Positions 1 to 46,555 of a stretch of 46,555 nt of DNA are shown piece after piece. A program made the translations under genes and the position numbers. The first letter of the stretch is position 1. Every line of letters begins with the position of its first letter. The DNA lies in assembly GCA_025362575.1 (NCBI GenBank), contig JANYIQ010000051.1, positions 1-46,555 of the forward strand, read 5' to 3'. Source of the stretch: Bacteroidia bacterium. Its GTDB lineage: Bacteria > Bacteroidota > Bacteroidia > B-17B0 > Aurantibacillaceae. Below the pieces are notes generated by a model. It had not been told where the DNA came from and did no database searches. It saw only the letters and a list, made by a program, of their open reading frames with translations.

Positions 1-590
1 TACATAAAAAACGAAATGCCCCCTCTCCTGCTGGGAGAGGGAGAAAGGGTGAGGGTATATTTTGAATACTTTATTTCTTAAGGTTGTCGAGGATTAATTG
101 GATCAATAGTTTGATCCCCTTACTTTTTTCATCAAGCAAAAAAGAACGGAAGGTATTTGTTTGAAAATAACATGATGGAACCGGATCTCAATAAACAACA
201 GATTGCTTCGCTACCGCTCGCAATGACGCGGTGCAGTAAAAGAACTTCGTTGTAGGCATAATTCCGGAAGCATTTAATTAAGAACTACCTTAGATCGGAG
301 GGTTTTTGAAAACGAAATCTTAACTCCCGAACAGGATGTTACATAAAAAACGAAATGCCCCCTCTCCTGCTGGGAGAGGGAGAAAGGGTGAGGGTATATT
401 TTGAATACTTTATTTCTTAAGCTTGTCGAGGATTAACAGTTCAGGCCTCTTAATTTTTCTTTGATGAAAAAAGAACAGAAGAGCTTTGTTTGAAAACAAT
501 TTGATAGAGGAAAATCTCAATAAATAACAGATTGCTTCGATATCGCTCGCAATGACGCGCCGCCGTTAAAAAACTTCGTCAGGACCAATA
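1..590. repeat. Two direct copies of a composite repeat (A1, A2)
   Basis: Two similar ~250-bp copies start at 1 and 340. Each has a hairpin-forming CCTCTCC...GGGAGAGG block, a 'gaaagggtgaggg' tail, a shared stretch ending 'cttgtcgaggatta', then a block ending in the short repeat 'gattgcttcgctaccgctcgcaatgacg' (called B here). The first ~100 bases of the two copies are almost identical and later parts diverge. A third copy lies at about 1609-1760 and a partial one at about 36905-36985. No gene is visible before 746. Confidence 0.85.
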
Positions 591-700
591 ATCGCATCAG
601 CCTGCAATTCGCAACTTGCAGATCGCTTACTTTTTTGCCAATTATCTTACATGGGTAAGAAATTTTTTAACCATCAGGCTCGCTTATTTATAGTTCTTTA

Positions 701-708
701 TATTTTTG
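701..708 (+). promoter_or_regulatory. Possible Bacteroidota -7 box
   Basis: TATTTTTG fits the Bacteroidota -7 consensus TAnnTTTG and lies about 38 bases before the ATG of the PAP2-like gene. No clear TTTG -33 box is at the right distance, so the call is weak. Confidence 0.3.
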
Positions 709-745
709 TTCTCAATATTTTATTTAAGAATGATTTTTTAAAAAA

Positions 746-1336
746 ATGAAAGAACTGAACGAGAAATTATTTACTTACATTAATGGTTACAACCACCAAA
801 CCTTAGATGTGATCATGCGTTTTGCCGGCAGTTACTGGGTACTGTTGTTCACCCTTATGTTAACCGGCTATTGCTCCTTCTCTTATTTTAAAAAAATTGA
901 ACCTGACAGATCTTTTCGTTTATCGCTTTTATTTACTACCGGAACTTCCATGCTTTGTTTATTGGGAATAGTAGCCGTTAAATATTTCTTCGGTAACATT
1001 TTTCAATTGCCTCCTAATTCAGCTAACGCTCCTCCGGCAACCAATACTTTTGGAGCCATAAGTCAATTCCCTTTGCGTACATTCATCATATCTTATTTTG
1101 CTACACTCCTCATTTTCATTTTTGATGCTAAATACAGAGGCATCGGAATAATGCTTATTATTGTTGCGATCATAGTTTCATACAGCCGCATTTACACAGG
1201 TGTGCATTATCCCTTAAGCGTTGCCTTATCAGGTTTTTTTGGATCTTTATTCGCGTTTTTACTTTATCGCATCGATTCAAGCGCCACTGCAACAATAAAA
1301 GATTATGAGCACGAAAGACTTTCGAATGAACCTTGA
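746..1336 (+). CDS. PAP2-like membrane protein with degenerate phosphatase motifs
   Basis: A 196-aa polytopic membrane protein with about five hydrophobic segments and the layout of the PAP2 (type 2 phosphatidic acid phosphatase) superfamily, whose members dephosphorylate lipid phosphates or undecaprenyl pyrophosphate at the membrane. The third motif is recognisable near residue 146 (SRIYTGVHYPLS) and keeps Ser-Arg and the nucleophilic His, but the final Asp of SRX5HX3D is Ser. The second motif, normally PSGH, reads PLRT, so the general-acid His is lost. The first motif, KX6RP, lacks its RP after KYFFGNI. By family knowledge this should abolish or strongly reduce phosphatase activity, so a structural or binding role, or a decaying gene, is more likely. 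The ATG follows an A-rich leader. The gene stands alone between repeats. Confidence 0.75.
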   Translation: MKELNEKLFTYINGYNHQTLDVIMRFAGSYWVLLFTLMLTGYCSFSYFKKIEPDRSFRLSLLFTTGTSMLCLLGIVAVKYFFGNIFQLPPNSANAPPATNTFGAISQFPLRTFIISYFATLLIFIFDAKYRGIGIMLIIVAIIVSYSRIYTGVHYPLSVALSGFFGSLFAFLLYRIDSSATATIKDYEHERLSNEP

Positions 1337-2038
1337 ATTGTTTCTTCACATAGGACGATCTCAATAAAGAACAGATTGCTTCGCTACCGCTCGCAATGAC
1401 GCGGTGCTGTTGAAGAACTTTGTTTGGAGTAATACCCGCATCAGCACTGGCAAAACGTTGACTGTATAATAGCATACGAAAACTTCAAAATAGCACAAAC
1501 GATGTAGAAGGTTTTTGGGCACACACAAAATGGGGTGTTTAATCTGCAAATAGCACAATCATTGTCGGAGGGTTTTTGAAAACGAAATCTTAACTCGGAA
1601 GAGGATGCTACATAAAAACGAAATGCCCCTCTCCCAATGGGAGAGGGAGAAAGGGTGAGGGTGTATTTTGAATAATTTATTTTTTGAGCTTGTCGAGGAT
1701 TAATAGGATTAATAGTGCAGCCTCTTAATTTTTCCTTGATGAAAAAAAAGCAGAAGATTTTCACTTATCTTTTTTGGATCGGGATCAAAACCGTCAAGTC
1801 CTTTGTGTCATCCTGAGCGTTTGCCTCCACGCGAAGGATCTGCCTCTTCACAAAGGGTTTAAAATGGACTTCCCCACGGACAGATTGCTTCGCTATCGCT
1901 CGCAATGACGCCTTATGATGGAAGAACTTTGTTAGGAACAATACCCGCATCAGGCTCCACTAAGCCCTTTGTGTCATCCTGTCCCGACACGTCGGGAGAT
2001 CTGCCTCTTGAACAAAGGGATGAGAAATAGTATTATTT
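1337..2038. repeat. Mosaic intergenic repeats (B, A3, C types)
   Basis: No gene seen. It holds two copies of B (about 1374-1401 and 1880-1910), the module 'gcacacacaaaatgg...attgtcggaggg' that also precedes the E elements further right, a third copy of repeat A (about 1609-1760), and two copies of repeat C. C begins 'ctttgtgtcatcctg' and ends 'cacaaaggg' or similar, so its ends are inverted repeats. One C copy has the near-palindrome TCCCGACACGTCGGGA (about 1982-1997) in the middle. Confidence 0.8.
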
Positions 2039-2377
2039 TTGATGGTCATGAGGCATCACGAGTACTTTGTTTACATAGTAACTAATAATACAAAAACCAC
2101 GCTTTATATTGGAGTCACTAATAGCCTGGAGCAACGACTAACAGAACATTATTTGAATAAGGGAACTAAGAGATCTTTCGCCGGAAAATATAATTGTTTC
2201 TATTTACTATACTTTGAATCTTTTCAGTTTGTTTTTGATGCAATCGATCGTGAGAAAAAAATTAAAGGTTGGACACGAAAGAAAAAGGAAGAATTGATCA
2301 ATTCAGAGAATTCGGAATGGAAATTTCTTAATGATTCAATTATGAAATGGCCTCCTACAGAAGTTGTTTCACGGTAA
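2039..2377 (+). CDS. GIY-YIG nuclease-fold protein (UPF0213/YhbQ-like)
   Basis: A 112-aa single-domain protein of the GIY-YIG endonuclease superfamily. The N-terminus carries VYIVTN, then LYIGVTN about ten residues later (the GIY and YIG strands), followed by an Arg-containing helix (LEQRLTEHY) and a DAIDREKKIKGW helix with the conserved Glu. Stand-alone proteins of this size are common in Bacteroidota; their cellular substrate is largely unknown and a role in DNA repair or processing is only inferred. An in-frame ATG nine bases downstream (2048) would give a more typical start next to the first strand. The gene sits alone among repeats, a frequent setting for these small nuclease genes. Confidence 0.85.
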   Translation: MMVMRHHEYFVYIVTNNTKTTLYIGVTNSLEQRLTEHYLNKGTKRSFAGKYNCFYLLYFESFQFVFDAIDREKKIKGWTRKKKEELINSENSEWKFLNDSIMKWPPTEVVSR

Positions 2378-2638
2378 TAAATCCAACAATTTGATAGAGG
2401 CAGATCCTTCGGCAGGAGGCAGGCCTCAGGATGACAAATTGTTTAAGTGTAATGCTTCGATAGATGCCCTGCATCCACCAAACCTTTTGTGTCATCCTGT
2501 CCCGGCCCGCTGAGATGTCCAAGGAGTCTCTAACCCGAGCAAAGCGAAAGCTATCAAAATTCCCTAACAAAAAACTCTGCGAACTAATCTGTGAAAATCT
2601 GCGTGAAATGCATCTATATTGTGAGCTTGCGAACAAAA
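2378..2638. repeat. Repeat remnants between convergent genes
   Basis: Pieces of the 'ggcaggaggcaggcctcaggatgacaaa' and 'gtgtcatcctgtccc' repeats, then the text 'aaaaaactctgcgaactaatctgtgaaaatctgcg', which also looks like a dispersed repeat. No gene or clear terminator seen for the convergent gene pair. Confidence 0.5.
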
Positions 2639-4912
2639 CTAAAATCCTCCATCAAACAAACTCTCCTCGATCGGCATATCCTTAATGGCATCCAATTCGT
2701 ATTTACTGCAATCGAGTTCAATTTCGCCTAAAGTTTTAGGGCGTTCAAAATCACCTTTGCTGACTTTTAAAGTTTTATCGGCGTAAACTTTGTTGTAGAA
2801 TTTGGCCCAGATCGGCAGCGCCATGCTCGCGCCCTGACCCTGATCGGTGGTGTTAAAGTGAACACTACGGTCTTCACCCCCCACCCACAAACCTGCGGCT
2901 AAGTCGGGGGTGTAGCCAATGAACCAACCGTCGGAGTTGTTTTGTGTGGTTCCGGTTTTACCGGCAATTTGATTGCGTAAATTAAAACGGAAACGCAAAC
3001 GCGAACCGGTTCCAATATCGCAAACGCCACGCATTAATTGTACCATCACGTATGCTTTTTCTTCGCTGAATACTTCGTCGGTGGTGGGAATGAATTCTTC
3101 CAGCACTTTTCCATTTTTATCTTCAATGCGCGTTACAAAAGTGGGTTGCACATAAGTTCCTTTGTTGGCAAAGGTAGCATTGGCAGCCACCATTTCGTAT
3201 ACCGAAATATCAGGCGTTCCTAAACAAATACTCGGAACCGCCTCCATTGGCGCAGTAATGCCCATGCGGCGCGCCAGGTTTACAACGGCGGTTGGACCAA
3301 ATCGTTTCATCAAAGCTGCACTTACATAATTAATAGAGTTGGCCAATGCAAAACGCAGCGTTACATTTTTATTCTCAAACTTTTCTTCACCGGCTGCATT
3401 ATCAGGACACCATTCTTTTCCTAAACCATCGGGTATGCAGGTACGCACATTCGGAATCTGATAACAAGGCGAATATCCTTCCTGAATGGCCATGGCGTAA
3501 ACAAATGGTTTAAAGGTGGAACCTACTTGTCGTCTTCCAACTTTTACGTGATCGTATTTAAAATGTTTGTGATTTATTCCTCCAACCCAGGCTTTAACAT
3601 AACCGGTTTGAGGTTCAATGGCTACAAAGCCTGTTTGCAGGAAACTCTTATAATACCGTATGCTGTCCCAGGGCGTTAGTGTGGTGTCAACATCTCCCCG
3701 CAAGGTGTAAACCGTCATGTTTACCGGTACGTGAAAATTCTTTTCAATGTCTTCAGGGCTCATTCCATTGCTGCGCAATAATCGGTAACGGTCGCTGCGT
3801 TTCATGCCTGATCGCATAATGGCGGCTATCTCTTCTTTTTTAACGTTCCACGCAAATGGGGCATTGCGTTTTGTTTTACACTCCTTATCAAAAACCTTTT
3901 GCAGTTCGGTCATGTATTCCTGCACGGCCTCTTCGGCATATTGCTGCATGCGCGAATCGATCGTTGTATATATACGCAAGCCATCGCGATAAATATTGTA
4001 TGGTTTTTTTGTTTCCGGATTAATGTGTGTTTCGCACCAGCTTTTTAAAAAGTTCTCGCGCAGGTATTCTCTGAAATAAGGTGCAGGCCCGTCGTTGTGG
4101 TCTTCCGGGCGAAATACCAGCCCCAGCGGTTTTACTTTAAGTGAATCAAATTGTGTCTGGTTAATGTAACCGTATTTAAGCATTTGTGCCAATACCACAT
4201 TGCGTCGGCCTTTGGTGGCTTCGGCACGTTTTGGATTTACAGGATTGAATAACGAAGGATTCTTGGCCATGCCTATTAACATGGCCGCTTCCTGCACTTC
4301 AAGACTATCGCAGGATTTATTGAAATAAATTTTTGCTGCCGATTTTATCCCCACTGCCAAATTCAAAAAATCGAATTTGTTGAGGTACATGGTCATGATC
4401 TCTTCTTTGGTATAATTTTTTTCGAGGCGCGCTGCAATTATCCACTCTTTAATTTTACGGGTAAGCAATTGCGTCTTGCTTAATTTTTCGCGTGGAAACA
4501 TCATCTTGGCCAGCTGCTGAGTAATGGTACTTCCACCACCTTTCGAGCCGCCGGTAACTGCTCCGGAAGCCGCACGAAACAAGGCTTTAATGTCTACCCC
4601 GCTATGCTCGTAAAAACGGGCGTCTTCGGTGGCGATCAGTGCTTTTGCAAGGTCGCTATCCAGATCTTTATAGCTAACGTTAACGCGATTCTCGTTATAA
4701 TATTTTCCTAAAACTTTTGCATCGGCACTGTATATAACGGTGGCCAGATTGCTCTTCGGGTTCTGCAATTCTTCAACGCTTGGCAGATCACCAAAAAACT
4801 CGCGGGCAATTAAGGATACTAAAAGAAAAATGATAATAAAGGGGGTCCATATCATTAACCAGGTAAGAGCAATGTATTTTGTGTTTTTGGCCACAGGTGG
4901 TTTTTGTTTCAA
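2639..4912 (-). CDS. Penicillin-binding protein 1A (class A PBP)
   Basis: A 757-aa bifunctional peptidoglycan synthase anchored in the inner membrane. A cytoplasmic tail of about 13 residues leads into one membrane helix (about 14-36). The GT51 glycosyltransferase domain follows, with the catalytic Glu at residue 96 (ATEDARFYEHSG) and GGSTITQQLAK. The transpeptidase domain has STFK near residue 464 (nucleophilic Ser), SIN in NSINYVSA, and KTG near residue 651 in AGKTGTTQNNSDGW. All key residues are present and the length is normal for the family. The reactions are glycan chain polymerisation from lipid II and peptide cross-linking in the periplasm. It is transcribed alone, away from the outer-membrane gene upstream. 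Confidence 0.95.
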   Translation of the reverse strand: MKQKPPVAKNTKYIALTWLMIWTPFIIIFLLVSLIAREFFGDLPSVEELQNPKSNLATVIYSADAKVLGKYYNENRVNVSYKDLDSDLAKALIATEDARFYEHSGVDIKALFRAASGAVTGGSKGGGSTITQQLAKMMFPREKLSKTQLLTRKIKEWIIAARLEKNYTKEEIMTMYLNKFDFLNLAVGIKSAAKIYFNKSCDSLEVQEAAMLIGMAKNPSLFNPVNPKRAEATKGRRNVVLAQMLKYGYINQTQFDSLKVKPLGLVFRPEDHNDGPAPYFREYLRENFLKSWCETHINPETKKPYNIYRDGLRIYTTIDSRMQQYAEEAVQEYMTELQKVFDKECKTKRNAPFAWNVKKEEIAAIMRSGMKRSDRYRLLRSNGMSPEDIEKNFHVPVNMTVYTLRGDVDTTLTPWDSIRYYKSFLQTGFVAIEPQTGYVKAWVGGINHKHFKYDHVKVGRRQVGSTFKPFVYAMAIQEGYSPCYQIPNVRTCIPDGLGKEWCPDNAAGEEKFENKNVTLRFALANSINYVSAALMKRFGPTAVVNLARRMGITAPMEAVPSICLGTPDISVYEMVAANATFANKGTYVQPTFVTRIEDKNGKVLEEFIPTTDEVFSEEKAYVMVQLMRGVCDIGTGSRLRFRFNLRNQIAGKTGTTQNNSDGWFIGYTPDLAAGLWVGGEDRSVHFNTTDQGQGASMALPIWAKFYNKVYADKTLKVSKGDFERPKTLGEIELDCSKYELDAIKDMPIEESLFDGGF

Positions 4913-5498
4913 AAGTAAGGATTTTAAGATAATGGAGGAATGTGTTTATTATTTAATTAGAGGTGGGGCTTCGAGGAGCGATGAGTAAATGGAACCTGCC
5001 TTGCCGGCAGGCAGGCGCAAATGCCTTCGGCATACACGGAAAGAAAGGATTTACGCGGATTTGATCATGCAATGTTTCGATGTTGCGTTTTTTATTCAGA
5101 ACAAAAAACTCCTTCTCCGTGAAACTTTGTGTTCTCCGTCACGACGCGTCGTGATCCATGGTTTAATTAAGATAATAGGAACCTGCCTGCCTGCCGGCAG
5201 GCGCAGATGCCTTTGGCATACACGGAAAGAACGGATTTAAAAGGATTTGTGTATTCAATGTTTCGATGTTGCGTTTTTTAACATGAAGTTTAAAGGCCAT
5301 TCTCTGTGAAACTCCGTGGTCTCTATCACGACGCGTCGTGATCCGTGGTTAACAAATCAAACTATCCCTTTGTGGTTGCTTTGCGTCTTTGACTCCGCTT
5401 CGCTTCGTCAAATCCACCTCCCATTTTAGGGGAGGTGCTGTTTCCGCTTTTAAGCAAAGATCTTTTCAGGAAACCTGACCTGAAAATTAAAAAAACTT
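4913..5498. repeat. D-type repeats with CCTGCCGGCAGG and TCACGACGCGTCGTGA palindromes
   Basis: Two copies (about 4990-5160 and 5170-5350) of a repeat containing 'gatgcctttggcatacacggaaagaacggattt' and 'gtattcaatgtttcgatgttgcgttttt'. Each carries a copy of the 12-bp palindrome CCTGCCGGCAGG or part of it, and each ends with the perfect 16-bp palindrome TCACGACGCGTCGTGA (5139-5154 and 5326-5341). Small open frames here only read the repeat and are not genes. Confidence 0.8.
5463..5486 (-). terminator. Possible stem-loop after the outer-membrane barrel gene
   Basis: Perfect 8-bp inverted repeat TTTTCAGG/CCTGAAAA with an 8-base loop, 12 bases beyond the stop of the minus-strand gene. It lacks a long T-run on the expected side, so terminator function is uncertain. 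Confidence 0.35.
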
Positions 5499-6215
5499 CT
5501 AAAACTTGAACGAAAGCCCTCCTTGTATCACCGACCATTTGTCGATCCCGAGCTCAGCATAAAAACCTACATTATCGGTAATGTAATAACGAAGTCCGGC
5601 GGTGATGGAAAAATAAACAGGAATTAAACCATTATACGTTTGTGTAGGTGGCAAGCTTGAATTTGGGTCGGTTGTACTGTACGACTCAGTGTATTTGTTA
5701 GCCGAATAACCTGCAGCAACTCCTGCATAAGGGTCTAACTTTTTGCCTGTGCCGAAGTGAAAATTGATGCGTGCGCCGGCTGAAAAACTGGTGTAGTACC
5801 ACTTGTACACATCAGTATAGCTTACATAATTTGAACTAGAGCCAAGATAGCTCTGATACGTTTGTGTTTGAGTGAGTGTAAAATTATAATAACCAAAAGA
5901 AGCGCCTACTGCCACAACTTTATTTAAACCATATTCGAACTTAAGAAAAGCAGGACCTAAACCTTTTATGTCGCTTACCACATTTGATGAGGAACCATAT
6001 GCTCCGTTTGTGCTGGAATTGGAATTCGCCGCTTTAAATATGGCTTTATAGATATTCGGAAAACCATAACCAACGGTTAACACCATCTTACCTTCATCAA
6101 AAGCTTTCTCGGGGTTTTCGTCTTTGCCTTTTGTTTTGTCGCTTGAAGACTGAGCACTTAAAAAGTTCACCGAACTGATAAAAATTAAGGCGATAAGAGA
6201 TTTAATTATTTTCAT
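5499..6215 (-). CDS. Outer-membrane beta-barrel protein
   Basis: A 238-aa protein with a signal peptide of about 21 residues ending in LSAQ, a typical Bacteroidota signal peptidase I site. After a short charged linker it consists of alternating strands rich in Gly, Tyr and Phe (for example FLKFEYGLNKVVAVGASFGYYNF and FSITAGLRYYITDNVGFYAELG), ending in an aromatic C-terminus (SFKF). This is the pattern of the small eight- to ten-strand outer-membrane barrels (OMP_b-brl class). No enzymatic motif is seen and the specific role is unknown. It is a single-gene unit; the 11-bp-phased array lies about 400 bases upstream of its start. Confidence 0.8.
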   Translation of the reverse strand: MKIIKSLIALIFISSVNFLSAQSSSDKTKGKDENPEKAFDEGKMVLTVGYGFPNIYKAIFKAANSNSSTNGAYGSSSNVVSDIKGLGPAFLKFEYGLNKVVAVGASFGYYNFTLTQTQTYQSYLGSSSNYVSYTDVYKWYYTSFSAGARINFHFGTGKKLDPYAGVAAGYSANKYTESYSTTDPNSSLPPTQTYNGLIPVYFSITAGLRYYITDNVGFYAELGIDKWSVIQGGLSFKF

Positions 6216-6620
6216 ATATGGTTTAGTTTACAATAAAGGTATTCTAATAAATTAAATCTGCAATTTTATTAGAGGCTACCGATGGGTATAGGGATTTTTA
6301 TGGGATAAACTTCGCTTCGCTCAGTGATTTTTAGGGGCTCCTTGGGCATCCCGAAGCGTTGGGACAGGATGACAAATGGAACCTGCCTGCCTGCCTGCAC
6401 AGATGCCTTTGGGCATACACGGAAAGAACGGATTTAAAAGGATTTGTGTATTCAATGTTTCCGTGTGGCGTTTTTTAGTTTGAAGCTTAACGTCCATTCT
6501 CTGTCACAACGCGTTGTGGGTAATCGTTGTTAAAGGGGGGGAGTAAGTCGCCAGGCGGTTCTTTAAAAAACATTTCGAAAAAAATAAATAGTTCTTCCTA
6601 TAATTTCCACCCCCTCTCTC
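6216..6620. repeat. D-type repeat upstream of the barrel gene
   Basis: A further D copy (about 6375-6520) with 'gcatacacggaaagaacggattt' and a variant palindrome CACAACGCGTTGTG (6505-6518). Compared with the copies at 5139 and 5326, both arms have changed together (GAC..GTC to AAC..GTT). No gene seen. Confidence 0.7.
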
Positions 6621-6796
6621 ATACTCTTCTAATACATGTCTCATACTTTTGTAATACCTCTTGTATAGCTCTTCCCCGTAGTACCCATACATAGGCCATA
6701 CACTAAGCATACACTCCTCATACATTAAGCATACACTCCTGATACACTTTCCATACACTCCTCATACTCTCTTCATACATTAAGCATACACTAAGC
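6621..6796. repeat. 11-bp phased repeat array with ATAC at the start of each unit
   Basis: ATAC starts at 6621, 6632, 6643, 6654, 6687, 6698, 6709, 6720, 6731, 6742, 6753, 6764, 6775 and 6786; the phase is kept at 6665 by ATAG and is broken only at 6676. Units are 11 bases, for example ATACACTCCTC, ATACATTAAGC and ATACACTAAGC. The right half is nearly regular and the left half degenerate. A spacing close to one helical turn puts the ATAC steps on nearly one face of the DNA. There are no spacers, so it is not CRISPR. Confidence 0.9.
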
Positions 6797-7535
6797 CTGC
6801 ATTTTCAAAAAAGATCAATTATTTTTAGGGTAAAAACACCCTTTTTTACAGGTGTTTATACGGTGGTAAAACAGCCCTGAATACTGTAAAAGTAAAGCAC
6901 ACCGGGGTTTTTAAAAAGGCCGCATCGCCCGTGCTCTCAAAATTTTGAGTATTGGCGGGGCTTGCAGATCAGGTGCCCATGACCAAAAAAGATATTAGAA
7001 CCAGATTAGATTAACATGTAATAATAAACAATTAATTGTGTTAAAGTGCCCTATTTTAGGTCATAAACAGGCAAAAATGACCCATAAAATATGTATATTC
7101 GCAAAGCAATACTTCGGCCTCTCTTATATGTTAAATGGGACCGAAGAGGCGAAGCTTTGAATACACAAACGAAGCTTATAATTTTGAAAATCAGTAGTTT
7201 AAATCAAAATTGGCCCCCATACCAATTCATTCAAGATCAAAGCAAATTCTAATGACGATCTTTTTTTGAAAACAATTTATTTACACAGCAATTTCCGGTT
7301 CTTATCAGGAACTCATTCCGGAAACGATGTAAGAAATGAACCACTAGAAGAATTGAAGAGATCAAAAATAAAAAACGCAACATCGAAACATTGAATATAC
7401 AGATCAGCCTCACCCTCGGTCCCTTTGATGGCAGAATTACTTTTGCTTTTTGCGCCATCGAATCCTGTGGATTTCCAAAGGAGAGGGAAGAAGAGGCAGG
7501 GTAGCGAGGAATAATTTTATCATAATAAAAAACGC
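6797..7535. other. Gene-free region with palindromes and a possible small RNA
   Basis: No convincing protein gene. It contains a short GGGT/ACCC hairpin followed by six T (about 6829-6846), a perfect 14-bp palindrome CTCAAAATTTTGAG (6936-6949), an inverted pair GGTCAT/ATGACC (7059-7064 and 7077-7082) just before a TATATTCG-like promoter sequence (about 7092-7099), and a bulged hairpin CTTCGGCCTCT/AGAGGCGAAG at about 7112-7155. The order of operator-like pair, promoter-like box and hairpin could be a small RNA gene, but nothing proves transcription. Confidence 0.4.
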
Positions 7536-7850
7536 CACTCAGAAACATTGAATACACAAATCCTTTTAAATCCGTTCTTTCCGTGTATGCCGAAGGCATC
7601 AGCGCCTGCCTGCCGGCAGGCAGGTTCCCATGGTTTCTAAGCTTTATACTAAAAAACGCCACTCAGAAACATTGAATACACAAATCCTTTTAAATCCGTT
7701 CTTTCCGCGTATGCCGAAGGCATCTGCGTTCTATTGCCAATAGAATGTGGATTTATAAAAAATAAAAAACGCAACACCGAAACATTGAATACACAAATCC
7801 TTTTAAATCCGTTCTTTCCGTGTGTCGCCAAAGGCGATCCGAGTTCCCAT
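7536..7850 (-). repeat. Inverted D-type repeats (three copies)
   Basis: Three copies of the D repeat in reverse orientation, at about 7536-7632, 7650-7725 and 7765-7845. Each reads 'aacattgaatacacaaatccttttaaatccgttctttccg' and is followed by variants of 'tatgccgaaggcatc'. The first ends with the CCTGCCGGCAGG palindrome. Open frames here translate only the repeat. Confidence 0.8.
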
Positions 7851-7895
7851 GGCCTCTAAAAAAATGAGCAACGCGAACCCCACCCTTTCATCATA

Positions 7896-8888
7896 ATGTC
7901 CTACCAAAAAATATCCAACACTAAAGTCCTCGTCACAGGAGGGGCTGGATTTATTGGATCAAATCTTTGCGAAGACCTTTTAAAAAACAATAACCAAGTT
8001 GTTTGCCTCGACAATTTCAGTACCGGGCGAAGAATAAACATTGAAGAATTTTTAAAGAACCCCAACTTCAAACTCATTGAAGGCGATATACGCCACCTGC
8101 AAGATTGCAACAGTGCCATGCAAGGTGTACAAATAGTTTTACAGCAGGCAGCATTGGGCAGCGTAACGCGAAGCATTAACGACCCTATTACAACGAACTC
8201 GGTAAACGTTGATGGTTTTTTAAACATGCTGGTAGCAGCCCGCGATGCAAAAGTAAAACGTTTTGTGTACGCCGCCAGCAGCAGTACTTATGGCGACAGC
8301 GAAACCCTGCCTAAGGTAGAAGAGGTAATTGGAAAACCGTTGAGCCCTTATGCAGTTACAAAATATGTGAACGAATTATACGCCCATGTGTTTGGCTTGA
8401 ATTATGGTTTAGATTGTATAGGATTAAGATATTTTAACGTGTATGGCCGCCGGCAAGATCCTAACGGCGCTTACGCAGCGGTGATCCCAAAATTTACCAT
8501 GATGCTGATGGCACATGAATCTCCACAAATAAACGGAGATGGTACTAACAGCCGAGACTTTACCTACATCGACAATGTAATTCAAATGAATCATTTGGCG
8601 GCATTAACAAGCAATACAAAAGCCAAAGCTCAGGTGTTTAATACAGCAGTGGGCGAACGCGCAGACTTGAATAGGCTCCTCCATCTGCTCAAAAAATACT
8701 TAAGCGTTTACGACGCTAAAATTGCCGGGGTAGAAATTAAATACGGACCTGATCGTAAAGGCGACATACCGCATTCTCTGGCGAGTATTGATAAGGCGAT
8801 TAAAATATTAAACTATAAACCTTCGCACACGCTCGAGCAAGGATTAAAAGAGGCTACTGAATGGTACTGGAAAAATCTTAGAGAATAG
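7896..8888 (+). CDS. UDP-GlcNAc(A) C4-epimerase, TviC/WbpP/WbgU-type
   Basis: A 330-aa extended short-chain dehydrogenase. Near the N-terminus is the NAD-binding Rossmann motif TGGAGFIGSNL (residues 14-24), then DNFSTG, QAALGSVTRSINDPITTNSVNVDGFLNML, the catalytic Ser region AASSSTYGD, the YxxxK pair in SPYAVTKYVNE, and GLRYFNVYGRRQDPNGAY. This whole pattern matches the TviC/WbpP group, which converts UDP-N-acetylglucosamine or its uronic acid to the galacto form for surface polysaccharides. It is the first gene of the polysaccharide locus. A C-terminal fragment with high DNA similarity lies at 10497-10863 and a tiny 3' remnant at 8940. The exact substrate cannot be fixed from sequence. Confidence 0.92.
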   Translation: MSYQKISNTKVLVTGGAGFIGSNLCEDLLKNNNQVVCLDNFSTGRRINIEEFLKNPNFKLIEGDIRHLQDCNSAMQGVQIVLQQAALGSVTRSINDPITTNSVNVDGFLNMLVAARDAKVKRFVYAASSSTYGDSETLPKVEEVIGKPLSPYAVTKYVNELYAHVFGLNYGLDCIGLRYFNVYGRRQDPNGAYAAVIPKFTMMLMAHESPQINGDGTNSRDFTYIDNVIQMNHLAALTSNTKAKAQVFNTAVGERADLNRLLHLLKKYLSVYDAKIAGVEIKYGPDRKGDIPHSLASIDKAIKILNYKPSHTLEQGLKEATEWYWKNLRE

Positions 8889-8938
8889 AAGTTGAACTTT
8901 AACCTTGTGCCTTCAACCTCAAATTTTTTATTTTTAAA

Positions 8939-8964
8939 ATGGTACTGGAAGAATTTAAAAAACC
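8939..8964 (+). pseudogene. Third remnant of the epimerase 3' end
   Basis: 'tggtactggaagaattta' encodes WYWKNL, the same ending as the complete epimerase (WYWKNLRE) and the fragment at 10863 (WYWKNLK). It lies 50 bases after the epimerase stop and just before the AlbA_2 gene. It is best read as a leftover of another epimerase copy from a tandem duplication. The match is short, so the call rests on position as well as sequence. Confidence 0.6.
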
Positions 8965-9000
8965 CTTTGTCTCCGGATAACTAAACACCGGCATAGTAAT

Positions 9001-10317
9001 TTGAAAGAAAGCACACATACCGAATTTAAAAGCAGTTTTAACGATGCAGTTATTGAAACCCTGGTGGCTTTTGCAAATAGCAAGGGCGGTAAGGTTATTG
9101 TTGGCCTTAACAATAAAGGTTTGCCAATTAAAGGGTTTAAAATTGGCAACGAAACTGTTCAACAATGGGTAAATGAAATTAAAAACAAAACGCAACCATC
9201 TATTATCCCCGATGCCGAAATAGTAAATGTAGCCGGAAAAGAGACGGTAGAATTTTTTATAAAAGAATTCCCTATTAAACCCATTTCTTTTAAAGGTAGA
9301 TATTATAAAAGGGTAAAAAACTCTAACCATCAGCTTACATTAACTGAAATTTCAAACCTGCACTTACAAACCTTTAACAGCAGTTGGGATTATAACTTCG
9401 ACCCCAATCACAACATTAATTCAATTGGTGAAGAAAAGGTAGGTGCATTCATTACTTTATGGAATAAATATCATTTAGTAAAAATCGATGAAGCATCTTT
9501 TTCTTTTCTTCAAAAATTGGAATTGTTGCGTGAAAGTAAAATTACAAACGCTTGTTTTTTGTTATTTACTAAAAACGATACCATTCTTTCTACAATTGAA
9601 ATGGGAAGGTTTCAAGACGATATTACAATAAAAGACGCGTTAAGTGTTCGTTCAGATTTACTTACAGAGGTTGATGTTGTTTTAAATTTTATTATTAAAC
9701 ATATTCGAAAAGAATATATCATCACAGGAAAAAAACAACGCGATGAAGTTTGGGAATACCCTTTAAACGCAATTCGCGAAATAGTAATTAATATGATCGT
9801 GCATCGCGATTATATGCACTCCGGTGACTCGGGCATTAAAATATTTGACGATAGAATTGAATTTTTTAATCCGGGAGAATTACCAAACAGCATAAGCATT
9901 AAAAGCTTGCTTAGTGGCTCCTATGTTTCCGACTGCCGTAATAAACTTATTGCTTTTGCCTTTAAAGAAATAGGATGGATCGAAAAATATGGCTCGGGCA
10001 TTAAGCGTGTTACCCAAGCTTTTAAGGCGCATGGATGTGAGGCTCCTGTTTTTGAAAATTTTCAGCATGGTTTTAGAGTTACCGTGTTTTCAAAACAAAA
10101 AATTAGTGACGAATTAAATGAGGGAGTAAATGAGGGAGTAAATGAACTGTTGAAATTAATAAAAAAAATTCCGGGAAAAAGAGTTCCTTTTTTTGTAAAG
10201 ACAATGAGCACTTCAGCTAAAAACATTGAACGCTGGCTGAAACAATTAAAGTATGAAAATAAAATTGTTTTTAAAGGTGCAGCTAAATCAGGAGGTTATT
10301 TTGAAACAACCAAATAA
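9001..10317 (+). CDS. AlbA_2 (Schlafen-like AAA_4) / RecG-like ATP-binding protein
   Basis: A 438-aa protein. Residues about 3-115 match the AlbA_2 domain (ESTHTEFKSSF, then AFANSKGGKVIVGLNNKG, a glycine-rich loop). Residues about 255-350 match the HATPase_c_4 domain seen in 'RecG-like' transcriptional regulators (NAIREIVINMIVHRDY, FNPGELP, EIGWIEKYGSGIKRV). The C-terminus after a short NEGVNEGVNE repeat looks like a winged helix. Such proteins are thought to be DNA-binding regulators or defence-associated, but roles are poorly known. The start must be TTG at 9001, because an in-frame stop lies just upstream and the AlbA_2 motif begins at residue 4. It is unrelated to sugar metabolism and lies between duplicated epimerase pieces, so it is an insertion or co-duplicated passenger. 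Confidence 0.85.
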   Translation: MKESTHTEFKSSFNDAVIETLVAFANSKGGKVIVGLNNKGLPIKGFKIGNETVQQWVNEIKNKTQPSIIPDAEIVNVAGKETVEFFIKEFPIKPISFKGRYYKRVKNSNHQLTLTEISNLHLQTFNSSWDYNFDPNHNINSIGEEKVGAFITLWNKYHLVKIDEASFSFLQKLELLRESKITNACFLLFTKNDTILSTIEMGRFQDDITIKDALSVRSDLLTEVDVVLNFIIKHIRKEYIITGKKQRDEVWEYPLNAIREIVINMIVHRDYMHSGDSGIKIFDDRIEFFNPGELPNSISIKSLLSGSYVSDCRNKLIAFAFKEIGWIEKYGSGIKRVTQAFKAHGCEAPVFENFQHGFRVTVFSKQKISDELNEGVNEGVNELLKLIKKIPGKRVPFFVKTMSTSAKNIERWLKQLKYENKIVFKGAAKSGGYFETTK

Positions 10318-10486
10318 TACATATCAAGCCTACGCGCCTAACAAGCTAATTGCCGAAGCGCTTGCCCTGAGCCTGCCGAAGGCTTATTTAACCGGCGATA
10401 TTGAAAAATACGGCAGCGGGTTCATACGCATACGCGAGGAGTTGGCGCAATACCCTACCATGAAATTGGTTTGCGAGGAATGCTGA
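10318..10486 (+). pseudogene. C-terminal fragment of a second AlbA_2/RecG-like protein
   Basis: The frame reads NKLIAEA, then YLTGDIEKYGSGFIRIREELAQYP, which is the conserved C-terminal ATPase segment of AlbA_2 proteins (normally LIAEAFYLTGDIEKYGSGF). The rest of the gene is missing on the left. Between LIAEA and YLTGD lie extra residues LALSLPKA, encoded by 'gcttgccctgagcctgccgaaggct', a form of the widespread CTGAGCCTG(T/C)CGAAGG palindromic repeat, so a small repeat has inserted in frame. The fragment runs directly into the epimerase fragment. It is not expected to be functional. Confidence 0.75.
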
Positions 10487-10496
10487 GTTTACCTGC

Positions 10497-10863
10497 ATAT
10501 CCGTTAATAAATGGCAACGGTACTAACAGCCGAGACTTTACCTACATCGATAATGTTATTCAAATGAATCATTTGGCGGCCACTACAAGCAATGTAATGG
10601 CAAAAGCTCAGGTGTTCAATACAGCAGTGGGCGAACGTGCAGACCTGAACATACTCTGCGAACTATTAAAAAAATACCTAAGCGTTTACGACGCAAAAAT
10701 TGCCGAGATCAAAATAAACTATGGCCCCGAACGCTCTGGCGATATTCCACACTCACTAGCGAGTATTGATAAAGCGAAACAGATTTTAAATTACGAGCCT
10801 TCTCATACACTTGAACAGGGACTTAAAGAGGCCGTTGATTGGTATTGGAAGAATTTGAAATGA
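10497..10863 (+). pseudogene. C-terminal fragment of a duplicated epimerase
   Basis: About 120 residues from PLINGNGTNSRDFTYIDN to the end WYWKNLK align throughout with residues from about 207 of the complete epimerase (SPQINGDGTNSRDF...WYWKNLRE). Parts are identical in DNA, such as 'ggtactaacagccgagactt'. The NAD-binding and catalytic parts are absent, so it cannot be an active enzyme. The reading frame is intact, which suggests recent truncation or gene conversion with the complete copy. A start codon inside the upstream AlbA_2 fragment could still allow translation. Confidence 0.85.
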
Positions 10864-10867
10864 AGCG

Positions 10868-10915
10868 GTTTGTCATGCTGACAAAGGAAGCATCTGCCCT
10901 TCACAAAGGGATCAA
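10868..10915. repeat. Repeat C copy between fragment and isomerase
   Basis: 'ttgtcatgctgacaaaggaagcatctgcccttcacaaaggga' is a diverged C-type repeat lying just before the isomerase start region. Confidence 0.7.
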
Positions 10916-10944
10916 TGAAACAACAAAACATCAAACAATAAAAA

Positions 10945-11914
10945 GTGGAACAACTCATTAAAAACTTTCCGGAAAATTTATTGCAAGCACTTGAAATTGC
11001 AGCAAAGAATCCGTTAAAGAACAAATACCCAAAATTTAGTAATGTAGTCATTTGCGGTATGGGTGGCTCGGGCATTGGTAGCAAGTTGGTTTCAAAACGA
11101 ATTAACTATACCGGTTAACTGCAGTCACGATTACAATTTGCCTAATTATGTAAATGCAAACACATTGGTTATCGCCTCGTCTTATTCTGGCGAAACAGAA
11201 GAAACCATTGCCGCGGTTAATGAGGCAAAACAAAAAACCGCAAGTATCATTGCAGTTTGTTCCGGTGGTAAACTGGCAGAGTTCTGCAAACAAAATAATT
11301 ACGAATGCATTCTAATTCCCGGAGGCAATCCGCCGCGCGCACAACTGGCTTTTTCTCTGGTTCAACTCACCCACATTTTAGTTTCCTTAGGGTTGATCGA
11401 TAAACAAAGACTAAGTGAATTTAAGTCGGCTTCAGAATTGTTAATTGAATACACTAATCACATTCAAGAAAAATCCAAAGAGTTGGCCAGGTTCATTTAT
11501 AAAAAAGACCTGATCATATACACCGAAGCAAAAGACGAAGCCATTGCCATTCGGGCAAGGCAACAGTTCAACGAGAACTCCAAGATCTTATGTTTACACA
11601 ATGTGATCCCCGAAATGAATCATAACGAGTTGTTGGGTTGGATGGGAGCAAAACCGGAAAGCGCTGTACTTTTAATGCATACCGGACAATTATACCCTCA
11701 AAATAAAAAACGTTTCGATTTTTCGGCTTCTGTTTTTGAAACAAAGACCAAACACATATTTGAGTTAGAAGCAAAAGGAACATCCATTATTGACGAATCT
11801 TTATTTTTAATAAACATTATCGATTGGGCCTCTTATTATCTGGCCTTAAAAAATAACGTTGATCCTATCGACATTACAATTCTAAATAAACTTAAAAAGA
11901 GTTTATTGAATTAA
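10945..11914 (+). pseudogene. Bifunctional phosphoglucose/phosphomannose isomerase, frameshifted
   Basis: The first frame (GTG at 10945) encodes VEQLIKNFPENLLQALEIA...VVICGMGGSGIGSKLV and then runs into a stop at 11116-11118. The +1 frame continues ASWFQNELTIPVN...NTLVIASSYSGETEET and a full bact-PGI_C domain with PEMNHNELLGW to 11914. Inserting one extra copy of GGTAGCAAGTT beside the copy at 11077-11087 rejoins the frames perfectly (GSKLVASWFQNEL) and gives a 326-aa protein, the usual length. So one 11-bp tandem copy has been lost, or collapsed in assembly. The intact enzyme interconverts glucose-6-P or mannose-6-P with fructose-6-P and would feed sugar nucleotide synthesis. The break lies in the SIS-domain phosphate loop; a product starting at GTG 11063 would lack it. 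Phase variation by slippage is possible. Confidence 0.85.
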
Positions 11915-11981
11915 TTGCTTAACGAAGCACCATTGATCGTTTGAAGAACTGATACTAAAAAATGATCAACAAAATAAAACT

Positions 11982-12581
11982 ATGACAACAAACGTTACAA
12001 AACAAATTTACAAGGTACAGCGGCATCATCGCAGTAAAACCAACAAGCACAACTCCTTTGTGGTTTGGCTTAGCGGTTTATCCGGTTCGGGTAAAACAAC
12101 ACTTGCTAATTTGTTAGACGAGAAACTAACACAAATGGGCATTAAGAGTTATGTGCTTGATGGCGATAACATGCGCATGGGCTTAAATAACGACCTTGGT
12201 TTTTCTGAAGCCGACCGTAAAGAGAACATTAGGCGTGTAGCTGAGGTGGCTAAACTTTTTGTGGATGCCGGCACTATTGTAATTGCATCTTTTATTTCGC
12301 CTTTTGAGAATGACCGGCAAATAGCCAAGAATATAATTGGTGCAGCCGATTTTTTTGAAGTATTCATTTCTTGCCCAATTGAAGTTTGCGAACAAAGAGA
12401 TGTAAAAGGTTTGTATGCCAAAGCAAGAAAAGGTGAGATAAAAAATTTTACAGGTATTGATAGCCCTTTTGAAATACCAAAAGGTGCCGATCTTATTTTA
12501 GAGACTGATCAAATAGATGTTTATCAGAGCCTTCAGGTTCTGTTACAAAACATAAATAAAAAAGTAAAAAAAGGGGCTTAA
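11982..12581 (+). CDS. cysC: Adenylylsulfate kinase (APS kinase)
   Basis: A 199-aa protein that phosphorylates adenosine 5'-phosphosulfate with ATP to give PAPS, the universal sulfate donor. The P-loop is at residues 32-40 (GLSGSGKTT), followed by DGDNMRMGLNNDLGFSEADRKENIRR (APS site), the FISPF segment and the lid KGLYAKARKGEIKNFTGIDSPFE. All conserved features are present and the length is normal. It is followed without a gap by a DUF2061 gene. No ATP sulfurylase (cysD/cysN) gene lies here, unlike many sulfate assimilation operons. With the sulfotransferase gene 4 kb downstream, its local job is plausibly to supply PAPS for polysaccharide sulfation. Confidence 0.95.
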   Translation: MTTNVTKQIYKVQRHHRSKTNKHNSFVVWLSGLSGSGKTTLANLLDEKLTQMGIKSYVLDGDNMRMGLNNDLGFSEADRKENIRRVAEVAKLFVDAGTIVIASFISPFENDRQIAKNIIGAADFFEVFISCPIEVCEQRDVKGLYAKARKGEIKNFTGIDSPFEIPKGADLILETDQIDVYQSLQVLLQNINKKVKKGA

Positions 12582-12848
12582 ATGTTAATAGAAAAATTAG
12601 GCTTACGTCACCCCTCAGTTCGCCTGCACGCATTAAAATCCATTACCTGGCGAATAATAGGAACTATTGACACCATGATGTTAGCATGGATAGTAACAGG
12701 TAACCCTGTAACCGGATTCAAAATAGGAGGATTGGAGTTAGGCACTAAGATGGTGCTTTATTTTTTTCATGAAAGGGTATGGTATAAAGTGAATTATGGT
12801 TTGCCGTATAGAAAGGAAGTTAAAAAGAGTGAATCAACAGAAGCGTAG
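12582..12848 (+). CDS. DUF2061 small membrane protein
   Basis: An 88-aa protein with the DUF2061 signature: RLHALKSITWRIIGTIDTMMLAWIVTG, then GGLELGTKMVLYFFHERVWYKVNYG. It has two hydrophobic segments. Genes of this family often sit next to cysC/cysD/cysN in Bacteroidota and Proteobacteria, which suggests a link with sulfate activation, but no biochemical role is established. Its ATG follows the cysC stop directly, so the two are translationally coupled. Confidence 0.9.
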   Translation: MLIEKLGLRHPSVRLHALKSITWRIIGTIDTMMLAWIVTGNPVTGFKIGGLELGTKMVLYFFHERVWYKVNYGLPYRKEVKKSESTEA

Positions 12849-13191
12849 TATAATCATTATTTTAGTGGCTATTGTAACGATTCTAATTTCTTTATGGCCG
12901 GATTTTCATCCGGAAAGGTATTTTATAAAAACCTATAGTTTAACCGTTGACTGTCTTTTGCATGGCAGCTTTTATTTTATCATAAACTTCATACTTAATA
13001 AAATATTTTATAATACATTCAACTCACTACTCTTGTCAATTGCAATAGCAATTATTTCAATAATATTTGAATTAACTCAAATACTTATACCTGGCAGATC
13101 TTTTACTTTGATGGATATTATGAGTAATTCTTTAGGTATTTTCTTGAGTTTATCCTTATTCGTCATTTCGAAAAAACATAAACAATCGTAA
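12829..13191 (+). CDS. VanZ-like membrane protein
   Basis: About 120 residues with four hydrophobic segments and the VanZ-family pattern: a charged first loop, DCLLHGSFYF, then FELTQILIPGRSFTLMDIMSNSLG, where the FE(L)xQ, PGR and D..N..G residues are the family hallmarks. The function of VanZ-like proteins is unclear; some affect glycopeptide susceptibility. I prefer GTG at 12829, since AAGGAAG lies ten bases upstream and the preceding residues (MVCRIERKLKR) overlap the DUF2061 gene by 53 bases; ATG at 12796 remains possible. It lies tightly between the sulfate genes and the first flippase. Confidence 0.8.
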   Translation: MNQQKRSIIIILVAIVTILISLWPDFHPERYFIKTYSLTVDCLLHGSFYFIINFILNKIFYNTFNSLLLSIAIAIISIIFELTQILIPGRSFTLMDIMSNSLGIFLSLSLFVISKKHKQS

Positions 13192-13201
13192 AAAAATAAG
13201 A

Positions 13202-14569
13202 GTGGCAAAGAAGTTGTTAAACAAAATTTATAATCTATTAAACGTTAAAAGTGAGCGTACTAAAAATATTACAAAACATGTTCTTTTATCTTTTTTTTAT
13301 AAAGGGGGGAGCATGTTATCTACTTTTTTGTTAGTTCCCCTAACTATAAATTATCTTGAGACTGATAACTACGGCGTTTGGTTGACATTAAGTTCATTTA
13401 TTGCATGTTTTTCTTTTTTTGATATCGGACTAGGGTATGGCTTGCGTAATAGATTTGCAGAGGCTAGAGCCCAAGGTAACAAACAACTTGCAAGAGCATA
13501 TGTTAGTTCAGCTTATTTCACAATTGGTATTCTTTGTTTGTTCTTGATTATTGTTTTCGTTGCGATTAATTATTTCGTAGACTGGACAAAAGTTTTTAAC
13601 ACAAATTCTACCGTTAAAAAAGACCTCACTTTATTAATGCCCATAGTATTTACTTTCTTTTGTTTGCAATTGGTGGCCAGCCTAATCACCACTATTTATG
13701 CATCTGACTTAAATCATTCTATGCCGGGGAAGATAAACTTTTTTACACAAGTCGGTTCATTATTATTTCTTTGGTTGGCGACTTTATCAATAAAAAGTTC
13801 ACTATTAATTTTTGGAATAATTATTTCTGCTGTTCCTGTATTAATTTTACTATTTTTAAATTTTTTCGCTTTCTTAAAGACGTATAAAGATTTTAAGCCA
13901 ACTAGTAAATTATGGAAAAAAAAATACTTGAAAGACATATTTGGTTTAGGGCTAAGTTTTTTCTTCGTTCAGATGGCATGGATTGTAATCTCCACCACAG
14001 ATAGCTTTATTATTGCTCAATTGTATTCACCAAAGGAGGTCGTCCCGTATAGCATTGCAATGAAATATTTTAGTATTCCATTAATGATGTTAACTATTAT
14101 TGTTGCACCATATTGGTCATCCTTTACTGAGGCAGTTATTAAAAATGATTTTGTATGGATCAAAAAGGCCATAAAAAATTTGAGAATATTAGCCATTGGG
14201 TTTTGTTGCATGTGTATTTTGTTGTTGTTTTTGTCAAAGTATATGTACAAAATGTGGTTAGGTGATGAAATTTTAATTCCATTTAAATTAAGTGTAAATA
14301 TTTGTATATATACTTGTTTAATTATTTATCTGACCCCATTGAATTATTTTATTAATGGCATTGGCAAAATTAAACTTCAATTGTATCAAACTTTGGTTTT
14401 TGCAATGCTAAATATACCTGTTTCTATTTTTTTGGCGAAATACTTGCAATTAGGAGTAGAAGGGGTTGTGTTGGGCTCAATATTATGTATAGTTCCTAGT
14501 GTTATTTTGTCCAGCATTCAAAATAATAAAATTATAAGCAAGAAAGCTTCTGGAATATGGAATAAATAA
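13202..14569 (+). CDS. Wzx-type polysaccharide flippase (first of two)
   Basis: A 455-aa protein with about 12 membrane helices, a member of the MOP/MATE-fold polysaccharide exporters. N-terminal FYKGGSMLSTFLLVPLTINYLETDNYGVWLTLSSFIACFSFFDIGLGYGLRNRFAEA is typical of the family (helix 1 and the first loop with its YG and DxGxxxxxRN pattern). It is expected to flip undecaprenyl-linked oligosaccharide units across the inner membrane. The start is GTG at 13202, ten bases after the previous stop. The sequence is AT-rich like its neighbours. A second, only distantly similar flippase lies at 15216. Confidence 0.85.
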   Translation: MAKKLLNKIYNLLNVKSERTKNITKHVLLSFFYKGGSMLSTFLLVPLTINYLETDNYGVWLTLSSFIACFSFFDIGLGYGLRNRFAEARAQGNKQLARAYVSSAYFTIGILCLFLIIVFVAINYFVDWTKVFNTNSTVKKDLTLLMPIVFTFFCLQLVASLITTIYASDLNHSMPGKINFFTQVGSLLFLWLATLSIKSSLLIFGIIISAVPVLILLFLNFFAFLKTYKDFKPTSKLWKKKYLKDIFGLGLSFFFVQMAWIVISTTDSFIIAQLYSPKEVVPYSIAMKYFSIPLMMLTIIVAPYWSSFTEAVIKNDFVWIKKAIKNLRILAIGFCCMCILLLFLSKYMYKMWLGDEILIPFKLSVNICIYTCLIIYLTPLNYFINGIGKIKLQLYQTLVFAMLNIPVSIFLAKYLQLGVEGVVLGSILCIVPSVILSSIQNNKIISKKASGIWNK

Positions 14570-14580
14570 TAATAGCACTA

Positions 14581-15201
14581 ATGCAAAGGAGGATAATAAT
14601 AGCATATAAAATTTGGAAACATCTTCGACTTACATTGATGGCGCAAGTATCTAATGTTTATTGTAAGGGTATTTTTTATTTGAATGGAATAGGGGCTAAT
14701 AAGATCAAATGCTTAGGTTTTCCTTATGTTCATGTATCACTAAAAGCTAAATGCATCATTGGGAGAAATTTCAAAATGAACAATGGTGCTAGATATTCGG
14801 ACTCCGGACTTAATGGGAAGTGTCGTATCGAAGTAAGAGAGACTGCTGTTTTATCCTGTGGAAATAATGTAGGAATGAGTGACGTAACTATTACCTGCCA
14901 CGAGAAAATAACAATAGGGAATAATGTTCTTTTAGGGGTTGGTTCCCAATTACGCGATACAGATAATCATTCATTGAATCCAATCGATCGTTTAAATGGA
15001 TTAGATTGGAAAAATAAAAGAACCGCTCCTATTATAATTGGCGACAATGTTTTTATTGGAGCTTATTCAATAATATTAAAAGGAGTAGTTATTGGTAATA
15101 ATTCTATAATCGGAGCAGGTAGTGTTCTCACGAAAAGTGTAGGCGAGAATGAAGTTTGGGCTGGAAATCCGGCTAGATTTATTAGAAAAATAAAAGTATA
15201 A
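14581..15201 (+). CDS. Left-handed beta-helix acyltransferase (WcaF/maltose O-acetyltransferase-like)
   Basis: A 206-aa protein with the hexapeptide-repeat pattern (imperfect [LIV]-G-x4 turns) from about residue 55 to the end: IGRNFKMNNGARY, CGNNVGMSDVTITCHEKITIGNNVLLGVG, then the catalytic-His region DTDNHSLNP, and IIIGDNVFIGAYSIILKGVVIGNNSIIGAGSVLTKSV ending WAGNPARFIRKIK. These enzymes are trimeric and transfer acetyl groups from acetyl-CoA to sugars. In this operon the acceptor is likely a residue of the repeat unit. It starts 11 bases after the first flippase stop. Confidence 0.88.
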   Translation: MQRRIIIAYKIWKHLRLTLMAQVSNVYCKGIFYLNGIGANKIKCLGFPYVHVSLKAKCIIGRNFKMNNGARYSDSGLNGKCRIEVRETAVLSCGNNVGMSDVTITCHEKITIGNNVLLGVGSQLRDTDNHSLNPIDRLNGLDWKNKRTAPIIIGDNVFIGAYSIILKGVVIGNNSIIGAGSVLTKSVGENEVWAGNPARFIRKIKV

Positions 15202-15215
15202 AAAATTGACGACCA

Positions 15216-16571
15216 TTGAATCAGTATAATACGTTAATTAATAAAATTAGAGATAAACTTAATAGAGACCGTCATTTTAAAGAGATGTTAAAAGGAGGTG
15301 CTATTACTTTTGTGATTAAAATGACTGGAATGTTTCTAAGTTATGTAGTTATTTTCCTTGTTTCAAAAAATACTGGTGCCAAAGGAGTTGGTTTATATAA
15401 TTTATTTAATCAAATTCTAATTGTACTATCAATGATTTTGGGATTAGGGATGAATATTTCAATTCTGCGTTTTATTGGACAGTATAATAATGACTCTGAT
15501 CGGCCTAGAATTCATTATTTGTATAAAAATATGATTCGTCTTGTTGCTCCATTGAGTGTTCTAGTTAGTTTATTGCTTTTCTTGTGCGCAGAAGATATCG
15601 CAATTTATTTCGATAAGAATGAAGAACATGTCGAATGCTTGCGTTTGGTGGCTTTAGCTTTACCTTTTTTTGCAATTAATCAAATCTGTGTTGAATTCAT
15701 ACGAGGATTTAAAAAACTGATTATTTCAGAATTAATTAGAAGCATTACGTTGCCTGTTATTATAATTGTTTCAATTTTTATCTTGGGTCAAAGATCATTG
15801 GGGATTATTGAGATTATTTATTTTTTTGTTATGGGAACATTAGCAAATTTGATAATTTCAAGTGTATCAATTCGGATACAATTAAAAAATATACCGAATA
15901 ATAATACTTTAATTATTACTCAACGAGAGTTTTTGAAAACTTCGATTCCAATGATGATAACATCGATTTCATCTTCGCTTATTGCAGCATTACCTATTTT
16001 TTTTCTAGATTATTTTTCTTCACAAAGCAACGTTGGAATATTTAGTATAGTTTTTCGTATAGCCCAATTTATTTCAATAATATTATTAGTTGTAAATACT
16101 ATAGCAGCTCCCAAATTCGCTGAGTTATTTTGGGCAGATAAAAAGAAAGAGTTACAACTTCTAATTACTAAAAGCACTAAGATTATGTTTTGGGTTGCTT
16201 TTTTTCTTTCTGTTATGGTAATTATTAGTTCAAACTGGATATTAAAACTATTCGGTGCTGAATTTGTTGAAGGAAATTGGGCCTTAGTTATTCTTGTAAT
16301 TGGACAATTTGTTAATGCTGCAACTGGTTCGGTCGGATTAATTTTGAACATGAGCGGTAATCAAATCGCATTGCGGAATATAAATTTGTTAGCACTTTTG
16401 ATGTTATGGATATGTGGAATATTCGTAATACCAAGGATGCCATTAATTGGCGCCTCAGTTTGTTATTCCATTGTCTTTATTACAATTAATATATTGTCTG
16501 TAATTTATGTTAAAAATAATCTTAAAATAACAACATTTTATTTTCCTGTGCCTTTTAAGAACCAGGGGTAA
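15216..16571 (+). CDS. Wzx-type oligosaccharide flippase (second)
   Basis: A 451-aa protein with about 12 to 14 membrane helices. The N-terminal part GGAITFVIKMTGMFLSYVVIFLVSKNTGAKGVGLYNLFNQIL matches the polysaccharide synthase/flippase family (Polysacc_synt), and the C-terminal half has the second MOP bundle (VNAATGSVGLILNMSGNQ). The only start upstream of the first helix with a full N-terminus is TTG at 15216; ATG at 15285, just before the first helix, is an alternative. It may export the repeat unit of this locus, or one flippase may serve another polymer. Expected partners are the Wzy polymerase at 17509 and Wza/Wzc. Confidence 0.85.
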   Translation: MNQYNTLINKIRDKLNRDRHFKEMLKGGAITFVIKMTGMFLSYVVIFLVSKNTGAKGVGLYNLFNQILIVLSMILGLGMNISILRFIGQYNNDSDRPRIHYLYKNMIRLVAPLSVLVSLLLFLCAEDIAIYFDKNEEHVECLRLVALALPFFAINQICVEFIRGFKKLIISELIRSITLPVIIIVSIFILGQRSLGIIEIIYFFVMGTLANLIISSVSIRIQLKNIPNNNTLIITQREFLKTSIPMMITSISSSLIAALPIFFLDYFSSQSNVGIFSIVFRIAQFISIILLVVNTIAAPKFAELFWADKKKELQLLITKSTKIMFWVAFFLSVMVIISSNWILKLFGAEFVEGNWALVILVIGQFVNAATGSVGLILNMSGNQIALRNINLLALLMLWICGIFVIPRMPLIGASVCYSIVFITINILSVIYVKNNLKITTFYFPVPFKNQG

Positions 16572-16598
16572 TAGTTTGTATTATTGAATCTATTTTTC

Positions 16599-17507
16599 AT
16601 GTTAAAACATAATAAACCAAATTTTTTAATTGTTGGTGCTGCAAAATCCGGCACAACTTCTCTTTCAAAATATCTTCTAATGCACAATGATATTTTTATC
16701 CCTAAAAAAAAGGAATTAAGATTTTTTATTAGGGATATTATTTTAAAAACTAACCCAAATGACCCAATACTAAAAGATATTTTGAATTCATCAGTTTTAG
16801 ATCAAGAAGAATATTTCGATTTATTCAATGTAAATGAAAAACTTTGTGGTGAGGCAAGTGTTCACTACCTTTTTCATTATGAAGAAGCCATTCCAAATAT
16901 ATTAAAACAGGTAGGTGATATTCCGATAATAATAATGTTGAGAAATCCGGTGAGCAGAGCTATATCTAATTATGAATTTCTTTACAGGATTCATAATAGC
17001 AGTTTCGAGAAGGAGTTGGAAAGGGAAGAGGAACGGATTAAGATGGGATATAATTCGTTTTGGTTTTACAAATCCTTAGGCTTTTATTCATCACAAGTTA
17101 GGGCGTATTTAGAAAATTTTTCCAATGTGAAAATTGTGATTTTTGAAGAATTTGCACAGGAGACGGAAAAGCAAATGTTTGAGATTTATAAATTTCTTGG
17201 TGTTGATCCGTTGTCAAGTACTTATGAAATATTTAATGAAAGCATTAGATATACATTTATCGCCGAATATTTGAACAAAATAGGAGTTATCCAATACGCA
17301 AATTCAATTATTCCAGAATCTGTTCGGTTAAATTTAATCAAAATATTTTCACCTATAATTTATAGCAAAAATAAAGCAAAATATCCTGAAGCTCTGATAA
17401 AAGAATTGTATAATTCTTATAGTGGTGAGATTAAAATTTTAGAGTCAATAATTAAGAAAGATTTAAGTATCTGGAAAAACGAAACGGTTTATAATAAGAT
17501 TAAGTAA
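16599..17507 (+). CDS. PAPS-dependent sulfotransferase
   Basis: About 302 residues. The 5'-phosphosulfate-binding loop FLIVGAAKSGTTSLSKYL is near the N-terminus, followed by HNDIFIPKKKELRFF, and the 3'-phosphate-binding segment IIIMLRNPVSRAISNYEF near the middle: Arg and Ser in the RNPVxRAxSxY pattern of heparan-sulfate-type and bacterial sulfotransferases. The product would move sulfate from PAPS to a sugar hydroxyl. The ATG at 16599 is preferred over the upstream TTG at 16584 because it lies closer to the first strand. It pairs logically with the APS kinase gene at 11982. The real acceptor sugar is unknown. Confidence 0.88.
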   Translation: MLKHNKPNFLIVGAAKSGTTSLSKYLLMHNDIFIPKKKELRFFIRDIILKTNPNDPILKDILNSSVLDQEEYFDLFNVNEKLCGEASVHYLFHYEEAIPNILKQVGDIPIIIMLRNPVSRAISNYEFLYRIHNSSFEKELEREEERIKMGYNSFWFYKSLGFYSSQVRAYLENFSNVKIVIFEEFAQETEKQMFEIYKFLGVDPLSSTYEIFNESIRYTFIAEYLNKIGVIQYANSIIPESVRLNLIKIFSPIIYSKNKAKYPEALIKELYNSYSGEIKILESIIKKDLSIWKNETVYNKIK

Positions 17508-17508
17508 A

Positions 17509-18738
17509 ATGGAAAAGACTGTTGGAAAACAGAAATTGATGAAAAACGCTGTTCAGTTATCACATAATTTAAATAAAAGGAGAATATTTATTTTTTGTTT
17601 AATCATTATCCAAAGCATTGGTATTCGTTTTTTCGATGGACAAGGAACAATACTTTCCATAGTAATTATTATTTTATCATTAACCAGTTTGTTTCGGCTA
17701 AATGTTCTTGATATTAAATTTGTAATTTTTTCGTTATTGTTTCTGCTTATATGTAAACTTTCAAATACTTCATTTACTAATGCTTCTTTGATTTATCAAT
17801 TTTCGCTAGTTGTTGCAACTTATTTTTTTATTATGCAGTATAGGGTCCGCCCTTACTTAATGCAAAAAGAATTTTATATAGCTTTAAGTATTTTTGTATA
17901 CCATTCTTTGTTGGGGTATGCTTTTTATTTAATCTCTCGCAATAGTTTTGTTGCATTTGATGATTTGCATAAGTCTTTCTTAAATATATTTTATGTTTCA
18001 ACAACTGAATTTATGGGTTTTCAAAGGAATACAGGGTTTTTTTGGGAGCCCGGAGTATTTCAGCTGGCGGTAAATTTATATCTTTTCTATTGTATTAAGT
18101 ATCGTCAGAATATTTATAAAATTCTTATAGTTTTTTTTGCAGTATTAAGCTCATTTTCTACCGTTGGATTAATTATTGTTGTTGTCAATTTCATTTACTA
18201 TTTATATGTTACTGTAAAGGTTAGACGCAATTTGCTTTTAAGTTCTGTGGCATCGATATTGCTTGCGGTTTATTTTTTCCCAATACTAAGTTCAAATGCT
18301 AATGCAAAAACGGCTGACGATAATACATCTGGTCTTGTTCGGTTAAGAGATTTTGTTATTGGCATTGAATTAATAAAAGAGCGACCTATACTTGGACATG
18401 GTATAACTGATTCGGAATATCTTTTGACAAAAAAATACACCAGAAAAACTGAAGCTGATTTGTTTACAAATGAATATATTGATGTATCTGGCGAAATGGG
18501 TGGTGGTTTTACGAATGGTATTTTAGGATTAATTGCCTGGTATGGTATACCAATGAGTTTATTTTTATACGTTTCTTACTTTAAAAATAAATTTGCGGGA
18601 ACTGGTTTAATAGAAAGGATTTTATTCTCTCTGATCCCGTTCTTTTCTTTGTTTTCGGAGCCCATAACATATACTTCATTATTTTTGATGTATCCATTTT
18701 CGTATTGGATTTTAAAGACGAAGTTGAGAATTCAATGA
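17509..18738 (+). CDS. O-antigen/exopolysaccharide polymerase, Wzy-type
   Basis: A 409-aa membrane protein with about ten helices. Two typical Wzy features are visible: a periplasmic loop with FMGFQRNTGFFWEPGVFQ, and a second with SGLVRLRDFVIGIELIKERPILGHG, resembling the Wzy_C/O-antigen ligase pattern with conserved Arg and the GxG turn. Wzy joins flipped repeat units into chains at the periplasmic face of the inner membrane. Sequence conservation among polymerases is low, so this rests on topology, the two loops and operon context. It starts one base after the sulfotransferase stop. Confidence 0.82.
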   Translation: MEKTVGKQKLMKNAVQLSHNLNKRRIFIFCLIIIQSIGIRFFDGQGTILSIVIIILSLTSLFRLNVLDIKFVIFSLLFLLICKLSNTSFTNASLIYQFSLVVATYFFIMQYRVRPYLMQKEFYIALSIFVYHSLLGYAFYLISRNSFVAFDDLHKSFLNIFYVSTTEFMGFQRNTGFFWEPGVFQLAVNLYLFYCIKYRQNIYKILIVFFAVLSSFSTVGLIIVVVNFIYYLYVTVKVRRNLLLSSVASILLAVYFFPILSSNANAKTADDNTSGLVRLRDFVIGIELIKERPILGHGITDSEYLLTKKYTRKTEADLFTNEYIDVSGEMGGGFTNGILGLIAWYGIPMSLFLYVSYFKNKFAGTGLIERILFSLIPFFSLFSEPITYTSLFLMYPFSYWILKTKLRIQ

Positions 18739-18748
18739 CGAACTAATT

Positions 18749-19516
18749 ATGGATTCTATTTCAATTATAATCGCGACCTATAATGCAGAAAAGTATTTGG
18801 AGCGTTGCCTTGATAGTATTATTACACAAATAGATTTTAGTATAGAATTAATTATTATTGATGGTGGCTCCAAAGATGCGACCTTAAACATAATACGTAA
18901 AAATTCGCAGCATATCTCCTATTGGCATACTGAACCTGATAAAGGCATTTACGATGCCTGGAATAAAGGATTAAAAGTATCTAAAGGGAGTTGGATTATG
19001 TTTTTAGGTGCCGATGATTACTTTGTTCCCGGCGCTTTACAATTGTATAAGGAATTTATTCGCAGTAGAAGCGATAGATTAAGCGAAGATTTTATTTCCG
19101 CAAAGGTACAAGTGATTAGTGAAGGCGGAAAACTAATAAGAGTGTGGGGTTCAGCATTTGAATGGCCGTTATTTTTAAAAGGAATGATGATTGCCCATCC
19201 TGGCGCATTGCATTCAGCTAATTTGTTTAGGAAGTACGGGAATTTCAATATTAATTATAGGATAGCAGGTGATTACGAATTATTACTAAGGGCCGGGCCG
19301 GAATTAAATGCCCTTTTTATGAATAACGTTACAGTGGTAATGAATGAAGGTGGAGTGAGTGATAACGTAAAAGGAATATATGAGCAGTACACAGTGGTAA
19401 CTGAATCAGGAAGGTATCCAAGGCATAAAGCGTTATTAAATTCATCTATTGTGTATTTGAAATTTAAGTTTAAAAAATTTGCCAGAAAATTCGGCCTGAA
19501 TATACATTTTGGATAA
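18749..19516 (+). CDS. Family 2 glycosyltransferase
   Basis: A 255-aa GT-A fold enzyme. SIIIATYNAEKYLERCLDSI is the nucleotide-binding N-terminus, followed by IIDGGSKDATLNII and the metal-binding region WIMFLGADDYF, where GADD takes the place of the DxD. This is the WcaA-like group that adds one sugar from a nucleotide donor to the lipid-linked repeat unit on the cytoplasmic face. Donor and linkage cannot be read from sequence. Its stop overlaps the start of the next gene (TAATG). Confidence 0.9.
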   Translation: MDSISIIIATYNAEKYLERCLDSIITQIDFSIELIIIDGGSKDATLNIIRKNSQHISYWHTEPDKGIYDAWNKGLKVSKGSWIMFLGADDYFVPGALQLYKEFIRSRSDRLSEDFISAKVQVISEGGKLIRVWGSAFEWPLFLKGMMIAHPGALHSANLFRKYGNFNINYRIAGDYELLLRAGPELNALFMNNVTVVMNEGGVSDNVKGIYEQYTVVTESGRYPRHKALLNSSIVYLKFKFKKFARKFGLNIHFG

Positions 19517-20691
19517 TGAAATATATGAAAAAAAAGATTCTTTTTTTGCATGCGAGCGCTGATCTCTATGGGAGCGATTACGTTTTATTAAACCTAATTA
19601 AGAGCCTTGATAAAGAAAAATTTTCACCGTTTGTTCTAATTCCCTATAAGGGAAAATTATGTTCTGAGTTTGAGGCCAACAGGATTGATTATCAGATTTG
19701 TGAACTACCGGTTTTAAGAAGGAACGTCTTTTCTTTTATAGGTATAATCAATTTTATAATTCTAAACATAAAAGCTTTTTTTTTACTATCAAGAATGATT
19801 AAAAAAGAAGGATTCGAAATAATTCATACAAACACATCGGCAATATGGATAGGAGGTATTACGGCAAGAGTTTTTAAAAAGAAACATATATGGCAAGTAA
19901 TGGAACTTGTGGAGAAGCCAAAAATTGTAAGTTATATGATGCGAAAAATTGTTGGCCTTTTTTCCACAAAAGTTTATACAATATCCGAAGCTGTTAAAAC
20001 ATTTTATATTAAAAAAAACATAAATCGTAAAGAAAAGTTTGAAGTACTCTATCATGGAGTTGATCTAAAGATATATGACCCATTTAATAATCAAGGAAAA
20101 GAAATAAGAAAAAAAATGAATATATCTGAAGAAACCATTTTAATTGGAATGGCGGGAAGAATTAATTCATGGAAGGGTCATGATGTTTTTGTGAAAAGCA
20201 TTCCGTTAGTATTAAGTCAAAAAAACTCTAAGGATAGTGTTTATTTTGTATTGTTAGGTGATTCATTCAAAGGACAAGAGCAATATGAAAGCGAACTGAC
20301 TGATTTAATTGCAACACTGGGTATAGGTTCTTCTCTTAAGGTTTTGGGGTTCCAAAATGACTTGCAAGATTGGATAGCGGCAATGGATATTTTTATATTG
20401 CCTTCAAAACTCCCGGAACCAAATGCTACAGTTACAATAGCAGCAATGGCAATGAAAAAACCAGTAATTGCAACAAAAATTGGTGGAACAGTAGAGACGG
20501 TTATTGACAACGAGACGGGTTTGTTGATTCCGCCAAATGACGAAGTGGAGTTAGCTAACAAAATTACTTATCTCATGATCGATAAAGAAAAAATTAATGT
20601 ACTTGGTGAAAATGGGTATCAACGCGTTATAAAATCTTTTTCTTTACAGAATTATTGCAATGTCATTACAAAAGAATACTTGAAAAGCTAA
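19516..20691 (+). CDS. Family 4 glycosyltransferase (GT-B)
   Basis: A 391-aa protein. The N-terminal domain has KKILFLHASADLYGSDYVLLNLI, which includes the typical Gly-rich acceptor loop, and HTNTSAIWIGGITARVFKKKHIWQV. The C-terminal GT1 domain has ILIGMAGRINSWKGHDVF and a diverged donor site, LPSKLPEPNATVTIAAMAMKKPVIATKIGGTVETV, in place of the usual EGxPxxxxEA. The predicted reaction is retaining transfer of a sugar from a nucleotide donor to the repeat unit. The start overlaps the preceding stop by one base; a second in-frame ATG at 19525 is also possible. Confidence 0.9.
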   Translation: MKYMKKKILFLHASADLYGSDYVLLNLIKSLDKEKFSPFVLIPYKGKLCSEFEANRIDYQICELPVLRRNVFSFIGIINFIILNIKAFFLLSRMIKKEGFEIIHTNTSAIWIGGITARVFKKKHIWQVMELVEKPKIVSYMMRKIVGLFSTKVYTISEAVKTFYIKKNINRKEKFEVLYHGVDLKIYDPFNNQGKEIRKKMNISEETILIGMAGRINSWKGHDVFVKSIPLVLSQKNSKDSVYFVLLGDSFKGQEQYESELTDLIATLGIGSSLKVLGFQNDLQDWIAAMDIFILPSKLPEPNATVTIAAMAMKKPVIATKIGGTVETVIDNETGLLIPPNDEVELANKITYLMIDKEKINVLGENGYQRVIKSFSLQNYCNVITKEYLKS

Positions 20692-20696
20692 TAATT

Positions 20697-21632
20697 ATGA
20701 TGCATCAGAATATTTTAATTATAGGAGGTAACGGATTTATTGGTTCTCATATTGTAGATATTTTGAAGGCAAATAATTACAATATAACCGTATTAAGTCT
20801 TCATCAAGAAAGATACAGGAAACCGCTGGAAGGAGTAGAATATTTGAATTATGATTATGGAAACATTTCAGTATTAAAGGAAGCAATTCGATATAGTAAT
20901 ACAATTCTTCACTTAGCACATGACACAACCCCAAAGGTTTCGTTTATGGACCCACTAAATGAAGTCTTTTCAAATATTGCAAAATTTATTAAGCTTTTAG
21001 AATTAGTAAAAGATCAAGGTAAACGGATTGTATATTTTTCATCAGGGGGTACTGTTTATGGAAATAGTAATTTACAGAAAATCGCTGAAGATACGGTTCA
21101 CTGGCCAATATCTCCATATGGTGTTGCAAAATCAACAATGGAGAAATATTTGTACATGTATCATTGTAATTTCCAAATACCTTATTTAATAATTAGGCCA
21201 TCAAATGTTTATGGCATCAGATCTAATTTCGAAGGGGATCAAGGCATCATACCTATTTTTATAAAAAAAGCACTACATAACGAAAAAATTCAAATTTGGG
21301 GTACTGGTGAAAATGTCAGAGATTATATTTATGTTACTGATCTGGCTAGAGCAGTATACGCTTTAATAAGAAAAACGAGTATTCAAGGGGTTTTTAATAT
21401 TGGCTTTGGGGAAGGTTATAGTATTAAGGATGTAGCAAATGCTATTTTTAAATTAACGAATCAGGATGCTAAAAATTTTATCGAATTTCAAACTACTAGA
21501 AGTTTCGATGTAAAAAGAGTTGTTTTGGATAATACAAAAATAAAAAGTGAAATAAATTGGCAGCCAGAGATTACTTTAAATGAGGGAATAGTATTTACCA
21601 GGGATTGGTTGAAATCACAACTAAATCTGTAA
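20697..21632 (+). CDS. NAD-dependent sugar epimerase/dehydratase (SDR)
   Basis: About 311 residues. The Rossmann motif GGNGFIGSHIVD lies at the N-terminus, SSGGTVYGN and the YxxxK pair in SPYGVAKSTMEKYLY form the active site, and PSNVYG, VRDYIYVTDLARAV and FNIGFGEGYSIKDV are typical of UDP-glucose 4-epimerase-like enzymes. It would make one of the nucleotide sugars of the locus; the substrate is uncertain. I use the ATG at 20697 because the upstream TTG start would extend into the previous gene and add a non-conserved tail. After it comes a ~140-base non-coding gap. Confidence 0.9.
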   Translation: MMHQNILIIGGNGFIGSHIVDILKANNYNITVLSLHQERYRKPLEGVEYLNYDYGNISVLKEAIRYSNTILHLAHDTTPKVSFMDPLNEVFSNIAKFIKLLELVKDQGKRIVYFSSGGTVYGNSNLQKIAEDTVHWPISPYGVAKSTMEKYLYMYHCNFQIPYLIIRPSNVYGIRSNFEGDQGIIPIFIKKALHNEKIQIWGTGENVRDYIYVTDLARAVYALIRKTSIQGVFNIGFGEGYSIKDVANAIFKLTNQDAKNFIEFQTTRSFDVKRVVLDNTKIKSEINWQPEITLNEGIVFTRDWLKSQLNL

Positions 21633-21772
21633 ACTGACACAGCAAGCCGAATGCAGTTAATGAATAACGACAAGGCATTTTATAAAGGAAACTTAGAAGC
21701 TGTATCTAAATTTGATTGCAAAAATTCAACTTTAAAAATAATTAGAATATTAACAAGTAAATAATTTTACGA

Positions 21773-22435
21773 ATGAAAATTTTCACAGCGTCACATGATA
21801 AAAACTCTTTAGGGTCATTGTTTAGAAAAAAAAGATTTTCACATTTCAAGGATTTAATTGAAAAAAAAGTCAAAATGAAGGAGCTTAAGTTTCCTATAAG
21901 AGTTCTGGACATTGGTGGATTGGAAAGTTACTGGAAGAATATGGAGGATGATTGGATCAAAAATTTGGACATCACTATCCTTAATTTGGAGTTACCAACA
22001 CAACCAAAAGAATATAAACATCTGGCTGGTGATGCAACCAATTTAGTTGGATTTCAGGATAAACATTTTGATCTGGTTTTCTCAAATTCTGTAATTGAGC
22101 ATTTGTTTAATTTCGATAATCAGAAAAAAATGGCTAAAGAAATTATCAGAGTTGGCAAGTTTTATTATGTTCAGACACCGAATAAGTTTTTTTTCATCGA
22201 ACCTCATTATTTATTGCCTTTTTTTCAATTCTTACCTAAGAATTTTCAATTTTTTATACTTACTAAATTGCCCTTAAGCCGCTTAAAAAGATGGAGCCAT
22301 AAAGCTGCAAGGGATTATGTAGATGAAATACGATTGTTAAGCCCGGGTGAAATGAAGAAATTGTTCGAACATTCTAAAATTTACTTTGAAAAGTTTTTGG
22401 GCTTAAGAAAATCAACAATTATGCATAATTTATAA
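21773..22435 (+). CDS. Class I SAM-dependent methyltransferase
   Basis: A 220-aa protein. The SAM-binding motif is RVLDIGGLESYW (residues about 43-54), a variant of the usual GxGxG. The post-II Asp is in LAGDATNL, and the catalytic-face pattern KHFDLVFSNSVIEHLFNFDNQKKMAKEIIRVGKFYYVQTPNKFFFIEPHYL is typical of Methyltransf_11/Methyltransf_23 proteins of polysaccharide loci. It probably methylates a sugar or caps the chain; this is inferred from context. It ends one base before the next gene. Confidence 0.85.
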   Translation: MKIFTASHDKNSLGSLFRKKRFSHFKDLIEKKVKMKELKFPIRVLDIGGLESYWKNMEDDWIKNLDITILNLELPTQPKEYKHLAGDATNLVGFQDKHFDLVFSNSVIEHLFNFDNQKKMAKEIIRVGKFYYVQTPNKFFFIEPHYLLPFFQFLPKNFQFFILTKLPLSRLKRWSHKAARDYVDEIRLLSPGEMKKLFEHSKIYFEKFLGLRKSTIMHNL

Positions 22436-22436
22436 A

Positions 22437-23531
22437 ATGAATATTGCAATAATTGGCACAAGAGGCATCCCAAATGATTATGGTGGCTTTGAGCAATTTG
22501 CGGAGCATCTTGCGGTAGGCATTGCAGAAATGGGGAATCAGGTAACTGTATATAATTCGCATAAACATCCATACCAAGTTAAGGTTTATAAAGGTGTAAA
22601 TATTGTTCATTGTTTTGACCCTGAATTTCTCATCGGGACAGCAGGCCAATTCATATACGATCTCAATTGCATTCTTGATACTCGAAAGAAAGGCTTTGAT
22701 GTTATCTTGCAACTCGGTTACACGAGCAGTTCTGTTTGGGCAGGTTTTCTGCCGAGAAAAGGAACCAGGATCATAACCAATATGGATGGCTTAGAATGGA
22801 AGCGAACAAAATATTCTAGTCCGGTACAAAAATTTTTATGCTATGCAGAAGAATTGGCCGTAAAGCATTCTGATTTTTTAATTGCCGATTCAATTGGCAT
22901 ACAGGAATATATAAAAGAAAAGTATCAGAAAAATTCAACTTATATACCTTACGGCGCTGAACCATTTGATCAACCTAATCAATCAATAATAAATAAATAT
23001 AATCTAGTCCATTATGAATATAATATGCTTATTGCCCGTTTAGAACCTGAAAACAGTATTGAAATAATATTGAATGGCCATATACTTTCGGGTACAAGTA
23101 CCCCTTTTTTAGTAATAGGAAAGCACGACACAAAATTCGGAAAGTATTTAAAAGAAAAATTTAAGAACAGCAAGGACATTATTTTTGCAGGGGGCATTTA
23201 TAATATAAATGACCTCAATAATTTAAGATATTTTTCAAATCTGTATTTTCATGGGCACACAGTTGGTGGCACCAACCCCTCTCTTCTGGAGGCCATGGCT
23301 TCAAATGGATTGATCTGTGCGCATAATAATATATTTAATAGATCTATTTTGGAAAATGAGGCTTTTTATTTTAACACCGCGGAAGATGTGAGTCAAATTA
23401 TTATACAAAGAAAAAAGCCTGAATTCCAGCTATACCTGCAAACTAATTTACTAAAAATTAAGGAAAAGTATAAATGGAAAGATATTAATGATAGTTATCT
23501 GAAATTATTTATTTTAGCTACTGGGTTATGA
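22437..23531 (+). CDS. DUF1972 glycosyltransferase (rhamnosyltransferase-like, GT4)
   Basis: A 364-aa GT-B protein starting with the DUF1972 hallmark IAIIGTRGIPNDYGGFEQFAEHLA. Later come GYTSSSVWAGFLPRKGTRIITNMDGLEWKRTKYS, also typical, and the donor site FHGHTVGGTNPSLLEAMASN, with the conserved Glu of the EX7E-like motif. Relatives include CpsF/RgpA-type enzymes and second-step glycosyltransferases that act on undecaprenyl-diphospho-sugar. Lying directly before the initiating sugar transferase, it is a good candidate for an early transfer step. Confidence 0.9.
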   Translation: MNIAIIGTRGIPNDYGGFEQFAEHLAVGIAEMGNQVTVYNSHKHPYQVKVYKGVNIVHCFDPEFLIGTAGQFIYDLNCILDTRKKGFDVILQLGYTSSSVWAGFLPRKGTRIITNMDGLEWKRTKYSSPVQKFLCYAEELAVKHSDFLIADSIGIQEYIKEKYQKNSTYIPYGAEPFDQPNQSIINKYNLVHYEYNMLIARLEPENSIEIILNGHILSGTSTPFLVIGKHDTKFGKYLKEKFKNSKDIIFAGGIYNINDLNNLRYFSNLYFHGHTVGGTNPSLLEAMASNGLICAHNNIFNRSILENEAFYFNTAEDVSQIIIQRKKPEFQLYLQTNLLKIKEKYKWKDINDSYLKLFILATGL

Positions 23532-23565
23532 AAAGAATATCAATTAAACGAACATCTTGAGAAAG

Positions 23566-24999
23566 ATGCAAAACAAGGATTATAAGGTGAACGAAGTCAA
23601 AGCAAAATATTTATTCAGGCATTCCAAATACATAAAGTTAGCATTCCTTTTTTCAGATATTATTTTTGTAAATATAGCTTTCTTTCTTTCATTTTATTTT
23701 CGATACGGTCACCTAAATTATGTAGTTGCAAAAGAATCTAAAACAGTTCTTTTAATTGTCAATGGTATTTGGGTAGGCTTGGTTTATTACTTGGGAGAAT
23801 ATAAGTTTATCAGAATCGAATATATTGACAAAATACTCTCAAAATCAATTAAAATAATATTACTTCATCTTTTCCTTGTTTACACAATCATTTCAGTATT
23901 AAATCTGGATGATGTATCGCGTTTGCGAATGTTTTATTTTTATTTGGTTTTTTTTGTGGAAGTATTTATTTTTCGGATACTTTATCTTCAATTTTTGAAA
24001 TATTTGAGAAAAGCAGGCTACAATTATCGGAATATAGTTATTATTGGTGCAGGTTCAGTTGGGCGGGATATGCACTCTATCTTAGCAAAAGATCTGGCAT
24101 TAGGTTACAGAATAAATGGTTTTTTTTGTGATATCTCAACATCGGATCCCAATATTAAAATTTTGGGGGGAATCAAAGATGCATTGCCGTATATTAAGGA
24201 AAACCACATACATGAGGTTTTTTTTTCCATTGCTAATATTAGTATGGATTATGCACAAGAACTGATACGTTATTGCGAAAATAACTTAATACGAGTTAAG
24301 CTGGTCCCTGATTTTAGCAATTTTACTCGTAGCCGAAGGGTGCATATCGATTTTTATGATAACATACCTGTTGTTTCTTTAAGGAAAGAGCCCCTGGAGA
24401 TTCCTATTAATAGGGTAGTAAAGCGAATATTTGATCTTGTTTTTTCTTTAACAATTATTGTTTTGGTATTTCCATGGTTATTTCCCTTGATAATGTTTTT
24501 AATTAAAATCTCATCTAAGGGCCCTATTTTTTTTATGCAACAACGCAGTGGTGAAAATAATAATGTTTTTTGGTGTTTAAAATTCAGAACAATGCGTGTG
24601 AATTTATTGTCGGATGAATTGCAGGCGTCACGTAATGACCCGCGGATAACTGGCATTGGCAAATTTTTGCGCAGATCCAATCTCGATGAACTACCTCAGT
24701 TTTTTAATGTTCTGGTAGGCGAAATGTCAGTTGTTGGTCCGAGACCGCACATGCTAAAACATACTAAAGATTATTCAGAACTGATCAATACGTTTTTGGT
24801 TAGGCATTTAATACGTCCAGGTATTACCGGTTGGGCGCAAATAAATGGCTTCAGAGGGGAAACTATTAATATAGATCAGATGGAAAAACGCGTAGAATAC
24901 GATATATGGTATATAGAGAACTGGTCTTTATTACTCGATGTAAAAATCATTTACAAAACACTGTTCAATATGGTTAGCGGTAACAAAAATGCGGCCTAA
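23566..24999 (+). CDS. Undecaprenyl-phosphate sugar phosphotransferase (WcaJ-like)
   Basis: About 477 residues. Four N-terminal membrane helices precede a CoA_binding_3-type Rossmann region (RNIVIIGAGSVGRDMHSIL, near residue 155) and the C-terminal Bac_transf catalytic domain: KRIFDLVFSLTIIVLVFPWLF, GPIFFMQQRSG, FWCLKFRTM, LRRSNLDELPQFFNVLVGEMSVVGPRPH and RPGITGWAQING, including the Asp-Glu pair. It transfers a sugar-1-phosphate, often glucose or galactose, to undecaprenyl phosphate, which starts repeat-unit synthesis. ATG at 23566 is preferred over TTG at 23557. Confidence 0.93.
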   Translation: MQNKDYKVNEVKAKYLFRHSKYIKLAFLFSDIIFVNIAFFLSFYFRYGHLNYVVAKESKTVLLIVNGIWVGLVYYLGEYKFIRIEYIDKILSKSIKIILLHLFLVYTIISVLNLDDVSRLRMFYFYLVFFVEVFIFRILYLQFLKYLRKAGYNYRNIVIIGAGSVGRDMHSILAKDLALGYRINGFFCDISTSDPNIKILGGIKDALPYIKENHIHEVFFSIANISMDYAQELIRYCENNLIRVKLVPDFSNFTRSRRVHIDFYDNIPVVSLRKEPLEIPINRVVKRIFDLVFSLTIIVLVFPWLFPLIMFLIKISSKGPIFFMQQRSGENNNVFWCLKFRTMRVNLLSDELQASRNDPRITGIGKFLRRSNLDELPQFFNVLVGEMSVVGPRPHMLKHTKDYSELINTFLVRHLIRPGITGWAQINGFRGETINIDQMEKRVEYDIWYIENWSLLLDVKIIYKTLFNMVSGNKNAA

Positions 25000-25084
25000 A
25001 AGCCTAAACAAAGGCACATCTGTTCTATTAATTGCTAATAAATCACTAAGTTTACATTTAAAAATTACAAAAATTCAAAAAAAT

Positions 25085-25867
25085 ATGGGACTTTATAATG
25101 CCTTAATGTACCTCGGATGCTTATTATTAATTATTTTAAGTATTTCATGTACAAATAGAAAGAAATTAGTCTATTTTAATTCGACACAGCAAATCACTTT
25201 ATCTGAAACTAATAAAAATTATAACCCAATATTGAAAACGGACGATTTGTTATCAATATTAGTCCTTGGTCTAGAGGAAAATGCCATTAAGCCATTTAAT
25301 ATGCCTGTCGTGCCTGTTAGTTTTAATAATGGGTATGCTGTTGGTTCTCAAACCCAACCAGGTTATCTTTTGGATCCAGCTGGTAATATCGATTTCCCTG
25401 TTATCGGTAAAGTAAAATTAGCAGGTTTAACACGAAGCGCTGCTGTAGACACATTGAAAGAAAAACTAAAGGCTTACTTAATTAACCCGGCAGTCTTAAT
25501 TAGAATTCTAAATTTTAAAATAACTGTGTTGGGCGAAGTTAAAAACCCAGGCACTTTCACCATACCTAATGAACGCATTACTTTGCCAGAAGCATTGGGC
25601 ATTGCTGGCGATTTAAACATTACGGGTGTTCGTAAGGGCATTATGGTAATAAGGGACGTAGATGGAAAACAAACAGAATATAGGATAGATCTGACTTCAA
25701 AAGATTTATTTGTTAGTCCTGTTTATTATTTAAATCAGAATGATCTGATTTATGTCGAACCTAATCGCGCTAAAATAAACTCTTCGGTAATTAACCCAGC
25801 AAATGTTGGCATCATTATATCATCGGTATCCCTGATAATAACTGTGTTAGCTTTAATGACCAGATAA
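25085..25867 (+). CDS. Polysaccharide export lipoprotein (Wza-like)
   Basis: About 260 residues. The N-terminus MGLYNALMYLGCLLLIILSISC is a lipoprotein signal with lipobox SISC. Next is the Poly_export domain (ILKTDDLLSILVLG, GYLLDPAGNIDFPVIGKVKLAGLTRSAAVDTLKEKL), then an SLBB segment (FKITVLGEVKNPGTFTIPNERITLPEALGIAGDL), and a C-terminal hydrophobic helix as in Wza homologs. It would form the outer-membrane export channel. ATG at 25085 fits the signal; the longer frame from 24989 overlaps the transferase gene and would hide the signal. Confidence 0.9.
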   Translation: MGLYNALMYLGCLLLIILSISCTNRKKLVYFNSTQQITLSETNKNYNPILKTDDLLSILVLGLEENAIKPFNMPVVPVSFNNGYAVGSQTQPGYLLDPAGNIDFPVIGKVKLAGLTRSAAVDTLKEKLKAYLINPAVLIRILNFKITVLGEVKNPGTFTIPNERITLPEALGIAGDLNITGVRKGIMVIRDVDGKQTEYRIDLTSKDLFVSPVYYLNQNDLIYVEPNRAKINSSVINPANVGIIISSVSLIITVLALMTR

Positions 25868-25871
25868 CATT

Positions 25872-28301
25872 ATGGAATTAGAACATTACAATTCATTTAA
25901 AGAAGAGGAAACAGCCATTGAAATAAAAAGTACATTATTGCAGTATGTGTATTACTGGAAATGGTTTCTTATTAGTGTGCTTTTTACATTGACGCTAGCG
26001 TTTGTATATCAGCGCTTTCAGCCCCCTATGTACGAAGTCAATGCCAGCATCTTAATTAAGGATGATAAAAAAGGTGGAAGTATTGCCGATGAATTGTCGG
26101 CTTTTGAGGATCTTGGAATTTTCAAAAACAAGGGTAATATCGATAATGAAATTGAAATCTTAAAGTCTAGAACGCTTATGGTGCGGGTGGTAAACGAACT
26201 CAAGGTTAATATTACTTATTATTCAAAAGGTCGGCCAATCGAGCACGAACGCTATTTTGATACGCCAATATTAGCTAATTATATTGTAAAAGACTCAACA
26301 AAAGCAAAAATAGAAGGTAACTGGGTATTGATTTCTGAAAGCGCAAAGAAATTTAATTTTTACAATGAAGATGGTGAGTTGTTAGGCAATTATAATTTCG
26401 GGGATGCTATTGACACAAAGTTTGGTAAAATTATATTCACTACCACAAAATATTTCAGTGAGTTTTATATTCAAAGTAAATTCAGGGTTATTATTTCACC
26501 AGTGGACGAAGTAGTGGATGCGTACATTCGGGAAATAAAGATTAATCCCGTGAATAAAAATGCGAATGCTATTACAATTGGTTTGCGCGATGTGTTGCCT
26601 GACAAAGCCGCAGCTATAGTAAATAATTTAATAAAACAGCATAATTTGGATGCCATTGCTGATAAAAATGAAGTGAGTCAGAATACATATGATTTTATTA
26701 CTGAACGTATAAAATTCATTACTGAAGAACTGAGTGTGGTCGAAAACGAAGCCGAAGAATTTAAAAGCAAAAACAAATTAGTAGATGTTAAAACGGATGC
26801 AGAATTGTTTTTAAAAACAGGCAGCGAAAGTGAAATGGGTTTAATGGAAGCCTACACCCAAACAAGAATTGCTGAATTTATGTATGATTATTTAAACGCA
26901 CATACTATTGCTACTGATTTAATTCCGGCAAATCTTGGCCTAAATGATTTGTCTTTGGCTGGTCAGATAAACGAATACAATAAATTAGTGGTAGAGCGGA
27001 ACCGGTTGTTGAAACATTCAGGGGAAAAAAACCCCGTCGTGGAGAACATAGAGAACCAGCTAAACAGTCTTAGAGCATCCATTAAAGAGAGCCTTAATAA
27101 CTTGAAGGCGGCAAATGCTATTAAGGTGAAAGAGTTGACTAAAAAGGAAAGCGAGATTAATTCTAAAATTGGCACCGTGCCTAGATTTGAACGCGTATAT
27201 CGTAACATTCAGCGTCAACAGCAAATTAAAGAGGCATTATATTTATACTTATTGCAAAAAAGAGAAGAAACAAGTATTGCCCTGGCAGTGACAGTAGCCA
27301 ATGCTAAAATAATTGACAGCGCGTACAGTGATGGGGAGCCCGTTGCTCCAAAAAAGCCAATTATTTATCTGGTATTTTTTGTTATAGGATTGATTTTACC
27401 AATAATTGGAATTTATATTTTTAACTTGATGGATACTAAGGTGCATAGCAAAAAAGATACGGATACATTAAAGATCCCATTCATTGGGGACATCCCACTT
27501 TCTGAATCTGGAAGTAAATTAGTGGTGATAGAGAAAGATAAGACCATAATTGCAGAAGCCTTCAGGTTACTACGCACCAATATTGATTTCGTAATCGGTC
27601 AAAAAACAAATAAAATAATATATGTAACTTCCACTATTGGCAAAGAAGGAAAAACATTCATTGCCATTAACCTAGCTTCATCAATTGCACTTACCGGTAA
27701 AAAAGTTTTGTTGGTCGGCATGGACCTTCGTGCGCCCAAGATCATGAAATACATAGATCTACCTGAAAAGGAAGGGGTTTCCAATTATTTATCAGGGCAC
27801 AGTCAAACATTAAGTACTTTAATCTTTACCTCTTCATTTATTGATAAACTCGATATTTTGCCATCTGGGTCTATTCCACCCAATCCTGCGGAGTTATTAA
27901 TGCAGCCTAAGTTGAAGGAGATGTTTGAGGAATTGAAAATGAAATACGATTATATTATTGTGGATACGGCTCCAGTTGGTCTGGTAACAGATACTTTATT
28001 GTTAAGCGAATACGCAGATGCTACCTTATTTGTAGTGAGGGCAGATTACTTAGATAAGCGCTTATTGAATATTGTAGAAAATTTATATAATGAAAAGCGC
28101 TTACCAAAACTTTCCATTGTCATAAATAGTCCGAATCACAAAAAGGGATACAGTTATGGCTATGGCTCAGGTTATGGTTATGGTTATGGTTATGGTTATG
28201 GCTATGGGGCCTACGGTATGGATACATACGGTAGCGAGGATAAGAAAAAGAAGAAGCCATTTTGGAAGAGGATGTTTGGAGGAGGAATGAAGAAGAGCTA
28301 A
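25872..28301 (+). CDS. Polysaccharide co-polymerase with tyrosine autokinase domain (Wzc-like)
   Basis: An 809-aa inner-membrane protein. Helix 1 (about 32-50) opens the Wzz domain, a long coiled-coil periplasmic part follows (about 240-480, with LNSLRASIKESLNNLKAANAIKVKELTKKESEI), then helix 2 near residue 500. The BY-kinase domain has Walker A TSTIGKEGKTFIAINLASS (near 585), A' LVGMDLRAPK and Walker B YIIVDTAP (near 695). The tail is a Tyr-Gly cluster (residues about 757-780) followed by Lys-rich residues. Wzc controls chain length and export through cycles of Tyr phosphorylation; the Tyr-rich tail is the expected substrate. It starts two bases after wza's stop and ends the locus. Confidence 0.94.
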   Translation: MELEHYNSFKEEETAIEIKSTLLQYVYYWKWFLISVLFTLTLAFVYQRFQPPMYEVNASILIKDDKKGGSIADELSAFEDLGIFKNKGNIDNEIEILKSRTLMVRVVNELKVNITYYSKGRPIEHERYFDTPILANYIVKDSTKAKIEGNWVLISESAKKFNFYNEDGELLGNYNFGDAIDTKFGKIIFTTTKYFSEFYIQSKFRVIISPVDEVVDAYIREIKINPVNKNANAITIGLRDVLPDKAAAIVNNLIKQHNLDAIADKNEVSQNTYDFITERIKFITEELSVVENEAEEFKSKNKLVDVKTDAELFLKTGSESEMGLMEAYTQTRIAEFMYDYLNAHTIATDLIPANLGLNDLSLAGQINEYNKLVVERNRLLKHSGEKNPVVENIENQLNSLRASIKESLNNLKAANAIKVKELTKKESEINSKIGTVPRFERVYRNIQRQQQIKEALYLYLLQKREETSIALAVTVANAKIIDSAYSDGEPVAPKKPIIYLVFFVIGLILPIIGIYIFNLMDTKVHSKKDTDTLKIPFIGDIPLSESGSKLVVIEKDKTIIAEAFRLLRTNIDFVIGQKTNKIIYVTSTIGKEGKTFIAINLASSIALTGKKVLLVGMDLRAPKIMKYIDLPEKEGVSNYLSGHSQTLSTLIFTSSFIDKLDILPSGSIPPNPAELLMQPKLKEMFEELKMKYDYIIVDTAPVGLVTDTLLLSEYADATLFVVRADYLDKRLLNIVENLYNEKRLPKLSIVINSPNHKKGYSYGYGSGYGYGYGYGYGYGAYGMDTYGSEDKKKKKPFWKRMFGGGMKKS
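28170..28199 (+). repeat. (GGTTAT)x5 tandem repeat in the Wzc tail
   Basis: Five perfect hexamers GGTTAT encode Gly-Tyr repeats in the phospho-tyrosine tail and are flanked by GGCTAT variants. Slippage would change the number of tyrosines without shifting the frame, since the unit is six bases. Confidence 0.9.
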
Positions 28302-28580
28302 AGCACGCTTCATTGTTGAGCCAAGAAGCAGGCACGTTTAATTAAAAGCTGTTCGGAAGAATGGATTTTTTTGTAAAGGGAAAGATTGCAGATCAGCAGA
28401 TTCAAAGGTGTTTTGTGGGCTAGTTTGCTTTATTTCAGAGCAATCTAAATTTTTTTAGATTGAATCATGATAATATAAAACGCACACCTACTCATTTATA
28501 TGGCTATTTCACTCAATCAGTGATCGAAGACATTGTAGTTCTAAATGAATTTAGCTATCTTTAGTGGCAAATTAAATGGC
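28302..28580. other. Gap after the polysaccharide locus
   Basis: No gene seen. A 26-base stretch at 28347-28372 (CTGTTCGGAAGAATGG then an A and T-run) recurs at 31701-31726 with two changes, after the next transcription unit. It may be a 3'-end element, but no strong stem is visible. Confidence 0.4.
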
Positions 28581-28976
28581 ATGAAAAGGTTATTTATACT
28601 TTTTGTTTTTATTGGCTTTTTTTCTAAAGCTCAGTCTGTTACAAAAGTGGCGAATGCCTCTTTTGATAGCTTAGAAGTATTTCTCTCCATTCAGCATCAT
28701 GATGCTGATATTTATACTACTGTAAAAAATTCCATGCAATCATTATCTGGTCTAAACTATTTTACTTATTGCGATAATCATTCTGTATTCCTTGTGTACA
28801 TTGATAAAAACACTTTCGCTACGAAAAACATTTTCTTGGAGAAACTTCAAAAACTGAACCCTATGTATGCCGATCGATTTCTCTTGATGGGTGGCGGCTT
28901 TAAAGATCTGGTGAATTTTTGTGAACCTTCCGATGCTAATGACGACAAGAATTTGAAGAACAGTTTTATTAAGTAG
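28581..28976 (+). CDS. Small secreted hypothetical protein
   Basis: About 131 residues from ATG 28581. MKRLFILFVFIGFFSKAQS is a clear signal peptide. The mature part has no domain I recognise; it contains SLEVFLSIQHHDADIYTTVKNSM and two Cys (YFTYC and LVNFCEPSD). The ATG at 28581 is preferred over 28545 because it starts the signal peptide. Its stop lies one base before the next gene, so the two are probably co-transcribed and may act together outside the cytoplasm. Function unknown. Confidence 0.7.
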   Translation: MKRLFILFVFIGFFSKAQSVTKVANASFDSLEVFLSIQHHDADIYTTVKNSMQSLSGLNYFTYCDNHSVFLVYIDKNTFATKNIFLEKLQKLNPMYADRFLLMGGGFKDLVNFCEPSDANDDKNLKNSFIK

Positions 28977-28977
28977 C

Positions 28978-31605
28978 ATGAAAAAGTTTATATTATATTT
29001 TTTAGTTTTTATACTTTGCTCTAAATTAAGTGCCCAAATAGGCTATACCTTTGCGGGTGTGGCCGGGGCTTTTACACCCAATGCGGCCCCTACCGTATTG
29101 CATGCTGCCAGTGTGGATGATGCCACCTCGGCCTCAACAGCAATTGGTTTTACTTTTCAATATGGTTGCATTAATTATACTACTTTTCAAGTCAGCACTA
29201 ATGGTGTGATGTTCTTGGGAACAGCCGCCGCCGGTACTAATTTAACTAATAACTTAACAGCCAGCGCTGATAGGCCTGCGATTGCCCCTTTATGGGACGA
29301 TCTTAAGACCAGCACCACCGGTAATGTGAATTATAAATTAACGGGTATTACCCCCAATCGTATTTTAACGGTTGAATGGTTAAATATGTTATGGAGTTTT
29401 TCGGGTGCCGCCGCGGCAGTTTCTTTTCAAGCTATATTGTACGAAACTTCAAACCGTATCGACTTTGTTTATCGTCAGGATCCGGGGGCTATAGTAATAA
29501 ATGGTGCTTCTATTGGCTTGGGTGGCCAGGCCAGTGGCGATTTTTATTCATTGAATGGTACCGGCGCTGCACCTGCCGCCTCAAAATTGGTAGAAACAAC
29601 CAGTTTATCCACTAAGCCTGCCACCGGCCAAATTTACCGTTGGGATCCTATTTTATGTGCAGGTGTTCCTGTGCCGGGTGCTGCGGTGGCAACGCCAAGC
29701 TACGCTTGTGCAGCCTATAATACAACTTTAACATTATCCGGTGCCACACCGGCTTGTGGATTAACTTATCAATGGCAATCGGCGCCTGCCTTGGCTGGGC
29801 CATGGACAAATATTGGAGGAGCAACCACCAGTACGGCAGCAGTTGCGGTTGCAGCAACTACGTTTTATCGCTGTATATTACTTTGTGGAGCTTCATCTGC
29901 AACCAGCACTCCGGCAACAGCCACTATAGCTGCCGTGGCCGGTGGCTGTGGAATTTGTGGAGGTGTTAACAGTATTACATTGCCGTATTCTGTAACCGGT
30001 ACAACGACCTGCGGTGCAGGTAATGATATAACCGCTGCTAATGTGGTGCCTTGTGGTAGTGGATTATATTTTGGAGGGGAAGATGTTGTTTATTCTTTTA
30101 CTCCGGCAACAACTGGACAAGTTTCGATTACATTTTCAACCAGTGGCACCAATGCAAGTGTTACTTATTGGACTGGATGCCCGCTCACGGGTGCTTGCAA
30201 ATGGCAACAAGCTGGAATGGGTTCATTTGGGGGGGCGTATAGTTGGTGTATTAATGTAACTGCCGGCGTGGCTGTTTATGTAGTAATTGATTCATGGCCA
30301 GCGCCTACTTGTCTTGGCTATGATCTATCTATTTCAGGTGTAGTTACCAATACAGTTGGTTGCGCTTTATCTACCTATGTAGCATCTCCAACAGCATATA
30401 GTTTTGATGTGTTTGCAGGCACAACCTGTCCGAGTACTGATGATGTTTTGTACAGTGCTATTGCTTTAACAGGTTTCCCTTTCTGTTATACCGGGGCAAC
30501 CTATTGGGGCGGTTATATCGCTTCCAACGGGGCTTTTGTGTTCCCAGCCGTACCTTGTTTTCCTAATATTCAAACCAATCAGTATGCGGCACCAGGCATA
30601 CCAACAGGCTGGTCAATCACGGCAGCAGCTCCCGTAAATAATACTTCCATTCCCCGCAACGCTATCTTGGCTCCTTGGCATGATATTGACCCCAGTTTAG
30701 GAGGCGTAATTCGTTACGGTACTTTAGGTGTAGCGCCAAATCGCCGTTTTGTAGTGTCTTTCGAAAACATTCCTATGTTCTCTTGTGGTGTTGGCGGTGG
30801 GGCTGCCCAATTTTTCAGCGGGCAGATCAAATTATTTGAAACCACCAATAATATTGAGATACACGTAAAGAATAAGCAATTATGTACCACCTGGAATGGG
30901 GGTAATGCAGTGATGGGTTTGCATAGTTATAATGCCCTTACGTATATACCCCCTGTAAATATGGTGGCGCACAACTTCCCAACCCAATGGACCATGACCA
31001 ATACAGCTTATAGATTTTCTTCGTTATGTGCCGCCACTACTTGTGCGGTTTTGCCTGTACACTTTAAGAGTTTTTATGGTGAGCGCAGCAATGCTGTAAA
31101 TCATTTGTATTGGGAAACTTCGGAAGAAGATAATATCAAATCCTTCAGTATAGAACGTTCTATTGATGCTCAAAACTTTACTGAGATCGGTAAAGTAGCT
31201 TCTAATAACAAACCTTCAAAGCATCAGTTCGATGATAAAACTGCCATGCCCGGCACACTGTATTATTACCGTGTAGCCTCAATCGAAAACTTCGGTGCAG
31301 TTAATTATACTGAATTGGCATTGATAGGCGCCAACGAAGGCGAGATTGCGGTATCAGGCATTTTCCCTAATCCCGTAAAAGGTGATTTTACTTTGAGTGT
31401 TGATTCAAAGATAGTAACCACCATTACTGTAAACATTTATGATGCTATTGGTAAATTAGTGAAAACCTATATACAGGATGTTGGTACAGGCGTTTCGCAA
31501 TTAAATTTATATTGCGGCGAATTACCGGCCGGCATTTATGTTTTAGAAACTACTAATACCGGTAAGGAAGTGGTGGCAAAACAGAAGATGATAAAGATTG
31601 ATTAG
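28978..31605 (+). CDS. T9SS cargo protein with NIDO-like repeats and type A sorting domain
   Basis: An 875-aa secreted protein. After a signal peptide (LSAQ cleavage, about residue 20) come two related beta-rich modules: residues about 21-225, starting YTFAGVAGAFTPN and ending GQIYRWDP, and about 460-690, ending NTAYRFSSLC. Both have the pattern of NIDO-like cargo domains (STNGVMFLG, APLWDDL; SNGAFVFP, APWHDIDPS). An Ig-like or pre-peptidase-C-like segment lies between. Residues about 700-780 look like a fibronectin-type fold (HFKSFYGERSNAVNHLYWETSEEDNIKSFSIERS). The last ~80 residues are the T9SS type A sorting domain: GIFPNPVKGDFTL, VNIYDAIGKLV, LPAGIYVLET and a Lys-rich end. Its base composition is richer in G+C than the polysaccharide genes. 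It is likely a cell-surface or adhesive protein. Confidence 0.9.
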   Translation: MKKFILYFLVFILCSKLSAQIGYTFAGVAGAFTPNAAPTVLHAASVDDATSASTAIGFTFQYGCINYTTFQVSTNGVMFLGTAAAGTNLTNNLTASADRPAIAPLWDDLKTSTTGNVNYKLTGITPNRILTVEWLNMLWSFSGAAAAVSFQAILYETSNRIDFVYRQDPGAIVINGASIGLGGQASGDFYSLNGTGAAPAASKLVETTSLSTKPATGQIYRWDPILCAGVPVPGAAVATPSYACAAYNTTLTLSGATPACGLTYQWQSAPALAGPWTNIGGATTSTAAVAVAATTFYRCILLCGASSATSTPATATIAAVAGGCGICGGVNSITLPYSVTGTTTCGAGNDITAANVVPCGSGLYFGGEDVVYSFTPATTGQVSITFSTSGTNASVTYWTGCPLTGACKWQQAGMGSFGGAYSWCINVTAGVAVYVVIDSWPAPTCLGYDLSISGVVTNTVGCALSTYVASPTAYSFDVFAGTTCPSTDDVLYSAIALTGFPFCYTGATYWGGYIASNGAFVFPAVPCFPNIQTNQYAAPGIPTGWSITAAAPVNNTSIPRNAILAPWHDIDPSLGGVIRYGTLGVAPNRRFVVSFENIPMFSCGVGGGAAQFFSGQIKLFETTNNIEIHVKNKQLCTTWNGGNAVMGLHSYNALTYIPPVNMVAHNFPTQWTMTNTAYRFSSLCAATTCAVLPVHFKSFYGERSNAVNHLYWETSEEDNIKSFSIERSIDAQNFTEIGKVASNNKPSKHQFDDKTAMPGTLYYYRVASIENFGAVNYTELALIGANEGEIAVSGIFPNPVKGDFTLSVDSKIVTTITVNIYDAIGKLVKTYIQDVGTGVSQLNLYCGELPAGIYVLETTNTGKEVVAKQKMIKID

Positions 31606-32044
31606 GTTTATAAGTTATGAGTGATAAACGATAAGTAAGACAAATAATATTTTATATATAGATTAAAAAAGCCCACCTGCGCTGAAGCTACGGTGGGTAA
31701 ACTGTTCGAAAGAATGGCTTTTTTTGTTTTGTATATTCTCACTCGACCATATTATACCACTGTAATGCCTTTGTCATCCTTTCCAATGTCATTTTTCTCC
31801 TCCCTTCCAATATAGCCTTAGTCTTTCGCCTCCAGCCAGGCAATAATTACCGCCAGCTTTTACCTTCTTTAGTATTAGCATAAGGCATCAGCTGTTTTTT
31901 TCCTCTTTGGTATGTTATAAAAACGCAGCTTTAGTTTGAGAATCCTGCTTTGGGGACCATTTTTATTAGGAAAAGGAGATGTTTTTTACATCTAAACGTT
32001 AATTTCGCCCTGTTTTTAGCTAAAACTATAAAAGATAGAAAACT
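31606..32044. other. Non-coding gap with a hairpin and possible promoter motif
   Basis: No gene seen. A hairpin GCCCACC/GGTGGGT lies at 31671-31698, directly preceded by six A, so it reads as stem plus T-run on the minus strand. The 26-base element shared with 28347 is at 31701-31726. GGGGAC at 31952-31957 resembles the palindromes ahead of the two HTH genes. The stretch between is T- and C-rich, and AAGGAGA at 31972-31978 is too far from the next ATG to be its ribosome site. Confidence 0.4.
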
Positions 32045-32899
32045 ATGAAAAAGTCATTTATTAAAACAAGCTCATTTAAAGAACATTTGGTAAAACGATC
32101 AGACAGTCCGGATCTTCATCGATTTGATATAGTGGCTTTGCCCGGCGAAGCAGCAGATTTTAGATCTAAAGCTAAATTTTCAATGTCGCAGTATTGCAAT
32201 ACCTTGCTGCAGAAGCTTTTTGATCTCGAAAAATTTCTTGTAAAAGCATTTGTCAAATATCATTGCACTCAAGTTAATGAGCCCTTGATCTGGTTAAATA
32301 GCCTCGAAGAACTTATTATTCTTAATCTTGATTTCGAATTATCCGAAAAACAGCATGTTAATGCACAGGAAGCACTTAAGATCATTGTTGAATTACAGGA
32401 ACAGTTCAGTCGCTCTCAGCATAGGCCCTATAGTCGGCAAAATTTAAATGCCTTTAAAACCATCGAAGAAAAAGTGGCTTACCTGTTAAAACTAAAAGAC
32501 AGTCAAAAAACTCTGGAAATTGATCTTTCAAACGAATTAAGCTTTAATGATAAAATAGAAAGAGAGTTAGTGTTTTTAAAAAGCATATTGGCGATCGCAT
32601 TAAAAAATAAAAATGACTTTAATAAAAACACCGGCAATGTGCCGGCGAAACAATACCAATTTAAATTGAACATAAACACCAATAGATTTGTGAATGTGTT
32701 TTATGAGATGATGTACGAAAAAGAGATCGATGGTAAACCTTTTCTTGAAGCTAAAGCCTCTGAACTTGCAGAATTTATCACTTATAATTTCATTGATAAA
32801 AACGGCAAAACAATACCCGTAAATACTGTAAAAACAATTTTGAAACCTTCCCGCATCGAAAAACGCCCCAAAGGCTTTTCAGACTTTTTTCTGAATTAA
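32045..32899 (+). CDS. Hypothetical protein with RteC-like C-terminus
   Basis: A 284-aa cytoplasmic protein without membrane segments. The N-terminal 190 residues are mostly helical and charged (SMSQYCNTLLQKLFDLEKFLVKAFVKYHC). The last ~75 residues (FKLNINTNRFVNVFYEMMYEKEIDGKPF, then ELAEFITYNFIDKNGKTIPVNTVKTILKPSR) look like the winged-helix-like end of RteC and related proteins found in Bacteroidota conjugative transposons. That match is by eye and moderate. GGGGAC lies about 88 bases upstream. Together with the HTH genes nearby it suggests a remnant or relative of mobile-element regulation, but no transfer genes are seen. Confidence 0.6.
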   Translation: MKKSFIKTSSFKEHLVKRSDSPDLHRFDIVALPGEAADFRSKAKFSMSQYCNTLLQKLFDLEKFLVKAFVKYHCTQVNEPLIWLNSLEELIILNLDFELSEKQHVNAQEALKIIVELQEQFSRSQHRPYSRQNLNAFKTIEEKVAYLLKLKDSQKTLEIDLSNELSFNDKIERELVFLKSILAIALKNKNDFNKNTGNVPAKQYQFKLNINTNRFVNVFYEMMYEKEIDGKPFLEAKASELAEFITYNFIDKNGKTIPVNTVKTILKPSRIEKRPKGFSDFFLN

Positions 32900-33334
32900 T
32901 TTTTCCTTTCCCATTTTCCCCTTCCAACCTTCCAACCTTCCAACCTTCAATCTGCAATCTTCACTTTTCCCTTTTCATTTTTCACTTCTCCCTTTTTCCC
33001 TTTCCAACTTTCAACTTTAAACCTTCAATCTGTAATCTGCCAATCTTCAATCTGTAATCTGCCAATCTGTAATCTGCCAATCTTCACTCTTCACTCTTCC
33101 CTTCTCCCTTTCCAACCTTCAACTTTAAACTTTCCAAATTAAACTTTAAACCTTCAATCTGTAATCTGCCAATCTGTAATCTGCCAATCTTCACTCTTCA
33201 CTCTTCCCTTCTCCCTTTCCAACCTTCAATCTGTAATCTGCCAATCTTCAATCTGTAATCTGCCAATCTGTAATCTGCCAATCTGTAATCTGCCAATCTT
33301 CAATCTGCCAATTTGCAATCTTCAATCCAAAACA
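32900..33334. repeat. Tandem oligomer repeats (CAATCTGTAATCTGC, CTTCCAAC types)
   Basis: The 435 bases are built from short words: 'ccaatctgtaatctg' (15 bp, many copies, some as exact tandems), 'ccttccaa', 'ttcactcttccc' and 'ttcaactttaaac'. Longer blocks such as 'cactcttcactcttcccttc' recur at about 33084 and 33191, so the array has grown by duplication of segments. It carries almost no G except in 'ctg', giving a strong pyrimidine skew. No gene is seen. Confidence 0.85.
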
Positions 33335-33346
33335 GTCCCCGGGGAC
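33335..33346. promoter_or_regulatory. Perfect palindrome GTCCCCGGGGAC before the first HTH gene
   Basis: A 12-bp perfect palindrome ending 53 bases before the ATG of the HTH gene at 33399. A near-palindrome of similar sequence lies at the same distance before the paralogous HTH gene (36562-36574), and a half-site before the gene at 32045. This suggests an operator shared by the HTH family, possibly for self-regulation. Confidence 0.5.
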
Positions 33347-33398
33347 CAATCCTCTTTATACTTCTTTGCAAATTTGCGTTCAATAAAAACAAAAAACT

Positions 33399-33692
33399 AT
33401 GGAAGTAATTGTAATTGAACGAAAACAATTTGATGAATTGCTCATCAAATTAAATGAACTCTGCAGGCATATAAATTTTGAGCAGCCGACATCCGAACGC
33501 TTTATTGATAACTATGATTTTTTAAAACTGATGAAAGTTTCCAAGCGCACCGCACAGACTTGGCGCCAGCAAGGCCTTATTTCCTATTCGGCAATTGGTT
33601 CTAAAGTCTATTATAAAATTTCGGATGTCGATGCCCTATTAAAAAAATCTTATGTCAAAGGTTTCATAACGAAGGCAGAATATCAGGAATGA
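33399..33692 (+). CDS. Helix-turn-helix DNA-binding protein (HTH_17/excisionase-like), paralog 1
   Basis: A 97-aa protein. The N-terminal ~40 residues form a helical segment (MEVIVIERKQFDELLIKLNELC). The helix-turn-helix follows at about 47-80: YDFLKLMKVSKRTAQTWRQQGLISYSAIGSKVYYKISDVDALLKK, the MerR/HTH_17 pattern (KRTxxxWRxxGLIxYxxIGxKVYYxxxDV). Proteins like this are abundant in Bacteroidota conjugative transposons next to RteC- or excisionase-type genes. It shares about half its residues with the protein at 36623. The gene stands alone, with the GTCCCCGGGGAC palindrome upstream and an E repeat downstream. Confidence 0.85.
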   Translation: MEVIVIERKQFDELLIKLNELCRHINFEQPTSERFIDNYDFLKLMKVSKRTAQTWRQQGLISYSAIGSKVYYKISDVDALLKKSYVKGFITKAEYQE

Positions 33693-33860
33693 AGCCCCCC
33701 TTTGCCTCCCGATAACTATTGGGACTGAAGTATGCCTCTTGAACAAAGCGTTTAAAATAGATTTCCCTAAGAATAGATTGCTTCGCTATCGCTCGCAATG
33801 ACGTGTTGCCGATGAAGCACACACAAAATCACATCCGTAATCTCTCAACTAGCATAATCA
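33693..33860. repeat. C- and B-type repeat pieces leading into E1
   Basis: Contains 'gcctcttgaacaaagcg', a B copy at about 33774-33803, and the 'gcacacacaaaatc...' module that precedes all E elements. No gene seen. Confidence 0.7.
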
Positions 33861-34080
33861 TTGTCGGAGGGTTGGCCAGACGCAGCGATAGTGGGATTAC
33901 CAGCGTTAAGAAGTTATGCAGTGCATAACTTTAGCGCCCGGCAATGGGCCTCTGGATTATTAGCGGCCCTGAGGCCGCCTCCAATTTTAACCGCGGTTTG
34001 CAGGGCTTGCGAAAGCGCTGCAAAATCGCCTTGCGTGGTCAAGAGCTTTTTGGTTACTTTTTGGCGATCCAAAAAGTGAC
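33861..34080. repeat. Structured repeat E, copy 1
   Basis: About 220 bases that fold on paper into a branched structure: a long arm with AAGTTATGCA/TGCATAACTT around one base (about 33910-33931), the stem GGA..GCGGCC/GGCCGC..TCC (about 33954-33982), GCAGCG/CGCTGC, and a terminal hairpin ACTTTTTGG-CGAT-CCAAAAAGT (about 34057-34078). Copies E2 and E3 differ at paired positions while keeping the pairs. It has no open frame with protein features and follows the HTH gene. Confidence 0.85.
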
Positions 34081-34097
34081 ATAGAAGAATAATAAAA

Positions 34098-34125
34098 GGC
34101 CGTTCTTTTTAGGAACGGCCTTTTT
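34098..34125. terminator. Strong bidirectional terminator
   Basis: Perfect 8-bp stem GGCCGTTC/GAACGGCC with a 7-base loop and T-runs on both strands (TTTTT after it on +, TTTTATT on -). It lies 19 bases after the stop of the minus-strand small gene at 34144, so it ends that operon. Confidence 0.9.
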
Positions 34126-34143
34126 AACTATCATTTCAGTTTA

Positions 34144-34326
34144 CTATTTCTTTTTTGTTAAGCGCTTTAAAAAAAGTGAAACAGAAAAACTGACTATGGC
34201 ACCCAGAGCGGCAAGGAGAATTGTTTTCAGTATGTCTGACGAATCAATGTTCATCACTACGGTTAATGCCGTGCCTGAAACAGTACCCATGATGGTTCCG
34301 CTGCCTATGTTATGATTACTGCTCAT
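34144..34326 (-). CDS. 60-aa membrane protein of the small-gene module
   Basis: MSSNHNIGSGTIMGTVSGTALTVVMNIDSSDILKTILLAALGAIVSFSVSLFLKRLTKKK: a Gly/Ser/Thr-rich first half with weak hydrophobicity, then one clear membrane helix (ILKTILLAALGAIVSFSVSLFL), then a basic tail. ATG 34326 is chosen because it lies four bases after the stop of the HU-like gene upstream, which implies coupling. Similar small proteins seem to occur near HU-like genes in other Bacteroidota (my recollection, unchecked). A holin- or pore-like role is possible but unproven. Confidence 0.7.
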   Translation of the reverse strand: MSSNHNIGSGTIMGTVSGTALTVVMNIDSSDILKTILLAALGAIVSFSVSLFLKRLTKKK

Positions 34327-34330
34327 AACA

Positions 34331-34606
34331 TTAGTCCTGATAGCAAGAGCAGGGGATCTCTTTCGAAAAGTAGTTAGCATCTACTTTTGGAATTCCGAAT
34401 GAACCATCGGCGTTTACAGTTGGTGTAACTGAAAAGCTGAAATGATCTTCGAAGCTTTTGTCGATAACTCTTCCGGCATCGGCTTTAGTTAATTTTGAAC
34501 CCGATGCAATGGCATCAATAAGTTCGTTTTTGTTCATGTTTAACTTTTTAATTTCTACATTGAACTCAATGGTTGTTGTAGAAGTGTTTTGAAATTCTCT
34601 TTCCAT
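34331..34606 (-). CDS. Truncated HU-like protein with a divergent Cys-containing tail
   Basis: The frame has a 23-residue N-terminal extension (MEREFQNTSTTTIEFNVEIK) and then NKNELIDAIASGSKLTKADAGRVIDKSFED, which is the helix-turn-helix-like N-terminal pair of HU/IHF proteins. Where HU continues into the dimer strands and DNA-binding arm (GFG, RxGRNPxTG), this protein has only FSVTPTVNADGSFGIPKVDANYFSKEIPCSCYQD. So the DNA-binding arm is missing. ATG 34537 (MNKNEL) would match the normal HU start; both starts have A-rich leaders. It lies four bases before the 60-aa membrane gene. Function unknown. Confidence 0.75.
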   Translation of the reverse strand: MEREFQNTSTTTIEFNVEIKKLNMNKNELIDAIASGSKLTKADAGRVIDKSFEDHFSFSVTPTVNADGSFGIPKVDANYFSKEIPCSCYQD

Positions 34607-35012
34607 GTTTTATTTTTTTTTAATTAATTGTTAATTGTTTGTTCTTGCGTCATTGCGAATCGGTAGAGGAGGCGAGGCGATTTAACACGCACTGCCGTCA
34701 TTGCGAGTCGACGAAGGAGGCGAAACGATTTCACATGCACTACCGTCATTGCGAGTCGACGAAGGAGGCGAAGCAATCTCACTTAAGTCTCCCGTCCCGT
34801 TCACAAAACGTCTTTTTGGTCTTGACTCTTAAAACAAAGCGGGCCCTGCTTTATTTTGTTCAAAGGTTTGAATGTTTAAGTTTTACTTAAAGCATTTTGA
34901 AAAAAGAGTACATTATTTAATTATGAATGGATCATACTTTTTTCTTTTTACCAAATGCATTAATCTTCAGCGTTCAACCTCGCACCTTTTACCTTGCTCT
35001 TGTACCTTCAAC
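34607..35012. repeat. Gap inside the small-gene module with a 48-bp tandem repeat
   Basis: Three 48-bp tandem units start at 34649, 34697 and 34745. Each begins GTCATTGCGA and ends in reverse-type B sequence, with two of the three containing 'gtcgacgaaggaggcgaa'. Right of this the sequence is AT-rich and without a gene. The gap separates the HU-like gene from the 80-aa gene, so the module may have two transcripts. Confidence 0.75.
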
Positions 35013-35255
35013 CTACTCACACTCTTCGCCGTCAACTGCAGCCTGACTAACAGCGGTAGCAACGCCTCCGGCAACTACCATATAGCCTGCGGCCGAAATT
35101 AAAGCGGCGGGTAATGTAATGGGTGCTGCAATTAGTACGCCGCCTGCGGCTGCCAGTATTAAACCGGCTGTGCGCAGTTTTTTGAAGAAGGGTGGTGTCT
35201 TTGCTTCACAACGCTCTTTTAGCGTTTGAAGAAAGTTTTTATTTTCTGTTTGCAT
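35013..35255 (-). CDS. 80-aa hydrophobic glycine/alanine-rich protein of the small-gene module
   Basis: A charged N-terminus (MQTENKNFLQTLKERCEAKTPPFFKKLR) leads into a hydrophobic hairpin (TAGLILAAAGGVLIAAPITLPAALISAAGYMVVAGGVATAVSQAA) and a short acidic end. Two membrane helices separated by a Pro-containing turn (APITLP) fit holin-like or other small membrane proteins. I recognise the 'FFKKLRTxGLxLAAxGGxxxAAP' pattern as recurring in Bacteroidota, with no known function. It follows the 249-aa gene in the same direction. Confidence 0.7.
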   Translation of the reverse strand: MQTENKNFLQTLKERCEAKTPPFFKKLRTAGLILAAAGGVLIAAPITLPAALISAAGYMVVAGGVATAVSQAAVDGEECE

Positions 35256-35363
35256 TTTACTTTTGTTTTTTAATTATTAAACTTTGTCTTTCTCATTCGA
35301 AGTCCTTTAAACTCGAATCTTCCCCCCTCTCTACGCGCAGAAAGGGGCCGGGGTTGAGTCCCA
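35256..35363. repeat. Short intergenic segment with a GC-rich repeat
   Basis: Includes 'cccctctctacgcgcagaaaggggccggggttgagtccc', an inverted-repeat-bearing intergenic element. No gene seen. Confidence 0.5.
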
Positions 35364-36113
35364 CTAACCCACCTCTGCGATCGTCAGTGCATTATAACCA
35401 CCGTTGTTCAACATGTACTGAACAAGATTCACTTCCTGAAAAAATTCTATTTCCAGTAAAAACAGATCTGTTCCGGCTCCGGCGGGTACGGCTGCAGGAG
35501 TCAGTACAACGTTCGTGATTATGTTGTCAATTTTTAAATTCACAAGGTTGGTATACTGCACATCGTAAACACCGTTTACAAAATCTACTCTAGCCCACGC
35601 GCCTTTCAGGGTAAAATGCGTAGCGCCTGGTGGAGCAATAATGTTATTAATGGGTTGTATGCCATTAATGGTTATTACACCCGTTAAAGTATTTACAATG
35701 TAAGGTTGGTAAACAATGCTCTCTAATAAAGAACGTTTATTAAAATTGAATCCTTTTAATAGAGCTTTTGCCGATGGTACTGTAATACCCACACCAACAT
35801 TCCTTAAACCCCTTGCGCTTATGCTGTCTTGGTTTTTAATTGCTGTTAGCACCGAATTTAAACGTGAGATCACACGGTTATCAGAAGCACTTAACAAAAG
35901 TGGGCGAATTGCTTCACGCAATAGTTTTCCCGACTTAGTGAACGAACTGAATTCTGCCATGTTCTCTCTTGTTCTTATGAAGGCCGGATCTTTTTTGATC
36001 CTCGCTGCATCTAGGCTTCCTTTTTGCCTTACCATATTCCCGTCTTGGGATTGGTAAAAGGTCAGGTCATCAAGCGTACCTTTGTATTTTAATAGTCCTT
36101 TTTGTCTTGCCAT
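35364..36113 (-). CDS. 249-aa uncharacterised Bacteroidota protein, first gene of the small-gene module
   Basis: No signal peptide or membrane helix. The N-terminus is distinctive: MARQKGLLKYKGTLDDLTFYQSQDGNMVRQKGSLDAARIKKDPAFIRTRENMAEFSSFTKSGKLLR, followed by a helical part (residues about 75-110) and a beta-rich second half ending LEIEFFQEVNLVQYMLNNGGYNALTIAEVG. I recognise the start (MARQKG...LTFYxxxDGxxxRxKG...RTRENxxEF) and end (FFQEVNxxxYxLxNGxxNAL) as a recurring family in Bacteroidota without known function; this is from memory. The strand-rich body could suggest a structural or self-assembling role. Three TGCATCAT direct repeats lie upstream. Confidence 0.75.
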   Translation of the reverse strand: MARQKGLLKYKGTLDDLTFYQSQDGNMVRQKGSLDAARIKKDPAFIRTRENMAEFSSFTKSGKLLREAIRPLLLSASDNRVISRLNSVLTAIKNQDSISARGLRNVGVGITVPSAKALLKGFNFNKRSLLESIVYQPYIVNTLTGVITINGIQPINNIIAPPGATHFTLKGAWARVDFVNGVYDVQYTNLVNLKIDNIITNVVLTPAAVPAGAGTDLFLLEIEFFQEVNLVQYMLNNGGYNALTIAEVG

Positions 36114-36292
36114 TTTCTCTTTTTTTTTAGTGAAGTGTAATGCCGGGCATTTCTAATTCACCGCGTTTTTAATTATTTTAATTGGTTGTTGCGCAACATG
36201 TCGTTTTACTTTTTCCTATCGCGAATGGAAATTTCATTCAACGATACAAAGATATTTTGCCAACAGGCCCAAATCAATCTTTAAGGATCGCA

Positions 36293-36320
36293 TGCATCAT
36301 CTTGCATCATTTTGCATCAA
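36293..36320. promoter_or_regulatory. Three direct repeats of TGCATCA(T/A) at 10-bp spacing
   Basis: TGCATCAT at 36293 and 36303 and TGCATCAA at 36313, each ten bases apart, in the divergent interval between the 249-aa gene (minus) and the second HTH gene (plus). Helically phased direct repeats are a typical binding-site layout, and an HTH protein is encoded next door. Binding is inferred. Confidence 0.5.
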
Positions 36321-36351
36321 TAACATAGTTTATTAACATAAGCCGATCACT

Positions 36352-36430
36352 CATCACTCATCACTCATCACTCATCACTCATCACTTAACATTCATCACT
36401 TATCACTCATCACTTAACATTCATCACTCA
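36352..36430. repeat. Short tandem repeats (CACTCATC)
   Basis: Octamers CACTCATC in tandem, then variants 'cacttaacattcatca'. Related sequence recurs at 38741-38815. Confidence 0.8.
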
Positions 36431-36440
36431 AAAGATACTT

Positions 36441-36495
36441 GTACTCATCCTGTACTCATCTTGTACTCAAACTGTACTCATCCTTTACTCTTGTT
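36441..36495. repeat. Second 11-bp phased array, upstream of HTH paralog 2
   Basis: GTACTCATCCT, GTACTCATCTT, GTACTCAAACT, GTACTCATCCT and TTACTCTTGTT start at 36441, 36452, 36463, 36474 and 36485. The period is the same as in the array at 6621-6796 and the TAC core is shared. Confidence 0.85.
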
Positions 36496-36561
36496 TTACC
36501 AACTTAATAAGCTTTGGGCCTTAGTCGATCAGACTCAAAAACAAGGCAATGCAAAAAAATT

Positions 36562-36574
36562 GTCCCGCGGGGAC
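36562..36574. promoter_or_regulatory. Near-palindrome GTCCCGCGGGGAC before HTH paralog 2
   Basis: It ends 49 bases before the ATG at 36623, matching the distance of GTCCCCGGGGAC from the ATG of paralog 1. A TTTTGG (36575-36580) and CACCTTTG (about 36597-36604) follow and resemble a Bacteroidota -33/-7 pair, so the palindrome would abut the promoter. Confidence 0.5.
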
Positions 36575-36622
36575 TTTTGGACTTTCTTCTTCTTCTCACC
36601 TTTGTTATTAAGAAAAACGAAA

Positions 36623-36910
36623 ATGGAAGTTGTGATAATTGAAAAACAAAAAATGGAAGAATTGCTGACGCAGTTACGTTTAATGAATGCAAACATAAAT
36701 GAGAAAAAGATCGACACACAATTGATCGACAATGCAGATCTTTTGCAACTGATGAAAATATCTAAGCGCACTGCGGCTAACTGGCGCGCAAAAAAACGGA
36801 TCGCCTATAGTATCATTGGCAATAAAGTATATTACAAATTAAAAGATGTCGAAGAAACCATCAATAAACGCTATGTAAAAGCGTTCATGAGCAAAGCCTC
36901 AATTGAATAA
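36623..36910 (+). CDS. Helix-turn-helix DNA-binding protein (HTH_17/excisionase-like), paralog 2
   Basis: A 95-aa protein, MEVVIIEKQKMEELLTQLRLMNANINEKK, followed by the HTH at about 46-80: ADLLQLMKISKRTAANWRAKKRIAYSIIGNKVYYKLKDVEETINKRYVKAF. It aligns without gaps through most of its length with the protein at 33399 (MEVIVIERKQFDELL...LLKLMKVSKRTAQTWR...IGSKVYYKISDV...YVKGF). ATG 36623 is chosen by this alignment; the longer frame from 36461 would translate the 11-bp array. It is divergent from the 249-aa gene and could regulate it. Confidence 0.88.
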   Translation: MEVVIIEKQKMEELLTQLRLMNANINEKKIDTQLIDNADLLQLMKISKRTAANWRAKKRIAYSIIGNKVYYKLKDVEETINKRYVKAFMSKASIE

Positions 36911-37156
36911 TTTATTTTTTGAGCTTGCCGAGAATTAATTGGATCAATAGTTCAGCCCTCTTGCTTTTTCTTTGATGAATGAGCTTCAACTGAGATCATT
37001 GCTACCGGAAAAACTTTGTTTGGAGCAGTCCCGCATCAGCATCAGCAGAATATTGGTTGCCTGATAACATGAAAAAACTTCAAAATGGCACAAACGATGC
37101 AGAAGGTTTTTGGGCACACACAAAATGGCTTGCATAATCTGCAACTAGCACAGTGA
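36911..37156. repeat. A4 remnant and module preceding E2
   Basis: 'ttattttttgagcttgccgagaattaattggatcaatag' is a fourth partial copy of repeat A. Then comes 'gcagaaggtttttgggcacacacaaaatgg', the module that precedes E elements. No gene seen. Confidence 0.75.
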
Positions 37157-37323
37157 TTGTCGGAGGGTTGGCCACGCGCAGCGATAGCGGAAAAATTGGA
37201 TTATTAGCGGCCCTGAGGCCGCCTCCAATTTTAACCGCGGTTTGCGGTGCTTGCGAAAGCGCTGCAAAATCGCCTTGCGTGGTCAAGAGCTTTTTGATTA
37301 CTTTTTGGCGATCCAAAAAGTGA
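37157..37323. repeat. Structured repeat E, copy 2 (lacks one arm)
   Basis: Same start and end as E1 but without the AAGTTATGCA/TGCATAACTT arm, which is cleanly missing. Outer stem TTGGCCACGC/GCGTGGTCAA (one G-U pair), GCAGCG/CGCTGC, AAAATTGGA/TCCAATTTT enclosing GCGGCC/GGCCGC, and the terminal ACTTTTTGG-CGAT-CCAAAAAGT hairpin are all intact. Confidence 0.85.
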
Positions 37324-37379
37324 TAATTAAAATAAATGAAATGTTTGGTTATTTTTTCGAAACAATTTGATCGAAGAAG

Positions 37380-37434
37380 TCCCGACGCGTCGGGATCGGC
37401 AGGAGGCAGGCCTCAGTCCCGATAGCTATCGGGA
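37380..37434. repeat. Two perfect palindromes in a repeat block
   Basis: TCCCGACGCGTCGGGA (37380-37395) and TCCCGATAGCTATCGGGA (37417-37434) are both perfect palindromes within 'ggcaggaggcaggcctcag' repeat text. The same palindromes recur inside repeats C and F elsewhere. Confidence 0.85.
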
Positions 37435-37468
37435 GACAAAGGCCCGAGCTGTGATAAAAAGCCCTAAT

Positions 37469-37574
37469 TTTGAGCTATAAACTCAAAATATTAACTTGTA
37501 GCTCAAAATATATTGAAAATAAGCTCATTTATTCTTATATTTGAGCTATAAAACCAAAAATAATGAGCTATAAA
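37469..37574. promoter_or_regulatory. TGAGCT operator array upstream of the Fic gene
   Basis: TGAGCTATAA(A) occurs at 37471, 37542 and 37564 in direct orientation and (T)AGCTCA in inverse at about 37499 and 37522. The first is part of TTTTGAG-N7-CTCAAAA (about 37469-37489). Five sites in about 105 bases end five bases before the ATG of a protein with an N-terminal winged helix, which suggests autoregulation. Confidence 0.7.
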
Positions 37575-37579
37575 GCAAC

Positions 37580-38626
37580 ATGAAACCAAAAATAAGTAGT
37601 AAAGAGCTTCTGGATCATATAAAGAAACATCCCGGTTTTTCATCAAAAGAGATTCACGAAAAAATTGCCGCGGGTATTATTAGTTATGCAACACTTAAAA
37701 GAGTATTGCAAAATTTATTGGAGCGCGATCTTATTTCAACAAGTGGTAAAGGAAAAGGAACAAAATATGAGATCAGCAAAGCGTATGAAGTGATCCATGA
37801 AATTGATGTTGAGGATTATTTTAAAAAAGAAACGGATGAAAGAAGAATAAAAAATACGTTTAATCATGATCTGATAAAGGAAACTTTGAATAAGATAGAT
37901 CTGTTTTCTAAGCAAGAGCTTGAGTATTTAAACACTATAAGGAATCAGTATCAAAATAAAATCGCAAAACTTTCTGAAACTGATTTTAGAAAAGAAATGG
38001 AAAGACTTGCCATCGATCTAAGCTGGAAATCATCGCAAATAGAAGGCAATACCTATTCATTGCTGGAAACAGAACGCTTGCTAAAGGATAAAGAAACAGC
38101 AGCCGGAAAAACAAAAGATGAAGCCGTTATGCTTTTAAATCACAAAGCCGCCATTGATTTTATTGTTGAAACTCCTGATTACATAAAACCATTAACGCTA
38201 AAAGGCATAGAAGACATACACAGTATTTTGATAAAGGAGTTAGGCGTTGACCGTAATATTCGAAAAAGAAGTGTTGGGATCTCAGGAACAAATTATAAAC
38301 CTTTGGATAACGACTTTCAGATCAAGGAGGCAATGGAAGAGCTTTGCGGTTTAGTAAACCTTAAGGCAAACGTATTTGAAAAAACGTTTCTCACCCTCCT
38401 TATGATCTCTTACATTCAACCCTTTAATGATGGGAATAAGCGTACGGCCAGAATTATTAGTAATGCTGTTTTGATGCAAAATAAATATTGTCCGATCTCC
38501 TATAGAACGGTTGATGCAATGGAATACAAAAAGGCTCTGCTTATATTTTACGAACAAAATAACATAAGCGCTTTTAAAAAAATATTTATTGATCAATTCG
38601 AGTTTGCGGTAAATACTTATTTTTAA
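37580..38626 (+). CDS. Fic-domain protein with N-terminal winged helix and altered active site
   Basis: A 348-aa protein. Residues about 1-70 form a winged helix (SSKELLDHIKKHPGFSSKEIHEKIAAGIISYATLKRVLQNLLERDLISTSGKGKGTKYEI). The class II inhibitory motif SSQIEGN follows near residue 150, then the Fic fold. The active-site loop reads IQPFNDGNKRTARI (about residues 278-291) where the family has HPFx[D/E]GN[G/K]RxxR. The His that starts the motif and acts as base in AMP transfer is Gln. Fic enzymes move AMP or other groups from nucleotides to proteins; loss of His usually abolishes this, so the protein may act mainly as a regulator. It is a single gene with its own operator array. Confidence 0.9.
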   Translation: MKPKISSKELLDHIKKHPGFSSKEIHEKIAAGIISYATLKRVLQNLLERDLISTSGKGKGTKYEISKAYEVIHEIDVEDYFKKETDERRIKNTFNHDLIKETLNKIDLFSKQELEYLNTIRNQYQNKIAKLSETDFRKEMERLAIDLSWKSSQIEGNTYSLLETERLLKDKETAAGKTKDEAVMLLNHKAAIDFIVETPDYIKPLTLKGIEDIHSILIKELGVDRNIRKRSVGISGTNYKPLDNDFQIKEAMEELCGLVNLKANVFEKTFLTLLMISYIQPFNDGNKRTARIISNAVLMQNKYCPISYRTVDAMEYKKALLIFYEQNNISAFKKIFIDQFEFAVNTYF

Positions 38627-38639
38627 TGTTCTGCAGCTT

Positions 38640-38815
38640 TTGTCTCGTGTCGTGTCGTGTCGGGATTTGGCCTTCTTTATATTTGTATTTAGTAAATAAA
38701 GAACTAATTGTTTCAATGGATAAAAAGGAACCTTCATTTTAATTCATCATTCATCACTTATCTCTCACCACTTATCACTCATCTCTCATCACTCATCACT
38801 TATCACTTATCTCTG
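38640..38815. repeat. Microsatellite-like repeats
   Basis: (TCGTG)n at about 38645-38662, then CATCACT(T/C)ATC-type tandem repeats at 38741-38815 of the same sort as those at 36352. No gene seen. Confidence 0.7.
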
Positions 38816-38820
38816 CTTCA

Positions 38821-39573
38821 CTAATAGTCCATTCTACCTCTCTTATGTATCCAACGATACCTCGGATTAATAAACTGAAACACCTTTTTCTTTTCCACAT
38901 CAAATTTGTAAACAAAACCTGCAGAGTGTTGCAAATAATTGGATGAGGTTCTGATAAAATTGGGACTGATCGCAAATTTGGCAAGGCTTTGAAAATTCAG
39001 TCCCCAATGCTCATTGAACCAAATATTAAATCCCAAACCTAAATTAATGGTGCCCGAAATGGGATTTGCTTTAATGGTTCTAACTGTTCCGCCCAAACCA
39101 AATGTAGCATAAGGATTGAACCAGGTGCCGGTTTCGATCAATTGATTCAGATCGTATTTCCCCATCATATCCAAAGAAAAAAACAAATAGGTTCCTGAAA
39201 TAATAACGTTGTTAATGTCTTTAGTAGGTTTGTACATGTTAAAGTTAAAAAGCAACTCAGCGCTCCAGCCTTTGGCAATATAACGGTCTAAGCTTAACCT
39301 TGTAGGATAAGGTAAAATGTTCCAGCTGGGCCTGAAGCGAAACAAGTCTTTAAAAGGTTTGCCGTCGTCGTCAACCACGTTCCATCCCAGGCCAATGATC
39401 CAACTGGTTTTGGGATTTACACGGCCGTATGTTTTTCCTTTCTTGCCATTATGCACGAGCTGCCTGCCATCACGAACAAAACGAGAGAGTTCACCGGGAC
39501 TGTGGCCGACTGCCTCCCTAACAAAAGCGAAACAAATAATGAGAAGTATGATATGTCCTTTTAAAAAGCGCAT
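38821..39573 (-). CDS. Outer-membrane beta-barrel protein, paralog of 42056-42769
   Basis: About 250 residues from ATG 39573, beginning MRFLKGHIILLIICFAFVREAVG, a signal peptide. The longer start at 39612 would add a non-conserved N-terminal stretch. The mature part shares LGWNVVDDDGKPF, SWNILPYPTRL, GWSAELLFNFNMYKP, LNLGLGFNIWF-type strands and NYLQHSAGFVYKF with the protein at 42056 (LGWNIVDDNGQPW, SWNFPPYPAKL, NYLQYTFGVIYKF). Both are predicted porin-like barrels of unknown substrate. The pair likely arose by duplication. Confidence 0.8.
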   Translation of the reverse strand: MRFLKGHIILLIICFAFVREAVGHSPGELSRFVRDGRQLVHNGKKGKTYGRVNPKTSWIIGLGWNVVDDDGKPFKDLFRFRPSWNILPYPTRLSLDRYIAKGWSAELLFNFNMYKPTKDINNVIISGTYLFFSLDMMGKYDLNQLIETGTWFNPYATFGLGGTVRTIKANPISGTINLGLGFNIWFNEHWGLNFQSLAKFAISPNFIRTSSNYLQHSAGFVYKFDVEKKKVFQFINPRYRWIHKRGRMDY

Positions 39574-40154
39574 TAAAATGGGGCAACAATAATACTGATA
39601 CTCAATGAACATTCATAGGGATAAGGGTATCTAAACGGTGTTTAGATGAGCTTTTTTGTTAAAACCAAACCCCTTTGTGTCATCCTGACGAAGGAAGGAT
39701 CTGTTCTTCACAAAGGGGTTAAAAATCATAAGCCTTTGGAGAGGCAGATCCTTCAGGCCTTTTTTTTACGGCGTATTTGGTAAAGAAAAAATAATTGTTT
39801 TATAAAAATAGTTTTCGAATCGCCTTCAGGATGACAAAGGCTGTGGCCTGCGTTGGAGGCATCTCGTTAATTCGGGCCTCAGTCCCGATAACTATCGGGA
39901 GACAAATTGCTGATTGTGATACTTCGATGGCTCGTGATCAGCACCCACAACCCCCTTTGTGTCATCCTGACGAAGGAAGGATCTGCCTCTTCACAAAGGG
40001 TTTAAAAATGAATTTCCCTACGAAGCAGATTGCTTCGCTATCGCTCGCAATGACGCGTTGCCGTTGAAACTTCGTTAAGAGCAATACCCGCATCAGCCTC
40101 CGCTAAGCCCTTTGTGTCATCCTGATCCCGACGCGTCGGGAGATCTGCCATCAA
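39574..40154. repeat. Repeat mosaic F1 with C- and B-type copies
   Basis: About 39690-39905 is nearly identical to 46265-46450 (block F). It is flanked by C copies (about 39669-39720, 39955-40000 and 40108-40148). The last C copy has the palindrome TCCCGACGCGTCGGGA (40126-40141) where others have 'cgaaggaa'. A B copy lies at about 40026-40053. No gene seen. Confidence 0.85.
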
Positions 40155-40496
40155 TTAATGGCCCCCTATCAACAAGGTCTCGACTTCTGTTTTAAGCAGA
40201 GGTAAATCACGGATAATAATTGCCCAAATAATATCATCAGAAACACTATCGTACCCGTGAGAAATTCTGTTTCTTGTGTCCACAATTTTTCTTGAAGCTG
40301 TTATTGCAATTTGCGGATCCTGATTTAAGATCCTATTCATAGCCTCACCAATAATTTCAATATTCCTTTCTACAGCTCTTTGAGATTTTAGGTCCTTTTG
40401 AAAATCCTTGAATATTTTCTTTTCGGGAAGAAATTGATCTATTTCATTAATTGCCTGCTTTATATCAGAAAGCTAAACCTTAATTTCCTTTTCCAT
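40155..40496 (-). pseudogene. hepT: HepT-type HEPN ribonuclease toxin, disrupted by an amber codon
   Basis: Read from ATG 40496, the sequence is MEKEIKV-stop-LSDIKQAINEIDQFLPEKKIFKDFQKDLKSQRAVERNIEIIGEAMNRIL, then KIVDTRNRISHGYDSVSDDIIWAIIIRDLPLLKTEVETLL. The RX4HXY catalytic motif (RNRISHGY) is intact. The stop at codon 8 (TAG, 40473-40475) sits where relatives have Trp (typical xWLxDIxQAI), so a single TGG-to-TAG change explains it. No other start codon occurs before Met at 40340. Everything downstream is in frame, so the lesion is recent or a sequencing error. The start overlaps the end of mntA by 17 bases, the usual MNT-HEPN arrangement. Confidence 0.85.
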
Positions 40497-40788
40497 AAAC
40501 AAGAACTTTAGAATTTTCAATATTTTGCATTAAATATTGATTTTTTATTGCTCTTAATTCTAAAAGGTCTATTTGCCTTTTAAGCAATTGTTCCAATTGA
40601 AATTTCAATCCAAAGTAATCATCTGTATAGGATAAAGGGTCGTTACCTTCAATATCAACTATAAGGTCAATATCACTATTAGGTTTAAGTTCATCTCTGG
40701 TTACAGATCCAAATGCAAAAAGAGACTTAACATGATATTTAATGCAAAGCATTTTAATATCGTTTATATTTAAAGTAATGATGTTCAC
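40480..40788 (-). CDS. mntA: MntA-type nucleotidyltransferase antitoxin
   Basis: A 102-aa minimal nucleotidyltransferase. The GSx10DxD motif is FGSVTRDELKPNSDIDLIVD (residues about 26-45), followed by FQLEQLLKRQIDLLEL and the C-terminal helix NQYLMQNIENSKVLVYG. Partners of HepT proteins of this class are known to add AMP to the toxin and so inactivate it (type VII toxin-antitoxin). The gene is intact while the toxin gene after it has a stop codon, so the antitoxin is now perhaps without a target here. Confidence 0.92.
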   Translation of the reverse strand: MNIITLNINDIKMLCIKYHVKSLFAFGSVTRDELKPNSDIDLIVDIEGNDPLSYTDDYFGLKFQLEQLLKRQIDLLELRAIKNQYLMQNIENSKVLVYGKGN

Positions 40789-41394
40789 TGCATAACAAAG
40801 ATAATAATTTTAACTCAATGCTTAAGAAGCCTTAGGTTCAGCATAATATAGACCCCTTTGTGTCATCCTGATCCCAACGCGTCGGGAGATCTGTCTCTCC
40901 ATGAAGGGAGTCAAAAGTCAGTGCGAGCTGGCTCTTTGCGAATCATTTCATTAAGCAAACTTTTGTTCGAGGGAGACCGGCCTCATTTGATCCGGTTTTT
41001 TGAGTGAAATAAATTGCGTTAAAAATAAAGGGAAGCTGAGAGCTTGTCTCGAAGATCCCCTTTATTTAGCAATTTATGAGCTTAAAAAATTCCGACGATA
41101 GGAGGAAAGGATAAAATGTAGCCTTGATTTTTTTGTTACTTTTTTTATCAAGAAAAAAAGTAAGGGAATTAAATATTTGATGGTAGCAAAAAAGAACGGA
41201 AAATGTTTTTTTGAAAACAATTTGACGGAGCAAAATTTCAATAGAGAACAGATTGCTTCCCTATCGCTCGCAATGACGCAGAGCCTTTGAAGAACTTTGT
41301 TTGGACCAGTACCCGCATCAGCACCCGCAAAACATTGTTGTAGGTTTTTGGGCACACACAAAATCGCATGTTTAATTTGCAAATAGCACAATCA
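40789..41394. repeat. Repeat mosaic with hairpins
   Basis: Contains a C copy with TCCCAACGCGTCGGGA (40868-40883, one mismatch from the perfect palindrome), a GACCGG/CCGGTT hairpin followed by six T (about 40976-41000, terminator-like on +), a perfect 10-bp inverted repeat AAATAAAGGG/CCCTTTATTT (41023-41032 and 41058-41067), a B copy (about 41248-41278) and the 'gcacacacaaaatcgc' module leading to E3. No gene seen. Confidence 0.7.
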
Positions 41395-41636
41395 TTGTCG
41401 GAGGGTTGGCCAGGCTAGCGATAGTGGTATTGCCAGCGTTAAGAAGTTATGCAGTGCATAACTTTAGCGCCCGGCAATGGGCCTCTGGTGCATTGTCGGC
41501 CTAAGCCGACACCAATTTTAACCACGGTTTGCGCTTGCCTCTATACCCGCCGAAGCGTTAGCGTAGGTGGGTTGCGCAAAATCGCCTTGGCTGGCCAAGA
41601 GCTTTTTGATTACTTTTTGGCGATCCAAAAAGTGAT
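41395..41636. repeat. Structured repeat E, copy 3
   Basis: The long arm is complete (ATTGCC...AAGTTATGCA/TGCATAACTT...GGCAAT). Relative to E1/E2, the inner stem reads GGT..TGTCGGC/GCCGACA..ACC, and the outer stem TTGGCCAG/CTGGCCAA; both sides of each stem have changed together. An extra hairpin-containing segment near 41541-41572 replaces the GCAGCG/CGCTGC part. A partial end copy recurs at 41723-41745. Confidence 0.85.
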
Positions 41637-41900
41637 AATTAAAATAAGTGAAAACAGATCTTAATATCTACAAGTCCTTTTTGAGAGACCTATTCACAAA
41701 TGTGTACAACACATTTGGAACTATTTGGCGATCCAAAAAGTGATATAGAATAATAAAATGCTTGGTTCTTTTTTGAAAACAATTTGACGGAGCAGATTTA
41801 ATGGAAAACAGATTGCTTCCCTATCACTCGCAATGACGCAGAGCAACGCAAGCTTCACATTGAGCCTGCACTATGCTGGGCAAACAGACTGAAATAAACA
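41637..41900. repeat. Partial E end, B copy and remnants
   Basis: Includes the partial terminal E hairpin (41723-41745), the block 'gcttggttcttttttgaaaacaatttgacggagca' and a B copy (about 41811-41838, with a cta-tca variant). No gene seen. Confidence 0.6.
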
Positions 41901-41934
41901 AAAAACCCATTGCAATTTCCTGCAATGGGTTTTT
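41901..41934. terminator. Bidirectional terminator after the minus-strand barrel gene
   Basis: Perfect long stem AAAAACCCATTGCA/TGCAATGGGTTTTT with a 6-base loop (ATTTCC). It has T-runs on both strands and lies about 120 bases beyond the stop at 42056. Confidence 0.85.
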
Positions 41935-42020
41935 AAAATTCTTTTGTCCTAGGGATTTCAGTCCGTTGGATTTTCAATCCTACGAACTTAAGTTAGTTGG
42001 ATTTGCAGTCCTCGGGTTTC

Positions 42021-42057
42021 AACCCGTAGGACCGTAGGTCCAACGGGTCTACGGGTT
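42021..42057. repeat. Hairpin overlapping a stop codon
   Basis: AACCCGTAG (42021-42029) and CTACGGGTT (42049-42057) form a 9-bp perfect stem around a smaller GACC/GGTC pair. The 3' arm overlaps the stop codon of the minus-strand gene (42056-42058). 'tttcaacccg', 'ggattttcaatcc' and similar palindromes precede it, typical of a dispersed intergenic repeat. Confidence 0.7.
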
Positions 42058-42769
42058 AGATCTTTGGTTTCACTCTCTTGTATTTATAACGCTTACCAAG
42101 CGACACCGGTTTAGGTTTAAATTTATAAATAACACCAAAAGTATATTGTAAATAATTTGCAGGCGTTTTAAAGAATGGTTGAACCACGCCAAATTTAGCC
42201 ATAGATTCTAACTGAATACCAAAGCCTTTGTAAATGTGGGCATTTAAACCAAAACCAATGTTGGAAGTAGCACAAGGGCCAACTGTTTTTGTATTTCTAA
42301 TGGTGAACCCGATCCCGCCTGTACCGTAAATATCAATATAAGATTTGGCAGGCAAACCCATTAACGGATTCAGGTCATACAATTCCCAAAGGTGTAATTT
42401 AGTATTAGCATCAAAAGCGAAAAAGTTAGAACTACTTGTTGAGGGAGTAAAATCATTGATCAATTTTCCTGCTTTGTAACGATTATAAGTAAACTGAAAA
42501 CCAAAATCCCAGCCCGAACGATAAGCACCATCAATACCTAATTTGGCTGGGTATGGAGGGAAATTCCAGGAATTGCCGGCATCAAATATTTTTTTCCAGG
42601 GCTGTCCGTTATCATCCACAATGTTCCAGCCTAAGTTAGCGGTCCATGTTGTAGATTTAACAGCGCCTAATAATTTGTACCAGGCTGCATTTAAGCCACT
42701 TTGTGCTTTGCCATTATTTAAAGCTGCAAACATTACTAAGGCAACCAATGTTAATTTTAAATGTTTCAT
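42056..42769 (-). CDS. Outer-membrane beta-barrel protein, paralog of 38821-39573
   Basis: A 237-aa protein. MKHLKLTLVALVMFAALNNGKAQS is a signal peptide. The body has the same order of strands as its paralog: TWTANLGWNIVDDNGQPWKKIF, SWNFPPYPAKLGIDG, GWDFGFQFTYNRYKAG, IDIYGTGGIGFTI, NIGFGLNAHIYKGFGIQLESMAKFG and NYLQYTFGVIYKFKPKP, followed by a basic tail. Predicted eight- to ten-strand barrel in the outer membrane; substrate unknown. It diverges from the OmpA-family gene at 43080, with 310 bases between. Confidence 0.82.
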   Translation of the reverse strand: MKHLKLTLVALVMFAALNNGKAQSGLNAAWYKLLGAVKSTTWTANLGWNIVDDNGQPWKKIFDAGNSWNFPPYPAKLGIDGAYRSGWDFGFQFTYNRYKAGKLINDFTPSTSSSNFFAFDANTKLHLWELYDLNPLMGLPAKSYIDIYGTGGIGFTIRNTKTVGPCATSNIGFGLNAHIYKGFGIQLESMAKFGVVQPFFKTPANYLQYTFGVIYKFKPKPVSLGKRYKYKRVKPKI

Positions 42770-43079
42770 ATCAATTTTTTAAGAATATAATGCCTGCTCT
42801 TTAAGAAAAAGCATAATATTGAAGAGCAAGTTTACAAAAACTAAGCGTATGCAGCAAATTTATTTTCAGTGCTTTAGGGAGGATCTTAGCCTTTTAAAGG
42901 CATTGGTTATATTTATAAATAATTGATTATCAAATTTATAAGTAAAAAATCAAAAAATTCACCATGTAAGAAAATTCGTAAAAAATACACGAAATAGCCC
43001 TTGTTTTTGGCCTTTTCGCCACACATGCAAAGCCGGGGTCATGAATTTATTTATACTTTTAATCATCAAAATTAAAACT
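42770..43079. other. Divergent intergenic region
   Basis: AT-rich, without repeats of the A-F types. It must hold promoters for both neighbours; TTTATACTTTTA at about 43049-43060 is a loose -7-like match for the + gene. Nothing firm is visible. Confidence 0.3.
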
Positions 43080-46000
43080 ATGCTAAAAAAGATCCTTCCG
43101 TTCTTTATTGTTTTTTTGTTCAACACGAATTGCTTTGCGCAAAAACAAGACCTCTCTAAATTATCAAAAGAAGAAAAAAAAGAATTCGAAATTGCCAACG
43201 CATTGTTCATCGACAAACAATACACTGCTGCATGTCCTCATCTTAAACCAATTCTCGCAGCGCATACCGATGATCTTAACTTAAAATACATGGTAGGTGT
43301 TTGCGGCATATATGTTCACAACATACACGAAGAAGCTTTAAGCTATTTAGAAGAAGTTAAAAGCAAGAACCCAAAGACCAAGAACATCGATCTGTATCTG
43401 GCATTACTCTTACATAAAAATTATAAATTCGAAAAAGCCATTGAACTCGCTACGCAATTATTAAGCAATTCAAAAATTGATGCCGATCAAAAAAATGCTT
43501 TGCAGCAAGTGATCCTGTATTCCAATAACGGAAAGATCTTATTACAAAACCCTATTGATGCCCGCATACAAAATCTTGGCTCACCGCCAAATTCAGAAGC
43601 CGCCGAATATTCTCCTGTAATTACATCCGACGAAGAAAAATTAATTTTTACCTATCGCGGTAAAGAAAGTACCGGTGGTTTAGTCGATGCACATTTGATC
43701 TCCGATCCTAAAGGCGATTATACCGAAGATGTTTTTATGTCGAAAAAAATAGATAAGGTCTGGCAAAAACCGGAAAGCATTAAAAGCATTAACACCAACG
43801 ATAACGATGCGGCCATTGCTTTTTCAAGCGATCAGAAACAACTCTTCTTATACAAATATACCGATGCAGGTAAAGGAGATATTTATGTGAGCGAATACGA
43901 CGGCGATAAATTCTCGAAACCTCAGGCTTTAAAAGGCGAAGTAAATACCACTAACTGGGAAGGCTCTCTCTCCATCTCCGTTGACGGAAATAAAATATTT
44001 TTCTCGAGCGATCGTCCGGGCGGCCAGGGCGGCAAAGATCTTTACGTGGCCTTTAAACAGGCCGATGGTTCTTGGGGAAAAGTAAAGAACCTTGGCGATA
44101 AAATTAATACCAAGCTCGATGAAGATGCGCCATTCATTCACCCCGACGGAAGAACTTTAGTATTCAGTTCAGAAGGACATAATACCATGGGCGACTTCGA
44201 TATTTTTTCTTCCGACATGAACGATCTGGATAGTACCTGGGGTGCGCCTGTTAATTTAGGCTATCCTATTAACACCACCGACGATGATCTTTTTTATTTA
44301 TTATCGGCCGATGGAAAGCGCGGTTATTTTTCGACGGAGAAAAAAGGCGGATCGGGTGAGCAGGATATTTATGTTGTTGAACCCGGCATTGCTTCTAAAA
44401 AAACATACTTAACCGTTATTAAAGGAAAAGTAACCGAAGATCTTTTTCCGGTAGAAGCTGAGATCAGCGTTTTTGTTAGTGGTACCGAACGTAAATACAC
44501 CACCCTAAAGTCGAACATAGAAAGCGGGCATTACCTTGTGAATTTACCTTCGGGATATAATTATAAAATTGCTTTTTACAGTAAGAATCTTGGCGACAAA
44601 ACCTTTGACATTGTAGCCGAAAAAGTAGATGGCTATGCCGAGAAAACAATTAACGTGAACTTCGGGATGAACGATACAAGTTCAACCAACCATCAAACGG
44701 TGGTGGTAAAAAACACTTCGTTGTCGGGAACACTTTTATTAACCGATAACATAAACGATAAAGCCGGCGACACCAAAGTATATTTATTGAATGCCGAAGG
44801 AAAAGTGATCGATTCATTACGTACCGACGGAAAAGGCTTTTTTAATTTCAAGAATCTGGAAAGCGATAAAAAATATTTATTGGCTGTTGAACCCGATGAT
44901 GCAAGATTTAAAACCAAAGCCCGCTATTATCTGGCGAATGAGCAGGGCATTATTTCTCGTATCAGTAACCCCGCAAACAGTAAGAAATTTATTTTCAGAA
45001 ATCTGCCTTTAGATCCTAATGCTTTACCGGATCTGTATGCAGAGGGAGAATTAACATTGGCCGGAAAATTTTTAGCGGGCGATCCGGCCAAAGCATTGAA
45101 GAATGCGAAAATAAAGATCACCAATGATCATGGCGATGTGGTTGCAAGCACAAGCACCGATCAATTCGGAGCCTTTGCTTTTAAAGGTTTGCCTGCAGAT
45201 CAAAATTACCTTATCAGTCTCGACGATGCAGACCTTGCTTTGCCCGCGAACACAAAACTGATCTTAAAAAACAAGAACGGTAAAGAAATAAGAACGGTTT
45301 CTTCAACAGGCGGTAAATTTTCGTTCAACTTCTTAGCTTCCGAAAAAGCCTCTATCGAAGACATGAATGCAGGAGATGCAGAATTAGACATGACGCTTTA
45401 CGGTTATGTTTTAGATGAGAATAAAAAACCGCTCGATAATTTTAAGATAACCTTGCTGGATGGCAATGGAGAAATGAGCAGCAACATTAAAACAGATACC
45501 AAAGGAAGATTTGCTTTGAAAAGTTTAAAAGCCATTTTTGATTACATCCTCACGCTGGATGAAAACGATGCAAGAGTAAAGGCCATAAAAAAATTATTCA
45601 TAGCCGATTCGCGCGGACGTGTTTACAGAGAAGTAGTAAGAAACACCAACGGCAAATTCGAGTTCAGGCTTATTGCGGCTGATAAAGTGGTGTTAGGTGA
45701 ATTCCATGTAAAAGATGTACCAGCAGTTGCAGCAACAAGCAGCCCTAAAGAAAACAGTTCCTCAGGTTCTAACGGTTCTTCGTCAACAGCATCCTCCTCC
45801 TCCTCAAAATGTAAGAGCTGTGTTGAGTTTGCAACCGGAAGTTCTGAGCTTAGTTCTTTAGCTGCAAATAAACTCGAAGACCTGCATAAGAAATTAAGTG
45901 CTTCATCATCTGCCATTGAAATTTACGGTCATGCCGATAACACGGGCAGCGATGAAGTTAATCAAACACTTTCATTAGCGCGTGCGCAGGCTGTAAAAAC

Positions 46001-46139
46001 CTGGCTGCAAAATAAGTCTGCCTCGGTTTATCCTGATTCGCGTTTTACAACTGTAAAAGGTAATGGCTCAAGCGAACCCATTTCCGATAACGATTCAGCA
46101 CAGGGCCGCGCTAAGAACAGAAGAGCGGAGGTTAAATAA
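43080..46139 (+). CDS. TPR/PD40/CnaB-like/OmpA-domain protein (PorE-like)
   Basis: About 1019 residues from ATG 43080. MLKKILPFFIVFLFNTNCFAQ is a signal peptide; the Cys is not in a good lipobox. Domains in order: TPR-like helices (about 25-145), a PD40 beta-propeller (about 165-420, with SPVITSDEEKLIFTYRG, AIAFSSDQKQLFLYK, LSISVDGNKIFFSSDRPGGQGGKDLYV and APFIHPDGRTLVFSS), several CnaB/carboxypeptidase-regulatory-like repeats (about 440-880, each with TDxxGxFxFKxL), a Ser-rich linker (about 895-910), and an OmpA peptidoglycan-binding domain (about 915-1019: EIYGHADNTGS, LSLARAQAVKTWL, GRAKNRRAEVK). The order is that of PorE of the type IX secretion system. It may anchor T9SS or gliding machinery to peptidoglycan, but similar proteins with other roles exist. 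Confidence 0.88.
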   Translation: MLKKILPFFIVFLFNTNCFAQKQDLSKLSKEEKKEFEIANALFIDKQYTAACPHLKPILAAHTDDLNLKYMVGVCGIYVHNIHEEALSYLEEVKSKNPKTKNIDLYLALLLHKNYKFEKAIELATQLLSNSKIDADQKNALQQVILYSNNGKILLQNPIDARIQNLGSPPNSEAAEYSPVITSDEEKLIFTYRGKESTGGLVDAHLISDPKGDYTEDVFMSKKIDKVWQKPESIKSINTNDNDAAIAFSSDQKQLFLYKYTDAGKGDIYVSEYDGDKFSKPQALKGEVNTTNWEGSLSISVDGNKIFFSSDRPGGQGGKDLYVAFKQADGSWGKVKNLGDKINTKLDEDAPFIHPDGRTLVFSSEGHNTMGDFDIFSSDMNDLDSTWGAPVNLGYPINTTDDDLFYLLSADGKRGYFSTEKKGGSGEQDIYVVEPGIASKKTYLTVIKGKVTEDLFPVEAEISVFVSGTERKYTTLKSNIESGHYLVNLPSGYNYKIAFYSKNLGDKTFDIVAEKVDGYAEKTINVNFGMNDTSSTNHQTVVVKNTSLSGTLLLTDNINDKAGDTKVYLLNAEGKVIDSLRTDGKGFFNFKNLESDKKYLLAVEPDDARFKTKARYYLANEQGIISRISNPANSKKFIFRNLPLDPNALPDLYAEGELTLAGKFLAGDPAKALKNAKIKITNDHGDVVASTSTDQFGAFAFKGLPADQNYLISLDDADLALPANTKLILKNKNGKEIRTVSSTGGKFSFNFLASEKASIEDMNAGDAELDMTLYGYVLDENKKPLDNFKITLLDGNGEMSSNIKTDTKGRFALKSLKAIFDYILTLDENDARVKAIKKLFIADSRGRVYREVVRNTNGKFEFRLIAADKVVLGEFHVKDVPAVAATSSPKENSSSGSNGSSSTASSSSSKCKSCVEFATGSSELSSLAANKLEDLHKKLSASSSAIEIYGHADNTGSDEVNQTLSLARAQAVKTWLQNKSASVYPDSRFTTVKGNGSSEPISDNDSAQGRAKNRRAEVK

Positions 46140-46555
46140 GTTTAAAGTTTGAAAGTTTAAAAGTTCAAGGTTTGAAAGTTCAAGGTTTGAATTTGAGTTC
46201 AATGGCCTTTGTGTCATCCTGAGCGCTTGCCTCCCCGCGAAGCCTGCCTCTTCATAAAGGGATTAAAATTCATAAACCTTTGGAGAGGCAGATCCTTCAG
46301 GCCTTCTTTTTACGGCGTATTTGGTAAAGAAAAAATAATTGTTTTATAAAAATAGTTTTCGAATCGCCTTCAGGATGACAAAGGCTGTGGCCTGCGTTGG
46401 AGGCATCCCGTTACTTCGGGACTCAGTCCCGATAGCTATTGGGAGACAAATTGTTTAAATATAGTGCTTCGATAGATGCCATCAGCACCACAACCCTTTG
46501 TGTCATCCTGACGAAGGAAGGATCTGTTCTTCACAAAGGGATTAAAATTCATAAA
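46140..46555. repeat. Repeat mosaic F2 at the right end
   Basis: Starts with short tandem 'aaagttcaaggtttg' units (46140-46195), then a C copy, block F (about 46265-46450, nearly identical to 39690-39905) with TCCCGATAGCTATTGGGA (46427-46444), and a further C copy to the end. No gene seen. Confidence 0.85.

Follow-up and report, generated by a model that had tools for sequence, protein, structure and literature searches.

MIRU/VNTR-type minisatellites are tandem arrays that lie scattered between genes and vary in copy number, and the ParR/parC partition sites of R1-type plasmids consist of two blocks of 11-bp direct repeats with a gap between them. Binding sites of the OmpR/PhoB family are direct repeats spaced 11 bp centre to centre, and an ArcA site carries between two and five of them, in most cases at 11-bp spacing (PMC3798270). 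REP/BIME elements, in turn, are the targets of the IS3-family elements IS1397, ISKpn1, and ISPsy8 (PMC1525189).

The array described here lies in the window (the whole stretch of 46,555 nucleotides that was analysed), and it belongs to a family that resembles each of these systems in part. With MIRU/VNTR-type minisatellites, these arrays share a dispersed, intergenic, tandem organization and a variable copy number, but their unit is much shorter, it is locked to the helical turn, and conservation within it is strongly uneven. The two-block 11-bp layout with a gap is common to the arrays and to parC, whereas the former occur several times per chromosome and are absent from congeners; no parM or parR gene was found adjoining them. 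In common with ArcA, PhoB, and OmpR sites, they show 11-bp direct repeats and a short conserved core, with putative cooperative binding on one face; those sites, however, hold 2–5 repeats in promoters, while the arrays hold 13–21 outside promoters and without an adjoining regulator (PMC3798270). The likeness to REP/BIME elements lies in short, dispersed, intergenic repeats that lie next to IS3-family elements and mostly outside promoters (PMC1525189). Yet REPs are palindromes, whereas the arrays are direct 11-bp repeats with variable spacer bases, and an IS3-type terminus abuts the array rather than breaking it at a fixed base. The units of the window array are direct repeats in a single orientation, and no hairpin palindrome of the REP/BIME kind was seen among them.

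In the window array, ATAC begins 14 of 16 consecutive 11-bp steps between 6621 and 6796 (steps counted from 6621 to 6786 in the 11-base reading); the two remaining steps are ATAG at 6665 and no match at 6676. This bears out the count of the initial annotation, which had reported ATAC at 14 of 16 steps and ATAG at one more. When the 176 bases were shuffled 5,000 times with dinucleotides preserved, phased ATACs averaged 1.4 and never numbered more than 5. The fuller unit, read from 6620, is CATAC-ACT-NNN, in which the last three bases vary and the middle ones do so less. Column entropies are 0.3–0.7 bit within ATAC and 1.2–1.9 bits elsewhere in the unit. Only part of the array, with periods of 11 and 22, is picked up by Tandem Repeats Finder.

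The array is organized in three parts, namely units 1–4, two coreless units, and units 7–16 (Table 1). Counterparts of the left block are found in two further arrays of the same genome, on contigs C96 (L020 3134–3166) and C18 (L021 5974–6006), and in Chitinophaga copies; in the right block, AAG and CCT partly alternate and form a 22-bp super-repeat. To the left of the array, about 400 bp away, is the start of a minus-strand gene (6215), to which the array is upstream; to its right is a plus-strand gene (7896). Taken singly, this copy could be regulatory. No transposase was found in or beside the window array. A coding reading was rejected because 11 is not divisible by 3, and a minus-strand ORF overlapping the array (6504–6758) is without support and takes in arbitrary spacer sequence. 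Around the array, a dispersed intergenic repeat of about 100 bp, TTTAAATCCGTTCTTTCCGTGTATGCCGAAGGCATC, occurs at 4990–5310, 6378–6489, and 7361–7850, in several copies and both orientations.

Table 1. Coordinates of the phased repeat features in the window.
Feature	Position	Strand	Evidence
Left block, four phased units: CATACTCTTCT AATACATGTCT CATACTTTTGT AATACCTCTTG	6620..6663	+	11-base reading
Degenerate centre, two in-phase units: TATAGCTCTTC CCCGTAGTACC	6664..6685	+	11-base reading; comparison with the Chitinophaga centre
Right block, ten CATAC-ACT-NNN units	6686..6795	+	11-base reading, Tandem Repeats Finder, entropy
Second-family 11-bp array, TGTACTC-N4, about five units	36431..36497	+	Pattern and periodicity searches

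The window corresponds to contig C85 of a 4.32-Mb assembly in 327 contigs, and counts within this genome derive from pattern searches and a 538-kb sample. The genome-wide search for ATAC-N7 arrays that had been suggested in the initial annotation, run with four units, returned three places only: C85, C96 (3123–3298), and C18 (5974–6127). All three copies read CATAC-ACT-NNN, hold an exact 11-bp phase, and can be aligned over their length, with a common layout of 3–4 units, two degenerate units, and 8–10 units. They are unlinked; core, phase, and layout are common to them and spacer bases are not, and local alignments of the sequence outside the three copies gave short matches only, with no conserved flanks. 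A looser TAC-N8 search over six units, with three mismatches, added two TGTACTC-N4 arrays, on C85 and C18, and apart from these just two weak places with three mismatches, which brings the TAC-phased arrays to five in all (three CATAC, two TGTACTC-N4). The C18 member of the second family (14126–14200) lies in inverse orientation and has a stretch of 24 bp identical to the window one. The C18 CATAC array begins 9 bp past a stop codon (L021, ORF 4568–5965) and the C96 array lies 3′ of a DUF4421 gene (L020, 1908–3002), so that each closely follows a same-strand gene. Neighbouring ORFs belonged to other or no Pfam families, with no regulator or partition gene beside the arrays, in agreement with the initial remark that no obvious regulator adjoins the window copy.

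A periodicity scan over the 538 kb picked out periods of 11, 7, and also 15 in non-coding DNA, with neither 10 nor 12 among them. The window itself holds intergenic tandem arrays of 7-bp units (ATCACTC/TCATCAC) at 36346–36430 and 38744–38811, substituted and steady in phase, together with about 430 bp of mixed 7- and 8-bp repeats (CAATCTG/TAATCTGC) that run from a gene's stop codon at 32899–33327. CATAC arrays were absent from the seven congeners and 29 family members searched, two congeners, each scanned over 200 kb, yielded no non-coding array of period 11, and relatives differ in what lies downstream of the C96 neighbour gene, all of these comparisons being made with fragmentary and partly masked genomes.

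Chitinophaga ginsengisegetis carries 18 dispersed arrays of a single layout closely similar to that of the window array. The layout starts with GATACTTCTC-N units and GATACTTAGGA, passes through a 22-bp centre (CTCGTCTATGT GTCGTATTCCC), and continues with TATACAGTYCC, CATACTGTTCC, and then CATACACT units. The order of unit types and the kind of centre are alike across the 18 copies, and register is held over 143–231 bp (13–21 units per copy), with no out-of-phase insertion or deletion along the walked arrays. Among 187 right-block units, entropy is 0.05 bit at positions 2–4 versus 0.7–1.5 at most others. Substitutions relative to the nearest unit type number 10 in ATAC versus 129 in the other seven positions, a contrast somewhat inflated by the unit walk, which demands three of four ATAC matches. 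Most copies lie behind genes, with 7 in convergent, 10 in tandem, and 1–2 in divergent settings according to plain-ORF gene calls. The one site compared between species lies 3′ of purM; of 29 other Chitinophaga species examined there, 28 lack the array and the remaining one carries a different 11-bp array. Hence, the sequence family is kept and the position, at least there, is not; array position is species-specific at this single site.

Beyond these genera, a search for four CATAC-N6 units in one genome per GTDB species found at least 119 stretches versus a handful expected by chance, and the matches listed fall mostly in Bacteroidota and Rhodobacteraceae. Many of the Bacteroidota arrays match the window consensus into the spacers (CATACACTCCT, CATACACTAAG, CATACACTATC), and the consensus CATACACT followed by ATC, CCT, or AAG recurs in Flavobacterium, Hanstruepera, and others. 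Among the matches listed for an even draw of 395 genomes from the phylum, only four genomes, the source included, show the 11-11 phase, which indicates a sporadic trait. Rhodobacteraceae hold many short arrays, usually of four units (CATACG[CT]TTGC) and also at 11 bp (L293, L297, L301, L306, L310, L336, and others), with at least nine exact ones in Puniceibacterium sediminis. In one family of the same phylum, CATAC-NNN arrays have an 8-bp step, and inverted pairs occur among them (L486–L494, L498, L499, L503). Four phage contigs (L045, L051, L109, L112) bear 11-bp ATAC arrays with variable spacers next to an integrase/excisionase pair or close to a gene resembling a late regulator, these putative gene names coming from a reading of the proteins; a scan of viral contigs for five ATAC-N7 units gave, among the matches listed, mostly simple repeats. 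For 11-bp arrays in Flavobacterium, Chitinophaga, or Bacteroidetes, nothing on point was found in the open-access literature.

Several flavobacterial arrays end against an IS3-type terminus motif, TGACYCGTCCTRAAATARCTATACA. This motif was searched in 14 genomes picked for carrying CATAC arrays, and the outer flanks were inspected. The ends are of two kinds, a left one followed by orfA and a right-like one with further TCCTNAAATANCTATACA repeats inside, about 33 bp apart; the TATACA sites of the right-type terminus are likewise spaced by about 33 bp, or three turns. In these Flavobacteriia, an 11-bp array stands directly outside 16 of 19 right-end-like termini versus none of eight left ends (Fisher p 7e-5, with ends sorted by eye), and two of the three array-less right-end-like termini are cut by contig ends. 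The arrays outside the 16 termini have a best period of 11 (z 3.2–10.9). Six of them carry quite different motifs (TGGGAG-N5, ACGGAGTCACT, TTGGACTTATA, CATAGGATAGC) and were therefore not picked by the CATAC search. In several cases, the terminus continues the register of the array and its last 11 bases are repeated, the terminal 11-mer being doubled or tripled in register in L512 and L520.

Full transposase genes lie inside few termini (L518; partial in L444 and L512, with rve domains), and most are solo ends; the Chitinophaga neighbour gene in L444 is rve/rve_3. Terminal inverted repeats with TG...CA ends are clear in the flavobacterial relatives, and no target-site duplication was established. 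Most array-flanked termini lack an internal transposase gene, which counts against the transposase reading given below, and their mobility is putative. In one Bizionia genome (L543), arrays lie on both sides of one terminus and resemble the two-block window layout. The Bizionia loci L543 and L545 also hold several different 11-bp arrays close together (ACCCGAACTAG, ACGGAGTCACT, CATACATGAGC), and in L510, L519, and L527 complete IS3-type copies stand directly behind terminator-like hairpins with T runs. For the source genome, the window array shows a non-significant resemblance to such ends: a terminus weight matrix gave its best plus-strand match at the centre (p 0.0006 per position, which falls short of significance over the stretch as a whole), and no significant terminus was found in any of the three CATAC arrays. 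The only IS3-type end found in this genome is a remnant on C94, without an array. The centre of the window array is possibly a decayed IS3-type terminus, and the link of this copy to such termini would be one of family resemblance only.

Taken together, we consider it plausible, rather than probable, that the window array is a dispersed non-coding repeat of helically phased putative binding sites, which docks or targets an IS3-type transposase and belongs to a terminus-tied family. The element would span about 150–190 bp, its direct repeats with a CATAC or TATAC core set 11 bp apart to offer a row of candidate sites on one helix face, where copies of a protein would sit next to each other and bind cooperatively. 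Such binding is suggested by the fixed phase, the near-invariant core, and the free spacers in dispersed copies. The same sequence comparisons would place the window element in a wider Bacteroidota family of 11-bp arrays tied to the IS3-family-like right terminus, possibly by descent from a terminus-linked copy. Docking or targeting of an IS3-type transposase would then be the most likely role at the level of the element, with arrays and solo termini behaving as non-autonomous passengers or landing pads between genes. An IS3-type transposase is the best guess for the protein, given the termini, their TATACA sites three turns apart, and the way copies come and go from one species to another. 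Against the transposase, the unit motif changes between copies, so a single transposase would not read it by sequence. The initial annotation had taken the core at nearly one helical turn to suggest a cooperative or filament-forming protein. That suggestion gains from a phase that has not slipped in 3 + 18 copies and from substitutions falling outside the core, with the binding protein itself conjectural. Neither of the outcomes named there as counting against it, unphased arrays elsewhere or plain decay of identical units, was seen. Its picture of a conserved phased core stands, and it did not mention the dispersal, the block layout, or the abutment of flavobacterial relatives on IS3-type termini.

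Neutral minisatellites offer a rival account, in which slippage or unequal exchange amplifies the 11-bp units, recombination spreads them, and the phase is inherited through duplication of whole units. The varying unit number between copies, the 22-bp super-repeat, the abundance of other tandem arrays in the window (7, 15, and 22 bp), and the existence of pure minisatellites of the same unit (CATACACTATC in ten copies, L384) all fit this account. We nevertheless regard it as unlikely: the even spread of substitutions expected of a neutral minisatellite is seen neither in the Chitinophaga units nor in the window entropies, the core and layout recur in different classes, the walked Chitinophaga arrays keep their register, and arrays of different motif beside termini still have period 11. 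Quite unlikely is a chromosomal array that serves a cooperatively binding host protein as operator or centromere-like site, for example an OmpR/PhoB-type regulator, a partition protein like ParR, or a protein of the nucleoid. Here the window array does have the known OmpR/PhoB-family form of 11-bp direct repeats with a conserved half-site (PMC3798270), TGTACTC-N4 has a 7+4 form, and the phage arrays stand beside putative regulator-like or integrase genes. However, no regulator or partition gene adjoins the arrays, the C18 copy lies behind a gene end and the Chitinophaga copies mostly do so and avoid divergent promoters, rather than occupying the promoter of a regulated gene, the single position tested is not conserved between species, and 16–20 sites far exceed known response-regulator sites.

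Two further readings are weak. A Rho utilisation or other RNA-level element would exploit a G-poor, C-rich strand, unstructured as RNA, with pyrimidine-C pairs about 11 nt apart. The plus strand of the array has 54 C and 13 G, and the C18 and C96 copies follow same-strand genes, but the window copy lies upstream of an opposite-strand gene and Rho does not require an exact 11-nt phase. A Rho site should show a strand preference; among the Chitinophaga copies between tandem genes, 6 have the C-rich strand in sense and 4 in antisense orientation (p 0.75), and this candidate was set aside as very improbable. Intrinsically curved DNA, an option raised in the initial annotation together with a curvature check, has the 11-bp period in its favour and nonetheless appears scarcely credible: phased A-tracts are absent, and the bend of 27.5 degrees, from a wedge model, falls below the window median of 45 and is at or below that of 77% of all 176-bp window stretches.

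A broader proposal concerns the family as a whole and is possible but rather doubtful. It holds that these are undescribed Bacteroidota mobile repeats, in which IS3-type termini carry or create helix-phased 11-bp arrays of free sequence outside them, and array-only copies, such as that of the window, spread between genes as docking platforms or as products of templated 11-base addition. If the link holds, an IS family would be coupled to tandem arrays whose sole constant is one helical turn. Such an unusual design would indicate either that DNA geometry is what is recognized or that 11 bases are copied at a time, and many unexplained intergenic arrays of Bacteroidota would be accounted for. 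Even without the IS link, a dispersed repeat with a conserved, phase-locked core and free spacers is well suited to testing DNA-binding proteins that act cooperatively or form filaments.
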